A stretch of DNA of 52,325 bases from NCBI GenBank assembly GCA_944325085.1, contig CALUYT010000008.1, forward strand, positions 1 to 52,325, in the 5' to 3' direction. The position numbers were made by a program, and so were the translations under genes. Of this stretch, positions 1 through 52,325 are shown in pieces; position 1 is the first letter of the stretch, and the number at the start of each line of letters is the position of its first letter. Source of the stretch: Candidatus Gastranaerophilales bacterium (GTDB lineage Bacteria > Cyanobacteriota > Vampirovibrionia > Gastranaerophilales > Gastranaerophilaceae). The notes under the pieces are model-generated. The model was not told the origin of the DNA. It worked only from the letters and a program-made list of their open reading frames with translations, and searched no databases.

Positions 1-512
1 TTGTAGTGAATTTTGTTTTCGTCCCATTTGTCTTTTGGTTTGTCTTCTCCTGAAGGGTAACCTATAGCGATTATATTTAGTGGGATGATTTTATCCGGAA
101 GTTTTAGTTCTTCTTTTACAATTTCAACTCTTTCTTCTCTTGGGTAGCAGCCAATCCATACTGCACCTAGATTTAGTGCTTCTGCTGCTAATAAAATGTT
201 TTCGGTTACTGCTGAGGTATCTTGTATCCAGAATTCGCTTACCCCTTCTTTTGCTGTGTTTCCTGCTACGACTATTGCAAGTGGGGCTGATGTTAACATT
301 TTTGCATAAGGGTGTTTTGTTGCTAATTTATCCAGGATTTCTCTGTTATCAACAACTATTAGTTCCCAAGGTTGTAAGTTTCTTGCAGAAGGTGCTGCCA
401 TTGCTGCTTTTAATAATAGAGTTTTTTCTTCATTAGGAATTGTTTTACCTTTTACAAAATTACGTACAGATTTTCTGTTTAGAATATTTTTTAAGATGAT
501 TTCTTTTTCCAT
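1..512 (-). CDS. Nitroreductase family protein (C-terminus cut by window edge)
   Basis: FMN-dependent oxidoreductase of the nitroreductase fold, presumably cytoplasmic; the substrate cannot be predicted. The reading frame starts at an ATG at 512 behind a strong AGGAGG ribosome site and runs open off the left edge (170 codons visible). The N-terminus has the family pattern: ILNRKSVRNF, where the Arg/Ser contact FMN phosphate, then APSARNLQPWELIVV. Further on come the helix QDTSAVTENILLAAEALNLG and WIGCYP, and near the edge GYPSGEDKPK followed by WDENKIHY, the usual C-terminal end of this family. Only a few residues should be missing. It is transcribed away from the symporter at 672. A second, more divergent nitroreductase lies at 31632-32270. 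The family call is firm; the physiological role is unknown. Confidence 0.9.
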   Translation of the reverse strand, partial: MEKEIILKNILNRKSVRNFVKGKTIPNEEKTLLLKAAMAAPSARNLQPWELIVVDNREILDKLATKHPYAKMLTSAPLAIVVAGNTAKEGVSEFWIQDTSAVTENILLAAEALNLGAVWIGCYPREERVEIVKEELKLPDKIIPLNIIAIGYPSGEDKPKDKWDENKIHY

Positions 513-582
513 ATTTGCCTCCTGTTTTTTATAAGTTTATCATAATTTTTTAGTATATATATACCATTTTCAAATAATATGT

Positions 583-611
583 TTGAAATTTTTAATTAAT
601 AGTTGTATAAT
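583..611 (+). promoter_or_regulatory. Sigma70-type promoter of the symporter gene
   Basis: TTGAAA at 583-588 and TATAAT at 606-611, separated by exactly 17 bases. The predicted start is near 618, giving a leader of about 54 bases before the ATG at 672. This is a near-consensus match seen directly in the sequence. Confidence 0.75.
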
Positions 612-671
612 AATCTAGTTATAAATTATAGTAGTTATTAGTATATACAGAAAGAGTTAGAGGATAAATAA

Positions 672-1994
672 ATGAAACTTCACATGCAAATTCTTATTGC
701 CTTGGGTTTAGGTATTAAACGTAATTGGCATATATTTTTTGGTATTATAGCTGGTCTTTTTGTTGGAGTTTTTCTTCATTCTCATCCCAATATTTTGGTA
801 AATAATATTTTAACTTTTATAGGTCAAGTGTTTATAAGATTGATTCAAATGGTTGTTATACCTTTGGTTGTTTCTGCAATTGTAATTGGTATTACCAGTG
901 TTGGTGATAATAAGCAACTTGGTAAATTTGGTTCAAAAATGGTGTTATATTACGGTATTTTAACTACTGTAGCTGTTACAATCGGTAGTGTGTTAGCTTT
1001 GCTTGTTAAACCTGGTGCCGGTGCAGCTCATTATATTGCTGCTAATGTTGCTTCTGATGTTCAAGCTTCTGTTGCTACTGCTATGCAAGAACAACAGGGT
1101 AATATTTTGAATTTGTTTTTAAGTTTTATTCCTAATAATCCTTTTGCAGCTGTTGCATCTGGTAATATGGTTCCTATTATTCTTTTTGTTTTAGTTTTTG
1201 CGTTAGCTTTAGCTAAAGTTGGAGATGTTAATAGACCGATTGTTTCATTTTTTGAATCTGTATTTGCTGCTACTATGAAAATTACTGATTGGATAATGCT
1301 TTTTGCAGCTCCTGGTGTTTTTGCATTAACTGCAGTTGCTGTTTCTAGTTTTGGTGGCGGTATTTTTGCTGCTATATCTAAATATTTGTTAGTTTTATTA
1401 GCAGGTTTTGCAATTCAAATGTTTATTATTTATCCGGTATTTTTAAAATGCTTTTCTAAAGTATCTGCAGCAATGCTATTTTCTGCAATTGCAGAAGCTA
1501 CGATGGTTGCATTTGGTACTGCAAGTTCATCTGCTACTTTACCTTTAACTATTGCTTGTTGCGAAAAAAGAGGTATTTCTCATAAAATTTCAAGTTTTGT
1601 TATTCCTTTAGGCGCAACTTTGAATTTTGATGGTACAGCTTTATTACAAACAGTTGCTGTTATATTTTTAGCTCAAGCTTATCAAGTACCTTTAGATCCA
1701 TTTTTAGTTGTTCAAATTGCTATACTTGCAATTGTTGCATCTAGTACTTGTGCAGGTATTCCAGGTGGTGGTTTGATTACTATTGCACTTATTTTGAACG
1801 GTATGGGATTAAGCCCAGAACAATTAGTTGCAGGTTTTGCATTCTTATTTACAATAGAAAGAATTACAGATATGTTTAGAACTACTATAAACGTTACTTC
1901 TGATGCTGTAGTTGCTGCTACTATTGCTGATAACGAAAATGAAATCAATTATGATTTGTTGAATAATCCTGCAGCATATGAAGAAATTGCATAA
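672..1994 (+). CDS. Dicarboxylate/amino acid:cation symporter (DAACS, GltP/DctA-like)
   Basis: Secondary transporter of the glutamate/aspartate/C4-dicarboxylate symporter family, in the inner membrane. Its 440 residues match the family length, with about eight transmembrane helices and two re-entrant hairpins. Signatures are the serine-rich hairpin GTASSSATLP (residues 282-291), the NxDGT motif at 318-322, and the C-terminal helix ITDMFRTTINVTSDA. That helix keeps the Asp, Arg, Asn and Asp that line the substrate and cation sites in GltPh; the Arg favours acidic substrates such as glutamate, aspartate or dicarboxylates. One oddity is that the near-invariant Met of NMDGT is Phe319. The start has a GAGTTAGAGG ribosome site and its own promoter at 583-611. 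queF follows after 35 bases. Exact substrate and coupling ion (H+ or Na+) cannot be decided. Confidence 0.93.
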   Translation: MKLHMQILIALGLGIKRNWHIFFGIIAGLFVGVFLHSHPNILVNNILTFIGQVFIRLIQMVVIPLVVSAIVIGITSVGDNKQLGKFGSKMVLYYGILTTVAVTIGSVLALLVKPGAGAAHYIAANVASDVQASVATAMQEQQGNILNLFLSFIPNNPFAAVASGNMVPIILFVLVFALALAKVGDVNRPIVSFFESVFAATMKITDWIMLFAAPGVFALTAVAVSSFGGGIFAAISKYLLVLLAGFAIQMFIIYPVFLKCFSKVSAAMLFSAIAEATMVAFGTASSSATLPLTIACCEKRGISHKISSFVIPLGATLNFDGTALLQTVAVIFLAQAYQVPLDPFLVVQIAILAIVASSTCAGIPGGGLITIALILNGMGLSPEQLVAGFAFLFTIERITDMFRTTINVTSDAVVAATIADNENEINYDLLNNPAAYEEIA

Positions 1995-2029
1995 GAATTA
2001 ATTTAATTAGTTTGTGCTAAAATCTTTAT

Positions 2030-2935
2030 ATGAATAATTTTAATATTACAGATGACGCAGCATCAACTTTATTAGGTAAGAAAATTGACGGGTTTGATTT
2101 TTATAACCCGTCAGTTCTTGTATGTGTGCCAAGATTTGAAAATAGAAAACAGTATAATATCTCGCCAGAAGAGTTGCCTTTTTTAGGGTATGATGTTTGG
2201 CATTCTTATGAATTTTCTGTTTTAACAAATAACGGTATTCCGGTTACTAGAGTTTTAAAGTTGAGATATAGTGCGGATAGTGAATTTATCGTTGAATCTA
2301 AATCTTTAAAATTGTATTTGAATTCTTACAATATGTCCAGATTTGGTGATAGTGTTGATGAATGCTTAAATATTTGTAAGTCTATGATTGAAAAAGATTT
2401 GAGCAATAAATTAAAGACTGATGTTGTTGTTAATTTTTTACAAGACGATATTAAGCCTGTTGATATTTTTAGTGATTTTGTTGACTTGACAACTATGGTA
2501 GATGTAAACAATTTAAAAATTTCATCATTCAAAGAGGCTCCGGAAGTTTTAAAATTTGTTGAAACAAATAATAAAAAGGCTAATTATTTGAAATTTTCAT
2601 CTTTAAGATCAAATTGTAGAGTTACTCATCAGCCTGATTTTGGTGATGTCTATATATATTATTATTCTGATAAGCATTTATGTGAAGATAGTTTGATAGA
2701 ATATCTTGTTTCTTTTCGATCAGAGTATCATTTTCACGAAGAGTGTTGCGAAATGATTTATAAAAGATTGTATGATTTATTAAATCCTGATGATGAGTTA
2801 TGTGTGTGCGCACTATATACTCGTAGAGGTGGTATAGATATTTCTCCTGTCAGATATAGTAATTCTTGTAAATTTGATGGGTACAAAGATTTATTAGATA
2901 TAACTAAGTTTGCAAGATCAGGTATTAAACAGTAG
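2030..2935 (+). CDS. queF: NADPH-dependent 7-cyano-7-deazaguanine (preQ0) reductase, long form
   Basis: Reduces the nitrile of preQ0 to the amine preQ1 in queuosine tRNA modification; cytoplasmic. At 301 residues it is the two-module long type, as in E. coli, not the short type of about 140-165 residues. Visible signatures are the QueF motif ESKSLKLYLNS (89-99), catalytic Cys196 in SNCRVTHQPDFGDV, the FHEECCEMI segment (His236, Glu237), and the C-terminal ALYTRRGGIDISPVR. No clear ribosome site precedes the ATG at 2030, but the alignable N-terminus (PSVLVCVPR, LPFLGYDVW, YEFSVL) supports this start. It lies 35 bases after the symporter and 12 before yraN, so it is probably cotranscribed. No queC, queD or queE is in the window. 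Confidence 0.95.
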   Translation: MNNFNITDDAASTLLGKKIDGFDFYNPSVLVCVPRFENRKQYNISPEELPFLGYDVWHSYEFSVLTNNGIPVTRVLKLRYSADSEFIVESKSLKLYLNSYNMSRFGDSVDECLNICKSMIEKDLSNKLKTDVVVNFLQDDIKPVDIFSDFVDLTTMVDVNNLKISSFKEAPEVLKFVETNNKKANYLKFSSLRSNCRVTHQPDFGDVYIYYYSDKHLCEDSLIEYLVSFRSEYHFHEECCEMIYKRLYDLLNPDDELCVCALYTRRGGIDISPVRYSNSCKFDGYKDLLDITKFARSGIKQ

Positions 2936-2947
2936 TTTTAGATTTTT

Positions 2948-3295
2948 ATGAATAACAAAATATTAGGTAATAAAGGTGAAGATATCGCATCTAAATATCT
3001 GTTAGATAACGGATATTGTATTGTAGATAGAAATGTTCATTTTTCAAAATTTTGTGAGATTGATATTATTGCAAAAGATAAGGATATGTATGTTTTTGTT
3101 GAGGTAAAAACTCGCAAGTCTGAAAATTTTGGTTCGCCTTTTGAGGCTATTACAAAAACAAAATTTAATCATATAAAAACCGGAGTATTATCCTATATTC
3201 ATGAACATAATATAAAAAAATACAGAATTGATGTTATCGGGATTGTATTATATCCGAATTTAAAAATTGAACATTTGAAAAATATTTCAATATAA
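2948..3295 (+). CDS. UPF0102/YraN family nuclease-like protein
   Basis: Small protein of the YraN (UPF0102) family, whose fold resembles Holliday-junction resolvases and restriction endonucleases; its cellular role is poorly defined. The 115-residue length is typical. The family pattern is visible: GNKGEDIASKYLLDNGYCIVDRN, then CEIDIIAKDKDMYVFVEVKTRKSENFGSP, which holds the Asp and the Glu-x-Lys of a PD-(D/E)xK active site. The usual Gly before EIDII is Cys here. It follows queF by 12 bases without an obvious ribosome site and precedes agmatinase by 57 bases, suggesting translation from a shared message. Confidence 0.88.
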   Translation: MNNKILGNKGEDIASKYLLDNGYCIVDRNVHFSKFCEIDIIAKDKDMYVFVEVKTRKSENFGSPFEAITKTKFNHIKTGVLSYIHEHNIKKYRIDVIGIVLYPNLKIEHLKNISI

Positions 3296-3352
3296 ATATT
3301 TTTTTAGTAGAATATTAATAATAGGGATATATTGAATTAAGGAGAAATAATA

Positions 3353-4189
3353 ATGTTAAAAGGACCTTTTTTAGATAGAACTTGGATGGGACAGAATCCT
3401 GATTATGATTCAGCTGATATTGTAATGTTAGGATTACCTTTTGATGGTACAGTATCTTATCGTCCTGGCTCAAGATTTGCGCCTGAGCAAATTCGTCTTG
3501 CAAGCTGGGGATTAGAAGAATATTCTCCTTATTTTGATAAAGATTTGGCAGATGTTAATTTCCATGATGTTGGAGATTTGGAATTTCCTTTAGGAAATAC
3601 TTACAAAACATTAGATCAGATTGAAGAAAATGTTGAACAAATTTATAAAGATGGGAAAAGAGTTTTTGGTATTGGTGGAGAACATTTGGTTACATTACCA
3701 GAGGTTAAGGCTGTATCTAAGTTTTATGATGATTTAGCTATAGTTCATTTTGATGCTCATACTGATTTGAGAGAAGAGTATATGGGTGAAGAAATGTCTC
3801 ATAGTGCTGTAATTCGTCATATCTCCAAGTTTGTAAATCCTAATAATATCAAACAAATAGGTATTCGTTCAGGTATGAAGGAAGAGTGGGAGTTTATGGA
3901 AAAACATAATACTCTTTGTAAGCAATATAATGATTTAGATAGTTTAAAAGGGAAAAAAGTATTTATTACTGTTGATTTAGATTGTCTTGATACTTCAATC
4001 ATGCCTGGCACCGGAACTCCTGAAGTTGGAGGTATGACATTTAATGAGTTAGTAGGATGGTTTAAGTATTTAAAAGATTTTGACATAGTTGGAGCTGATG
4101 TTGTAGAGCTTGCACCTGATTATGATGCAAGTGGGGCATCAACTGCAGTTGCAACAAAAGTTATTAGAGAACTTTTAATGATTATGTAA
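3353..4189 (+). CDS. speB: Agmatinase (ureohydrolase family)
   Basis: Mn2+-dependent ureohydrolase, most likely splitting agmatine to putrescine and urea in the arginine-derived polyamine pathway; cytoplasmic. At 278 residues it is slightly shorter than many members. The metal-site motifs are all present: GIGGEH, HFDAHTDLRE, SHSAV and DLDCLDTSIMPGTGTPEVGG, followed by the conserved VELAPDYD near the C-terminus. The N-terminal PFDGTVSYRPGSRFAPEQIR is also typical. The ATG follows a clear AAGGAGA ribosome site. Arginase or another ureohydrolase cannot be excluded from sequence alone, but SYRPGSRFAP and PEVGGM resemble agmatinases. No arginine decarboxylase is in the window. Confidence 0.9.
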   Translation: MLKGPFLDRTWMGQNPDYDSADIVMLGLPFDGTVSYRPGSRFAPEQIRLASWGLEEYSPYFDKDLADVNFHDVGDLEFPLGNTYKTLDQIEENVEQIYKDGKRVFGIGGEHLVTLPEVKAVSKFYDDLAIVHFDAHTDLREEYMGEEMSHSAVIRHISKFVNPNNIKQIGIRSGMKEEWEFMEKHNTLCKQYNDLDSLKGKKVFITVDLDCLDTSIMPGTGTPEVGGMTFNELVGWFKYLKDFDIVGADVVELAPDYDASGASTAVATKVIRELLMIM

Positions 4190-4204
4190 GTTTTATTTTA
4201 ATGA

Positions 4205-6256
<2,052 letters not shown>

Positions 6257-6277
6257 CAAAAAGGATTTTTAGAAGAT

Positions 6278-6757
6278 ATGAAAATTATTCAAATAGATGG
6301 TATAAGAGGTTTAATAACAGCAGCATTTATAGGTGTATGTTTATTTGCAGGTTTTGTTATATTTCCTGGTATGGTAGCTATGCATTATTGGAATAAGTAT
6401 TTAGTGAATTTGTATATGTTTCCAACACTTAGCTTATTTCAAGGGGTTCTTTTATGGGGTATAGTTGCTATTTCCTATTTTATCGTTTCAAAAAAAGGTC
6501 TTGCAGTATCTTTTAAAAATACTCCGGAATTGAGTGATGAAGAATTGGATATGATTTTAAAGAAGGCTAAAGTTAGTACTCAAATGAAAATGATGAACAA
6601 AATCATGTCTAAAAACGATAAATTAGATTTACATAAAAGAGATGTAAGTAATTCAAATAAAACTAGTGAATCATCATTTACATCATCTCCGTTTTCAGTA
6701 AATAAATCTGATTCTGTAGAAAAAGCAGAGGAAGATAAAATTTCTAATGTAAAATAG
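6278..6757 (+). CDS. Small membrane protein, unknown function
   Basis: A 159-residue protein I do not recognise. It has two hydrophobic helices (about residues 11-36 and 50-70) joined by a short loop. A polar, probably cytoplasmic tail starts at SKKGLAVSFKNTPELSDEELDMILKKAK and ends in a Ser/Lys/Asp-rich, likely disordered stretch. An AAAGGA ribosome site precedes the ATG. It sits 21 bases after ligA and 19 bases before the SIMPL protein, so it is probably cotranscribed. No catalytic motif is visible. Confidence 0.75.
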   Translation: MKIIQIDGIRGLITAAFIGVCLFAGFVIFPGMVAMHYWNKYLVNLYMFPTLSLFQGVLLWGIVAISYFIVSKKGLAVSFKNTPELSDEELDMILKKAKVSTQMKMMNKIMSKNDKLDLHKRDVSNSNKTSESSFTSSPFSVNKSDSVEKAEEDKISNVK

Positions 6758-6776
6758 TCGGTAATTTGGAGGTATT

Positions 6777-7535
6777 ATGAAGAAAATTGTTGTTATGTCA
6801 CTGCTTGGGGCAGCTATATTTTCTGTTCCATTTGTATTTTCACCAGCAAATGCTGTGAGTGTTAATTCATCACAAGATAAAGGTTATGTATCTGTTTCTT
6901 ATACAGCGGAAAAAGAAGTTTCTCCAGATACAGTTGAAGTTGCTATTGCTGTTAGAACAGAAGATAAAAAGTCTATGCAAACTGCAATTAAAGAAAATAA
7001 AGAAATATCAGATAAAGTTTATGAATACTTAAGAGGCGCAATTACTCCTGCTAATGGAGATTATCTCAAAACAACTAATTATACTGCTTCTCCTCATTAT
7101 GTTTATAATAGTGGGAAAAGATCTTTTGAAAAGTATGAAGTGTCAAATTGCATAATTGTTCATACAAAATCATTAGATAAAATTGCTCAAATGATAGATA
7201 AGTCTTTAGCTCTAGGAGCAACAACAGTAAATAGTTTAACTTTTAGTCTGTCAGAAAAAGATAAAGAATGTGCAGATATATTAACTCAGGCAACAAAACA
7301 GGCAAGAAAAAGAGCAGATGTTGTTGCTGCTGCAGCTGGAACAACTGTTAGCGGTATAAAAAATATTGACACTTCTTGTTCTGTAAATGCAAATTATGCT
7401 GCGCCACAATATAGAAATATGTTAATGGCAAAATCTGCAGGTGCTATGGATTCTGCAGTTGCAGAAGCGGCTCCGATTGAAGCTGGTGTAATTAAAGTTT
7501 ATGCAAATGTTAATGCTAATTTTTATTTGAAGTAG
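6777..7535 (+). CDS. SIMPL-domain (DUF541) exported protein
   Basis: Exported protein of the SIMPL/DUF541 family (relatives include E. coli YggE, linked to oxidative-stress tolerance, and BP26 of Brucella); the biochemical role is unknown. A signal peptide covers residues 1-26 (MKKIVVMSLLGAAIFS, ending ANA). The mature part shows the family pattern: YVSVSYTAEKEVSPDTVEVAIAVRTE, an ASPHYVYN stretch with KYEVSNCIIVHTK, and the helix ECADILTQATKQARKRADVVAAAAG. It ends with VIKVYANVNANFYLK. Its ribosome site is GGAGG. It is the last gene of the rightward run and is followed by a terminator at 7554-7587. Confidence 0.88.
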   Translation: MKKIVVMSLLGAAIFSVPFVFSPANAVSVNSSQDKGYVSVSYTAEKEVSPDTVEVAIAVRTEDKKSMQTAIKENKEISDKVYEYLRGAITPANGDYLKTTNYTASPHYVYNSGKRSFEKYEVSNCIIVHTKSLDKIAQMIDKSLALGATTVNSLTFSLSEKDKECADILTQATKQARKRADVVAAAAGTTVSGIKNIDTSCSVNANYAAPQYRNMLMAKSAGAMDSAVAEAAPIEAGVIKVYANVNANFYLK

Positions 7536-7553
7536 TTTAAATGGTATTAATAT

Positions 7554-7587
7554 AAAAAAGCCGAAGATTTAATCTTCGACTTTTTTA
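7554..7587. terminator. Bidirectional rho-independent terminator
   Basis: The inverted repeat CGAAGA...TCTTCG (7562-7567 with 7573-7578) is extended by a run of A on the left and a run of T on the right. It can therefore act on both converging transcripts, the SIMPL gene from the left and the small secreted protein from the right. Confidence 0.8.
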
Positions 7588-7602
7588 TTATGAATGTTTT
7601 TA

Positions 7603-7872
7603 CTAAATTTTTCTTTTTCCGCCATTCAACCAAGGTGCAGCTTCCAAATCATCAATATTGTATTTTAATAGATAATCTGCACTGTATGTGTTGTCTGAAT
7701 TTGCAGGTTTTGCTGTTGTTGTAGTTTTCTGGTTATTAACATTTTGTTGATTTTGTTGTTGAGTTCTTTGTGCAGGAACTTTATTATAATTTGTATTTGT
7801 AGTGCTTGTTGCAGCTGCAAATACTTGTGTTTGCATAAGTAAAATAGCTATCAAAATTGCTAAATTTTTCAT
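7603..7872 (-). CDS. Small exported Thr/Asn/Gln-rich protein, unknown
   Basis: An 89-residue protein with a clear signal peptide (MKNLAILIAILLMQTQVFAA, cleavage after about residue 19-20). A low-complexity Thr/Asn/Gln stretch follows (about 22-60), then a more ordered end, SADYLLKYNIDDLEAAPWLNGGKRKI. An AGGAGA ribosome site lies 7 bases before the ATG. It is 26 bases downstream of apt and is probably the last gene of the glycosyltransferase-apt operon. No family recognised. Confidence 0.7.
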   Translation of the reverse strand: MKNLAILIAILLMQTQVFAAATSTTNTNYNKVPAQRTQQQNQQNVNNQKTTTTAKPANSDNTYSADYLLKYNIDDLEAAPWLNGGKRKI

Positions 7873-7898
7873 TTCATATCTCCTAATTTGCTACTTTA

Positions 7899-8432
7899 TT
7901 AGTATTTTAACATGGAAATTACTTTTCCGCAATTTTCTAATTTTTCTCTACCATTTAGGTCTGATAATTCAATTAGAAAAGCTGCACCCACTAAATTGCC
8001 ACCTGCTTTTCTTACAAGAGAGCAAGCAGCTTTGGCAGTACCTCCTGTTGCTAATAAATCATCAACAACAAGAACATTAGCACCTTCTTCTATTGCATCT
8101 GCGTGAATTTCTATTGTATCTGTTCCATATTCCAAATCATAAGATTCTTTGATTGTTTGTGCTGGTAGTTTATTTGGTTTTCTTATTGGAATAAAACCAC
8201 AGTTCAATTTGTAAGCCATAGGCATTCCGAAGATAAAACCTCTGCTTTCAATTCCTGCGATATAATCTATTTTTATATCTTTGTATTGTTCACAAAGATA
8301 ATCTACCATCATTTTCATTGTTTCAGCATCTTTTAATCCTGTTGTAATATCTCTAAATATAATTCCTTCTTTTGGAAAATCTTTTACTGCTCTAATTTTA
8401 TTTTTTACTTCTTCAATTGTTAATGTTGCCAT
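7899..8432 (-). CDS. apt: Adenine phosphoribosyltransferase
   Basis: Purine salvage enzyme that converts adenine and PRPP to AMP and pyrophosphate; cytoplasmic. The 177 residues match the family. Diagnostic motifs are the N-terminal IRAVKDFPKEGIIFRDITTGL, then GIESRGFIFGMPMAYKLNCGFIPIRKPNKLP, the PRPP loop VLVVDDLLATGGTAKAA, and the C-terminal LSDLNGREKL. The AGGAGA ribosome site is well placed. It starts 10 bases after the glycosyltransferase stop, so the two are likely cotranscribed. Confidence 0.96.
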   Translation of the reverse strand: MATLTIEEVKNKIRAVKDFPKEGIIFRDITTGLKDAETMKMMVDYLCEQYKDIKIDYIAGIESRGFIFGMPMAYKLNCGFIPIRKPNKLPAQTIKESYDLEYGTDTIEIHADAIEEGANVLVVDDLLATGGTAKAACSLVRKAGGNLVGAAFLIELSDLNGREKLENCGKVISMLKY

Positions 8433-8442
8433 TTATTTTCTC

Positions 8443-9813
8443 CTATTTCGTTAGTAATAACCTTTTTAATTCTTCTTTAGCTTGTTTTATTTTTGCTTTT
8501 GCTTTTTGTATAGCATGTTCGTGTTGTATAAGACCATGAGCGGTTTTTCCCCAGTTCATGTCTTTTTTCATAAATAAAATTTTAAATCCAATAAATAATA
8601 CTAATGGGAACCAAATTAGTAGTAAATATATTGAAGTTTCAAAAGATTGGATAAGCGCATCCATTCTTGGCACATTGTCATATCTTCTTAAGCTATATCT
8701 GCAAGCCATGATGAAACCTAATCCAATTATACATCCCATAATTACAGATGACATAAGTATATGAGGAGGTGCATCTTTTACAATTATTTTCGTAAGGAGA
8801 ATGCCTATTTCTATTATAAACCATCCAGGCATAATGAATTCGGAAATATAAGCTATCATATCTAATCTTACACGCATAGACATTTTTTTTGATGTTAGGA
8901 TATCCCAAAAATATTCTAAATATCTTCTTATTGTGCCTTCAAGCCATCTTCTTCTTTGTCTGTAAAGTGGGAAAAGGTACATAATGCCTTCTTCATAAAC
9001 TACAGTATCAGGACAAAATCTAACGTCCCAACCTTTGATATGAAGTCTTGTGGACATGTCTAAGTCATCTGTTATTGTGTAGTTATTCCAACCTCCAATA
9101 TCTTCAAGAGCGGTTCTTTTTATTAATTCTCCATTTCCTCTTAATTCAACAGCACCTTTAACTGAGTCTCTACTTACTTGGAAGTGTGTGTCCATTGTCA
9201 TTTCGTTATTTTGACATCTTGTTAGAAGGTTTACATCTTTATTTCTGACAATTTTTCTGGCTTGAACTGCACCAACATCTTTTGGTTCTAATTCATATAC
9301 AAGCTTTGTTAAAAAGTCAGAATCCATAGTTGCATCAGCATCAAATACTAAAATAGCATCACCTTTTGCTAGTTTTAATGCATCGTTTAATACTGCTGAT
9401 TTCCCAGGGAAAGCATCTTTATCTCTTATAAGGGCAATAACTTTTTGAGGAAATTGTTTTTCTAAATCTTTTATAACTGCAGCTGTATTATCTGTACTTC
9501 TGTCGTCAATTGCTATAATTTCGAAATTAGGATAATCTAAGTTTAATACTGTTTTAATAGTATTTGTAATTACTGATTCTTCGTTATGTGCAGGAATTAA
9601 AATACTTACAAAAGGTTTGTAGTTTTCATTTTTCTTTTGTGGGTTTTTTGAGTCTATTCTTTGTTTAATTTTATATGCGATTGTTGTAAAAATAGCATAA
9701 GTTGCCATTAGCGAAACTAAAAGTGCCAATCCCCAAACCGTGTAGCTTTGGAAAATATAAATAAAGGCTGTTAATCCCAAGACAATAATAAATAATAATA
9801 TTCGCTCTTTCAT
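8443..9813 (-). CDS. Processive family 2 glycosyltransferase, membrane-bound
   Basis: Inverting GT2 polysaccharide synthase-like enzyme in the inner membrane, of the kind that makes PNAG-, cellulose- or hyaluronan-type chains. Numbered from a GTG two codons upstream (9819), the parts are: two N-terminal helices (about 8-45), the GT-A domain from VSILIPAHNEE, Asp pair 105-106, DAD at 160-162, TDD at 250-252 and the QRRRW processivity motif at 288-292, then C-terminal helices and a Lys-rich tail. I start the gene at the ATG at 9813 because the GTG lies inside its ribosome site AGGTGG. No cyclic-di-GMP PilZ domain is present. Its promoter is likely at 9891-9919. The sugar product cannot be predicted. 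Confidence 0.9.
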   Translation of the reverse strand: MKERILLFIIVLGLTAFIYIFQSYTVWGLALLVSLMATYAIFTTIAYKIKQRIDSKNPQKKNENYKPFVSILIPAHNEESVITNTIKTVLNLDYPNFEIIAIDDRSTDNTAAVIKDLEKQFPQKVIALIRDKDAFPGKSAVLNDALKLAKGDAILVFDADATMDSDFLTKLVYELEPKDVGAVQARKIVRNKDVNLLTRCQNNEMTMDTHFQVSRDSVKGAVELRGNGELIKRTALEDIGGWNNYTITDDLDMSTRLHIKGWDVRFCPDTVVYEEGIMYLFPLYRQRRRWLEGTIRRYLEYFWDILTSKKMSMRVRLDMIAYISEFIMPGWFIIEIGILLTKIIVKDAPPHILMSSVIMGCIIGLGFIMACRYSLRRYDNVPRMDALIQSFETSIYLLLIWFPLVLFIGFKILFMKKDMNWGKTAHGLIQHEHAIQKAKAKIKQAKEELKRLLLTK

Positions 9814-9890
9814 ATCCACCTAATCAATTAATAATACATTCTAAAATATGTACAATTTTATTTTAGCAAAAAATTTACCCAATATGTCGT

Positions 9891-9919
9891 ATTATAAACA
9901 TATTGAAACATTTTTTAAA
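9891..9919 (-). promoter_or_regulatory. Candidate promoter of the glycosyltransferase operon
   Basis: Read on the minus strand: TTTAAA (9919-9914) and TATAAT (9896-9891) separated by 17 bases, with the start codon about 78 bases downstream of the -10 box. The -35 box is a weak match in an AT-rich context. Confidence 0.5.
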
Positions 9920-10057
9920 TTTGTTTGATATTTATGGACATGTTTTTGTGTATGGCTAAATGTTATGTAAAATCTGTGTTTAGCTATAAATAATTGTTTG
10001 AAATTCATCTATAAAGATGTTTTTTTCGTTAAAAAGTGTTAAAATTCTTTAAAATAC

Positions 10058-10085
10058 TTGCATAGTTAGAAATTTCTAATATAAT
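10058..10085 (+). promoter_or_regulatory. Promoter of the HU gene
   Basis: TTGCAT at 10058-10063 and TATAAT at 10080-10085 with 16-base spacing, 31 bases before the HU start codon. The rest of the gap from 9820 to 10057 is AT-rich and holds only the divergent glycosyltransferase promoter; I see no gene in it. Confidence 0.75.
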
Positions 10086-10116
10086 TAAGTTTGTAGAGAA
10101 AAGAAGGAGTTTTATT

Positions 10117-10395
10117 ATGAACAAAGAAGAATTGGTACAAGAAATTTCTAAAAAAGCTAACGTTACTCAAAAAGAAGCTGCTGAAGTATTATCTTCATTA
10201 GTTGATACTATTCAAAAAACTGTAGCTAAAGGTAAAAAAGTAACTTTAGTTGGTTTTGGTACTTTCGAACCACGCAAAAGAGCTGCTAGAACTGGTCGTA
10301 ACCCACAAACTGGTAAAGAATTAAAAATCCCTGCAAAAACAGTTCCTGCATTCTCAGCTGGTAAAAAATTCAAAACTATCGTTAACGGAAAATAG
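10117..10395 (+). CDS. HU-family DNA-binding protein
   Basis: Histone-like nucleoid protein that binds and bends DNA as a dimer. The 92 residues match the family length. The N-terminal helices (MNKEELVQEISKKANVTQKEAAEVLSSL) are followed by the beta arm signature GFGTFEPRKRAARTGRNPQTGKELKIPAKTVPAFSAGKKFK, including the Arg-Asn-Pro at the arm tip that intercalates into DNA. It is monocistronic: a strong promoter at 10058-10085, an AAGAAGGAG ribosome site, and a strong terminator 28 bases after the stop. Codon use looks more biased than in its neighbours (TTA, GGT, AAA), which suggests high expression. Confidence 0.97.
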   Translation: MNKEELVQEISKKANVTQKEAAEVLSSLVDTIQKTVAKGKKVTLVGFGTFEPRKRAARTGRNPQTGKELKIPAKTVPAFSAGKKFKTIVNGK

Positions 10396-10422
10396 TTTGT
10401 TGAATTTTTAATATAAGTTTTT

Positions 10423-10456
10423 GGTTCCTGTTATATTTAACAGGAACCTTTTTTAT
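10423..10456 (+). terminator. Rho-independent terminator of the HU gene
   Basis: A perfect 10-bp stem GGTTCCTGTT / AACAGGAACC (10423-10432 with 10439-10448), a 6-base loop, and a run of T immediately after. Confidence 0.92.
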
Positions 10457-10503
10457 TTTCATATTTTTGATATAATTTTGTCCAGATAAAAGGAGAGGAT
10501 TTT

Positions 10504-11124
10504 ATGTTGGATACAATTTTAGCCGGATTAATAAACTGGATCGAGCATGTTATTACTGCAATGGGACCAAGTGGTATTGCGTTGTTAATGGCTATTGAGT
10601 CATGCAATATACCGTTGCCATCTGAAGCTGTTTTACCGTTTGCCGGGTATTTGGTTAGTAAAGGTGAAATGGGCTTCCATGTTGCAGCATTTGCAGGTGC
10701 AATTGGTTGTGTAATAGGTTCAATCCCTTCTTATTATATTGGATATTTTGGCGGACGTACTTTTGTTGAAAAATATGGTAAATATTTTTTGGTATCTAAA
10801 AAAGATTTGGAAGACGCTGATAGATGGGTTGAAAAATATGGTGATTGGGCATTCTTTTTATGCAGAATGTTGCCAGTTATAAGGACTTTCATTTCTTTAC
10901 CTGCGGGAATTTTAAGAGCAAGAAAAAGAGTGTTTTTCTTATTAACTTTTTTAGGCTCTTTAGTTTGGAGTTATGTTTTAGTTTATGTAGGTGTAAAACT
11001 TGGAGAACACTTGGATAAGTTAAAGTCTATATGGCATAAATTTGATGCTGTAATAATTCTTGTTTGTGTAGTTTTGGGTGCTATATATATTTATAAACAT
11101 TTAAAACATTTGAAAGAATCATAA
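10504..11124 (+). CDS. DedA/VTT-family membrane protein
   Basis: Integral inner-membrane protein of the DedA (SNARE-associated/VTT) family, whose members are implicated in lipid-carrier or phospholipid flipping and envelope homeostasis. The 206 residues are typical. Signatures are ESCNIPLPSEAVLPFAGYLV near the N-terminus, GSIPSYYIGYFGGR, and RMLPVIRTFISLPAGILRARKRVF with the conserved Arg residues and LPAG of the second half. About five membrane segments are visible, with a final C-terminal helix. The ribosome site is AGGAGAGG. A TATAAT at 10471-10476 may be its own -10 box, though no good -35 is seen. It converges with the PHP gene at 11132, 7 bases from stop to stop. Confidence 0.92.
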   Translation: MLDTILAGLINWIEHVITAMGPSGIALLMAIESCNIPLPSEAVLPFAGYLVSKGEMGFHVAAFAGAIGCVIGSIPSYYIGYFGGRTFVEKYGKYFLVSKKDLEDADRWVEKYGDWAFFLCRMLPVIRTFISLPAGILRARKRVFFLLTFLGSLVWSYVLVYVGVKLGEHLDKLKSIWHKFDAVIILVCVVLGAIYIYKHLKHLKES

Positions 11125-11131
11125 AATGTAG

Positions 11132-11758
11132 TTAAAGATATTTAGAATGACAATCAGTACCACCTGTTTTTATAAGGTGGTATTTGTTTGCAATTTTTTC
11201 AATATCTTCAGGGGTAGAAAATTTAATATATTTTCTCCATCTTGGGTATGGATAATAAACTTCTATGCCATCAAGTCCCATTGAGATTAATTCTCTGATA
11301 AATTTATCCATGTTTAAAGCCCAACAGCATGCCGGATGAGCTAAAACAGCGATTCCACCAGCATTATGAATTTCATTTATAAGTTCTTTTAGATTTCTTT
11401 TTGCAAATATTCTTATGATATCAGCTTCTGTTTCTTTTTTATTTTTAGCATAGAATTTTTTTAGATTTTCATAGTTTGTGTCTATGCCATACCCTAGTAA
11501 GTGTAAAAATATGTATTTATACCAAACATCGAATTCTACACCTGGTATAACTATTGGATCTTTATGGTCAATATGACCTTGGGGTGTATTGTGATCGGTA
11601 ATAGAAATGTATTTGTAATTTTTATTTTTTGCTTGTTCTATCAATTCAAGAAATTCAGCATCTCCATCTGAATATTTTGAATGTATATGAAGATTTACTT
11701 TATTTGATATGTAATCTTCTTTTGTAAAGCTCTTAATTAATTCTTTGTAATTTTCCAT
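11132..11758 (-). CDS. PHP-domain phosphoesterase
   Basis: Metal-dependent phosphoesterase of the PHP superfamily, similar in layout to the YciV/TrpH group (3',5'-nucleoside bisphosphate phosphatase, RNase AM); cytoplasmic. PHP metal motifs in order are NLHIHSKYSDGD, ISITDHNTPQGH, VIPGVEFD, LAHPACCW and GGTDCHSKYL at the C-terminus. At 208 residues it is shorter than the 280 or so usual in that group, because the inserted region between the VEFD and AHP motifs is small. I chose the ATG at 11758. A longer reading would need a TTG at 11800 inside the neighbour's ribosome site. No strong ribosome site precedes the ATG. It is divergent from the membrane protein at 11811. Confidence 0.85.
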   Translation of the reverse strand: MENYKELIKSFTKEDYISNKVNLHIHSKYSDGDAEFLELIEQAKNKNYKYISITDHNTPQGHIDHKDPIVIPGVEFDVWYKYIFLHLLGYGIDTNYENLKKFYAKNKKETEADIIRIFAKRNLKELINEIHNAGGIAVLAHPACCWALNMDKFIRELISMGLDGIEVYYPYPRWRKYIKFSTPEDIEKIANKYHLIKTGGTDCHSKYL

Positions 11759-11810
11759 TGTTTTTATAAATATATTTGTAATAAAATTATAATACAACAA
11801 AGGAGGTTAT

Positions 11811-12758
11811 ATGTCCAAGTATGAGGTGAAGAATAGTTTATGGTTTGTACTTGCAGAGGGTGTAAAAATTTATTTTTCAAATATAGATAAGTTCTTTTTA
11901 TATATGTTATTCCCTGTATTTGGGCAAATAATTGGAATTATATTGGCTTTTAGTTTAAGTTTGGGTTTTGCGGATAAAGTGGTTGCCAGAGTTGACAGTA
12001 TATCTGTTGCGTTATTGTTTATCTTGTTATTGGCACTTCCCGGATTGTTGATATTTGCAAAAGCTTTTTGGGATTTTATGGTTGCTTATGTCGCTCTAAA
12101 TTCAATGACAGAGGGCGCAGTTACTACAGGTAAGGTTTATGACTTTCAATCCCATAATGAAGTTGCAACAAGAAGAACTTTTAAGTATATAATTTTACTT
12201 TGTTCTGTTGGTGTATTAAGTTCTGTTGGTTCTAGTATATTTTTTATAATTCCAGGTTTTATTTTGTGGATTTATTTTATATTGGTTTATCAAGTATTTA
12301 CTTTTGAACCTGAGTTGTCTATTCCTGATTGTTTTAAAAGAAGTTTACTTTTAGTTAGAGGCGAATGGTTAAGAACTGTAATTTTAATGTTAGTTTTGAC
12401 GTTTTTCTCAATATATATAATTACTGAAGGTATTACTGTTGTCTTTGATTATTTGAATTTGACTGATAAAGTTGCAACATTGTTTAATTACTTTACTAAT
12501 CAACTGCCATTAGATATCGTAAATCAAATATTAACATATTGGCATATACCTATAATAACTCCTGATATGATTTCAAAATTTATATTTTATTCAATCTTAT
12601 CATTTATTGTTATGGGGTTGACTTTGCCTATTAGAAGTATTTGTTGGACTTTGTGGTATAAGAATTTGTCCGATTTAAAACTTTCTGTTAATGCTCGTTC
12701 AATGAAGGGATCTAAGAGATCTTATAAAAAAGAACGTTCAGATTATGGAGATGATTAG
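11811..12758 (+). CDS. Multi-pass membrane protein, unknown function
   Basis: A 315-residue integral membrane protein I cannot place with confidence. Hydrophobic regions lie at about residues 28-54, 66-100, 126-163, 192-217 and 260-290. A basic cytoplasmic tail (RSMKGSKRSYKKERSDYGDD) ends it. The pattern, with a conserved-looking SIPDCFKRSLLLVRGEWLR segment before a helix, resembles YesL/DUF975- or GDPD-membrane-domain-like proteins, but that is a weak impression. An AAAGGAGG ribosome site precedes the ATG. It lies just 5 bases before the zinc-ribbon gene and is likely in one operon with that gene and rph. Confidence 0.75.
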   Translation: MSKYEVKNSLWFVLAEGVKIYFSNIDKFFLYMLFPVFGQIIGIILAFSLSLGFADKVVARVDSISVALLFILLLALPGLLIFAKAFWDFMVAYVALNSMTEGAVTTGKVYDFQSHNEVATRRTFKYIILLCSVGVLSSVGSSIFFIIPGFILWIYFILVYQVFTFEPELSIPDCFKRSLLLVRGEWLRTVILMLVLTFFSIYIITEGITVVFDYLNLTDKVATLFNYFTNQLPLDIVNQILTYWHIPIITPDMISKFIFYSILSFIVMGLTLPIRSICWTLWYKNLSDLKLSVNARSMKGSKRSYKKERSDYGDD

Positions 12759-12763
12759 TTTAG

Positions 12764-12982
12764 ATGTTTGTTTGTAAAAATTGTAAGTCAGTTGATAAAT
12801 TTGAATTAATGTTTGCTCCTGATTACCAAGGAGAAAAGAACTTTTCGCAAAGATATAATGACAAAGGTGAGATAGAAATTACTGTTGATGGTTATGTTTT
12901 TGTTCCTGATTTACAATTTATGAATGAACATGCTGTTTGTAGGTATTGTGGACAGATTTATATGTGGGATTATCAGGTATAG
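12764..12982 (+). CDS. Small zinc-ribbon protein, unknown
   Basis: A 72-residue protein with two Cys pairs, Cys4-x2-Cys7 (CKNC) and Cys59-x2-Cys62 (CRYC), which should form a zinc ribbon. Between them is a beta-rich acidic stretch (GEIEITVDGYVFVPDLQFM). It begins 5 bases after the membrane protein and ends 19 bases before rph. The context suggests a small nucleic-acid or protein adaptor, but no function can be assigned. Confidence 0.7.
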   Translation: MFVCKNCKSVDKFELMFAPDYQGEKNFSQRYNDKGEIEITVDGYVFVPDLQFMNEHAVCRYCGQIYMWDYQV

Positions 12983-13001
12983 TTATATATAAGGAGGGTT
13001 T

Positions 13002-13697
13002 ATGAGAAAAGAAAACCGAGATAATAATCAAACAAGAGAAGTTAGGTTTACCAGAAACTATACAAAAAATGCTTTAGGTTCTGTGTTAGTTGAATTTGGG
13101 GATACAAAGGTTATTACAACAGCTTCTGTAGAAGAAGGTAAGCCTAAATGGATGTCAAAAGATGATTTAAGAGGTTGGTTGACTGCTGAATATTCTCTAT
13201 TGCCTTCTTCTACATCTACAAGATGTCAAAGGGAAAGAACTAAAATTTCTGGCAGGACACAAGAAATTCAAAGATTGATAGGCAGAAGCTTGAGAGCTTG
13301 TGTAGATTTAGAAAAAATGCCTGATATTACAATTACTATTGATGCTGATGTTATTCAAGCTGATGGTGGTACCAGAACTGCAAGTATCTGTGGTGGGTTT
13401 GTTGCTTTGTCAGATGCTATTGAAAAATTGCTAGCTGATGGAACTTTAAAAGAAAATCCTATTATAGAACCTGTTGCTGCAATCTCTGCAGGAATTGTTG
13501 ATGGTGAAGTTCGTTTGGATTTGAATTATGAAGAAGATTCTCATGCTCAAGTTGATTCTAATGTTGTACTTACAAAAAGTGGCAAAATTATCGAATTTCA
13601 AACTACAGCAGAAGGGGAACCTTATGAGTTTGATAAGATGATTGAGATATTCAATGTCGCCAAAAAGGGAATTGAAGAAATTATTGAAAAATATTAG
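13002..13697 (+). CDS. rph: RNase PH
   Basis: Phosphorolytic 3'-5' exoribonuclease that trims tRNA 3' ends. The 231 residues match the family. Diagnostic segments are TRNYTKNALGSVLVEFGDTKVITTASVEE, GWLTAEYSLLPSSTSTR, GRTQEIQRLIGRSLRACVD, the catalytic-site DADVIQADGGTRTASICGG, and LDLNYEEDSHAQVDSNVV with the metal-binding Asp. A strong AAGGAGGG ribosome site precedes it. No YggV/RdgB pyrophosphatase gene follows, unlike in many bacteria; instead two small exported proteins come next, 21 bases later. Confidence 0.96.
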   Translation: MRKENRDNNQTREVRFTRNYTKNALGSVLVEFGDTKVITTASVEEGKPKWMSKDDLRGWLTAEYSLLPSSTSTRCQRERTKISGRTQEIQRLIGRSLRACVDLEKMPDITITIDADVIQADGGTRTASICGGFVALSDAIEKLLADGTLKENPIIEPVAAISAGIVDGEVRLDLNYEEDSHAQVDSNVVLTKSGKIIEFQTTAEGEPYEFDKMIEIFNVAKKGIEEIIEKY

Positions 13698-13718
13698 ATT
13701 TTGATATAAACTCAACCT

Positions 13719-14063
13719 ATGCAAAAAAAAGTATTAGTGAGTTTATTTGTAATATTTATATTTTTGAGTTTTGTTTTATCTTCTTATGCAAAATCCGCTG
13801 AGGAGCCGGTGCAATCAACGCAAGGTCTTCAAATAGATGAAAGTATTGAAAAATCAAAGCCTACTTCAGAGCAAAAAAATGAACAAAAACAATCAAGAAA
13901 TCGTTTAAATAAATACATAAGGGTAAAAAAGCAGATAAAAAAACAAAATTCAGTTAGAAATAAAAAATTAAAAGAACTTGAATATTTGGAGCGTAGGTTA
14001 GAAGCAAAACAAAGAAAGTTGGAATCATTAGATTCGACTATAGAGAAAGGAGAAAAGGAATGA
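13719..14063 (+). CDS. Small exported basic coiled-coil protein, unknown
   Basis: A 114-residue protein with an N-terminal hydrophobic signal or anchor (MQKKVLVSLFVIFIFLSFVLSSYA). A Lys/Gln/Glu-rich helical body follows, with a likely coiled coil at about 75-114 (KKLKELEYLERRLEAKQRKLESLDSTIEKGEKE). Its stop overlaps the start of the next gene by ATGA, so the two are translationally coupled and probably act together. No family recognised. Confidence 0.7.
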   Translation: MQKKVLVSLFVIFIFLSFVLSSYAKSAEEPVQSTQGLQIDESIEKSKPTSEQKNEQKQSRNRLNKYIRVKKQIKKQNSVRNKKLKELEYLERRLEAKQRKLESLDSTIEKGEKE

Positions 14064-14371
14064 AGAAATTATTAGTTTCCCTAATGGCATTATCAGTATT
14101 TTCTTTTGGGTTAGCTGCTCAAGCTGGACCTTTGAGTAATGCATTAAATAATGCAGCAAACAAAGTTAATCAACATGAGCAAGCTTTAGAAAAAGCACAA
14201 AAAGACGCTCAAAAACAACAAGAAGCAAGACAAAAAGAAAGAGAAAAACAACAAAAAGAATGGCAAAAGAAACAAGAGCAAATGAAAAAAGATGCTCAAA
14301 AACGCCAAGAAGCAAGACAAAAAGAAGTTCAAAAAAAGAAAGATGCTTGGAATACTTTAATTGGAAAATAA
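14060..14371 (+). CDS. Small exported Lys/Gln/Glu-rich coiled-coil protein
   Basis: A 103-residue protein with a signal peptide (MKKLLVSLMALSVFSFGLAAQA, cleavage about residue 22). The rest is an almost uninterrupted charged helix. It contains an internal duplication of KDAQKxQEARQKE, once near residue 48 and again near residue 77. Ser/Thr and hydrophobic residues are nearly absent, so it may be a long single helix or coiled coil in the periplasm. Ribosome site AAAAGGA; ATGA overlap with the gene before it. It is followed by a perfect terminator. Function unknown. Confidence 0.72.
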   Translation: MKKLLVSLMALSVFSFGLAAQAGPLSNALNNAANKVNQHEQALEKAQKDAQKQQEARQKEREKQQKEWQKKQEQMKKDAQKRQEARQKEVQKKKDAWNTLIGK

Positions 14372-14392
14372 TAAGCATTTTTAATAATAAGC

Positions 14393-14423
14393 AAGGCAGA
14401 TTTTATATAAAATCTGCCTTTTT
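14393..14423. terminator. Rho-independent terminator
   Basis: A 28-base perfect palindrome centred on TATA (AAGGCAGATTTT with AAAATCTGCCTT), followed by T residues. It closes the rph-small protein operon before ilvB. Confidence 0.85.
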
Positions 14424-14485
14424 AATTGCTCGGTAAATTTATCTATGATATTATATAAAAGTCAGATAGGGGAATACATTTATTC

Positions 14486-16123
14486 ATGATATTAGAAAAT
14501 GATTTAAAGCTAATGAAAGGTTCAAAAATAATATTTGAAACACTTAAATCTTTGGGTGTTGATACTATTTTTGGTTACCCTGGTGGTATTGTTCTTGATA
14601 TGTACAATGAATTGTATAATCAAGATGAAATAAAGCATATATTAGTTAGACATGAACAATCTGCTGTCCATGCAGCAGAAGGTTATGCCAGAGTTTCTGG
14701 AAAATGTGGTGTTGTTCTTGTTACGTCTGGTCCTGGAGCTACTAATACTGTATCTGGTATTGTTAATGCATATTTAGATGGATCTCCTATTTTAGTTTTG
14801 ACTGGACAAGTTTTTAAAAATTTATTAGGTAAAGATGCTTTTCAAGAAGCTAATATTTGTGATATTACCAGAACTTGTACAAAAAAAGTTTTTCAAGTTA
14901 CTTCAGTCGATGATTTAGAATCTACGTTAATTGAGGCAATGAATGTTGCAATGTCCGGTAAAAAAGGTCCGGTTGTAGTTGATTTGGTTAAAGATGTTTT
15001 TTCAGCTCAAGGTAATTATAAATCTTTATATCATACAACTTCGACAAATTATCAAAATAATTTTTCATTTGATGTTCAAAAAATTGTTGATAGATTTTTA
15101 AATTCTAAAAAACCGGTTATAGTGTCTGGTGGTGGAGTTTTACAATCTCATTCTGAAGCTAATTTATATAAATTAGCTAAAGGTCTAAATATTCCTGTTG
15201 TTGATACAATGATGGGTTTAGGCACATATGTGCAAGATGATAGTAATTATTTTGGTATGATTGGTATTTTTGGAGATAGAGCTGCTAATCAATTATTGAA
15301 AGACGCTGATTTGATTTTGTCTTTAGGTGCTCGCTTCAATGATAGAATTACTTGTATGTTTAAAGATGTTTCTTTAGGCGAAAAGTTTATTCAAGTTGAT
15401 ATTAACCCCGAAGAAATTTCTAGATTTATTCAAGCTTCAGATAGTATAATTGCAGATATTGGTGAGTTTTTAGATGAATTAAATTCTAAGTTATTTAGTT
15501 TGAATTTAGATTATTCAGATTGGTTGAATTCAGCAAATCAATTGAAAGCTTTGAATGTTAAAAGAGCTAGAAATACTAATTTACTTCATTCTTATGAAGT
15601 GATTAGAAAGATTGATGATTTTACTAAAAATAAAAATATAGTTTTTACATCAGAAGTAGGGCAGCATCAATTATGGGCTGTACAAAATTTAACTTTAGGT
15701 AAGGATCGCAAAATTTTAGTTTCCGGAGGTTCCGGAACTATGGGCTTTGGCTTCCCGGCAGCTATTGGCGCAGCTATTGCTGATCCTAAAAAATCAGTTG
15801 TTTGTATTGCTGGTGACGGTTCGTTCCAAATGGGAATTCATGAACTTGCAACTTGTGTTGATTACAATCTTGATGTGAAAATTATGATATTAAATAATGG
15901 ATATTTGGGTATGGTAAGGCAATTACAGGAAAAATTCTGTGATGGCAGGTATTCTCAAACCAAAATTTCTAACCCGGATTTTCTAATGCTTGCAAAAAGT
16001 TATGGTATAGAAGCTTGTAGAGTTTCAGAATTTGATGATATTGAAAAGGCGTTATCTTGTGCTTTTTCTCATAAAGGTCCATATGTAATTGACTTTTTAG
16101 TCGAACCTATGGAAGTTTTGTAA
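14486..16123 (+). CDS. ilvB: Acetolactate synthase large (catalytic) subunit
   Basis: Thiamine diphosphate enzyme joining two pyruvates, or pyruvate and 2-oxobutyrate, in branched-chain amino acid synthesis. The 545 residues match the catalytic subunit. Visible are VDTIFGYPGGIVLDMYNELY, the catalytic Glu in RHEQSAVHAAEGYAR, VTSGPGATNTVSGI, the FAD-binding middle domain, and the ThDP motif GDGSFQMGIHELAT...LNNGYLGMVRQ. The start at 14486 is 12 bases from AGGGGA, a long spacing; the Met ten codons in (MKGSKIIFETL) is an alternative closer to the usual N-terminus. No regulatory subunit (ilvN) or other ilv gene adjoins it. An anabolic or catabolic (acetoin) role cannot be separated, but the QVFKNLLGKDAFQE segment is typical of the FAD-dependent form. 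Confidence 0.92.
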   Translation: MILENDLKLMKGSKIIFETLKSLGVDTIFGYPGGIVLDMYNELYNQDEIKHILVRHEQSAVHAAEGYARVSGKCGVVLVTSGPGATNTVSGIVNAYLDGSPILVLTGQVFKNLLGKDAFQEANICDITRTCTKKVFQVTSVDDLESTLIEAMNVAMSGKKGPVVVDLVKDVFSAQGNYKSLYHTTSTNYQNNFSFDVQKIVDRFLNSKKPVIVSGGGVLQSHSEANLYKLAKGLNIPVVDTMMGLGTYVQDDSNYFGMIGIFGDRAANQLLKDADLILSLGARFNDRITCMFKDVSLGEKFIQVDINPEEISRFIQASDSIIADIGEFLDELNSKLFSLNLDYSDWLNSANQLKALNVKRARNTNLLHSYEVIRKIDDFTKNKNIVFTSEVGQHQLWAVQNLTLGKDRKILVSGGSGTMGFGFPAAIGAAIADPKKSVVCIAGDGSFQMGIHELATCVDYNLDVKIMILNNGYLGMVRQLQEKFCDGRYSQTKISNPDFLMLAKSYGIEACRVSEFDDIEKALSCAFSHKGPYVIDFLVEPMEVL

Positions 16124-16199
16124 ATTTTAGAAATTTATATGTTTTTATGATAAAATACATGTATTACCCTATATTTTGAATTAAGAGGCTTGAACAGTA

Positions 16200-16370
16200 A
16201 TGAACGAATCGGTAATAAAAGAAATTAAATCAATATACTCAGGACGTATAAAATCTGAAAATCCAGTTGTAGTTACACCTGAAATTCAGACTATCAAGCC
16301 TGACAAAAAAGAGCATAAAAGCTTTTTTAATGGGGTAATTGATAAGTTAAATATTATTGTTAAGAAGTAG
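16200..16370 (+). CDS. Possible 56-residue protein, unknown
   Basis: A short open frame of 56 codons, basic and hydrophilic (begins MNESVIKEIKSIYSGRIKSE, ends IDKLNIIVKK). It lies 76 bases after ilvB and 6 bases before the convergent PurN-like gene. AAGAGG about 13 bases before the ATG could be a weak ribosome site, and TAAAAT at 16151-16156 could be a -10 box. It has no recognisable domain. It fills an otherwise empty gap neatly, which is the main reason to list it. Confidence 0.45.
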   Translation: MNESVIKEIKSIYSGRIKSENPVVVTPEIQTIKPDKKEHKSFFNGVIDKLNIIVKK

Positions 16371-16376
16371 ATTTGT

Positions 16377-16916
16377 TTATTCGTTTTTGCATTGTTTACA
16401 GTCATGTTTGCAGTTGTTGTTGCAAGAATTATTTATTATTTGTGTAAAATCAAATAATATATCATTAAATACTGAATTTATAACTAATGGATATAATGAT
16501 GAGCTTATTTTTATTATTTCATTCAAATACTCGTCAAAATGTGTTGAAAGTCCTATTAGTATTGGATATTGAGCTATTATTTCATCATAAAAATTATTTT
16601 GTTTGATTTGATGTATTGTTATTCCGCTTACTTTTATTCCACTTTTAAAAGCTTCATTTATCGCATTATTTACTTTGAATGAAGGTAAAAGTGAAAAATG
16701 TAAATTTAAAATTTTATTATTGCTATTAAAAATATCACTAGGTAATTGTTCGTATCTATCTATTAAAATTATTAGATTAGAATCTGAACTGTTTTTAATT
16801 TCATTTAAGTCGCTAATTATTTCAACTTTGATATTTTTATTTGATAAATATATTTTTATTGAATTAACAATTTCAGGAAAGTTTGTGTTATTTAAAATTT
16901 TTATATTATTGTACAT
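16377..16916 (-). CDS. Divergent formyltransferase-like (PurN-fold) protein with Cys-rich tail
   Basis: A 179-residue protein resembling glycinamide ribonucleotide formyltransferase. The core motif LNLHFSLLPSF aligns with NIHPSLLP of PurN and keeps Asn71 and His73. SGITIHQI (94-104 region), IIAQYPILI and LYPLVINSVFND match the following strands and helix. The catalytic Asp of PurN (in DGGP) aligns with Phe109, and the N-terminal glycine loop is missing, so ordinary PurN activity is doubtful. The C-terminus ends in a Cys cluster, Cys165-x3-Cys169-x3-Cys173-x2-Cys176, unusual for this fold. AAAGGA precedes the ATG. It lies downstream of the oadB terminator, so it should have its own promoter. 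Family resemblance is fairly sure; function is not. Confidence 0.65.
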   Translation of the reverse strand: MYNNIKILNNTNFPEIVNSIKIYLSNKNIKVEIISDLNEIKNSSDSNLIILIDRYEQLPSDIFNSNNKILNLHFSLLPSFKVNNAINEAFKSGIKVSGITIHQIKQNNFYDEIIAQYPILIGLSTHFDEYLNEIIKISSSLYPLVINSVFNDILFDFTQIINNSCNNNCKHDCKQCKNE

Positions 16917-16936
16917 TGTAAAATCCTTTGTTTATT

Positions 16937-16970
16937 AAAAAAGTCCGACCCTATTAGAGAGTCGGACTTT
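16937..16970 (-). terminator. Terminator of the oxaloacetate decarboxylase operon
   Basis: AAAGTCCGAC (16940-16949) pairs with GTCGGACTTT (16961-16970). Read on the minus strand, the stem is followed by a run of T. It lies 16 bases past the oadB stop. Confidence 0.88.
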
Positions 16971-16986
16971 ATAAAAAGTATTAAAA

Positions 16987-18192
16987 TTAGTGGCAAAGTG
17001 CAAGTAAAACACCTGCAGCTACTGCTGAACCAATTACACCAGAAACGTTAGGTCCCATAGCGTGCATCAATAAGTAGTTTTGGTTGTTGTATTCCAAACC
17101 CACTTTATTTGATACTCTAGCAGCCATAGGTACAGCTGAAACACCAGCAGAACCAATTAATGGGTTGATAAGTTTTGGTTCTCTATTTTGTATTTTAGCC
17201 ATCATAATTTCCCAAACGTTCATTAATCTAGCCATTAAAACTCCGGCAGCTGTAGCAAATGAGAATGCTAACACACCTAGAATTAAAATGAATAAAGTTT
17301 GAACAGTTAAGAATTGTTCTGCAGATAATTTTGAACCTACAGATAATCCTAAAAAGATTGTAACGATGTTGATTAATGCATTTTGCATTGTATCAGATAA
17401 TCTATCTACAACACCGCATTCTTTACATAAGTTACCAAAAGTTAAAGCACCAACAAGTGGGCAAGCATCTGGTAATAGAATTATGCATAAGCCTAGAACA
17501 ACAAGAGGGAATACGATTTTTTCTCTTTTTGTAACAGGTCTTAATTGTTCCATTTGAATTTCACGTTCTTTTTTAGTTGTGCATAATTTCATAATTGGAG
17601 GTTGGATAACTGGAACCAATGCCATATAAGAGTATGCAGCAACAGCAATTGCACCTAATAATTCAGGAGCAAGTTTTGTAGTAACGTAAATTGAAGTAGG
17701 ACCATCAGCACCACCAATGATACCAATAGCACCTGATTGCGGTAAAGTGAAGCCAAAGCAGCATAAAGCTAAAAGCAATGCTCCGAATATACCAAATTGA
17801 GCAGCACCACCTAATAATGATGTTTTAGGGTTTGCAATTAATGGACCGAAATCTGTCATTGCACCTACACCCATAAAGATAATCAATGGGAATAAACCTT
17901 TATGAATACCAGCTTCATAAATTATTCCTAAAAATCCTGTAGGTTCTGCAATTCCTGCAACAGGAATATTAGATAGTAATCCACCAAAAGCAATTGGAAC
18001 TAATAATAGTGGTTCAAATTGTTTTTTAATACCTAACCATAACAAGAATAAGCATATAACTAACATTATAGGGTGACCATATTGGTGTAAGAATTGACCA
18101 AATGAACTAGTAATAGTAGGGTCAACCTTTTCTATCATGTTATATATACCTGTAGATTGCCACAGTTGTAATAATCCTTCTGATAATATCAT
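16987..18192 (-). CDS. oadB: Oxaloacetate decarboxylase beta subunit (Na+-pumping)
   Basis: Membrane subunit that decarboxylates carboxybiotin and drives Na+ export (OadB/GcdB/MmdB family). The 401 residues form about ten membrane segments. Family motifs are [30 protein letters not shown], the ion-site [14 protein letters not shown] with the key Asp, and the C-terminal [20 protein letters not shown] and [18 protein letters not shown]. Glutaconyl-CoA or methylmalonyl-CoA decarboxylases use the same beta type, but the adjacent OadA-type alpha subunit points to oxaloacetate. It starts 10 bases after oadA and is the last gene of the birA-oadG-oadA-oadB operon. Confidence 0.95.
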
Positions 18193-18202
18193 CTGCGACC
18201 TC

Positions 18203-19987
18203 CTAACCTACTGTAACCAATACTTGACCTGTTTGTACTTTGTTACCAACTTCAATTTCAACAGATTTTACTGTACCTGAAACAGGTGATTTGATTTCGG
18301 TTTCCATTTTCATAGCTTCAACTACTGCGATAACATCGCCTTCTGCAATTGAATCACCTTCTGAAACTAATACTTTAAGAACGTTACCTGGTAATGCAGC
18401 TTTTACAGGAGTACCTTCTCCAGTTGCAGCTTTTGCTTCAATACCTTCTTTTACGTTGAAGTCATATAATTTACCATTAACTGTAGCTTTTCCGCCTTCG
18501 AATGCTACTGCATATTTTTTACCGTTAACTGTTACTGTATATTCATTAGAAGAAGTTGATGTTGTTGATGGTTCAGCTTTTGCTTCGTTTTTACGAACAC
18601 CAACAGTTCCTTTTCCTTGTAAGAATAATATACCTTTTTCTTTACAAGCTGCTGAAATGAAGATGTTTTCATCATTTACTGGTAAACCTGCATCTTCAAG
18701 ACGTTTTGTTGCAGCTTTGATACCTTTTTCAGGATCTCTATCGTTGATATCAACAACTAATTCTGTAGTTGGTTGTAAATTAAGTTGTTCTGCTGCAATT
18801 TTAACAATTTCTTGATCCGGTTCACAAGGAGTTTTTCCGAAATATCCAAGAACCATTTTTCCGTAACCTTCTGCAATTTTCTTCCATTTGCCAAACATTA
18901 CGTTATTGAATGCTTGTTGGAAGTAGAATTGAGAAACTGGAGTTACAGATGTTCCGAAACCACCTTTTTCTACAACTTCTTTCATTGCAGCTACAACTTC
19001 TGGGAATTTTTCCATTAAGTTGTTGTCTCTTAACATTTGAGTATTTGCTGTTAAAGCACCACCTGGAAGAGGTGAAGAAATAATCATTGGGTTAACAGCT
19101 AATGCTTCTGGAGGTAAGAAGTAATCTTTCATACATTCTTTAAATACTTCTTCTGTTTCTAGAATTTTTTCAACATCGATACCTAGATCATATTCAGTAC
19201 CTTTTAATGCGTGCCACATAGAAACGATATCAGGTTGAGCTGTACCACCAGATACTGGTTTCATTGATAAGTCGATACAGTTAGCTCCACCTTCTAGTGC
19301 TGCTAAGTATGCTGCTAAGCCTGTACCTGCTGTTTCGTGTGAGTGGAATCTGATATCAGCATTTTCACCCAAGATTTCACGAGTTCTTTTAATTGTTTCA
19401 TATACTTTTCTTGGAGCTGATGTTCCTGATGCATCTTTGAATGCTAATGAATCAAATTCAATACCTGCGTCTAAAATAGAACGAAGTACTCTTTCGTAGA
19501 AATCTACATCATGAGCGCCTGTACAACCGATTGGTAATTCCATCATTGTGATTGTTACTTCGTGTTTTAGACCGTGTTTTTTAATACATTGGCTTGAATA
19601 TAATAAGTTATTAACATCATTTAATGCATCAAAGTTTCTAACTGTAGTAACACCGTGTTTTGCAAACATTTTTGCGTGTAAATCAATAATATCTCTTGGT
19701 TGAGAATCTAAACCTACAACGTTAACACCTCTTGCTAATGATTGTAAGTTGATATCTGGACCTACAGCAGCTCTGATTTTATCCATTGTTTCGAAAGCAT
19801 TTTCGTTACAGTAAAATATTGGTGATTGGAATCTAGCACCACCTGCAACTTCGAAATGTTTAATTCCGGCAGAAACTGCTGATTGTAATGCAGGAATAAA
19901 GTCATCAACAAAAACTCTAGCCCCATAAACTGATTGGAAACCATCTCTGAAAGATGTATCCATAACTTTAATAAGTTTCTTTCCCAT
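18203..19987 (-). CDS. oadA: Oxaloacetate decarboxylase alpha subunit / pyruvate carboxylase subunit B-type carboxyltransferase with biotin domain
   Basis: Transfers the carboxyl group of oxaloacetate to biotin. The 594 residues comprise a TIM-barrel carboxyltransferase (residues about 5-300: [39 protein letters not shown]), the conserved PycB/OadA extension, a linker rich in Ser/Thr/Glu/Ala/Lys (about 475-490), and a C-terminal biotinyl domain with [13 protein letters not shown], whose Lys carries biotin. Barrel motifs are divergent from Klebsiella OadA ([10 protein letters not shown] versus [20 protein letters not shown] versus LLRGQNLVG). The OadG- and OadB-type neighbours make a decarboxylase pump far more likely than an anaplerotic pyruvate carboxylase. 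It lies 29 bases after oadG. Confidence 0.93.
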
Positions 19988-20016
19988 AGATTTTATCCTT
20001 TCTTATAAAAATTTAA

Positions 20017-20250
20017 CTAACTTTTTTTTGCAATAATAGCTGCAAGAGCAACCGCAATAGCTTCATCTACATTTGCGCTTACTTTTTTGCTAACTGTTTT
20101 TACTTCTTCTACTGCTTCTGGGAATAATTTGTTTAAATAAGCAATAATTTTTGACATGATATCCATACCAAAAATCATAACTGCTAAGAAGCACAAGACT
20201 ACGCCCATGCCCATGGCCATCAAAATAAGCCCTTCAATTAGTTTTGTCAT
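20017..20250 (-). CDS. oadG: Oxaloacetate decarboxylase gamma-like subunit
   Basis: A 77-residue protein with one N-terminal transmembrane helix (LIEGLILMAMGMGVVLCFLAVMIFGMDIM) and a short charged cytoplasmic tail ending in AIAVALAAIIAKKS, the usual layout of OadG/MmdD gamma subunits that hold alpha and beta together. Its ATG overlaps the birA stop (ATGA at 20247-20250), so translation is coupled. The low sequence conservation of this family makes position the strongest evidence. Confidence 0.85.
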   Translation of the reverse strand: MTKLIEGLILMAMGMGVVLCFLAVMIFGMDIMSKIIAYLNKLFPEAVEEVKTVSKKVSANVDEAIAVALAAIIAKKS

Positions 20251-20969
20251 AAAATATCTCCTATCGTAAGTACTATATCTTTATTATTATTATCTAATAA
20301 AATTAATTCACCATTATCATTTATGGATTTTGCAATTCCTTTTTCTACTTTGTCAAAAATTTGGACTTGCAGTTCTTTATTTAAAAAACAATTTCTATCA
20401 ATATAATCCTTCTTTATTAACTGAAATCCATTTTCAAGAAATTGATCATAATTTTTAAAAAATTCTTTAATAAGTTCATCTCTAAATGTTTTTAGGTCTA
20501 TATTTTTATTTAGTTCTATATTTAATGCAGTTGCAATCTTATTAGGTATAGAATCAACATCTTGTTTTTTTGCGTTTAGGTTTACTCCTATTCCAACAAT
20601 AAGACCTTTAAATTTTGAACCTTGCATAACTGTTTCTGATAATATTCCTGAAATTTTTTTCCCGTCAATAAGGACATCATTAGGCCATTTTATTTGAGGT
20701 TTTAATCCGTAATTTTCAAGGACCTTGCACATTACAACTGATAAGTATTGGGTAATGTTTGGGTAAATTTCACTAAATTCATTAGAAGGTTTTAGAACAA
20801 ATGATAAAAATAAATTGCCATTCCCTAAATCTACCCAAGCTCGATTTAATCTGCCTCTGCCGGCAGTTTGTTTTTGAGCATGAATAATTGTCCTATCTGC
20901 AAAATCTTCAATATTTGATTTTGCATAGCTATTAGTAGAATCTACCTCTTCTAATTCTATTATTTTCAT
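20247..20969 (-). CDS. birA: Biotin--[biotin carboxyl carrier] ligase, no DNA-binding domain
   Basis: Attaches biotin to the AMKM lysine of carrier domains, presumably that of OadA encoded two genes downstream. Motifs are EVDSTNSYAK, the biotinyl-AMP loop KQTAGRGRLNRAW, KWPNDVLIDGKKISGILSE and IVGIGVNLN. There is no N-terminal helix-turn-helix, so it is a monofunctional ligase that does not repress biotin genes. I start at the ATG at 20969, 2 bases after GGGGAGA; an upstream GTG at 20993 is possible but less well placed. It is first in the operon. A TATAAT (minus strand, 21009-21004) may be its -10 box. Confidence 0.94.
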   Translation of the reverse strand: MKIIELEEVDSTNSYAKSNIEDFADRTIIHAQKQTAGRGRLNRAWVDLGNGNLFLSFVLKPSNEFSEIYPNITQYLSVVMCKVLENYGLKPQIKWPNDVLIDGKKISGILSETVMQGSKFKGLIVGIGVNLNAKKQDVDSIPNKIATALNIELNKNIDLKTFRDELIKEFFKNYDQFLENGFQLIKKDYIDRNCFLNKELQVQIFDKVEKGIAKSINDNGELILLDNNNKDIVLTIGDIL

Positions 20970-21076
20970 TTTCTCCCCTGACGGATTATCCACGTGTGCT
21001 ATTATTATATAACAAACAAAATTTTATTTGCTAAATTTTTTTTTCGGTGTTACCATGAATGTGCGAAGGGAGAAAA

Positions 21077-21766
21077 ATGGAACACTGGGTTTATTCTACA
21101 ACGATATTTGGTCATGGTGTATCATTAAATATGGATACATTAATTACTATGTGGCTTTCAATGTTGTTACTTATAATTTTGGCTTTGGTTACAACAAGAC
21201 GATTGGATATGGTTCCCGGAAAATTGCAATTATTTGCGGAAAATATAGTTAGATATTTTAATAATATTGCAAAAGCAAGTATGGGTAATGATGAAGCTCA
21301 AAAGCATATTGCAATTATTTTGACATTGTTTATGTTTATTTTAACTGCAAACCTTGTTGGACAACTTCCTATGAAAATAATTCATTTGACATCAGGTGAA
21401 TTAGCTTCTCCTAATAATGATATTAATATGACAGCAGCAATGGCTATTGTTGTTTCTATATATTATATATTTTATGGTGTTAAAAGAAATGGGTTTAAGT
21501 TCTTTTTTAAAGGCTTTAGTATTGATGGCATAATCATTACTTTGGTTGATACTTTAGAATTATTTGTTAGACCTTTTTCTTTGGCGTTACGACTTTTTGC
21601 TAATATTTTGGCAGGAGAGTTATTAGTTGCAACATTTATTAGTTTGTGTGCACTAGTTATACCTCTTCCATTTATGCTTTTTGAATTGTTTGTTGCTTTG
21701 ATTCAGGCTTTGGTATTTACTTTGCTTTCAACAACATATATTTCGATGGCAGTACAGGAAGAATAA
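21077..21766 (+). CDS. atpB: ATP synthase subunit a
   Basis: Stator channel subunit of F0 that carries protons past the c ring. Its 229 residues contain about five helices. The conserved region is LELFVRPFSLALRLFANILAGELLV with the essential Arg, followed by LFELFVALIQALVFTLLSTTYISMA. I use the ATG at 21077 because GAAGGGAG precedes it; a Met six codons earlier at 21059 is possible. No atpI gene precedes it. It is the first gene of the cluster and is divergent from birA. Confidence 0.95.
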   Translation: MEHWVYSTTIFGHGVSLNMDTLITMWLSMLLLIILALVTTRRLDMVPGKLQLFAENIVRYFNNIAKASMGNDEAQKHIAIILTLFMFILTANLVGQLPMKIIHLTSGELASPNNDINMTAAMAIVVSIYYIFYGVKRNGFKFFFKGFSIDGIIITLVDTLELFVRPFSLALRLFANILAGELLVATFISLCALVIPLPFMLFELFVALIQALVFTLLSTTYISMAVQEE

Positions 21767-21814
21767 AATAAGTTTATATTTATAAAAATAATAAAAAATA
21801 AAAGGAGAGAATTT

Positions 21815-22051
21815 ATGGCAATTGAACAAACTTTAGATTTAGCAAAATTAGGTGCAGGTATTGCAATAGGTTTTGGTGCTATTGGCGGAGGTTTAGGTCT
21901 TGGTATTGCAACAAAAGGTGTTTTAGATGCTATCGCTCGTCAACCTGAAATTAAAGATGAAGCTTTTAAAAACTTCATTATCGGTGCAGGTTTAGCAGAA
22001 GCTACTGCTATTTATGCATTGTTTATTGCTATTATGTTGTTATTTAAATAG
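21815..22051 (+). CDS. atpE: ATP synthase subunit c
   Basis: Rotor ring subunit, 78 residues, two helices joined by the polar loop ARQPE. The ion-binding Glu62 is in GLAEATAIYALF. Residues that define Na+-binding rings (Gln in helix 1 and Ser after the Glu, as in Ilyobacter) are Leu29 and Ala63 here, so this ring should bind H+. The N-terminus lacks a signal. Strong AAAGGAGAG ribosome site, as expected for the most abundant F0 subunit. Confidence 0.96.
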   Translation: MAIEQTLDLAKLGAGIAIGFGAIGGGLGLGIATKGVLDAIARQPEIKDEAFKNFIIGAGLAEATAIYALFIAIMLLFK

Positions 22052-22062
22052 GATTTTTACTG

Positions 22063-22536
22063 ATGATTGAATTTAATGCTACATTTATAGTTGCTATGCT
22101 TAGTTTTGTATTATTCATTTTGATTATGAATAGTATATTTTATAATCCTATTCTTTCTATAATTAGAAAAAGAGATGAGTATATTAATTCTAATTATTCG
22201 GAAGCGAAGACTTTAAAAGATACTGCTCAAAGTTTGAATGAAGAAAGAGAAATTAAGCTTAATCAAACTAAAGAAAATTGCAGACAAAATTTAATGTCTG
22301 TTGTAGATAAAGTTCAATCTGATGCGGGTCAAAAAATAAAAATTGCAAGAGATCATTCTAAAGCTGCAATTCAAACCGGTAAAGATAATGTGCACGCTAA
22401 AGAAGAAGAAGTGAAAAATACGATAAAAACTGAAGTAATTAATGACTTAGCTTCTTCTATAGTTAGTAAAATTACAGGTATCCAAACGGTTGTTGATAGT
22501 TCAGATGATGCAACTCTTACTAAAATAATGGAATAA
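22063..22536 (+). CDS. atpF': ATP synthase subunit b' (first b-type subunit)
   Basis: Peripheral stalk subunit, 157 residues: one N-terminal helix (FIVAMLSFVLFILIMNSIFYNPI) and a long charged amphipathic helix. The FYNPILSIIRKRDEYI segment after the membrane helix is typical of b/b' subunits. Two unequal b genes in series, here and at 22544, are characteristic of cyanobacteria and some other lineages. It starts 11 bases after atpE. Which of the two is b' is assigned from order (c, b', b) and from this one's closer match to the b' pattern. Confidence 0.88.
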   Translation: MIEFNATFIVAMLSFVLFILIMNSIFYNPILSIIRKRDEYINSNYSEAKTLKDTAQSLNEEREIKLNQTKENCRQNLMSVVDKVQSDAGQKIKIARDHSKAAIQTGKDNVHAKEEEVKNTIKTEVINDLASSIVSKITGIQTVVDSSDDATLTKIME

Positions 22537-22543
22537 TTTTATT

Positions 22544-23053
22544 ATGCAAGAATTTATCTCAGTTTTAAAACTATTATTAACTTCAAATTTTATCAACTTT
22601 ATTATAATGTTGTATGTTTTGGCTTATATATTTAAAAAATTCAATTTAGGCAAAGGTATTGATGCTTCTATTGAAAAAGTTAAGGATACAATAATAAAAT
22701 CTGATGAAGAAAAAGCTAAAGCTGGAGATTTGGTTAATAATGCCAAGGCTTTGTTAGAAAACTTGCCAAAAGAAGTAAAAGATATTGAGGATATTGCTAA
22801 AAATAAAACTGAGGTATTTAAAAATAAAATAGAAGCTGATACCAATAAAATTATTGCAAATTTAGAAGATAATATCGGTAAAGCAATTTCTATTGAAGAA
22901 AAGAAAGTATCTAATTTACTTACTGATAAAACTTCTAAAGCGTCAATCGAGCTTGCAAAATTACAGATTCAAAAAATGCTTAAAGAAAATCCGGATTTGC
23001 ATAATAAATTTATTTTAGATAGTTTAGATGAATTTGAAAAGGTACAATTATAA
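22544..23053 (+). CDS. atpF: ATP synthase subunit b
   Basis: Second b-type stalk subunit, 169 residues. The N-terminal membrane segment LLTSNFINFIIMLYVLAYIF keeps the NFINF pattern of subunit b. A long Lys/Glu-rich helical domain follows. It begins 7 bases after b', and its TAA overlaps the atpH ATG by one base (TAATG), so translation is coupled. Confidence 0.9.
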   Translation: MQEFISVLKLLLTSNFINFIIMLYVLAYIFKKFNLGKGIDASIEKVKDTIIKSDEEKAKAGDLVNNAKALLENLPKEVKDIEDIAKNKTEVFKNKIEADTNKIIANLEDNIGKAISIEEKKVSNLLTDKTSKASIELAKLQIQKMLKENPDLHNKFILDSLDEFEKVQL

Positions 23054-23598
23054 TGACTTACAACACAATATCTACAGTTTCAAAAAATTACGCAAAGGCT
23101 CTTATGGAAGTGGCTGAGGAGTCTTTAGCTTATGATGTTTACAAAAATCAACTGAATGATATTTGTGATGTTTTAAATTCTTCACAAGATTTGAGAATTG
23201 TTTTGGCTAATACTTCAGTATCTTCATCTAAAAAAATTGAAATATTAGATAGCGTGTTTGCAAATAAAATCGAAGATAAACTTTTGAATTTTTTAAAAAT
23301 TCTCATTACAAAAAATAGATTTAATGAACTGGAATCTATTAGTGCAGCTTATAATGAAATGTTAGATAAGCGTTCTAACAAGAAAACAGTTGAGGTATAT
23401 TCTCCGATAGCTTTGAATTTTGAAAATAAATCAAATGTATTGTTCAAATTAGAACATAAGTTAAATTGTGAAATTATTCCGATATGGAAAATAGACGAAT
23501 CTCTTATAGCGGGACTTGCTTTTAAGTATGATGATACAGTTATAGATATGAGTGTCCGTTCTAAGTTAGAAAATTTAAGTAAGAAAATAACTAGATAG
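23053..23598 (+). CDS. atpH: ATP synthase subunit delta
   Basis: Connects the b/b' stalk to the top of the alpha3beta3 head. The 181 residues are typical. The N-terminal helical domain ([14 protein letters not shown]) and the C-terminal pattern [14 protein letters not shown]...[32 protein letters not shown] match the family. One-base overlap with atpF; 10 bases to atpA. Confidence 0.94.
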
Positions 23599-23608
23599 AG
23601 GGAAAATT

Positions 23609-25120
23609 ATGGTATTGATACAACCTGATGAAATTAGTTCAATTATAAAAAGTAAAATTGACAATTACGAACTTCAAACTGAAGTATCTAATACTGGTTC
23701 TGTATTAGAAATAGGTGATGGTATTGCCAGAGTTTATGGTCTTCGTAATGTAATGGCCAGTGAATTGGTTCAATTTGAAGATGGCCATGGAACTTTAGGA
23801 ATTGCAATGAACTTAGATGAAGATAATGTTGGTGTTGTAATTCTTGGAGAATATACAAATATAAAAGAAGGTACAATAGTAAAAACAACTAATAGAATTG
23901 CTTCTGTGCCGGTAGGTGATGGTTTAATTGGTAGAATTATTGATCCTACAGGTAAGCCTTTAGACGGTAAAGGTGATTATCCATATACAAAAACAAGACC
24001 AATTGAGCGAGTAGCTCCAGGTATTGTTACCAGAAAATCTGTTCATGAACCATTGCAAACAGGTTTAACTGCTATTGATGCATTGACTCCAATTGGTAGA
24101 GGTCAAAGAGAATTAATCATTGGTGACCGTCAAACTGGTAAAACTGCAATTGCTATTGATACCATTATTAACCAAAAGGGTAAAGATGTAATTTGTATTT
24201 ATGTAGCAATAGGACAAAAAGCTTCTACAGTTGCACAAATTGCAAAAACTTTGGAAGAACACGGAGCTATGGATTATTCAATAATTGTTTCTTCTACAGC
24301 TAATGAATCAGCTCCATTACAATATATTGCACCATTCGCAGGTGTTACTATTGGTGAAGAATTTATGGAACAGGGCAAATCAGTATTAATTGTATATGAT
24401 GATTTGTCTAAACATGCTCAAGCTTATCGTGCGATGAGCTTGCTTTTAAAAAGACCACCAGGACGTGAAGCTTATCCTGGCGATGTTTTCTATTTGCACT
24501 CAAGATTATTAGAACGTGCTGTTAAATTAAATGATGAATTAGGTGGGGGCAGTATTACAGCTTTGCCTATTATTGAAACTCAGGCCGGTGATGTTTCTGC
24601 GTATATTCCAACTAACGTAATTTCAATTACAGACGGACAGATATTCTTAGAAAGTAATGCATTTAATGCGGGTATTAGACCAGCTATCAATGCAGGTATT
24701 TCAGTATCTCGTGTTGGAGGTGCTGCTCAAACTAAGGCAATCAAGCAAGTTGCAGGTAAATTGCGTTTGGATTTAGCACAATATAGAGAATTGGAGGCTT
24801 TCGCTCAGTTTGCTTCAGATTTGGATGCGTCAACTAAAAAGCAATTGCTAAGAGGTCAAAAATTAACTGAAGTTTTAAAACAACCTCAGTATAATCCTTT
24901 GAGCGTGGCAGAACAAGTTTCAATTCTTTTTGCCGCAAATGAATCTATTTTAGATGATGTTGATAATAATAAAATTGCAAAATTTAAAAAAGATTGGTTT
25001 GTATATTTCAATGCAAATTGTGCAGATTTAGTTGAACGTTTGAATGCAGGTTCAGCTTTGTCTGATGATGATAAAAAAGTCCTTACTGAGGCTTTGATGT
25101 CATTTAAGAGTACTTTTTAA
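23609..25120 (+). CDS. atpA: ATP synthase subunit alpha
   Basis: Non-catalytic nucleotide-binding subunit of F1, 503 residues. Visible are the beta-barrel start ([19 protein letters not shown]), Walker [10 protein letters not shown] (172-180), Walker [13 protein letters not shown], the [22 protein letters not shown] segment, and [37 protein letters not shown] with the arginine finger. A GAGGG ribosome site precedes it. It is followed not by gamma directly but by a small zinc-finger membrane protein. Confidence 0.98.
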
Positions 25121-25139
25121 AATTTAAAGGAGACAGACT

Positions 25140-25349
25140 ATGAAATGTTATAATCACCACGATAGAGATGCTTTTGGTATTTGTTCTATTTGCGGTAAGG
25201 GCTTATGTCTTGAATGCATGAATACTAAAAATGATAAAGTTGTTTGCAATGATTCTAATTGCTTGAATATGCTTAATTTAAAACGTATATTTTCTGTGAT
25301 TTTAACTATTGCAGTAGTTGCAGCTTTGTTGGTTTTTATTTTCGACTAA
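25140..25349 (+). CDS. B-box-type zinc-finger membrane protein inside the ATP synthase operon
   Basis: A 69-residue protein: an N-terminal Cys/His cluster (Cys3, His6/7, Cys15, Cys18, Cys23, Cys26, Cys36, Cys41; CYNH..., CSICGKGLCLEC, CNDSNC) like a B-box zinc finger, then one transmembrane helix (about 49-68) ending the protein. Similar fingers occur at the start of some bacterial membrane proteins, but I know of no role in ATP synthase. It has its own AAAGGAGA ribosome site, lies 19 bases after atpA and 11 bases before the gamma gene, and so must be cotranscribed. A possible assembly or regulatory factor is only an inference. Confidence 0.82.
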   Translation: MKCYNHHDRDAFGICSICGKGLCLECMNTKNDKVVCNDSNCLNMLNLKRIFSVILTIAVVAALLVFIFD

Positions 25350-25360
25350 TGTAGGTTGTT

Positions 25361-26293
25361 ATGGGTAATTTAAAAGATATAAAAAACAGAATACAAAGTA
25401 TAGAAAGCACAAAAAAAATAACTAGAGCTATGAAGATGGTTGCCGCTGCTAAGGTTAAAAAATCAGAAACAGCAGTAAAAGCATCTAGACCATATACAAA
25501 AGAGCTAGTTTCTATGTTTCAAAAATTGTTTAATTCAGTTGAGGAATTTAGCAAAGAAACCTTGAAAATCAAATATGCGATTGATGATTATCCTGATTTA
25601 TTAAAAGTTCGGGATGTGAAAACTGTAGGTATTCTTGTAATTACTTCCAATAAAGGTTTGGCTGGTGCATATAATGCCAATGTTGTTCGTGATACTTTAA
25701 AACGAATAAATAGTTATAAAGAACAAGGTATTGCAGTTCGATTATTTATCGCCGGACAGAAGGGAATTTCTGCATTGCGAAAGAAATGTTTACAGATTGG
25801 TTGTCCTATCGAGAAGAAGTATTATTCTGCGGTTGATACCCCTTCACCTATAGAAGCTCGTGATATTGCAGAAGATATGGCAGAATACTTTGTAAGAGGT
25901 GATATTGATAAAATTGAAATAGTTACAACTCGTTTCAAAAATATGATGAGTTATTTTGTTGAAGATTGGCAGGTACTTCCGGTTACAGGTGTTGTTGATG
26001 TGCATGAACGTCATAATGATAATGTGCTAGATCCTTTAATGGAATTTTTACCTGATAAACATCATATATTGCAAAAAGTTGTACCGATGTATATGACTAA
26101 TATATTTTATCAAGCATTATTAGAAGCTCAAGCAAGTGAACTAGCTTCCAGAATGACTGCTATGTCTGCAGCTACTTCAAATGCAGAAAAAATGATTCAT
26201 GAATTATCGGTTGAATATAATAAAACAAGGCAGTTTGCAATTACTCAAGAAATTATTGAGGTAGTATCGGGTGCAAATGCTCAAGCTAACTAA
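25361..26293 (+). CDS. atpG: ATP synthase subunit gamma
   Basis: Central rotor shaft of F1, 310 residues. The N-terminus MGNLKDIKNRIQSIESTKKITRAMKMVAAAKVKK and the C-terminus ASRMTAMSAATSNAEKMIHELSVEYNKTRQFAITQEIIEVVSGA are diagnostic. The regulatory insertion typical of photosynthetic cyanobacterial and chloroplast gamma is not evident: the region after EIVTTRFKNMM is about the E. coli length. The gene is closed by a terminator at 26296-26330. Beta and epsilon genes do not follow and must lie elsewhere. Confidence 0.97.
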   Translation: MGNLKDIKNRIQSIESTKKITRAMKMVAAAKVKKSETAVKASRPYTKELVSMFQKLFNSVEEFSKETLKIKYAIDDYPDLLKVRDVKTVGILVITSNKGLAGAYNANVVRDTLKRINSYKEQGIAVRLFIAGQKGISALRKKCLQIGCPIEKKYYSAVDTPSPIEARDIAEDMAEYFVRGDIDKIEIVTTRFKNMMSYFVEDWQVLPVTGVVDVHERHNDNVLDPLMEFLPDKHHILQKVVPMYMTNIFYQALLEAQASELASRMTAMSAATSNAEKMIHELSVEYNKTRQFAITQEIIEVVSGANAQAN

Positions 26294-26295
26294 AT

Positions 26296-26330
26296 AAAAA
26301 AAGATTCGTTATTTTAACGAATCTTTTTTT
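26296..26330. terminator. Bidirectional terminator after the ATP synthase operon
   Basis: AAGATTCGTT (26301-26310) pairs with AACGAATCTT (26316-26325) around a 5-base loop, flanked by A residues on the left and T residues on the right. It can serve both atpG and the convergent gene ending at 26332. Confidence 0.92.
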
Positions 26331-26331
26331 A

Positions 26332-28059
26332 TTATCGAACATTTAATATTTTATTTCCTGTAAAGTTTTTATTGTTTAGAAATGCTCTATTTTCTGGTGT
26401 TAGCATATTATCAGTTTGAGGTATTTGTTCTTCAACTTTTGCACTAGCATTTTCGTTTGCTTTTTGTGCTGCTTTTTTAGCTTCAAGTTTATTTGTTATA
26501 TAAATATTAAGTCTTGGAATTCCTACACCTAAAGCTAATGCAGAGTATGCGTATCCGGCAAGTTGAGCTATAGATAATATTTTTAATTGTTTTTTAGCAG
26601 GGCTGTTAGCAGGTAGGGCTTTCATCATTTCTTTGAAGCTTAGTGCTTTTCCGTCTTTGAAAACCTTATCTCCTAATGCTGCGTGAAGAACTTCATCTCT
26701 TGTTTTTAGTACGGAGTTTGTAATCCATTTAAGAGTGCCTTCTCCATCTTTTTTGATTAATGATTTATCCATACTTTGAGCAACTAATTTTTGTACAAAG
26801 TTTCCTAATATTAACCAACTTGCAAATCCTAGGGTATCTTTTATTGTAGATTCTCTTAACTCATTGTCGTTTCTTGAAGATAAGAATCTTGACATAATTG
26901 TTATACCGTAGATGAATTTGAATTGTTTAATTGTTGGAGTGAAGCCTTTAAATTGTAAGTTTTTAATAAGTTCTTTTGGCTTTCCTATTGTAGCTAAAAC
27001 TCCACCACCAAATAATAATGCAACTAAAGATTTTTTAATTTTAAATCCTGTTGATTTATCTTCTTCTCCACCGCCTACAAATCCGCTTTTACCTGTCTTT
27101 TTCTTTGTTAAATACATATTTAAAGGTTGAGCAGATATACCAACAGCAGACGCCATACCTATACCGATTAAAGAGCGTTTTACATTCATTGATTTCATTG
27201 CTTTTAAAAATGCATTTTCAGCTATATCTGCATTTTTATTAATTGTTTCAATGAATGTTTGTTTTACGGTATCTTTATTAAATACTTTTCCTAATTTGTA
27301 AGTGTTTTCAATAATTGAATCTACTGTATAGCGAGAAGTATGAGCTTTTTGACCTTCTTCGGCTACTATTCTTAAGTTGTTTTCAACACCAAGAGAAGAT
27401 GTAATTGTTGCTTTAAGATTTGCAAAACCTTCTTTGCTTATTTTATTTGTATCAGTATTAATTTCTTTTTCTAGGATAGACGCAGCTTTTTCTATATCTG
27501 CATCTTTTATTTTTACCCATTTACCGTTTTCATTTGCACTTAATGCTTCGTATTTTGATAATACTGTCTTTAAGTGTTCATGAAGGATATTTTCAGGTTG
27601 TTTTTGTAATGTATTTTTCCATATTTGTCCTTGTAGATTTAGAGTTTCATCATCTGCAAATATAGAGTTTGCTTTAATGTCTTTATCTCCAAATTTATAA
27701 AGACCGTTAATTCCTGTAGCAAGAACTAATCCGGCAAGTGTTCCATAGGCACCAACTAATGAATGGTTTGCTGTTCCCATACCTTCTCTTCTAAGAGTTT
27801 CAACACCTGCATCAGGGCCTCTACCAAAGTCCGTAATAGTTCTTGGTAAAACCATACAACATAAATCAACCGCATTAGCACCCCAAGCTTGGTTTGTATC
27901 TAAAAATCTTAAAAATAAATCTGCACCACCGCTAAAACTAGGATTTGATTGGTTTTTATATTGAGTTTGGTTATTGTTTGTGAATCCTTTATTTTTGTTG
28001 CTATCTTTCGGTTGTATTTGCTTGATATTTAGTTGTCTAAAGTCACTTTCTACTTTCAT
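26332..28059 (-). CDS. Large membrane-associated protein with SFSG leader motif, unknown (paralog A)
   Basis: A 575-residue protein with no family I recognise. The first 40 residues are polar and Asn/Gln/Lys-rich (QTQYKNQSN), ending in Pro-Ser-Phe-Ser-Gly at 40-44. Then comes GGADLFLRFLDTNQAWGANAVDLCCMVLPRTITDFGRG. Several hydrophobic segments follow (VGAYGTLAGLVLATGI, SLIGIGMASAVGISAQPLN, KSLVALLFGGGVLATIG, LAGYAYSALALGVGIPRLNIYI), separated by charged helices. It is paralogous to the gene just upstream (28085-29788): both have a LPRTxxxxF motif, [SA]AQPxN followed by Lys-rich residues, and NELxExTIxD. No signal peptide. AAGG precedes the ATG. The two genes are 25 bases apart and likely cotranscribed. 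Confidence 0.8.
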   Translation of the reverse strand: MKVESDFRQLNIKQIQPKDSNKNKGFTNNNQTQYKNQSNPSFSGGADLFLRFLDTNQAWGANAVDLCCMVLPRTITDFGRGPDAGVETLRREGMGTANHSLVGAYGTLAGLVLATGINGLYKFGDKDIKANSIFADDETLNLQGQIWKNTLQKQPENILHEHLKTVLSKYEALSANENGKWVKIKDADIEKAASILEKEINTDTNKISKEGFANLKATITSSLGVENNLRIVAEEGQKAHTSRYTVDSIIENTYKLGKVFNKDTVKQTFIETINKNADIAENAFLKAMKSMNVKRSLIGIGMASAVGISAQPLNMYLTKKKTGKSGFVGGGEEDKSTGFKIKKSLVALLFGGGVLATIGKPKELIKNLQFKGFTPTIKQFKFIYGITIMSRFLSSRNDNELRESTIKDTLGFASWLILGNFVQKLVAQSMDKSLIKKDGEGTLKWITNSVLKTRDEVLHAALGDKVFKDGKALSFKEMMKALPANSPAKKQLKILSIAQLAGYAYSALALGVGIPRLNIYITNKLEAKKAAQKANENASAKVEEQIPQTDNMLTPENRAFLNNKNFTGNKILNVR

Positions 28060-28084
28060 AATTTTGCCTTAATGTTATTGTATC

Positions 28085-29788
28085 TTAACTATAGAAATTT
28101 TTAAAGACCTTTGAGTTGTCTTTTATTAAGTTTTGGGTAAATGTTGTTGTTGATGTTTTATTTTGTGCATTAGCATTTGCTAATTCTTGTTGTTGTTTTT
28201 TCTTATTAACTTGTGTTCTTGTATATATTGGAATAAATATACCTAGTGAAATTAGAGAGAATGCTAAGTTACCAAATTGGCATATAGCTCTTAAATTTTT
28301 AGCTTTTGTTCTTAGAGCTTCATTAGCTATTGCTCCAAGTTCATCTGTAGATTTCATTTTTGTATGTTTTGCCCAGTTCCAGAATTTTTGGAAAGCATTA
28401 GTACCTTCTTGGGTATATAATTTATTTGTTAATACAATTCCGTCTTTATTATGTTTTTCAAGGAATGTTGCAATACCTTTTGCCGCATAATCTCCCAAGA
28501 AATAGAAGCTTGAGAATGTTGCGATATCACGAATTGTGTTTTCTTGTAATTCATTTGAATCTTCTGCGGCTGCTAAACGGCTAGAGAATGTTGCAGCGGA
28601 GATAATTCTTGCTTGATCCATTGTAGGGAAAATGTTTTTAAATTGGAACATTTTTAAGCTTGGTCTATCCATTAACATAGATAAACCAGCAACTCCCCAC
28701 ATTAAAGGTACTGCTATAAATTTTTGAGCAGTTAATTTTTTCTTTTCTTCAGGTGTAAGAATTCTTTCTTGGTCGTCGTTATAGATAGGCGCCCCTTTTC
28801 TTCCTGAAAGTTTGTGAGTTATCCATCTGTTAATTGGTTGAGCCGTAATTGCAAGTGGTATAATTACTCCAAGTCCTGCAAGGCTCTTTGCGTTAACTAG
28901 TTTTTTAGCTTTTGAGAAGTATTTACCTAATGTATCAAATGATTCTTTTGTCATTTGATCGTTAATGATACCTTCTTTAACTGCACCGTGTAGTATATCT
29001 CCTGCACTTTCGCAAAGGTGACTAAGGTTGCTAGAGAAGAATTTACCATCTTTAGTTTCGTCTATAAATCTAATGTTTTCTGAAATTCCTGTTTTTTGAA
29101 CCATTAAGTTATAAAGCTTTGAACTATAATGTTTTTCAGGATTTTCTTTTAAGATATCTTGGGTCATTTCTCTTAATGCTTTTTCATAGTCCGCATCATT
29201 TGCCAAGATTTCTTTAAATTTTTTCAAGCCATTATTTTTTATATCTCCGTTAACACCTTCAAGGTTGTCAAACATTGATCTTAGAGTGTTATAAATTTTT
29301 TCTTCTTTTGTATTGCCACCAGCATTATTGAAATGTTTTTCAATATGATCTAATGTATCTCCGTTAGCCCAGCTTTTTGTAAGATTAGATCCTTTGAAAT
29401 TTCCCATTATAGGTCTGTTTAATAGTTTTGCAACTCCTATAACGACATAACTAGGAATTAAACAGTTAATTAATAGACCAGAAAATTCACGTCTAAATGC
29501 TTCAAATCCACCAAGCAAATTCAATTTTCTTTGGTGTGTTTCGTTACCATTTTCGTCTTTTTGTTTTGAGCCTATAAATGTTTCGAAAAACGTTCTTGGT
29601 AAAATTGCTGTTGATAAATCAAGTACAGCGACATTTATCATTGGTTTTTCTTCACATTTTTGGATACCCTTAAGTACCAAGCTTCCTACTCCAGTGAAGC
29701 TGGTTTGACCCTTGTTTGGTACATTTACATATCTATTCGGGGTTCCTTTTTTGCTATTTACACTACCTAATTCAACTTTATTAATCAT
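28085..29788 (-). CDS. Large membrane-associated protein with SFTG leader motif, unknown (paralog B)
   Basis: A 567-residue protein, paralog of the downstream gene. A 29-residue polar leader ends in SFTG (30-33). Conserved points shared with its paralog are LPRTFFETFIG (versus LPRTITDFGRG), a GGFEAFRREFSGLL segment (versus AGVETLRREGMG), ITAQPINRWITHKLSGRKG (versus ISAQPLNMYLTKKKTGKSG), FPTMDQARII..SRLAAAEDSNELQENTIRD (versus FTPTIKQFKFI..SRFLSSRNDNELRESTIKD), and a C-terminal hydrophobic helix IPIYTRTQVNKKKQQ. Hydrophobic stretches suggest membrane insertion, but there is no classical signal peptide. A promoter candidate is at 29822-29850; no clear ribosome site. Function unknown. Confidence 0.8.
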   Translation of the reverse strand: MINKVELGSVNSKKGTPNRYVNVPNKGQTSFTGVGSLVLKGIQKCEEKPMINVAVLDLSTAILPRTFFETFIGSKQKDENGNETHQRKLNLLGGFEAFRREFSGLLINCLIPSYVVIGVAKLLNRPIMGNFKGSNLTKSWANGDTLDHIEKHFNNAGGNTKEEKIYNTLRSMFDNLEGVNGDIKNNGLKKFKEILANDADYEKALREMTQDILKENPEKHYSSKLYNLMVQKTGISENIRFIDETKDGKFFSSNLSHLCESAGDILHGAVKEGIINDQMTKESFDTLGKYFSKAKKLVNAKSLAGLGVIIPLAITAQPINRWITHKLSGRKGAPIYNDDQERILTPEEKKKLTAQKFIAVPLMWGVAGLSMLMDRPSLKMFQFKNIFPTMDQARIISAATFSSRLAAAEDSNELQENTIRDIATFSSFYFLGDYAAKGIATFLEKHNKDGIVLTNKLYTQEGTNAFQKFWNWAKHTKMKSTDELGAIANEALRTKAKNLRAICQFGNLAFSLISLGIFIPIYTRTQVNKKKQQQELANANAQNKTSTTTFTQNLIKDNSKVFKNFYS

Positions 29789-29821
29789 AATACTTTTTTA
29801 TCTTTTGCCGAATATGCTTAT

Positions 29822-29850
29822 ATTATAAATAAAGCACAATTTATTGAAAA
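29822..29850 (-). promoter_or_regulatory. Candidate promoter of the paralog B/A pair
   Basis: Minus-strand TTTTCA and TATAAT with 17-base spacing, about 34 bases before the ATG at 29788. The -35 box matches 4 of 6 consensus bases. Confidence 0.45.
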
Positions 29851-30014
29851 GTCCTCAATAAAAAAAATTGCTTCAATTTCTTCAAATGTAAAATTAATGT
29901 AAAGATAAATTTTTGCATTATTTTATAAAAATACAACATTTTAAATTCTTTTTGCACGAAAAACGTTAAATTTACACTTAAAATATATTAAAATTTTAAA
30001 ATTATGCCAAATTT

Positions 30015-30045
30015 TTAATAAAAATTTTTTGTAAATTTTTATTAA
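30015..30045. repeat. AT-only perfect inverted repeat
   Basis: A 13-bp arm TTAATAAAAATTT and its exact reverse complement, separated by TTTGT. It contains no G or C in the stem, so it is a poor terminator. It could form a weak hairpin or be a bent-DNA/protein site, or simply reflect base composition. Confidence 0.5.
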
Positions 30046-30225
30046 GTTATAGATATATTTGGGGTTTTTAATTCATAATCGGTAAAGGTAAAATTTTTTA
30101 TTCTTGCAAAAAGCATGTTTTTATAATTAATTTATCCTGAAATACATAATTTATAGTATATCTTTGTAAATCTTTTATTATAAAATATATTATATAGCTG
30201 TAGTAGAGAAAGAATTTATCGAGAA

Positions 30226-31614
30226 ATGTTAGATATGAGAGATAGAGATAAAAGAGGATCAGGAAGTTATAGAGGATCAAGAAAAAGAACCAGAGGTTAT
30301 TCTAGTGGTTCTGCTGATAATCCGTTTACAAATTATGCTGAAAGTAGAAAAAAAGATCAATCATCTTTTAGAAAAGTATTAACAATTATGACCATAATGT
30401 TTTTTACTGCTATTTTTGCGATTTTGTTGTTTGCAAATCATCAAGAATTTTTAGATAAAAAACTTGGAGATAATTCTTTTATTTCAAATTTGTTGAATAA
30501 ATTGTCAGCTGAGAATAATTCTAAAGATAAGCCTGAATTTTCGTTGCCGTTTGGTTTGAAACGCCAAAATATATTGCTTCTTGGTGTAGATTCAAATGGT
30601 GCGGATTCTGATTTGTGGGTTGGAACTCGTACTGATACTATGATTTTAGTTAATATTGATCCTAGAACTAAAACTGTTAATGCTATTTCTATTCCTCGTG
30701 ATAGTAAAGTTTATTTGCCAAATGGTATGGGTATTCAAAAAATTAACGCAGCTCATGCTATTGGCGGTATTGATATGACTATCAAAACTGTTGAAGATAC
30801 TTTAGGTGTTAAGGTTGATAAATATATAATGTTCCATGATGATGCTGTTAGAGCTATTGTTAAGGCTTTAGGCGGTGTGGATATATATGTTGAAAAGAAT
30901 ATGCATTATAACGATAACGCAGGTAATTTGCATATTAATTTTACAAAAGGTAAGCATCATTTAACAGAAAAAGATGCAGTTGAATATTTAAGATTCAGAC
31001 ACGATGCTTTGGGTGATATTGGTAGAACTCAACGTCAACAATGGTTCTTGAGAGGTTTACTTGCAGATTTACAAAAACCTGAAACTATTGTTAAAATTCC
31101 TGAAATTATATCTATTGCATCAAAATATGTTAAAACTAATATGTCACCTTATGAAATGTCTCAGTATGCAGCATTTGCTAAAGGCTTTAATATGGATAAC
31201 GTTGAAATAGCAATGTTACCTGGTGCGCCTAATAAACATGGTTATACAAGTTATTGGATTTTAGATCCTGAAAAAACTCAGGAAGTTGTTGATAGATTAA
31301 TTTATAGACAGCAAGCTGAAGGTAGAAAAGAGGCTTATACTGCAAGTATTATGAGCTCTCCTGATAATTTAGACGAAGCAAGAGCGTTGAAAAAAGCTTT
31401 AGAAGCTGCAGGTATAGAGGTTAAATGCTCAGGAACTTTAAAATCTGTTCATTCTCAATTTATTGCTCATTCTAAGTATGTGACAATTGATTATTATGCA
31501 GATTTGAAAAAACAAGTTCCAGAGGTTAAATCAAGACAATTTGTTTATGATCCTGCTACATTTATGTGTGCAGATACAGATTTTACAATTGTTGTCGCTG
31601 CTGATAATAAATAA
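30226..31614 (+). CDS. LytR-CpsA-Psr (LCP) family ligase with LytR_C domain
   Basis: Enzyme of the LCP family, which transfers undecaprenyl-linked glycopolymers to peptidoglycan or other acceptors outside the membrane. Of 462 residues, the first 45 or so are a basic, Arg/Gly/Ser-rich cytoplasmic tail, followed by one membrane helix (about 48-67). The LCP domain has LLLGVDS, GTRTDTMILVNIDPRTKTVNAISIPRDSKV, KINAAHAIGG, LGGVDIYVEKNM and LRFRHDALGDIGRTQRQQ, which carry the Arg and Asp residues that bind the pyrophosphate. A C-terminal region from about residue 368 (ASIMSSPDNLDEARALKKALEAAGIEV) is a LytR_C-like domain. In a cyanobacterial relative the substrate would be a wall-attached glycan; this is an inference. 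Confidence 0.93.
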   Translation: MLDMRDRDKRGSGSYRGSRKRTRGYSSGSADNPFTNYAESRKKDQSSFRKVLTIMTIMFFTAIFAILLFANHQEFLDKKLGDNSFISNLLNKLSAENNSKDKPEFSLPFGLKRQNILLLGVDSNGADSDLWVGTRTDTMILVNIDPRTKTVNAISIPRDSKVYLPNGMGIQKINAAHAIGGIDMTIKTVEDTLGVKVDKYIMFHDDAVRAIVKALGGVDIYVEKNMHYNDNAGNLHINFTKGKHHLTEKDAVEYLRFRHDALGDIGRTQRQQWFLRGLLADLQKPETIVKIPEIISIASKYVKTNMSPYEMSQYAAFAKGFNMDNVEIAMLPGAPNKHGYTSYWILDPEKTQEVVDRLIYRQQAEGRKEAYTASIMSSPDNLDEARALKKALEAAGIEVKCSGTLKSVHSQFIAHSKYVTIDYYADLKKQVPEVKSRQFVYDPATFMCADTDFTIVVAADNK

Positions 31615-31631
31615 TGGAGGCGTAGTTTTTT

Positions 31632-32270
31632 ATGGTAATGAACGCTATATTAAATCGTAAAAGTGTGAGAAAATATTCTGACAGAGTTATTTCTGATGCT
31701 GATTTACATAAAATATTAGACGCTGGTAGATTAGCTCCTTCTTGGGTAAATGTGCAGCCTTGGAAGTTTATTGTAGTAAAATCTCAACAAACAAAAGATT
31801 TATTGTCTGAAGCTGCCGGTAGTCAACAACAAGTTAAGAATGCTCAGGTTGTTATTTGTTGTGTTGCTGATTTAGAAGCTTGGAGTAAGGTTAATTTCGG
31901 TAAGGTTTTAGATCAACGTGGTGTTGATGAACAAACAAAAAATGCTATGCTTAATTCTTCCTTATATAATCCAGCTATTTTAGGTGATTATGAGGCTTTG
32001 TTAAGAAGTGTCGAGCAATTGACTTATGCAGTTGCATATATGACTTTAGAAGCTCAAGAGTTGGGCATAGGTGCTTGTATAGTTGGTGCTTTTGCAAATG
32101 AGTTAACTAAAAAAGATAATTCATTTGCTCAAAAAGTTAAAGATATTTTGGGTTTAAATGAACAGCACGTGTTAGTTGATTTCTTGACATTGGGGTATGA
32201 GGCTAATACTGTGCAAGTTAATAAATTACGCAAAAATTTTGATGATGTCGTTTTTTTTGAATCTTTATAA
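31632..32270 (+). CDS. Nitroreductase family protein
   Basis: FMN-dependent nitroreductase-fold oxidoreductase, 212 residues, cytoplasmic. The N-terminus AILNRKSVRKYSDRVISDADLHKILDAGRLAPSWVNVQPWKFIVV is diagnostic. The later pattern VEQLTYAVAYMTLEAQELGIGACIVGAF and LVDFLTLGYEA fits the family. A segment of about 30 residues (DLEAWSKVNFGKVLDQRGVDEQTKNAM) is inserted relative to the partial nitroreductase at 1-512. It is 17 bases after the LCP gene (ribosome site GGAGG) and 21 before the DUF3137 gene. Confidence 0.93.
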   Translation: MVMNAILNRKSVRKYSDRVISDADLHKILDAGRLAPSWVNVQPWKFIVVKSQQTKDLLSEAAGSQQQVKNAQVVICCVADLEAWSKVNFGKVLDQRGVDEQTKNAMLNSSLYNPAILGDYEALLRSVEQLTYAVAYMTLEAQELGIGACIVGAFANELTKKDNSFAQKVKDILGLNEQHVLVDFLTLGYEANTVQVNKLRKNFDDVVFFESL

Positions 32271-32291
32271 TGAAATTTAGGAGGGTTTTAT

Positions 32292-33593
32292 ATGACTATT
32301 CCGAGTATTGGTGGAAATACTTCTGGTAATGATAAGTTTAAACCTATTTCCAGTTCTGTTAATAAGCCAGATGAAGTGAATAATATTGTTAATAATAGTA
32401 TTCAAACCCCTGTTCAGGAACAAGCTGAGGCTCCTGATCCTGCACCTGCTGTGGCTCCAGCTGCATCTTCTGCTTCTGGTAATGTGTCTCAAAACGCGGA
32501 AGAGTCCATTTTAGAACTATATAAAAATTTTGAGTCAATTTTAAGAAAAGCTGTTTTGCCCGAATTGGAACAGTATGAACCTAAAAGAAAAACTATTTTG
32601 TTTTATTTAAGGGCAGTGCCAATTGGTGTATTTTTATTATCCTTACTTTCTATATTAGTCTTTTTTGTTTATCCTAACGCAATATTGTTTTCTATTCCTG
32701 TTATAGCTCTGCCTTTTCTTATATTTGCGTATAAGATTTCTTTAAAAATACACGAGAAAAAATTTAAGAAAAAGTATATGCCAGTTTTGATGAAAGCTAT
32801 GCCTAATTTTAATTGGTTAGAGCTTTCTGCTATTTCAATTCCTGAGATTCGTTCTACCAGAATTTTTGAAAATCCAACATTAAGTAGAAATTCAAGGTAT
32901 AGATCTGATGATGGTAGGATTTATTATAATCGACCAATTTCTTTGCTGTCTTTTGCTAAATCTTTTACTCCACTGAATGATGTTTTTGATGATTGTTTTA
33001 AAGGAACTTATAGAGGAGTTGATATAGCAATTTCAGAGTATGCTGAAAAATGTTGGGTAGGGCGTGAGGTTAAAACAAGTGGAACTCAACGTTCTCATAG
33101 TTTTCATTCAGACAAAAAAAATATGTCTTGGCAAGAAGTTAATATTTTTAAAGGTGTAGTAATTCGCTTTAGTATGAATAAAAAATTTGAGGGTTATACA
33201 GTATTAAGACCAAAGGGTTATTCTAGTGCTCCTTCTTGTGCTGATTTAAAGCATTATAATATGGAAGAAGTGGTATTAGAAGATGTAGATTTTAATAAAA
33301 ACTTTTCTGTTTATTCTACAGACCAAATTGAGGCACGATATCTTTTAACAACTTCTTTTATGGATAGGTTACGTACTATTTCATTATCTTTTGGGTCAAA
33401 AAACCGTGCGTATTGTTCATTTTATGATGATTATTTTTATCTTGCTATAGAAACTAATAAAGATTTGTTTAAATTGTTTTCTCTTGATAAACCAATGAAC
33501 GATCTTGAACAGTATAAAAATTTGTTGACGGAAATAACTTCTATCCTACAGTTAGTTGATCTATTCAAGCTAGATAAGAAACTAGGCTTGTAA
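32292..33593 (+). CDS. DUF3137 family membrane protein (paralog 1)
   Basis: A 433-residue protein of the DUF3137 group, of unknown function but often found beside LemA genes, as here. A disordered Asn/Pro/Ala/Ser-rich N-terminus of about 70 residues precedes two membrane helices (about 107-145). A large cytoplasmic domain follows with the family motifs DDCFKGTYRGVDIAISEY, FKGVVIRFSMNKKFEGYTVL, LEDVDFNKNFSVYSTDQIEARYLLTTSFMDRL, and a C-terminal LLTEITSILQLVDLFKLDKKLGL. Two shorter paralogs lie on the other strand at 35166-36323 and 36477-37553. The ribosome site AGGAGGG is strong. Confidence 0.87.
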   Translation: MTIPSIGGNTSGNDKFKPISSSVNKPDEVNNIVNNSIQTPVQEQAEAPDPAPAVAPAASSASGNVSQNAEESILELYKNFESILRKAVLPELEQYEPKRKTILFYLRAVPIGVFLLSLLSILVFFVYPNAILFSIPVIALPFLIFAYKISLKIHEKKFKKKYMPVLMKAMPNFNWLELSAISIPEIRSTRIFENPTLSRNSRYRSDDGRIYYNRPISLLSFAKSFTPLNDVFDDCFKGTYRGVDIAISEYAEKCWVGREVKTSGTQRSHSFHSDKKNMSWQEVNIFKGVVIRFSMNKKFEGYTVLRPKGYSSAPSCADLKHYNMEEVVLEDVDFNKNFSVYSTDQIEARYLLTTSFMDRLRTISLSFGSKNRAYCSFYDDYFYLAIETNKDLFKLFSLDKPMNDLEQYKNLLTEITSILQLVDLFKLDKKLGL

Positions 33594-33647
33594 CATAGTG
33601 AAACATATGGTATATTTATTAAAGGTATTTGAAGAAAGGGTGTAAGA

Positions 33648-34223
33648 ATGGATAAGAGTCTTTTATTAATTGTAGCAGTAGTTGCAGTTTGTTTTTTGGC
33701 ATTATATAGCACTTATGTTTCTTTAATTCAAAAGAAAAATAAGGTTAAAGAAGCTATGGGTGGTATTGATGTACAGTTAAAGAAACGTTATGATTTAATT
33801 CCTAATATTTTGACTATTGCCAATAAGTTTATGGAACATGAAAGAGGATTGATTACTGATATTACAGAATTAAGATCAAAAGCTGCAGGTCTAAAATCTG
33901 ATACAGATACAATCTCTCAAAAAATTAAATTGGATAATGAAATTTCAACAAAAATGGGTCAATTGATGGTAAATGTTGAAAATTATCCTCAATTAAAATC
34001 AGATCAAACTATGATACAAGCTATGCAAACATATTCCGAAGTCGAAGAACATATTGCAGCTGCAAGAAGATTTTATAACAGTGCTGTAAATGAATTAAAT
34101 AACGCTGTAGAAATATTCCCAAGCTCTATAATTGCATCTGCTTTGGCTATTAAGACTTGTCCATATTTTGAAGCTGAAGAAGCTGCAAGAAAAGCTGTAA
34201 ATGCTTCTGAATTTTTTAAATAA
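33648..34223 (+). CDS. LemA family protein
   Basis: A 191-residue protein with one N-terminal membrane helix (LLLIVAVVAVCFLALYSTYVSLI) and a four-helix-bundle body. The family pattern is KNKVKEAMGGIDVQLKKRYDLIPNILTIANKFMEHE, then VENYPQLKSDQTMIQAMQTYSEVEEHIAAARRFYNSAVNELNNAVEIFPSSIIA. The role of LemA is poorly defined, envelope-associated. It is 54 bases after a DUF3137 gene, a pairing seen in other bacteria, and ends before a terminator and tRNA-Arg. Confidence 0.95.
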   Translation: MDKSLLLIVAVVAVCFLALYSTYVSLIQKKNKVKEAMGGIDVQLKKRYDLIPNILTIANKFMEHERGLITDITELRSKAAGLKSDTDTISQKIKLDNEISTKMGQLMVNVENYPQLKSDQTMIQAMQTYSEVEEHIAAARRFYNSAVNELNNAVEIFPSSIIASALAIKTCPYFEAEEAARKAVNASEFFK

Positions 34224-34249
34224 ATTTGAATAACAATTTATGATATACT

Positions 34250-34278
34250 AAAAAGGTGAATATTATATTCACCTTTTT
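34250..34278. terminator. Terminator after lemA
   Basis: AAAAGGTGAATA (34251-34262) pairs with TATTCACCTTTT (34266-34277), flanked by A and T runs. It can act in both directions, so it may also stop leftward transcripts that run through the tRNA region from the CHAP gene. Confidence 0.85.
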
Positions 34279-34288
34279 GTTTAATTAA

Positions 34289-34362
34289 GTGTCCGTAGCT
34301 CAGGAGAACAGAGCGTGAGTTTCCGAAACTCAAGGTCGGGGGTTTGATTCCCCCCGGGCACG
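34289..34362 (+). tRNA. tRNA-Arg (anticodon CCG)
   Basis: A 74-base cloverleaf: acceptor GTGTCCG/CGGGCAC with one G-T pair, D stem GCTC/GAGC, anticodon stem TGAGT/ACTCA around TTCCGAA (anticodon CCG, reads CGG), variable AGGTC, T stem GGGGG/CCCCC around TTTGATT, discriminator G. CCA is not encoded. It follows the lemA terminator by 11 bases and ends 2 bases from the convergent CHAP stop codon. Confidence 0.95.
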
Positions 34363-34364
34363 TT

Positions 34365-35081
34365 TTATGCTATTTGAACAAAACCACTAATTGTAGCATC
34401 ATTCATTGCATAGGTTCTTTCAGCTACTTCGTCTGAAGTGTTACCTTCGATGGTTTTTATTTCACCATTCTCATCGATGCCTGCAAATATCCCTGTATGA
34501 GATTTGCCATTTTCTTTAAATATTATTACATCGCCAGGTTTTACGTTTTGGGTAATAAGTTCTCTTTTGTTGGTTTTACTTGCTGTTTCTAGGTAACAAT
34601 TGTTATCTAAGCCCCATTGTCTTAAGTTTTCAACTGAAGCTGAGCCAAATCCTGATGGAAGACTTTTGCCGCTTTGTTGACAGCTTTCTTTGACTACGTG
34701 AGATACAAAGTCTGCGCACCAAGCTTCTGTTCTTCCATTTGTGAATAATTTATATGAATTGTCACTTTCATTATAGCCAATATATTTGTATGCATTATTT
34801 ACAATGTTGCTGCCAAATCCGCCATTTAATCTGAAGGAAGGTGTTGATGAAGATTGTTTAGCTTTGCCGAATGTATAATTGAAAACCGGTGCTTTATAGT
34901 TATATAATGCAGAATTTGTGTTTATATTTTTTAAAAGCATATTTGCATAGTTTAAAGCACTGGTATATGGGTTTGTTGAATTGTAAAACCCTGCAGAAGG
35001 ATTGTACACAAATGTATTTGAATATCCAGCAAATGGATTCATCCCCATATTATTTAATGTCATTGAATTTGCAAATGTCAT
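34365..35081 (-). CDS. CHAP-domain cysteine amidase/peptidase
   Basis: Probable peptidoglycan-cleaving enzyme, 238 residues. The C-terminal half is a CHAP domain with catalytic Cys122 in EAWCADFVSHVV, VKPGDVIIFKENGKSHTGIFAGI with His195, and IKTIEGNTS with the Glu/Asn. The N-terminal 90 residues are low-complexity (Asn, Tyr, Ser, Ala, Phe, Gly: NPFAGYSNTFVYNPSAGFYN) and contain no signal peptide, so how it reaches the wall is unclear. GGGGGA precedes the ATG. It may be cotranscribed with the DUF3137 gene upstream (84 bases). Its stop codon is 2 bases from the tRNA-Arg 3' end on the other strand. Confidence 0.88.
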   Translation of the reverse strand: MTFANSMTLNNMGMNPFAGYSNTFVYNPSAGFYNSTNPYTSALNYANMLLKNINTNSALYNYKAPVFNYTFGKAKQSSSTPSFRLNGGFGSNIVNNAYKYIGYNESDNSYKLFTNGRTEAWCADFVSHVVKESCQQSGKSLPSGFGSASVENLRQWGLDNNCYLETASKTNKRELITQNVKPGDVIIFKENGKSHTGIFAGIDENGEIKTIEGNTSDEVAERTYAMNDATISGFVQIA

Positions 35082-35165
35082 TATATATCCCCCTGTATTT
35101 ATATAAAGGTTATATATAATTGATTATTGCTTATTATTTATTATATGTTACAAAATCTTAACTTT

Positions 35166-36323
35166 TTATAGTCCTGTTTGTTCATTCAATTTAAAGTAAT
35201 CTATTAGAATTAACAATGATGTAAGTTCGTTAAAAAATATATCAAAAGTTTTTGCATCATCTAGCGGAGTTAGCAAGTTACCTATTTCAAAAATGTTTTT
35301 GTTTGTTGGAATTGCTATTATAAGATTTTTATCGGAAAAACTACATTTTATTTGATTTGTATTAAATGCAGTTTGTATGTTTTTTAATCTTTCCATAAAA
35401 GATGTTGTTAAAAGATATCTTGCTTCAATTTCATCTGTTGTTTTAACAGTGTATTTCTTTTCAAATTCAATATCTTCTAATTCAGTTTTTTTTAGCGAAA
35501 GCTTTTTTTTGTATATCCAAATAATACAACCTATTGCAACTGCCGGTATTACTAATAGCTCCAATCCTAACATTATAAGTGTTTTATCAGTGTTTCCATA
35601 GATTGTGATTTCTTCAAAAATATGAGAAAAGATTATCCAGGTAATATATCCACCAAGTCCTAGAAATAATATACTGACAAGAAATGTTCCTATATCAATA
35701 TTTTGAATATTAAAATCTTGTTTTGTAGAAACTAAAGTATTTCCTTTAAATTTTTTATTTGATGAAAATTTTACAACTGCACCTTTAAAAGCTAACCACC
35801 AAGCACTGTTATTTTGAGTGAGTGTGCATTCTTGTATCGCATAATCAACTTCTTTATACGTACCTTTGAAGCAGTCATCTGTATCTAAGCAATCAAAATT
35901 TGCAAAAAGTCCGCTCATTTCAAGTTCTGTTTTGGTTATTGTTTGATTATTTGTCCAATATATTTTTAAAAGCTCTCTAAAGCCTTCTAAAATATCAGTT
36001 TTGTGTTTTGTTTTTAGCTCTTTTGAAAATTTTTTATTTTCTATATAAAAATATGAAAACCCAACTACAATAAAAGCTATAGCTATAAATATCGTGAATA
36101 TACTTGAATTTGTTAATGTCTTATTAGACATAAAATCAGATAGTGCAAAATAAAATGTGACGATTGTAATGGTTAATAGTATGCATTCGATAAGAGCTAT
36201 TTTTTTTATTATATTTCGTCTAGTCTTTTCATATTCAACCATATTTGGTCTAATTTTATTAGAATAAATTTTTGCAAATTCACTTTTCAAGTGTTTAATT
36301 TCATTTCTTATGTTATTGCTCAT
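35166..36323 (-). CDS. DUF3137 family membrane protein (paralog 2)
   Basis: A 385-residue paralog of the protein at 32292-33593, without the disordered N-terminus. Four hydrophobic helices form two pairs (about 44-98 and 207-270). Family motifs are DTDDCFKGTYKEVDYAIQE, FKGAVVKFSSNKKFKGNTLVS, LEDIEFEKKYTVKTTDEIEARYLLTTSFMERLKNIQTAF and the C-terminal FFNELTSLLILIDYFKLNEQTGL. It lies between tRNA-Arg(CCT) and the CHAP gene. GGGGATT is the probable ribosome site. Function unknown. Confidence 0.85.
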   Translation of the reverse strand: MSNNIRNEIKHLKSEFAKIYSNKIRPNMVEYEKTRRNIIKKIALIECILLTITIVTFYFALSDFMSNKTLTNSSIFTIFIAIAFIVVGFSYFYIENKKFSKELKTKHKTDILEGFRELLKIYWTNNQTITKTELEMSGLFANFDCLDTDDCFKGTYKEVDYAIQECTLTQNNSAWWLAFKGAVVKFSSNKKFKGNTLVSTKQDFNIQNIDIGTFLVSILFLGLGGYITWIIFSHIFEEITIYGNTDKTLIMLGLELLVIPAVAIGCIIWIYKKKLSLKKTELEDIEFEKKYTVKTTDEIEARYLLTTSFMERLKNIQTAFNTNQIKCSFSDKNLIIAIPTNKNIFEIGNLLTPLDDAKTFDIFFNELTSLLILIDYFKLNEQTGL

Positions 36324-36352
36324 TAATAATCCCCATAAATAATAAAGAAAAA

Positions 36353-36428
36353 TGGCCCCGACGCGAGTCGAACGCGTGCAAGACGCGGTTTAGGAAACCG
36401 CCGCTCTATCCTACTGAGCTACGAGGCC
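36353..36428 (-). tRNA. tRNA-Arg (anticodon CCT)
   Basis: A 76-base cloverleaf on the minus strand: acceptor GGCCTCG/CGGGGCC, D stem GCTC/GAGC, anticodon stem GCGGT/ACCGC around TTCCTAA (anticodon CCT, reads AGG), a 7-base variable segment GTCTTGC, T stem ACGCG/CGCGT around TTCGACT, discriminator A. CCA is not encoded. It lies between two DUF3137 paralogs on the same strand. Confidence 0.93.
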
Positions 36429-36476
36429 ACGACCTTTTTAATATAACATAAATTCTCAGTAGTGGCAAATTCTTAT

Positions 36477-37553
36477 TTATAAACCAAGTTCTTCAGTTAG
36501 TTTAAAGTAATCAATAATTGCATAAATGGAGGCTAATTCCTCTAAAAAAATATTTATTTGTCTTTTGTTGCCTAAAGGTGTAAAAATATTTCCCAGTTCA
36601 AAGAGGTTTTTTGTTGTTGAGATAGAAAACATTATCTTATCATTCAAAAATGCACATTTTGCTTTATTTGAACCAAATGCTGTATGTATATTTTTAAATC
36701 GTTCCATAAATGCAGTGGTTACTAAGTATCTTCCTTCTATTTGGTCAGATGAGTACATATTATATCTTTTATTGAATTCTGGATCTTCAAGTGTAATTTT
36801 AGAAAGTTGTTCTTTTGTTTTCTTTTCGTGCATTGAATATAAAATTACCAATCCAATAATAAAAACGGCTGCAATTATTGCGATTGTCTTTCCATATATT
36901 AGATATGTTCCAAAGATAACCAATAAAATAGAAATCCATAATAAAGGGTTAGAATTTCTTGTATTTATATCATTTTTTGTGGTGACAATAGTTTTGTTTT
37001 TTATGACTTTGTTAGAGTCAACTATAATTATTACTCCATCAAAAACCGTCCATATCATTTTATTTTTTCCGGTACCGGTTTGATTTATTAAATTTATCTC
37101 TTGTACTTTGAATTTTGTGTCTTTATATTGCCCGGAAAATCCATCGTCATTTATTCTGGTGTTGAAAACTCCAAATAATTCGCTATCTTGAATTTCGTCA
37201 CTTGTAATTATAGGTTCTTTATTTGACCATTTTATATTTTTTATGTGTTTTATAATTTTTGGCATACACGCTTTTTTTATCTTGTTTGTAAAAACAAGAT
37301 TTGTAAAAAAATATGTTGCCCAAATCGGAATAACTACTGCTGGGATAAATAGGGATAATGTTATTAAAAAAGACCAAAAGCTACGGAACATGTTTTGGTA
37401 AAATCCGTACGTATTACTAAGATATATATTGGCTATTATTATGGCTGCTATTACTAATATAAATAGTAATAACGATTTAATTCTATCCTTTTCATATTCT
37501 TTTAAAATAGGTATTATTTCAGTAGCTATTTCTGTATTGTTAATATTTTCCAT
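36477..37553 (-). CDS. DUF3137 family membrane protein (paralog 3)
   Basis: A 358-residue paralog of the DUF3137 proteins at 32292 and 35166. Hydrophobic helices lie at about 26-45, 58-86 and 203-242. Shared motifs are INDDGFSGQYKDTKFKVQEI, VFDGVIIIVDSNKVIKNKTIVTTK, LEDPEFNKRYNMYSSDQIEGRYLVTTAFMERFKNIHTAFGSNKAKCAF, and the C-terminal FLEELASIYAIIDYFKLTEELGL. There is no good ribosome site before the ATG. tRNA-Arg(CCT) follows 48 bases after its stop, so readthrough could join both. Confidence 0.85.
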   Translation of the reverse strand: MENINNTEIATEIIPILKEYEKDRIKSLLLFILVIAAIIIANIYLSNTYGFYQNMFRSFWSFLITLSLFIPAVVIPIWATYFFTNLVFTNKIKKACMPKIIKHIKNIKWSNKEPIITSDEIQDSELFGVFNTRINDDGFSGQYKDTKFKVQEINLINQTGTGKNKMIWTVFDGVIIIVDSNKVIKNKTIVTTKNDINTRNSNPLLWISILLVIFGTYLIYGKTIAIIAAVFIIGLVILYSMHEKKTKEQLSKITLEDPEFNKRYNMYSSDQIEGRYLVTTAFMERFKNIHTAFGSNKAKCAFLNDKIMFSISTTKNLFELGNIFTPLGNKRQINIFLEELASIYAIIDYFKLTEELGL

Positions 37554-37634
37554 TTTTACATTTTAAGTTTTTTTTTTGAATAAATCAATACATTAAAATT
37601 AATTTACGAATGTTTCATTTATAAGTATTTGGGG

Positions 37635-37640
37635 TATAAT
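37635..37640 (+). promoter_or_regulatory. Candidate -10 box of pnp
   Basis: A consensus TATAAT preceded by GGGG, with only a weak -35 candidate (TTTCAT at 37613-37618 would be 16 bases away). It lies about 67 bases before the chosen start codon. Confidence 0.45.
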
Positions 37641-37706
37641 GAATTATGTAAACGGAAGTGTATAACAAAAAGGCGCTAGAAGATGCGCAGAAAGAAAAGG
37701 TATTGT

Positions 37707-39845
37707 ATGAAACCTGAAACAAAAAGCTTTCAAATAGAAATCGGTGGAAAAACCGTTACTATTGAAACAGGAAAGTATGCACAATCAACTAATGGTTCAG
37801 TTACAGTAAGATGTGGTGATACAATGTTATTTGTTCACTGTTGTGTTTCAAAAGAACCAAGAGTTGGGATAGATTTTTTCCCATTGTTGATTGATTATGA
37901 AGAAAGAATGTCTGCTATTGGTCGTATCCCAGGCGGGTACAACCGTTCAGAGGGAAAAGCTAGTGATAAGGCTATTTTAATTTCAAGATTAATTGATAGA
38001 CCTATCAGACCTTTATTCCCAAAAGGATATAGAAACGATATTCAAATCGTGGCTCAATTGTTTAGTTATGATCAAGAAAATCAACCAGATACATTGGCAA
38101 TGTTAGGTGCTTCTTGTGCTTTAATGTTGTCTGGTGCTCCTTTTGAAGGCCCAATTGGTGCTGTTAGAGTTTCAAGAGATGCTGAAGGTAATATGATTGC
38201 TAATCCAACTCACAGACAAGCTAAAGAATCAGATTTGGATATTGTTGTTGCCGGTACTCACGATTCAGTTATTATGGTTGAGGCTGGTTGTAAATTCGTA
38301 ACAGAAGATGATATTATGGCTGCTGTTGAATTTGCTCAAGCTGAAATTAGAAAACAATGTGATGCTCAAGTTGAATTTGCAAAAGCTTGCGGTGTTGTAA
38401 AAGAAGAATTTGTAAATCCATATGATACATCTGGCATTAAGAAAATTATTGATGAAACTGCTCATGATATGATTTTTGATGCTTATCATAATTTTGATAG
38501 AGAATACAGACAAAAGAAATTGGAAGAAGCAAAAGCTCTTGTAAAAGAAAAAATTGATGCTTTACCAGATGATGATTATATTAAAAAGATTATCGAAGAA
38601 ACTGGTATCGATTTTGTTGCTGAAGAATTTAAAAATGCAGAAAAACATATAATGCGTACAATGATTTTAGATGAAGGCGTTAGAGCTGATGGCAGAAAAC
38701 CAACTGAAGTTCGTCCTATTTGGTGCGAAGTTGGTGTAATTCCAAGAGCTCATGGCTCAGCTGTATTTACAAGAGGTCAAACTCAAGTATTATCAGTTGC
38801 TACATTAGCTGGTCCTGCTATGAAACAAGAACTAGATGGTGTAGATCCTGAAACTGAAAAAACTTATATGCATAAATACATATTCCCAGGATTTTCAGTT
38901 GGTGAAGTAAAACCTTTAAGAGGACCTGGAAGACGCGAAGTTGGTCACGGACATTTGGCAGAAAGAGCAAATGTACCTGCTCTACCTTCTCAAGAAGAAT
39001 TCGGTTATACAATTAGAGTTACATCTGATGTATTAGAATCAAACGGTTCAACATCTATGGCTTCAACTTGTGGTTCATCAATGGCTTTGATGAATGCAGG
39101 TGTTCCTGTAAAATGTATGATCGGTGGTGTTGCAATGGGTATGATTACAGAAGAAGGTAAAGAACCTGTTGTATTAACTGATATTCAAGGTATTGAAGAT
39201 TTCTTAGGTGATATGGACTTTAAAGTTACTGGTAATGATACTGGTATTACTGCTTTACAAATGGATATGAAAGCTAAAGGTATTGCTAATGAAACATTAC
39301 GTAGAGCTTTAGGTCAAGCAAAAGAAGGCAGATTGCATATCTTATCAAAAATGAGAGAAGCTATCACTGAACCTGGACCAATGTCTCCATATGCTCCAAG
39401 TATTACAACTATAACTATTCCAACTGAAGATATCGGAACTGTTATTGGACCTGGTGGTAAACAAATCAGATCAATAATTGAAGCTTCTGGTGCTGAAATT
39501 GATATTCAAGATAGTGGTGTTGTAACTATCACTTCAAACGATCAAGAAGGTGCTCAGATCGCTATTAAAATGATAAGAGATCTTACTTTCAAACCTGAAG
39601 TTGGTATGGTTATTAAAGGTAAGGTTGTTAGAATTATTCCTATCGGTGCCTTTGTTGAATTGGGCGGTGGCAAAGATGGTATGGTTCATATTTCTCAAGT
39701 ATGTAACGAGAGAATCGAAACTATTGAACCTCATTTGACTATCGGTCAAGAAGTTATTGTTAAGATTATCAAGATTGATGAAAAAGGTCGTGTAAATCTT
39801 ACAATCAAAGGTGTTACTGAAGAAGATAAAGCTAAAGTTCTATAA
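37707..39845 (+). CDS. pnp: Polynucleotide phosphorylase
   Basis: Phosphorolytic 3'-5' exoribonuclease of the RNA degradosome. Two RNase PH-like cores (first: TVTIETGKYAQSTNGSVTVRCGDTML, GGYNRSEGKAS; second: RADGRKPTEVRPIWCEVGVIPRAHGSAVFTRGQTQVL, with DSNGSTSMASTCGSSMA-type catalytic segment ESNGSTSMASTCGSS) flank an alpha-helical region. Then come a KH domain (EDIGTVIGPGGKQIRSIIEASG) and a C-terminal S1 domain (VVRIIPIGAFVELGGGKDGMVHISQV). I start at the ATG at 37707 (712 residues), behind AAAAGG and matching the usual N-terminus; an in-frame ATG at 37683 is possible. Codon bias is strong, suggesting high expression. Confidence 0.97.
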   Translation: MKPETKSFQIEIGGKTVTIETGKYAQSTNGSVTVRCGDTMLFVHCCVSKEPRVGIDFFPLLIDYEERMSAIGRIPGGYNRSEGKASDKAILISRLIDRPIRPLFPKGYRNDIQIVAQLFSYDQENQPDTLAMLGASCALMLSGAPFEGPIGAVRVSRDAEGNMIANPTHRQAKESDLDIVVAGTHDSVIMVEAGCKFVTEDDIMAAVEFAQAEIRKQCDAQVEFAKACGVVKEEFVNPYDTSGIKKIIDETAHDMIFDAYHNFDREYRQKKLEEAKALVKEKIDALPDDDYIKKIIEETGIDFVAEEFKNAEKHIMRTMILDEGVRADGRKPTEVRPIWCEVGVIPRAHGSAVFTRGQTQVLSVATLAGPAMKQELDGVDPETEKTYMHKYIFPGFSVGEVKPLRGPGRREVGHGHLAERANVPALPSQEEFGYTIRVTSDVLESNGSTSMASTCGSSMALMNAGVPVKCMIGGVAMGMITEEGKEPVVLTDIQGIEDFLGDMDFKVTGNDTGITALQMDMKAKGIANETLRRALGQAKEGRLHILSKMREAITEPGPMSPYAPSITTITIPTEDIGTVIGPGGKQIRSIIEASGAEIDIQDSGVVTITSNDQEGAQIAIKMIRDLTFKPEVGMVIKGKVVRIIPIGAFVELGGGKDGMVHISQVCNERIETIEPHLTIGQEVIVKIIKIDEKGRVNLTIKGVTEEDKAKVL

Positions 39846-39871
39846 TTGTTATTTATAATAATGATAGAAAT

Positions 39872-39900
39872 AAAAAATCCGGCAATAAGCCGGATTTTTT
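39872..39900. terminator. Bidirectional terminator overlapping a stop codon
   Basis: AAAAAATCCGGC (39872-39883) pairs with GCCGGATTTTTT (39889-39900) around AATAA. It stops pnp, and its right end overlaps the TAA of the convergent 820-residue gene (39899-39901). Confidence 0.9.
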
Positions 39901-42361
39901 ATTTCTTCTTTTGATAAACTTCATCAAGTGCTTTTAATTGTTCAAATGTATAGTTAAATGTTCTTTGTTGGAGTGGATCCATTACTTTAGCCATTTTCAT
40001 ATATAGTTCGTATCTTCCAGCCGTTAAGTTCATTTGATGTCTATTTATTATTTCTTTTGTTAAAATATTTGTTAAAATTGGAGTTTGAGAAGCGTCTCTT
40101 GATAACATATCATTTAGCAAGCTTCCCATTAGTTGTTCAAATTTCTTTTGTCTGATTTCTGGAGTAAGTTCTTTGTTTAATAAGCTTCTTGAGTATCTAT
40201 ATTCAGGAAGTAGAACTTCTAATGCATTTCTTAAGAATTTCTTTTCAAATTTGAAATTGTTTGTCATTTCTTTTAGCATAATAATAGTTTCAGTATCATC
40301 AGAGTTTAATGAACTTTTGTTTCCTGTGTATTTAGATAATTCATCTAACATTGCAAGTCCAATTTTATTAAGTTCACTTTTAGATAATGGCGTATTATAT
40401 TGTGCATAAAGTTTATTTATGTCATTTTTATTTTTTTGTATTAAGTGATGGAGTACGTGTGTTACCTCGTGGTCTTCTGGTAAATGATTGTAATCATCTA
40501 CGTTCAGGTCATAGATATTTAGAGGTGTTTTATTTTTTAGATTAAGTGCAATTGTATCTGCAATTGCTGCTTTTGCTGAAAGTGTTTCGTTGTAGTGGCG
40601 TAGCATAAATTTATAATTTAATTCTATAAGTGCATTTTCTAATTCGTCACTTGTCATAATTCTGTCATCATCAATCATATGTGCAACTTTTTTGGTTGCT
40701 AGTGATAATTTTAATTTTTCATTTATTTCAGGGTTTGTTGACATATAGCGTTTGTAGAGTGCGCCATATGAAGTTGGGAATAGTTTTATTTCATTTTCAA
40801 GATTTGTTCTAAATATTTCATCTAAGTTTCCTGTTATTATTATGTCTTCGCCATCTTTACCGTGCAGTTTATATATATCTGCATTGTATTTTTCTGCTGT
40901 TTCTTTTAGTAATTCTGTTGAAAATTCAGGGTTAAGAGCTTTTACGCCTTTTAATTCTTCTTCTAAATCTTCATCTATTTCATTTTCTGCAACGGTTACT
41001 TTATCAGGTTCACCATATCTTTCTATAAAATGTTGATCCCATAATTTTTGTAATTCATCGTGTTCAATATTTCTTTTTTGTCTTTCTGTTTCGATATTTT
41101 GGCTGAATTGTAATAAGTTATAAAATTCAGGAGTTACATTATCTATAATATCTTGGTTTTCAGTTTTTGAAGTTACCATTTCTAAATCTTTGTTTATTGG
41201 AATAAGTCCTCCTGCGCCATATGTTTCTTCAAATAACTCTATAGTATCTGGGATTATTTTTGCGTATTCTTCTAAAATTTGAGGGTTAGCTTTCCAAAAA
41301 CGTTCAAACATGTGTTCTTCGTTTGATATTTTCCCATTTTCTTTTTCTATTTCGTTAAAATATCTCATTTCTTCAGATAAATGTACTCTATCTGCAGCTA
41401 CTGTCATGATTGGACTCATATATTTTGTTATAAAAGACGCTTCAGGATCATCTTTTGCAAATCTTTTTCTGATTTTTGCACTTATGACATCCGGAGTCCC
41501 TTTTGAATTTTTTATATCATTTGATAGTTGGTCTTTTTTAAATTTTTGAATTCTATATTTTCTATGAGCCGGTTTTTGAGGTTTTTGAGTGTTATTTTCT
41601 ATATTATTTTGTTTGTTGTTTTTATTTTTAAAGTTTTCAAATTGTTCGCGATTTGGATCTACCATATTTTTTGGTAATGTTATGAAAAACTTTTTGTATT
41701 CTTCTCTTGTTGCTATGAAGGATTGCCAAAATTCATTTTTAGGATATTTAATACCATAAGCTGATGTTGTATCATAATTTATTGGTTTTGTAATTATTCC
41801 TTTGTATTCATCATTTATGTCTTTTTCTAAAAAGTCTTTTGAAATTTCTTTAATGGTTTTGCCTTCTAAGTATATTTTCTTTAATAAATACATTCCAAGA
41901 TCATCACTTCCATCTTTAAATAATGGGGCATCGCTCATTTCTTTTGCCATTTTTATTTCGGCAAGAACTGAGGTCTTATTTTTTTGTCTGTTTTGATGTA
42001 GATTTTGGAATAGTTCTTCGTTTGGATAAAGACTTTTTACATCTGAAAAATTATTTGCATCTTTTAAGTATTTAAAAACTTCTTGCATCATTTGCTCAGG
42101 TGGAATGTGTTGTCTTTGTTCGTAATCATAATATAGAAATTTTTTCATTGTAGAAGGCATATTTTCTCTGTTAAAATCTTGAGCGTAAAAGTCTTCTGGT
42201 GTACGACCTGAAAAAGATATGTTGTAATCTATGTATGCAAAGTTTGTTTTTAGTTGGGGGGTAGTTGGGTTTGCTAAAGTGTTTTGGGGTTCTTTATTAT
42301 TTTCAATAGTGTGTATATTGTTTAGATTTGTAGAAATGTATTTAACAGGTGTTATTTTCAT
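39899..42361 (-). CDS. Large protein with SFSG leader motif and HEVTH motif, unknown
   Basis: An 820-residue, highly charged, mainly helical protein I do not recognise. The first 48 residues are polar (Asn, Thr, Pro, Lys, Gln) and end at SFSG (49-52), the same arrangement as the two proteins at 26-30 kb. A Lys/Asn/Gln-rich linker lies at about 245-275. His631-Glu-Val-Thr-His635 fits the HExxH zinc-protease pattern (PEDHEVTHVLHHLIQ), though no clear third ligand is evident. There is no signal peptide and no strong membrane helix. AAAGGA precedes the ATG. Its stop lies inside the pnp terminator. A role as an effector or cytoskeletal/structural protein is possible but unsupported. Confidence 0.8.
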   Translation of the reverse strand: MKITPVKYISTNLNNIHTIENNKEPQNTLANPTTPQLKTNFAYIDYNISFSGRTPEDFYAQDFNRENMPSTMKKFLYYDYEQRQHIPPEQMMQEVFKYLKDANNFSDVKSLYPNEELFQNLHQNRQKNKTSVLAEIKMAKEMSDAPLFKDGSDDLGMYLLKKIYLEGKTIKEISKDFLEKDINDEYKGIITKPINYDTTSAYGIKYPKNEFWQSFIATREEYKKFFITLPKNMVDPNREQFENFKNKNNKQNNIENNTQKPQKPAHRKYRIQKFKKDQLSNDIKNSKGTPDVISAKIRKRFAKDDPEASFITKYMSPIMTVAADRVHLSEEMRYFNEIEKENGKISNEEHMFERFWKANPQILEEYAKIIPDTIELFEETYGAGGLIPINKDLEMVTSKTENQDIIDNVTPEFYNLLQFSQNIETERQKRNIEHDELQKLWDQHFIERYGEPDKVTVAENEIDEDLEEELKGVKALNPEFSTELLKETAEKYNADIYKLHGKDGEDIIITGNLDEIFRTNLENEIKLFPTSYGALYKRYMSTNPEINEKLKLSLATKKVAHMIDDDRIMTSDELENALIELNYKFMLRHYNETLSAKAAIADTIALNLKNKTPLNIYDLNVDDYNHLPEDHEVTHVLHHLIQKNKNDINKLYAQYNTPLSKSELNKIGLAMLDELSKYTGNKSSLNSDDTETIIMLKEMTNNFKFEKKFLRNALEVLLPEYRYSRSLLNKELTPEIRQKKFEQLMGSLLNDMLSRDASQTPILTNILTKEIINRHQMNLTAGRYELYMKMAKVMDPLQQRTFNYTFEQLKALDEVYQKKK

Positions 42362-42516
42362 TTTTGGGGTCCTTTTCTAGTGTTATTATCTCTTGTCTAT
42401 AAATTACTATGAATAATTATTTTTGCGGGATTTTTAATAATTATTTACACTTTTTTATATTGTTTTATTATGGTAGAATATATTTGCAAGAGAGATTTTA
42501 AAAGAGGATTTAAATA

Positions 42517-43566
42517 ATGAGTGATGTAATTACAATTGGAAGTGCTACAATGGATGTCTTTGTAGAATGTGATGATGCTGGTATTGTGTCTGTTTGTAGA
42601 AAAGATAAAAAGTCTGAATTTATGAGTTATCCATATGGAGCTAAAATTGAAATTTCAGATTTTGCATCTCAAGTTGGTGGTGGTGGTGTTAATACTGCTA
42701 CTAATTTTGCAAATTTAGGTTTATCAACTGGTGTTATATTTAAAGTTGGTGATGATATTTATTCAAAAGGCATATTTGATTTCTTTTCAAAACGTAATGT
42801 TAATTTGGATTATGTTATTCAGGATAAAAATGATTCAACAGGTTTTTCTATTATTTTAACAAGTTTTGAAGGTGATAGAACTGTTCTTGCACATAGAGGC
42901 GCAAATGCTCATATTAAAGAAAGTGAAATTGATTTTAATGCTATTAAGGATGCAAAATTATTATATATTGCGCCATTAAATGGAGATAGTAATAAAGTTC
43001 TTGATGATCTAGTGAAATTTGCAAAAGATAATGGAACTTTTGTTTGCTTTAACGCAGGTACTACAGGTATTAAAAAAGGTTTTAATTATTTGAAAGGTAT
43101 ATTGGAATCAGCTCAAATTGTTGTTATGAATAAAGAAGAAGCTTCTATGGCAACAGGAATTCAATTAAGACCTGATACTAAAGATGAAAAATTCTCTAAT
43201 ATGCTTATTCATCCGGATTTGAAATCTATGTTTAACAAATTAAAAGTATCAGATTATCAAGTTATTGTAATAACTGATGGTGGAGATGGTGCTTATGCTT
43301 ATGATGGTAAAAAGTATTATTATTGTCCTTGTTTTGATGGTCCTGTTACCTCTACATTGGGTTCTGGTGATGCTTTTGCATCTACATTTTGTGCAGCTCT
43401 AAGCAAATTTGATAAGAATATAGAAAAATCTTTGGTTGCAGCCTCAATTAATGCGGCAGGTTGTGTTTCTCAATTTGGTGCGACTGCCGGGTTGTTAACT
43501 TTTGATGAAATTATTAAAAGAATGGATGAACATCCAGACTTCTCTTGTCAAATAGAGGCAGCTTAA
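42517..43566 (+). CDS. PfkB-family sugar/nucleoside kinase
   Basis: Ribokinase-like kinase, 349 residues, cytoplasmic. Motifs are ITIGSATMDVFVE at the start, the substrate loop QVGGGGVNTATNFANLGL with the usual di-glycine, VVMNKEEASM, VVITDGGDGAYAY, and the catalytic TSTLGSGDAFASTFCAAL, whose Asp acts as base. The usual DTTGAGD has Thr-Ser-Thr-Leu-Gly-Ser-Gly-Asp here, so the first Asp of the motif is lost while the catalytic Asp stays. The substrate (ribose, fructose, adenosine or other) cannot be told. An AAGAGG ribosome site precedes the start. Confidence 0.92.
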   Translation: MSDVITIGSATMDVFVECDDAGIVSVCRKDKKSEFMSYPYGAKIEISDFASQVGGGGVNTATNFANLGLSTGVIFKVGDDIYSKGIFDFFSKRNVNLDYVIQDKNDSTGFSIILTSFEGDRTVLAHRGANAHIKESEIDFNAIKDAKLLYIAPLNGDSNKVLDDLVKFAKDNGTFVCFNAGTTGIKKGFNYLKGILESAQIVVMNKEEASMATGIQLRPDTKDEKFSNMLIHPDLKSMFNKLKVSDYQVIVITDGGDGAYAYDGKKYYYCPCFDGPVTSTLGSGDAFASTFCAALSKFDKNIEKSLVAASINAAGCVSQFGATAGLLTFDEIIKRMDEHPDFSCQIEAA

Positions 43567-43638
43567 AGAAGTTTTCTCGTTTGAACCTTTTTGAATTTAT
43601 TTCGTTAATATAAATGTAGAATAAATAAGGAGGTTTTT

Positions 43639-44025
43639 ATGACTGAAGAAGTTAAAACTTGTGATTGCAAAGAAAAGTGTATAAAAAAACTTCAAGAGTT
43701 TGCATTTATAGCAGGTGCTGTTTTTGTGGGTGTTACATTGGCAATATTATTAAGTGCCAGTTTATTACGTCCAAAATGTCCTTGTCCAAGAGGTTTGATG
43801 GGTCCTCATCCAAGAATGGAAAGACCATTACCTCCACCGCCACCAATTGCTCGCCCAGATAGAGCTCATTGGGATAGAGCATATGAGGTATATCAATATG
43901 AAGGACATCGTTTTGGCCCTGAATATAGAGATCCTCAAGGTGGTCCACCTCCAAGAGTTGTAAAGAAACATCATAAGCATATGAAGGATAGAGTTGATAA
44001 GGCTCCGGTTCCTGATAAAAAATAA
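43639..44025 (+). CDS. Small membrane-anchored Cys- and Pro-rich protein, unknown
   Basis: A 128-residue protein. A short N-terminus with three Cys (CDCKEKC, residues 8-14) precedes a membrane helix (about 22-44). Outside it come RPKCPCPRG and a Pro-rich stretch with LPPPPPPIARP-like sequence, then an Arg/Tyr/His-rich segment (HWDRAYEVYQYEGHRFGPEYRDPQGG) and a basic tail. A strong AAGGAGG ribosome site supports it as a gene. No family recognised. It is followed by a terminator at 44044-44077. Confidence 0.72.
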   Translation: MTEEVKTCDCKEKCIKKLQEFAFIAGAVFVGVTLAILLSASLLRPKCPCPRGLMGPHPRMERPLPPPPPIARPDRAHWDRAYEVYQYEGHRFGPEYRDPQGGPPPRVVKKHHKHMKDRVDKAPVPDKK

Positions 44026-44043
44026 ATATTTAGCACATAAAAG

Positions 44044-44077
44044 ATAACCGACTAGTAATTTGGTCGGTTATTTTTTA
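44044..44077 (+). terminator. Rho-independent terminator
   Basis: ATAACCGAC (44044-44052) pairs with GTCGGTTAT (44063-44071), followed by six T residues. It separates the kinase/membrane protein genes from the two-component pair. Confidence 0.88.
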
Positions 44078-44148
44078 TTACCAAGGTTGGCAATTTAATT
44101 CTTAATTATATTAGTGTTAAATGTATTTATTAAGGAAAGGCTGGTTTT

Positions 44149-44793
44149 ATGATGTTCTTTAGAAAACATATAAATGTTGTAGTCGTTGAGGCTGATGTTT
44201 TAACTAGATTTACTTTGACAAAAATGATTAGTTCAATACCGAATGTGGCGGTTTGTGCTGATTTTGATAATGCAGAAGATTGTTTGTTTTATATGAGGCA
44301 CAATAAGGTTGATTTAATTTTAATGGATGTAAGTTTACCTTATATGGGTGGTATTGAGGCTTCTATTTTGATTAGGAAATTTTATCCGGCTGTTAAATTG
44401 GCTTTGGTTATGGTTCATGATAGCGATAAACAAGTTGTGAATTCTCTTTTTGCAGAAGCTGATGGATATTTTATAAGAGATTTTAGTTTTGAATTTTTAA
44501 AATGTGCTATAGATGGTATTTTGAGTGGTAAAAAGTTTATTGATAAACGAATTCAAAATGCAATATTCAATTGTGTTGCTTCTTTAAATGATGCTGATAA
44601 ATCAAGGTTTAAAAAATTTGTCAGTCTTAAAAAACAAGTATTGATTGAGTCTTTGTTATCTAAAAGATGTTCAAATGAGTGTTTTGAATTATCAGAATGT
44701 AAGTTTAGTGAGTATTTGCACTATGTTTTTCATAAATTAAAAAGCTTTAGTTGTTTTGATTTGTTAAAACAGGAGATAAATTATGAATTATAG
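44149..44793 (+). CDS. Response regulator with degenerate output domain
   Basis: A 214-residue response regulator. The receiver domain (about 8-125) has the acidic pair at Glu14/Asp16 and the phospho-acceptor Asp60 in LILMDVSLPYMGG. The conserved Thr/Ser is not obvious in LALVMVHDSD, and the conserved Lys near GYFIRD is Arg. The C-terminus (KKQVLIESLLSKRCSNECFELSECKFSEYLHYVFHKLKSFSCFDLL) aligns in spacing with a LuxR/NarL helix-turn-helix but lacks its usual residues, so DNA binding is uncertain. It overlaps the histidine kinase by 11 bases and is surely its partner. Confidence 0.82.
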   Translation: MMFFRKHINVVVVEADVLTRFTLTKMISSIPNVAVCADFDNAEDCLFYMRHNKVDLILMDVSLPYMGGIEASILIRKFYPAVKLALVMVHDSDKQVVNSLFAEADGYFIRDFSFEFLKCAIDGILSGKKFIDKRIQNAIFNCVASLNDADKSRFKKFVSLKKQVLIESLLSKRCSNECFELSECKFSEYLHYVFHKLKSFSCFDLLKQEINYEL

Positions 44794-46510
44794 CCAAAGA
44801 GGATTAAATGTTAAAGCTAAAATTGTATTATTTAATATAATACTGCTTTTGTTAATCATTTCTAATTGTGTTTGTTCTTATGAGTTTAATAATTTTTTTA
44901 GTTTGAAATATTTAGTTTTGAGTAATACTTTTTGTTTAATTGTTATTTTAGGTATTAATTGGTATTTAGTCTCTAAGAAGTTGAAGATAACAGATAATGA
45001 GTTTTTGCGATATAACTTTTGTAAAAACTGTGCTAAAAATGTTTCTCAAATAGATGTAATGCTAGATAATATTTTTCAGACAACTCCTGATATTATAACT
45101 TTTAGGGATTCAAAATTAAGATATGCAATGTGTTCAAAATGCTTTTTGGACTTCTTTGGGTATAAATCTGATAATGAAGTTATCGGAAAAACTCAATTGG
45201 AGTTGTTTTATTCTGAGCAAGCATTGCTTGTTGATAAGTATTTGCACTATGTATTAAAAGAAAAAGTCTCTAAAACATATATCCAAAAATATTATTTGAA
45301 TAATGTTGAATATATTTATGAATCTACATCATCTCCTATAATAAGTAATAATGAGGTTGTTGGGATTATTACTTTAAGTCGAGATATTACGGAAACAATT
45401 TATCTTCGGAAATCTTTAGAATATTCAAATGAAAAATTATACAGTTTAATCGATAATTCTCCGCTATTAGCATATGTTTTAGATAAAGATGGAAATTTTA
45501 TATTGGGAAATGAAAGAGCTAAAGATTTATTTCTTAGTGGGATAGATGTTATGGATACAGGAGAGAAAGTTAAATTTGATGTAGATGCAATGCGTGATGA
45601 GATATTAAAAGAAAATTTAGAATTAATTGCAACAGGTAAAACTTTAGATGTTGAAAAACATATTCAGGCTATTAATGGAGAAAAATACTGGTATAAAATT
45701 AACAAGTCACCAATGAAAAATAATGAAGGAAAATACTATGCTGTCACAACTTTTGCCAGAAATATCGATTCAGAAAAAAGAATTCAAGAACAGAGAGAAA
45801 CTTATATTGCAACACTAAGTCATGATTTAAAAACTCCGACAATTGCTCAAATTAGAGCTTTAGAACTTTTGTTAAGCGGGCAATTGGGAATTTTAAATGA
45901 TGAGCAAAAAGAAATGGTAAAGTTAACATTAGATTCTTGTAATTATATGTATGATATGGTTTATACATTATTATCGACTTGTAAATTTGAAAGTGGAGAA
46001 GTTGTTTTAAAATACAGTTCTTTTGATATAGTTGAGTTAATTAGGGAAAGTATTCATGAAATATCAAATTTGTCAAAGGAAAATTCAACCGATATAATAT
46101 TTTCTCCTGGTATGGATTGTTTTACTTTATCCGCTGATAAAATTGAATTGAAAAGGGTTGTTATAAATTTAATATCAAATGCTATTAGTTATGCTTTTCC
46201 TAATACGGAAATAAATGTTTCAGTTAGAATAGTGGATAATTTTGTAGAATTAAGAGTTAAAAACTCAAGTTCTTATATTGAACCGGATAAAATGCAGAGA
46301 ATTTTCCGTAAGTATGTAACACATTCTGAAAAATATAATAAGGTTGGTGTTGGTTTAGGTTTGTATTTGTCAAAGAAAATTGTTGAGGCACACGAAGGAA
46401 AAATTATTGCAGAAAGTTCAAAAAGCCAAACAAATACTTTTGGTTTTTTAATTCCTGTTTCAAATATAAAGTTAGAAAGTTGTCAAAAAGAGAAATTTGT
46501 TAGTTTATAA
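44783..46510 (+). CDS. PAS-containing sensor histidine kinase
   Basis: Membrane sensor kinase, 575 residues. Two N-terminal membrane helices (about 11-33 and 42-62) are followed by a CxxC pair (Cys80, Cys83). PAS domain 1 is at about 93-205 and PAS domain 2 at about 217-333 (SLIDNSPLLAYVLDKDGNFILGN). The dimerisation/phospho-acceptor box has His347 in TLSHDLKTPT, and the ATPase domain has NLISNAISYAF (N box), FRKYVTHSEKYNKVGVGLGLYLSKKIVEAHEGKI (G2 box). It is cytoplasmic after the second helix. AGGAGA lies before the ATG, inside the regulator gene. The signal is unknown; PAS and CxxC leave room for redox or small-molecule sensing. Its stop overlaps the convergent TolC gene by 6 bases. Confidence 0.93.
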   Translation: MNYSQRGLNVKAKIVLFNIILLLLIISNCVCSYEFNNFFSLKYLVLSNTFCLIVILGINWYLVSKKLKITDNEFLRYNFCKNCAKNVSQIDVMLDNIFQTTPDIITFRDSKLRYAMCSKCFLDFFGYKSDNEVIGKTQLELFYSEQALLVDKYLHYVLKEKVSKTYIQKYYLNNVEYIYESTSSPIISNNEVVGIITLSRDITETIYLRKSLEYSNEKLYSLIDNSPLLAYVLDKDGNFILGNERAKDLFLSGIDVMDTGEKVKFDVDAMRDEILKENLELIATGKTLDVEKHIQAINGEKYWYKINKSPMKNNEGKYYAVTTFARNIDSEKRIQEQRETYIATLSHDLKTPTIAQIRALELLLSGQLGILNDEQKEMVKLTLDSCNYMYDMVYTLLSTCKFESGEVVLKYSSFDIVELIRESIHEISNLSKENSTDIIFSPGMDCFTLSADKIELKRVVINLISNAISYAFPNTEINVSVRIVDNFVELRVKNSSSYIEPDKMQRIFRKYVTHSEKYNKVGVGLGLYLSKKIVEAHEGKIIAESSKSQTNTFGFLIPVSNIKLESCQKEKFVSL

Positions 46511-47878
46511 AGACATTGTCGTGTAATCTTGTCCACCAATTGCCTTATAAAGATTAATTGTAGATATAACTCTATTAATATTATTTATAACTTTACTTTC
46601 TTCACTTAATATTACATATTGTTGATCTTTTAAGTTATCTAGCTTTGATGCACCACCAATTTGGTACTTATGGTTGGCAAGAGCAAGTTTTTCTTGTTCA
46701 AGCTCATATCTTTCAGTACTCTTTTGGTAGTTTGCGTCAGTTGTTTTTACGCTCATTAAAGCATCGTTTAATTCTTGAATTGATGTAATAATGGCTTTAT
46801 CATAGATTTGAAGAGCTTTTTCATATTCAAGTTTATTATATTTTAATTTAGCCTTTTTAAAGCCTCCGGTAAATAAATCTAGCGAAGGTGCAATACCAAT
46901 ATTAGATAAAAATGTATGAGGCGCAAACATTCTGCACCAATCAAAAGCGTTAAAACCGACTTGTCCGTAAATTCTAAATTTAGGTAAAAAGTCTCTTTTT
47001 GCGACCTGAACATCTATTCCTGTTTTTTCTATATACAACTCAGCTTTTTTTATATCAGGTCTTTCAGAAATTATTTCTGTAGAAAGTTCACTTGGAGTAT
47101 TTATAACTTGAACAGTATCATATTCGCTTCTATCAAATGTAGTTAAGTATCTGTCTCCGATAAAAGCAATAAGTTGGTTAAGTGTAACATCTTGTCTTTC
47201 TTTTAATGAATTTAGTCTTTCTGATAGTTGGGTAAGTGTTTGTTTTTCTGATAAGACTTCAGAAAGAGGACAAAGTCCGCTTTTATATTTTTGTTCTTCA
47301 AGTTTTACGATTTCTTCTTCCAGTTTAACAAGATTTTCTTGGTTTTTGATAAGTTTATCCAAACCTATCAAGGTGTAATAATTAGATGCGAAATTTGATG
47401 AAATTGTTATATAAGAGGCTCTTTCATCTTGTTTGGTCATTTCGATTTGTTTTTTTAGACTCTTTGTTTTTAGATAATTTTCTCCCCATATATCTACTTC
47501 GTAAGACATCGTAAGAGGTAGAAAATAATGAGCCTGATTGTAATCTGAAATTAGTACATCTCCAAATCTTTGATCACTGGCAGTTAAATCTCTTTGCATA
47601 TATCCGTTAAAATATAATTGTGGCAATTGATTTGCAAATGCTTGTTTCATGATTTGTTGAGATTGTTTTGCTTTAATCGTTGCTATTTTTAAATCTTGAT
47701 TGTTTTTGTACAAAAGTGTCATATAATTATCCAAGATTGGATCATTATATTTGCTCCACCAAGTTAAGTTCATATATGTTATAGGTTGTGGGGCTTCATT
47801 TTTTTTAGTTTTGGCTAATGTTTTTGGGGCAATTAAAAGTATTGCTAAAATGATAATTAATAATTTTAAATTTTTCAT
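46505..47878 (-). CDS. TolC/OprM-type outer membrane efflux protein
   Basis: Outer-membrane channel of a tripartite efflux or secretion system, 457 residues. A signal peptide (MKNLKLLIIILAILLIAPKTLA) has no lipobox Cys. Family pattern of two OEP repeats: QDLKIATIKAKQSQQIMKQAFANQLPQL, YEVDIWGENYLKTKSLKKQIEMTKQDERASYITISSNFASNYYTLIGLDK, then LSTEIISERPDIKKAELYIEKTGIDVQVAKRDFLPKFRIYGQVGFN and the final long coil. It is divergent from marR with an operator-like palindrome between. This implies a Gram-negative-type envelope. Confidence 0.94.
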   Translation of the reverse strand: MKNLKLLIIILAILLIAPKTLAKTKKNEAPQPITYMNLTWWSKYNDPILDNYMTLLYKNNQDLKIATIKAKQSQQIMKQAFANQLPQLYFNGYMQRDLTASDQRFGDVLISDYNQAHYFLPLTMSYEVDIWGENYLKTKSLKKQIEMTKQDERASYITISSNFASNYYTLIGLDKLIKNQENLVKLEEEIVKLEEQKYKSGLCPLSEVLSEKQTLTQLSERLNSLKERQDVTLNQLIAFIGDRYLTTFDRSEYDTVQVINTPSELSTEIISERPDIKKAELYIEKTGIDVQVAKRDFLPKFRIYGQVGFNAFDWCRMFAPHTFLSNIGIAPSLDLFTGGFKKAKLKYNKLEYEKALQIYDKAIITSIQELNDALMSVKTTDANYQKSTERYELEQEKLALANHKYQIGGASKLDNLKDQQYVILSEESKVINNINRVISTINLYKAIGGQDYTTMSL

Positions 47879-47896
47879 GCTATTTATTTCCTTTTA

Positions 47897-47912
47897 TGTT
47901 ATTATGATAACA
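47897..47912. promoter_or_regulatory. Operator-like palindrome between the TolC gene and marR
   Basis: TGTTAT and ATAACA as perfect 6-base arms around TATG, in the 47-base divergent intergenic space. MarR proteins usually bind such 16-18 base palindromes in their own promoters, so this is the likely autoregulatory and tolC operator. Confidence 0.65.
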
Positions 47913-47925
47913 CAAAGTTAAAATC

Positions 47926-48384
47926 ATGAACAAAGAGAAATTATTACAATTAAAAATAGGTCTGGTACTGGCAGGATTAGGCAATTTATCAAAAATATTT
48001 GCGGTACAAACATTTGCAGCCAAGAATTTTAAAATTACCCCCGAACAGTTTACTGTACTTGCCATGTTGTATGAAAATCATGGTGTTTACCAACGTCAAC
48101 TATCAGCTTTAACTTTGAAAGATAGACCAAATATTTCCAGAATTGTTTCAATATTAGAAAAAATGGGATATATAGAAAGGGTTGAAGATGTGAATGTTCG
48201 CAAAGTTCATAAGCTATATGTTACTGAGGAAGGTAAAAAAGTATATGACGAAGCATTACCGGTAATTCTTTCTATATGGGAAGAAACAATTGAAGGTATT
48301 TCAGAAGAAGATCTTGAAAAGTTTCATCAGGTACATTTAAAGTTAAGAAAAAATTTATTATCAAAAGTAAATATACAAATATAA
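47926..48384 (+). CDS. MarR-family transcriptional regulator
   Basis: A 152-residue winged-helix regulator. Typical MarR stretches are ITPEQFTVLAMLYENHGVYQRQLSALTLKDRPNISRIVSILEKMGYIERVEDVNVRKVHKLYVTEEGKKVYDE, i.e. recognition helix and wing. It is divergent from the TolC gene and 16 bases before the EmrA-like gene, the common place for a repressor of an efflux operon. A palindromic site at 47897-47912 lies just upstream. The effector is unknown. Confidence 0.94.
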   Translation: MNKEKLLQLKIGLVLAGLGNLSKIFAVQTFAAKNFKITPEQFTVLAMLYENHGVYQRQLSALTLKDRPNISRIVSILEKMGYIERVEDVNVRKVHKLYVTEEGKKVYDEALPVILSIWEETIEGISEEDLEKFHQVHLKLRKNLLSKVNIQI

Positions 48385-48400
48385 ATAGTAAGAGGTTTTT

Positions 48401-49537
48401 ATGGCAGACAAAGAAGATAAGAACGAAGAATTTAAAAAAGCTCCAAAATTTCCAAAATCAAGAAAAAGAAGAAAAGAAGAAATAGAAATATTAGCAAAAG
48501 AAAGATTGAAAAAAAGAAGACCTGAAATAGCCAAAAAAAGAGTTTTTGTTCCGGCTATTACAGCTATATTTTTATTGCTGTTAGGAGTGTATGCAGCAAT
48601 TGTTTCTACTTATTATCAGTCAACAGATGATGCGTTTGTTGAGGGAAGAATAATATCTGTGGCACCAAGGGTTTCAGGTCCGGTTGTATCATTGTTAGTA
48701 GATGATAATGAACCGGTTAAAAAGGGTGATTTGTTGTTAGAAATTGACCCTAATGACTATAGAGTAAAGTTAGAGCAAGCAGAGGCAAAATTAGCAGAAG
48801 CAAAGGCTAAATTAAAGATATCAACACATGATGTTTCAAAAAATTCGTCAAATGTAAATCAAGCATTAGATGATACAGAATCTGCTAAATCAAAATTAGA
48901 TTTTGCAGCAAAAGATTTTAAAAGATATTCAGATATGTATAAAACTGGTGTAGTATCAAAACAAGATTATGATAGAAGTTCTAAAGAATTTGAAGTTACT
49001 ACGGCTAACTATAGATCTAGTACAAATCGCAAAAAAGCAATGCAATCTGAGCTTGATTCATCTATAGCTACAACTCAAAGTGTTGAAGCTGAAATTAAAC
49101 GCTTGGAAGCAGAAGTTGAACAAGATAAATTAAATCTTAGTTATACAAAAATTTATGCACCAGCTGATGGTTTGATAGCTTCAAGAAATGTTGAAGCAGG
49201 AAATTATGTTCAAACAGGTCAACCATTAATGGCTGTTGTTCCTAAAGAAGTTTGGGTTGTTGCAAATTTTAAAGAAGGTCAATTAACTCATATGAAGCCG
49301 GGACAAAAGGTTACCGTTGCAGTAGATACGTACCCTGGCAAAAAATTTAAAGCTCATGTTGATAGTATTCAAAGAGCAACAGGTGCTAAATCAAGCTTAT
49401 TTCCACCAGAAAATGCAGTAGGTAGTTATGTTAAAATTGTTCAAAGGGTTCCTGTAAAGATAGTATTTGACGAAGATTATTCAGATTATAATATTGTTCC
49501 TGGAATGTCTGTAGTACCTAGAGTTAAGATAAAATAA
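48401..49537 (+). CDS. EmrA/HlyD-type membrane fusion protein
   Basis: Periplasmic adaptor of a tripartite exporter, 378 residues. A Lys/Arg/Glu-rich cytoplasmic tail (1-46) and one membrane helix (about 48-68) are followed by the barrel/lipoyl pattern STDDAFVEGRIISVAPRVSGPVVSLLVDDNEPVKKGDLLLEIDP. Next come a long coiled-coil hairpin (about 125-240) and YTKIYAPADGLIASRNVEAGNYVQTGQPLMAVVP with PGQKVTVAVDTYPGKKFKAHV. STDDAFV and the long coil place it with EmrA. Its usual MFS partner EmrB is not next to it; a terminator follows at once. Confidence 0.94.
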   Translation: MADKEDKNEEFKKAPKFPKSRKRRKEEIEILAKERLKKRRPEIAKKRVFVPAITAIFLLLLGVYAAIVSTYYQSTDDAFVEGRIISVAPRVSGPVVSLLVDDNEPVKKGDLLLEIDPNDYRVKLEQAEAKLAEAKAKLKISTHDVSKNSSNVNQALDDTESAKSKLDFAAKDFKRYSDMYKTGVVSKQDYDRSSKEFEVTTANYRSSTNRKKAMQSELDSSIATTQSVEAEIKRLEAEVEQDKLNLSYTKIYAPADGLIASRNVEAGNYVQTGQPLMAVVPKEVWVVANFKEGQLTHMKPGQKVTVAVDTYPGKKFKAHVDSIQRATGAKSSLFPPENAVGSYVKIVQRVPVKIVFDEDYSDYNIVPGMSVVPRVKIK

Positions 49538-49558
49538 TTATAAATATTTAAAGTTAAA

Positions 49559-49590
49559 AAGAACTGGTATCATGCCAGTTCTTTTTTTTT
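49559..49590 (+). terminator. Rho-independent terminator of the marR-emrA operon
   Basis: AAGAACTGG (49559-49567) pairs with CCAGTTCTT (49575-49583) around TATCATG, followed by a long run of T. Confidence 0.92.
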
Positions 49591-49619
49591 AGGATTAATA
49601 CTTTTTAATTATAAAACAC

Positions 49620-49648
49620 TTGTATTTTTAGAAAAACATTATTATAAT
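49620..49648 (+). promoter_or_regulatory. Promoter of the surface repeat protein
   Basis: TTGTAT (49620-49625) and TATAAT (49643-49648) with 17-base spacing. The predicted leader is over 100 bases and contains a small inverted repeat, TCGAT/ATCGA near 49726-49744. Confidence 0.75.
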
Positions 49649-49768
49649 ATAGATATACACTAGATATACTATATTTAATTATGTAACATTTTGCCCATTA
49701 ATACTAAAGGATTAAGGGAAATTAGTCGATAGGAAAAGTATCGATAATAGTGAACGAGGATGATGAAG

Positions 49769-52325
49769 ATGAATAGATTGAAGAAGTTTTCAAGAAGTAA
49801 ATCTTTAAAGAATTTGATATTAGCGTCAATGTTAGCCTTGAGTATGAATGGTGTATATTCAGCAGAGTTAGCCCCAATACCACGTGTTCCAGACGAACAT
49901 CCTCAAGGTACATTGGATAAATTAGCAGGTCAAGATATCCCAGGTACTGATCCTGTGCAAAAGTATCCAAGTAGCGGAAGTGCATATACATTGACAAAAG
50001 TACAAGAAGGTGGGGAAAAACCTTCTGGCGATAATATCGTTACCAAGTTTATCTATAATTCTGGAACCAAAAAGATGACCCCAGTATATTACCGTATGGA
50101 TCTAAAAAAGACTCAATATGGTACTGGTAATGGGAATACAATATCTTATAATTGGGAGAAAAACTCAGACGGTTCTTATACCTTAAAAGAAAGTCAATCT
50201 TTAAATGGTAGCAACAGTATAAAGTATAGCTATGATTCATCTAAATCTTTAAGTAGATTAGAAAATCCAACAGGAGATGTAAATGGTAATTTTATTAAAT
50301 TATCATCAGAATATGCTATTCGTGGTGTTGCTATTAGTAATGACAATAGTAATGAAATTGGTAATATTAAAGGTGATTTTGTAGGTAATACTTCAGAAGA
50401 GGGATACCATTTAGGAGCTATTTATAATAAAGGTAAAATTGGTAATATAAATGGTAATTTTATAGCAAATAATGTAAAGGCTCAAGCAACTTCTGATGGT
50501 AGTGGTGGTGCAATTTATAATGAAGGTGAAATTGGTAACGTAACCTGTGATTTTATTGGTAATTCAGTATCTTCTTATAGTGTATATTATGGTAGTGCTG
50601 GCGCAATTGCTAATAAAAATGGAGTAATTGGAGATATAAATTCTAATTTTATTAATAATTATGTTATTACTCAAAGTGGTAATGGTACTGGTGGTGCTAT
50701 ATATAATTCTAGTAAAATAAATAAAATTACAGGTGATTTTATTAATAATTATGTTATCACTGAAAGTGGTGACGGTAGTGGTGGTGCTATAGATAATTGG
50801 GGAACCATAAATGAAATCACAGGTGATTTTATTAATAATTATGTATCAGGTTCTAGCGCTTATGGTGGCGCCATTTCTAATTGGGATAACTATTATGGAA
50901 CAGTACATATTGTAGGTATTAATGGTGATTTTGTAAATAATCACGCTTCAGGGAAAAAAGCTGCTGCTGGTGGTGCAATTTATAATGAAGAAGCTATAGG
51001 CTTTATAAAAGGTGATTTTACAGGTAATTATGTATCTGGTTCTGAGGTTTATGGAGGTGCTGTTGCCAATTGGGGTAATTATTATGGTACTGTGATAGAA
51101 AGTATTGCAGGTAATTTTGTAAATAATTATGCAAAAGGTGCCAATGTTGCTGGTGCTGGGGCAATAGCTAATACTGGAACTATTGGTCTTATTGCTGGAG
51201 ATTTTATTAATAATTATTCTATTGCAAATTCAGAACAATCTATGTCAATGGGTGGTGCAATTTTTAATGGTGGTAAAATTCAAGGTATCCAAGGTGATTT
51301 TATTGATAATCATGCAAAAGGTTCTATGTTAGCAATCGGTGGAGCAATTGCTAATTTTGGAGATGGTGAAATTGGCAATATTGAGGGTAGTTTTGTAAAT
51401 AACTATGTTGAAGCTCCTAACGGTATGGCAAGAGGTGGTGCTATATTTTCAAGTTCGGATTTACAATTATCAGCTACAGGTGGTAATACATCTTTAATAA
51501 GTGGTAACTATGTAAAAGATGCAAACGGAAAGCGTCCTGAAGCAATTTATATTGCAAGTGAAAAGGCTGGTGTTCTTTTTAATGCTAGCAATAAAGGGTC
51601 ATTTGTAATTGATGACCAAATAAATGGTGTTAGTGGTTATAATGTTGTATTTAATGGCGATGAAACAGGTGTTGTTTATCTAAATAATGATGTAAAAGCA
51701 GAAACTTCAATTTTTGAAGAACAGCCAAGTGCAGCAAATGATGTTTCTAAAACCCCAGAAAACTATTTTGCAAATGTTGGTTTGGAAAATGTAACATTAC
51801 ATTTGGGCGCTCGAGATAACGTATTAGATAATAACAATTTGTCATTATATTCCGGAACTATTAATATGGTAAATAATAAAGCCGGAGTATCATCATTGAA
51901 TAATTTGACAATAAATGGTGATACAAATATGGTTGCGGATGTAGATTTAGCAAAAGGCGCAATGGATAGATTTGTAGCAAAATCTTATGGTCAAAAATTA
52001 GAAGATCCAAAAGCTGTGTCTTCAAGTTCTTCTGGTGGAGTTCATTCAGGCAACTTGCATGTAACTGGCATGAATATGTTAAGTGATGCACCGGAAGGTC
52101 AAGACATAACAGAAATCTATTTTGCTCAAGTAGGCTTAAAAGATAATGTAGTAAATGGGGTAAAAGAAACTCCAACAAGTTATCAAACAACAGCATATAC
52201 CCCAATCTATAAATACAATGTAATGTATGATAATAGAGAAGATGCAGGTTATTTCTTATTTGCCAAGGGTGATAAAATATTTACCCCAGGAGGAGGAATT
52301 GAAAATACAGGCAATCCAAGTGATG
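49769..52325 (+). CDS. Large surface protein with GGAI/FxxN (Pmp-like) beta-helix repeats, 3' end cut by window
   Basis: At least 852 residues, open to the window edge. A long signal peptide (basic N-terminus, then LILASMLALSMNGVYSAEL, cleavage about residue 31-32) is followed by a linker region to about residue 200. Twelve units of about 30 residues (202-560) follow, each with [GSC][DNS]F[IVT]xN and then GGAI/GAIAN and a [GI]xI turn. The rest is a non-repetitive part (ASEKAGVLFNASNKGSF, LHLGARDNVLDNNNLSLYSG). GGA[ILVY] and FxxN are the hallmarks of chlamydial polymorphic membrane proteins and related autotransporter passenger beta-helices, so a C-terminal barrel probably lies beyond the edge. 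Three in-frame ATGs (49760, 49763, 49769) follow GAGG; the last has normal spacing. Likely an adhesin. Confidence 0.85.
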   Translation, partial: MNRLKKFSRSKSLKNLILASMLALSMNGVYSAELAPIPRVPDEHPQGTLDKLAGQDIPGTDPVQKYPSSGSAYTLTKVQEGGEKPSGDNIVTKFIYNSGTKKMTPVYYRMDLKKTQYGTGNGNTISYNWEKNSDGSYTLKESQSLNGSNSIKYSYDSSKSLSRLENPTGDVNGNFIKLSSEYAIRGVAISNDNSNEIGNIKGDFVGNTSEEGYHLGAIYNKGKIGNINGNFIANNVKAQATSDGSGGAIYNEGEIGNVTCDFIGNSVSSYSVYYGSAGAIANKNGVIGDINSNFINNYVITQSGNGTGGAIYNSSKINKITGDFINNYVITESGDGSGGAIDNWGTINEITGDFINNYVSGSSAYGGAISNWDNYYGTVHIVGINGDFVNNHASGKKAAAGGAIYNEEAIGFIKGDFTGNYVSGSEVYGGAVANWGNYYGTVIESIAGNFVNNYAKGANVAGAGAIANTGTIGLIAGDFINNYSIANSEQSMSMGGAIFNGGKIQGIQGDFIDNHAKGSMLAIGGAIANFGDGEIGNIEGSFVNNYVEAPNGMARGGAIFSSSDLQLSATGGNTSLISGNYVKDANGKRPEAIYIASEKAGVLFNASNKGSFVIDDQINGVSGYNVVFNGDETGVVYLNNDVKAETSIFEEQPSAANDVSKTPENYFANVGLENVTLHLGARDNVLDNNNLSLYSGTINMVNNKAGVSSLNNLTINGDTNMVADVDLAKGAMDRFVAKSYGQKLEDPKAVSSSSSGGVHSGNLHVTGMNMLSDAPEGQDITEIYFAQVGLKDNVVNGVKETPTSYQTTAYTPIYKYNVMYDNREDAGYFLFAKGDKIFTPGGGIENTGNPSD
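50372..51448 (+). repeat. Twelve in-frame GGAI/FxxN coding repeats
   Basis: Units of about 75-110 bases inside the surface protein gene. Several share near-identical DNA (for example GGTGATTTTATTAATAATTA occurs three times at about 50733, 50823 and 51198), so recombination between units could change their number. Confidence 0.85.

What the first reader, a model, noticed from the sequence alone, without database searches (positions are those of the whole stretch)
27928..27939. Shared N-terminal SF[S/T]G leader in three large unknown proteins: possible new sorting or processing signal
Three otherwise unassigned proteins of 567-820 residues begin with a polar, Asn/Gln/Lys/Pro-rich leader of 29, 40 and 48 residues, each ending in Ser-Phe-(Ser/Thr)-Gly. 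The motifs are at residues 41-44 in the protein at 26332-28059, 30-33 in the protein at 28085-29788 (29690-29701), and 49-52 in the protein at 39899-42361 (42206-42217). The residue before it is Pro, Thr or Ile. None has a signal peptide. The first two are paralogs, but the third shows no resemblance elsewhere, so the shared leader is not simply inherited. A leader with a fixed motif on unrelated bodies is what a targeting or cleavage tag would look like.
Basis: partly seen in the sequence, partly recalled or inferred. Interest (0 to 1): 0.75.

Follow-up and report, generated by a model that had tools for sequence, protein, structure and literature searches.

The report
Shared N-terminal tag on unrelated proteins
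In an uncultured gut relative of cyanobacteria, dozens of otherwise unrelated proteins start with the same kind of disordered leader ending in Ser/Asn-Phe-x-Gly; it looks like an address label, perhaps for the filament-less flagellum-type export machine that these bacteria keep.

Summary
The three leaders are exactly where stated. They belong to a genome-wide tag. In 1.295 Mb of this 1.887-Mb genome, SF[ST]G occurs 16 times in residues 1-60, against 1.4 expected from the rest of the proteins (P about 2e-12) and 1.4 from shuffled N-termini (0 of 2000 shuffles reach it). About 37 carriers (chosen by me) share a two-part layout: M[KRQN][IV] start (49% of carriers, 7% of all ORFs), a linker rich in Asn, Gln, Ser and Thr, then [S/N]-F-[T/S/K/Q]-G. 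The bodies are mostly unrelated: helical proteins, amidohydrolases, a tyrosine phosphatase, an alpha/beta hydrolase, a second glucose-6-phosphate isomerase, a second amylomaltase, a neopullulanase-like protein. In four families with orthologs the motif persists while the linker drifts. AlphaFold predicts the leaders disordered, with the fold starting at the motif. Best reading (inferred): an export/sorting signal, most likely for the filament-less flagellar-type type III system. FlhA-family genes occur in all 146 genomes of the order tested; six family members checked have no flagellin. An f8 homolog of one tagged enzyme has a Sec signal peptide at the leader's position. Docking or compartment targeting and cleavage remain open. 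The tag is real; its function is unproven.

The parts
27940..28059 (-). Leader of P0001 (residues 1-40, MKVESDFRQLNIKQIQPK...NQSNP); residues 1-3 (28051-28059) are the first signal element M[KRQN][IV]
   Evidence: AlphaFold pLDDT below 50 for residues 1-49; M[KRQN][IV] in 49% of 37 carriers, 7% of all ORFs
27928..27939 (-). SFSG motif of P0001 (residues 41-44)
   Evidence: F42 and G44 invariant in 13 family members
26332..27927 (-). P0001 body: helical protein with hydrophobic stretches, no Pfam family
   Evidence: no PDB fold match at E <= 0.001
29702..29788 (-). Leader of P0002 (residues 1-29)
29690..29701 (-). SFTG motif of P0002 (residues 30-33)
   Evidence: SFTG, SFQG or NFTG in orthologs
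28085..29689 (-). P0002 body, paralog of P0001
42218..42361 (-). Leader of P0003 (residues 1-48)
   Evidence: pLDDT 30-36 for residues 1-50, then 77 and above
42206..42217 (-). SFSG motif of P0003 (residues 49-52)
   Evidence: F50 invariant in 28 homologs; family consensus [SN]F[TSG][GA]R
39899..42205 (-). P0003 body: helical, no known family or fold

Best explanation
The leader is a two-part N-terminal export/sorting signal used across Gastranaerophilales (shown in the window's own family, in part in other families of the order): (1) a short hydrophobic start, M[KRQN][IV]; (2) a disordered polar spacer of about 5-55 residues; (3) a Phe-anchored docking motif, [S/N]F[T/S/K/Q]G, at the point where the folded body begins. 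The most likely receiver is the filament-less flagellar-type type III export apparatus (FlhA, FlhB, FliI, FliE/F/G/H, rod proteins), so that the tagged enzymes and helical proteins are secreted or surface substrates. Shown: the motif, its enrichment, its conservation, disorder of two leaders, mostly unrelated bodies, untagged paralogs, presence of the apparatus genes. Inferred: that the tag is recognised by that apparatus and that the proteins leave the cytoplasm.
For: Enrichment at N-termini. Bipartite layout. Conserved motif with drifting linker in the P0001, P0003, amidohydrolase and PGI-2 families. Varied codons at the motif, so selection acts on protein. Leaders disordered and ending at the motif. 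Leader composition (Asn 18%, Gln 8%, Glu 2%; low Ala and Leu) resembles type III signals as I know them. Accessory bodies with untagged paralogs: canonical PGI untagged in the genomes read, a second amylomaltase on C43 and a tandem paralog of c09. An f8 homolog of the tagged amidohydrolase has a Sec signal peptide where the leader sits (L173). FlhA-family match in 146 of 146 genomes of the order; FlhB with intact NPTH; FliE, FliF, FliH, FlhA by Pfam, FliG, FliI and rod proteins by similarity; no flagellin in own and five other genomes of the family. Early flagellar export signals are likewise a hydrophobic N-terminus plus a docking motif whose relative position matters (PMC8983047). Chlamydia exports amylomaltase and other glycogen enzymes by type III secretion (PMC4829429).
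Against: No physical or genetic link between tag and apparatus was found; tagged genes are not clustered with it. Since FlhA-family genes are in every genome of the order tested, co-occurrence cannot discriminate. Only 9 of 37 carriers have a hydrophobic residue at Phe+4, so the motif is not the flagellar gate recognition motif as I know it (FxxxPhi). Rod proteins of the system do not carry the tag. A few carriers have further FxG copies in internal or C-terminal flexible parts (P0001 C-terminus, c24), unexpected for a purely N-terminal signal. The Sec comparison is one homolog. The f7 genome has the second apparatus but little tag enrichment in the 200 kb read.
Confidence: 0.42

Rival explanations
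1. Intracellular docking motif: the leader binds a hub or scaffold inside the cell (a membrane-attached assembly, granule or compartment), gathering sugar-polymer enzymes and helical proteins there. The Phe docks in a pocket; the disordered linker is a tether.
For: Several tagged bodies are sugar-polymer enzymes with untagged counterparts (PGI, amylomaltase; neopullulanase-like c37 and glycosyltransferase-like c07 also tagged). Five of 37 carriers have a hydrophobic segment near the C-terminus. Extra FxG copies in other flexible regions are typical of docking motifs.
Against: No compartment or scaffold was identified (shell and encapsulin families were not searched). Strong N-terminal bias. 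One homolog with a Sec signal peptide suggests an outside location.
Confidence: 0.27
2. Propeptide: the leader is removed by a protease that recognises S/N-F-x-G.
For: The motif lies exactly at the predicted disorder/fold boundary, where a processing site would lie.
Against: Residues around Phe vary in kind (S, N, T, A, C, Q before; T, S, K, Q, R, N after; Gly replaced by Ala in many P0003 homologs). No candidate protease was looked for. A second copy lies inside c24.
Confidence: 0.13
3. Export signal for a different or unknown secretion route, not the flagellar-type system.
For: Same leader evidence; no tie to the flagellar-type system is demonstrated. Only type III genes were searched here.
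Against: No other system was looked for, so this is neither supported nor excluded.
Confidence: 0.13
4. Artefact: AT-rich, Asn-rich disordered N-termini give SF[ST]G by chance.
For: Two of the 14 strict matches do look like chance, as expected.
Against: Composition-preserving shuffles never reach the observed count in 2000 trials; permuted motifs are not enriched to the same degree; motif kept in orthologs.
Confidence: 0.02

Closest known systems
Two-part export signal of early flagellar (rod/hook) type III substrates (Bryant et al. 2022, PMC8983047)
   Same: Hydrophobic extreme N-terminus, then a spacer, then a small hydrophobic docking motif, all carried by the substrate itself.
   Different: Here the docking motif is [S/N]FxG without a hydrophobic residue at Phe+4 in most carriers; carriers are enzymes and unknown helical proteins, not rod or hook subunits.
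Type III-secreted glycogen enzymes of Chlamydia (Gehre et al. 2016, PMC4829429)
   Same: Amylomaltase and other sugar-polymer enzymes bear type III export signals.
   Different: Injectisome, intracellular host; I found no shared sequence motif described there. Here paralogs are tagged while counterparts stay untagged, and export is not shown.
Filament-less flagellar basal bodies (e.g. Buchnera, from my own knowledge)
   Same: Export core and rod kept without filament in a non-motile lineage.
   Different: In Buchnera no tagged substrate class is known to me; here a lineage-wide tag exists, though its link to the apparatus is inferred.
Sec signal peptides
   Same: N-terminal and recurring on unrelated proteins; one f8 homolog has one at this position (L173).
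   Different: No hydrophobic core; leader is polar and Asn-rich.

Membership tests
Flagellar early-substrate signal (gate recognition motif) | FxxxPhi docking motif (pattern from my own knowledge) | tested here: not met
   9 of 37 carriers have L/I/V/M/F/Y/W at Phe+4
Flagellar early-substrate signal (gate recognition motif) | Hydrophobic element at the extreme N-terminus upstream of the docking motif | tested here: met
   M[KRQN][IV] in 49% of carriers against 7%; residue 3 I/V/L/F in 25 of 37 against 28%. Caveat: in a few carriers I chose the start codon with this pattern in view
Type III secretion substrate | Export depends on the type III apparatus | not testable with these tools
   Needs an export assay
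Type III secretion substrate | Genome encodes a type III export core | tested here: met
   FlhA, FlhB with NPTH, FliI, FliE, FliF, FliH; FliP, FliQ and FliR were not searched
Type III secretion substrate | N-terminal 20-60 residues disordered, polar, no Sec signal | tested here: met
   (absence of a hydrophobic N-terminus is partly by my selection of carriers)
Functional flagellum | Flagellin | tested here: not met
   0 matches of PF00669 in own genome and five other f1 genomes; 5-9 in f2, f3, f6, f7 and f9 genomes
Sec signal peptide | N-terminal hydrophobic core | tested here: not met
   0 of 37 carriers have a hydrophobic segment starting in residues 1-35, against 262 of 1135 ORFs (partly by selection)
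Type IV prepilin signal | Gly followed by a hydrophobic helix of about 20 residues | tested here: not met
   Residues after FxG are mixed or polar in the carriers (read by eye)
Microcompartment or encapsulin cargo peptide | Genome encodes shell or encapsulin proteins | not tested

The most novel reading that the evidence does not exclude
Gastranaerophilales have turned a filament-less flagellar-type export machine into a general secretion device and address its cargo with a readable N-terminal consensus tag (hydrophobic start, spacer, [S/N]FxG), unlike other type III systems, whose signals share no common sequence. Its cargo includes duplicated sugar-polymer enzymes, a phosphatase, hydrolases and large helical proteins.
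Probability: 0.35. Interest if true: 0.88.

Novelty: new variant of a known kind. Interest (0 to 1): 0.7.

Why it matters
Little is known of how these uncultured, widespread gut bacteria act on their surroundings, and their partial flagellar genes have been read as leftovers (PMC4040986, PMC3787301). A tag readable from sequence would list their exported or co-localised proteins at once (about 3% of the ORFs examined), turn many unknown genes into a testable class, and, if it serves the flagellar-type apparatus, would be a consensus-bearing type III signal; such signals are described as sharing no common peptide sequence (PMC8983047).

Tried and rejected
Pfam for the three window proteins found nothing above cut-off. 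Fold searches of P0001 and P0003 against the PDB: nothing at E <= 0.001; a profile of the P0003 family against PDB sequences: nothing. The motif as the flagellar FxxxPhi motif: rejected. Chance or composition: rejected. A nucleotide-level element: codons vary at all four positions, so rejected. 'All carriers are one family': rejected. A C-terminal partner motif: only a weak excess near C-termini. Papers: the searches made did not turn up a report of this motif.

Full report
CHECK. The three motifs lie at the stated coordinates. The first two proteins are paralogs; the third has no sequence match to them. None has a family match above cut-off, and P0001 and P0003 have no fold match.

ENRICHMENT. 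The window is contig C8 of a 1.887-Mb, 65-contig assembly. I read 1.295 Mb of it (1181 simple ORFs). SF[ST]G: 16 in residues 1-60, 1.37 expected from the rest of the proteins, P = 2e-12; 14 proteins, against a shuffle mean of 1.4 and maximum of 6 in 2000. Permutations of the same elements are weaker, 7 at most. The looser [STNACVP]F[STKRQ]G: 47 proteins, against a mean of 15 in shuffles.

CARRIERS. I hand-picked 37. This list is a selection, so properties used to choose it (polar leader, no hydrophobic run) are not independent evidence. Two properties less tied to the choice: M[KRQN][IV] starts in 49% against 7% of ORFs (for a few carriers with uncertain start I preferred such a start), and the composition, Asn 18% against 7%, Gln 8 against 3, Glu 2 against 6 (polar leaders were favoured in picking). 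Codons at the motif vary. Bodies: Amidohydro_2 (two), 4-alpha-glucanotransferase, alpha/beta hydrolase, DSP/tyrosine phosphatase, a glucose-6-phosphate isomerase-like protein (NCBIfam), a 1383-residue neopullulanase-like protein, a glycosyltransferase-like protein (weak), and many unknowns. Only three groups of carriers match each other.

CONSERVATION. P0001/P0002 family: F42 and G44 invariant in 13 sequences; besides them only M1 is invariant before residue 65. P0003 family: F50 invariant in 28; consensus [SN]F[TSG][GA]R, so the Gly is not absolute. Amidohydrolases: SFSG, SFTG, SFKG, SFRG, NFNG, NFKG, NFGG, YFTG with linkers of different length, directly or nearly directly before the first conserved strand of the enzyme. 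PGI-2: SFSG, TFSG, KFTG, NFSG; one locus has lost it (L147). In other families of the order: about five carriers in 200 kb of an f6 genome, one or two in 200 kb of an f7 genome.

STRUCTURE. AlphaFold: P0001 residues 1-49 and P0003 residues 1-51 below pLDDT 50; the fold begins at the motif. The P0001 model is of modest quality (mean 65), the P0003 model better (78), so only the disorder is used.

LOCATION CLUES. Canonical PGI genes carry no such leader in the genomes whose gene I read (one has an unrelated long extension, L108) while a divergent PGI-2 is tagged; amylomaltase and c09 also have untagged counterparts. An f8 homolog of the tagged amidohydrolase has a Sec signal peptide in place of the leader (identified by eye). 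The tagged amylomaltase and amidohydrolases are patchy among genomes, as accessory genes are.

APPARATUS. FlhA-family matches in 146 of 146 genomes of the order (in two of them only the weaker, partial type). In the six f1 genomes examined there is one full-length FlhA and one full-length FlhB and no flagellin. Genomes of f3, f6, f7 and the outgroup f9 have two full-length FlhA genes plus flagellins; some f1 genera also keep the second, flagellar-like FlhA. Own genome: FliE, FliF, FliH and FlhA by Pfam and a FliG by similarity in one operon, FliI, rod proteins FlgB, FlgC and FlgF/G-like, FlhB with NPTH. Earlier authors saw partial flagellar sets in gut members and inferred loss of motility. 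That the remaining set is a working export machine is my inference.

MECHANISM. A hydrophobic N-terminus plus a docking motif at a suitable distance is how early flagellar substrates are exported, hence the leading model. The docking motif differs (no hydrophobic residue at Phe+4 in most), so this is 'works like', not 'is a'. Nothing ties tag and apparatus directly, hence 0.42.

Noticed in passing
L047:17960-19441 (G000:C42): Stand-alone soluble FlhA cytoplasmic-domain paralog (about 493 aa, matches FHIPEP 309-653) with its own N-terminal part; the type is present in the ten Gastranaerophilales genomes and not seen in the two outgroup genomes.
   Followed up: partly
L009:4993-10878 and G000:C7:47675-49938: Filament-less flagellar-type export operon and rod genes; no flagellin in six genomes of the family.
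   Followed up: partly
G035:C1:28473-55019 (L182-L183): Second flagellar-type system with rod, hook (FlgE/FlgD-like) and FlhA-C paralog in a genome that also has flagellins.
   Followed up: partly
window:26332-28059, C-terminal end of the protein: P0001 orthologs also end in a conserved NFTG near the C-terminus; c24 (L036:2023-4170) has an internal AFTG after a flexible linker.
   Followed up: partly
L155, and G171, G177, G074, G195, G212: Several homologs of the tagged amidohydrolase contain in-frame stops, as if decaying in some species.
   Followed up: no
G000:C9:29865-36020: Cluster of tagged genes: PGI-2, a P0001-family member, a short ORF starting MTEISFGS, and c06.
   Followed up: no
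L108:1054-2691 (G033, family f4): PGI with a long N-terminal extension; no SFxG in its first 80 residues.
   Followed up: no
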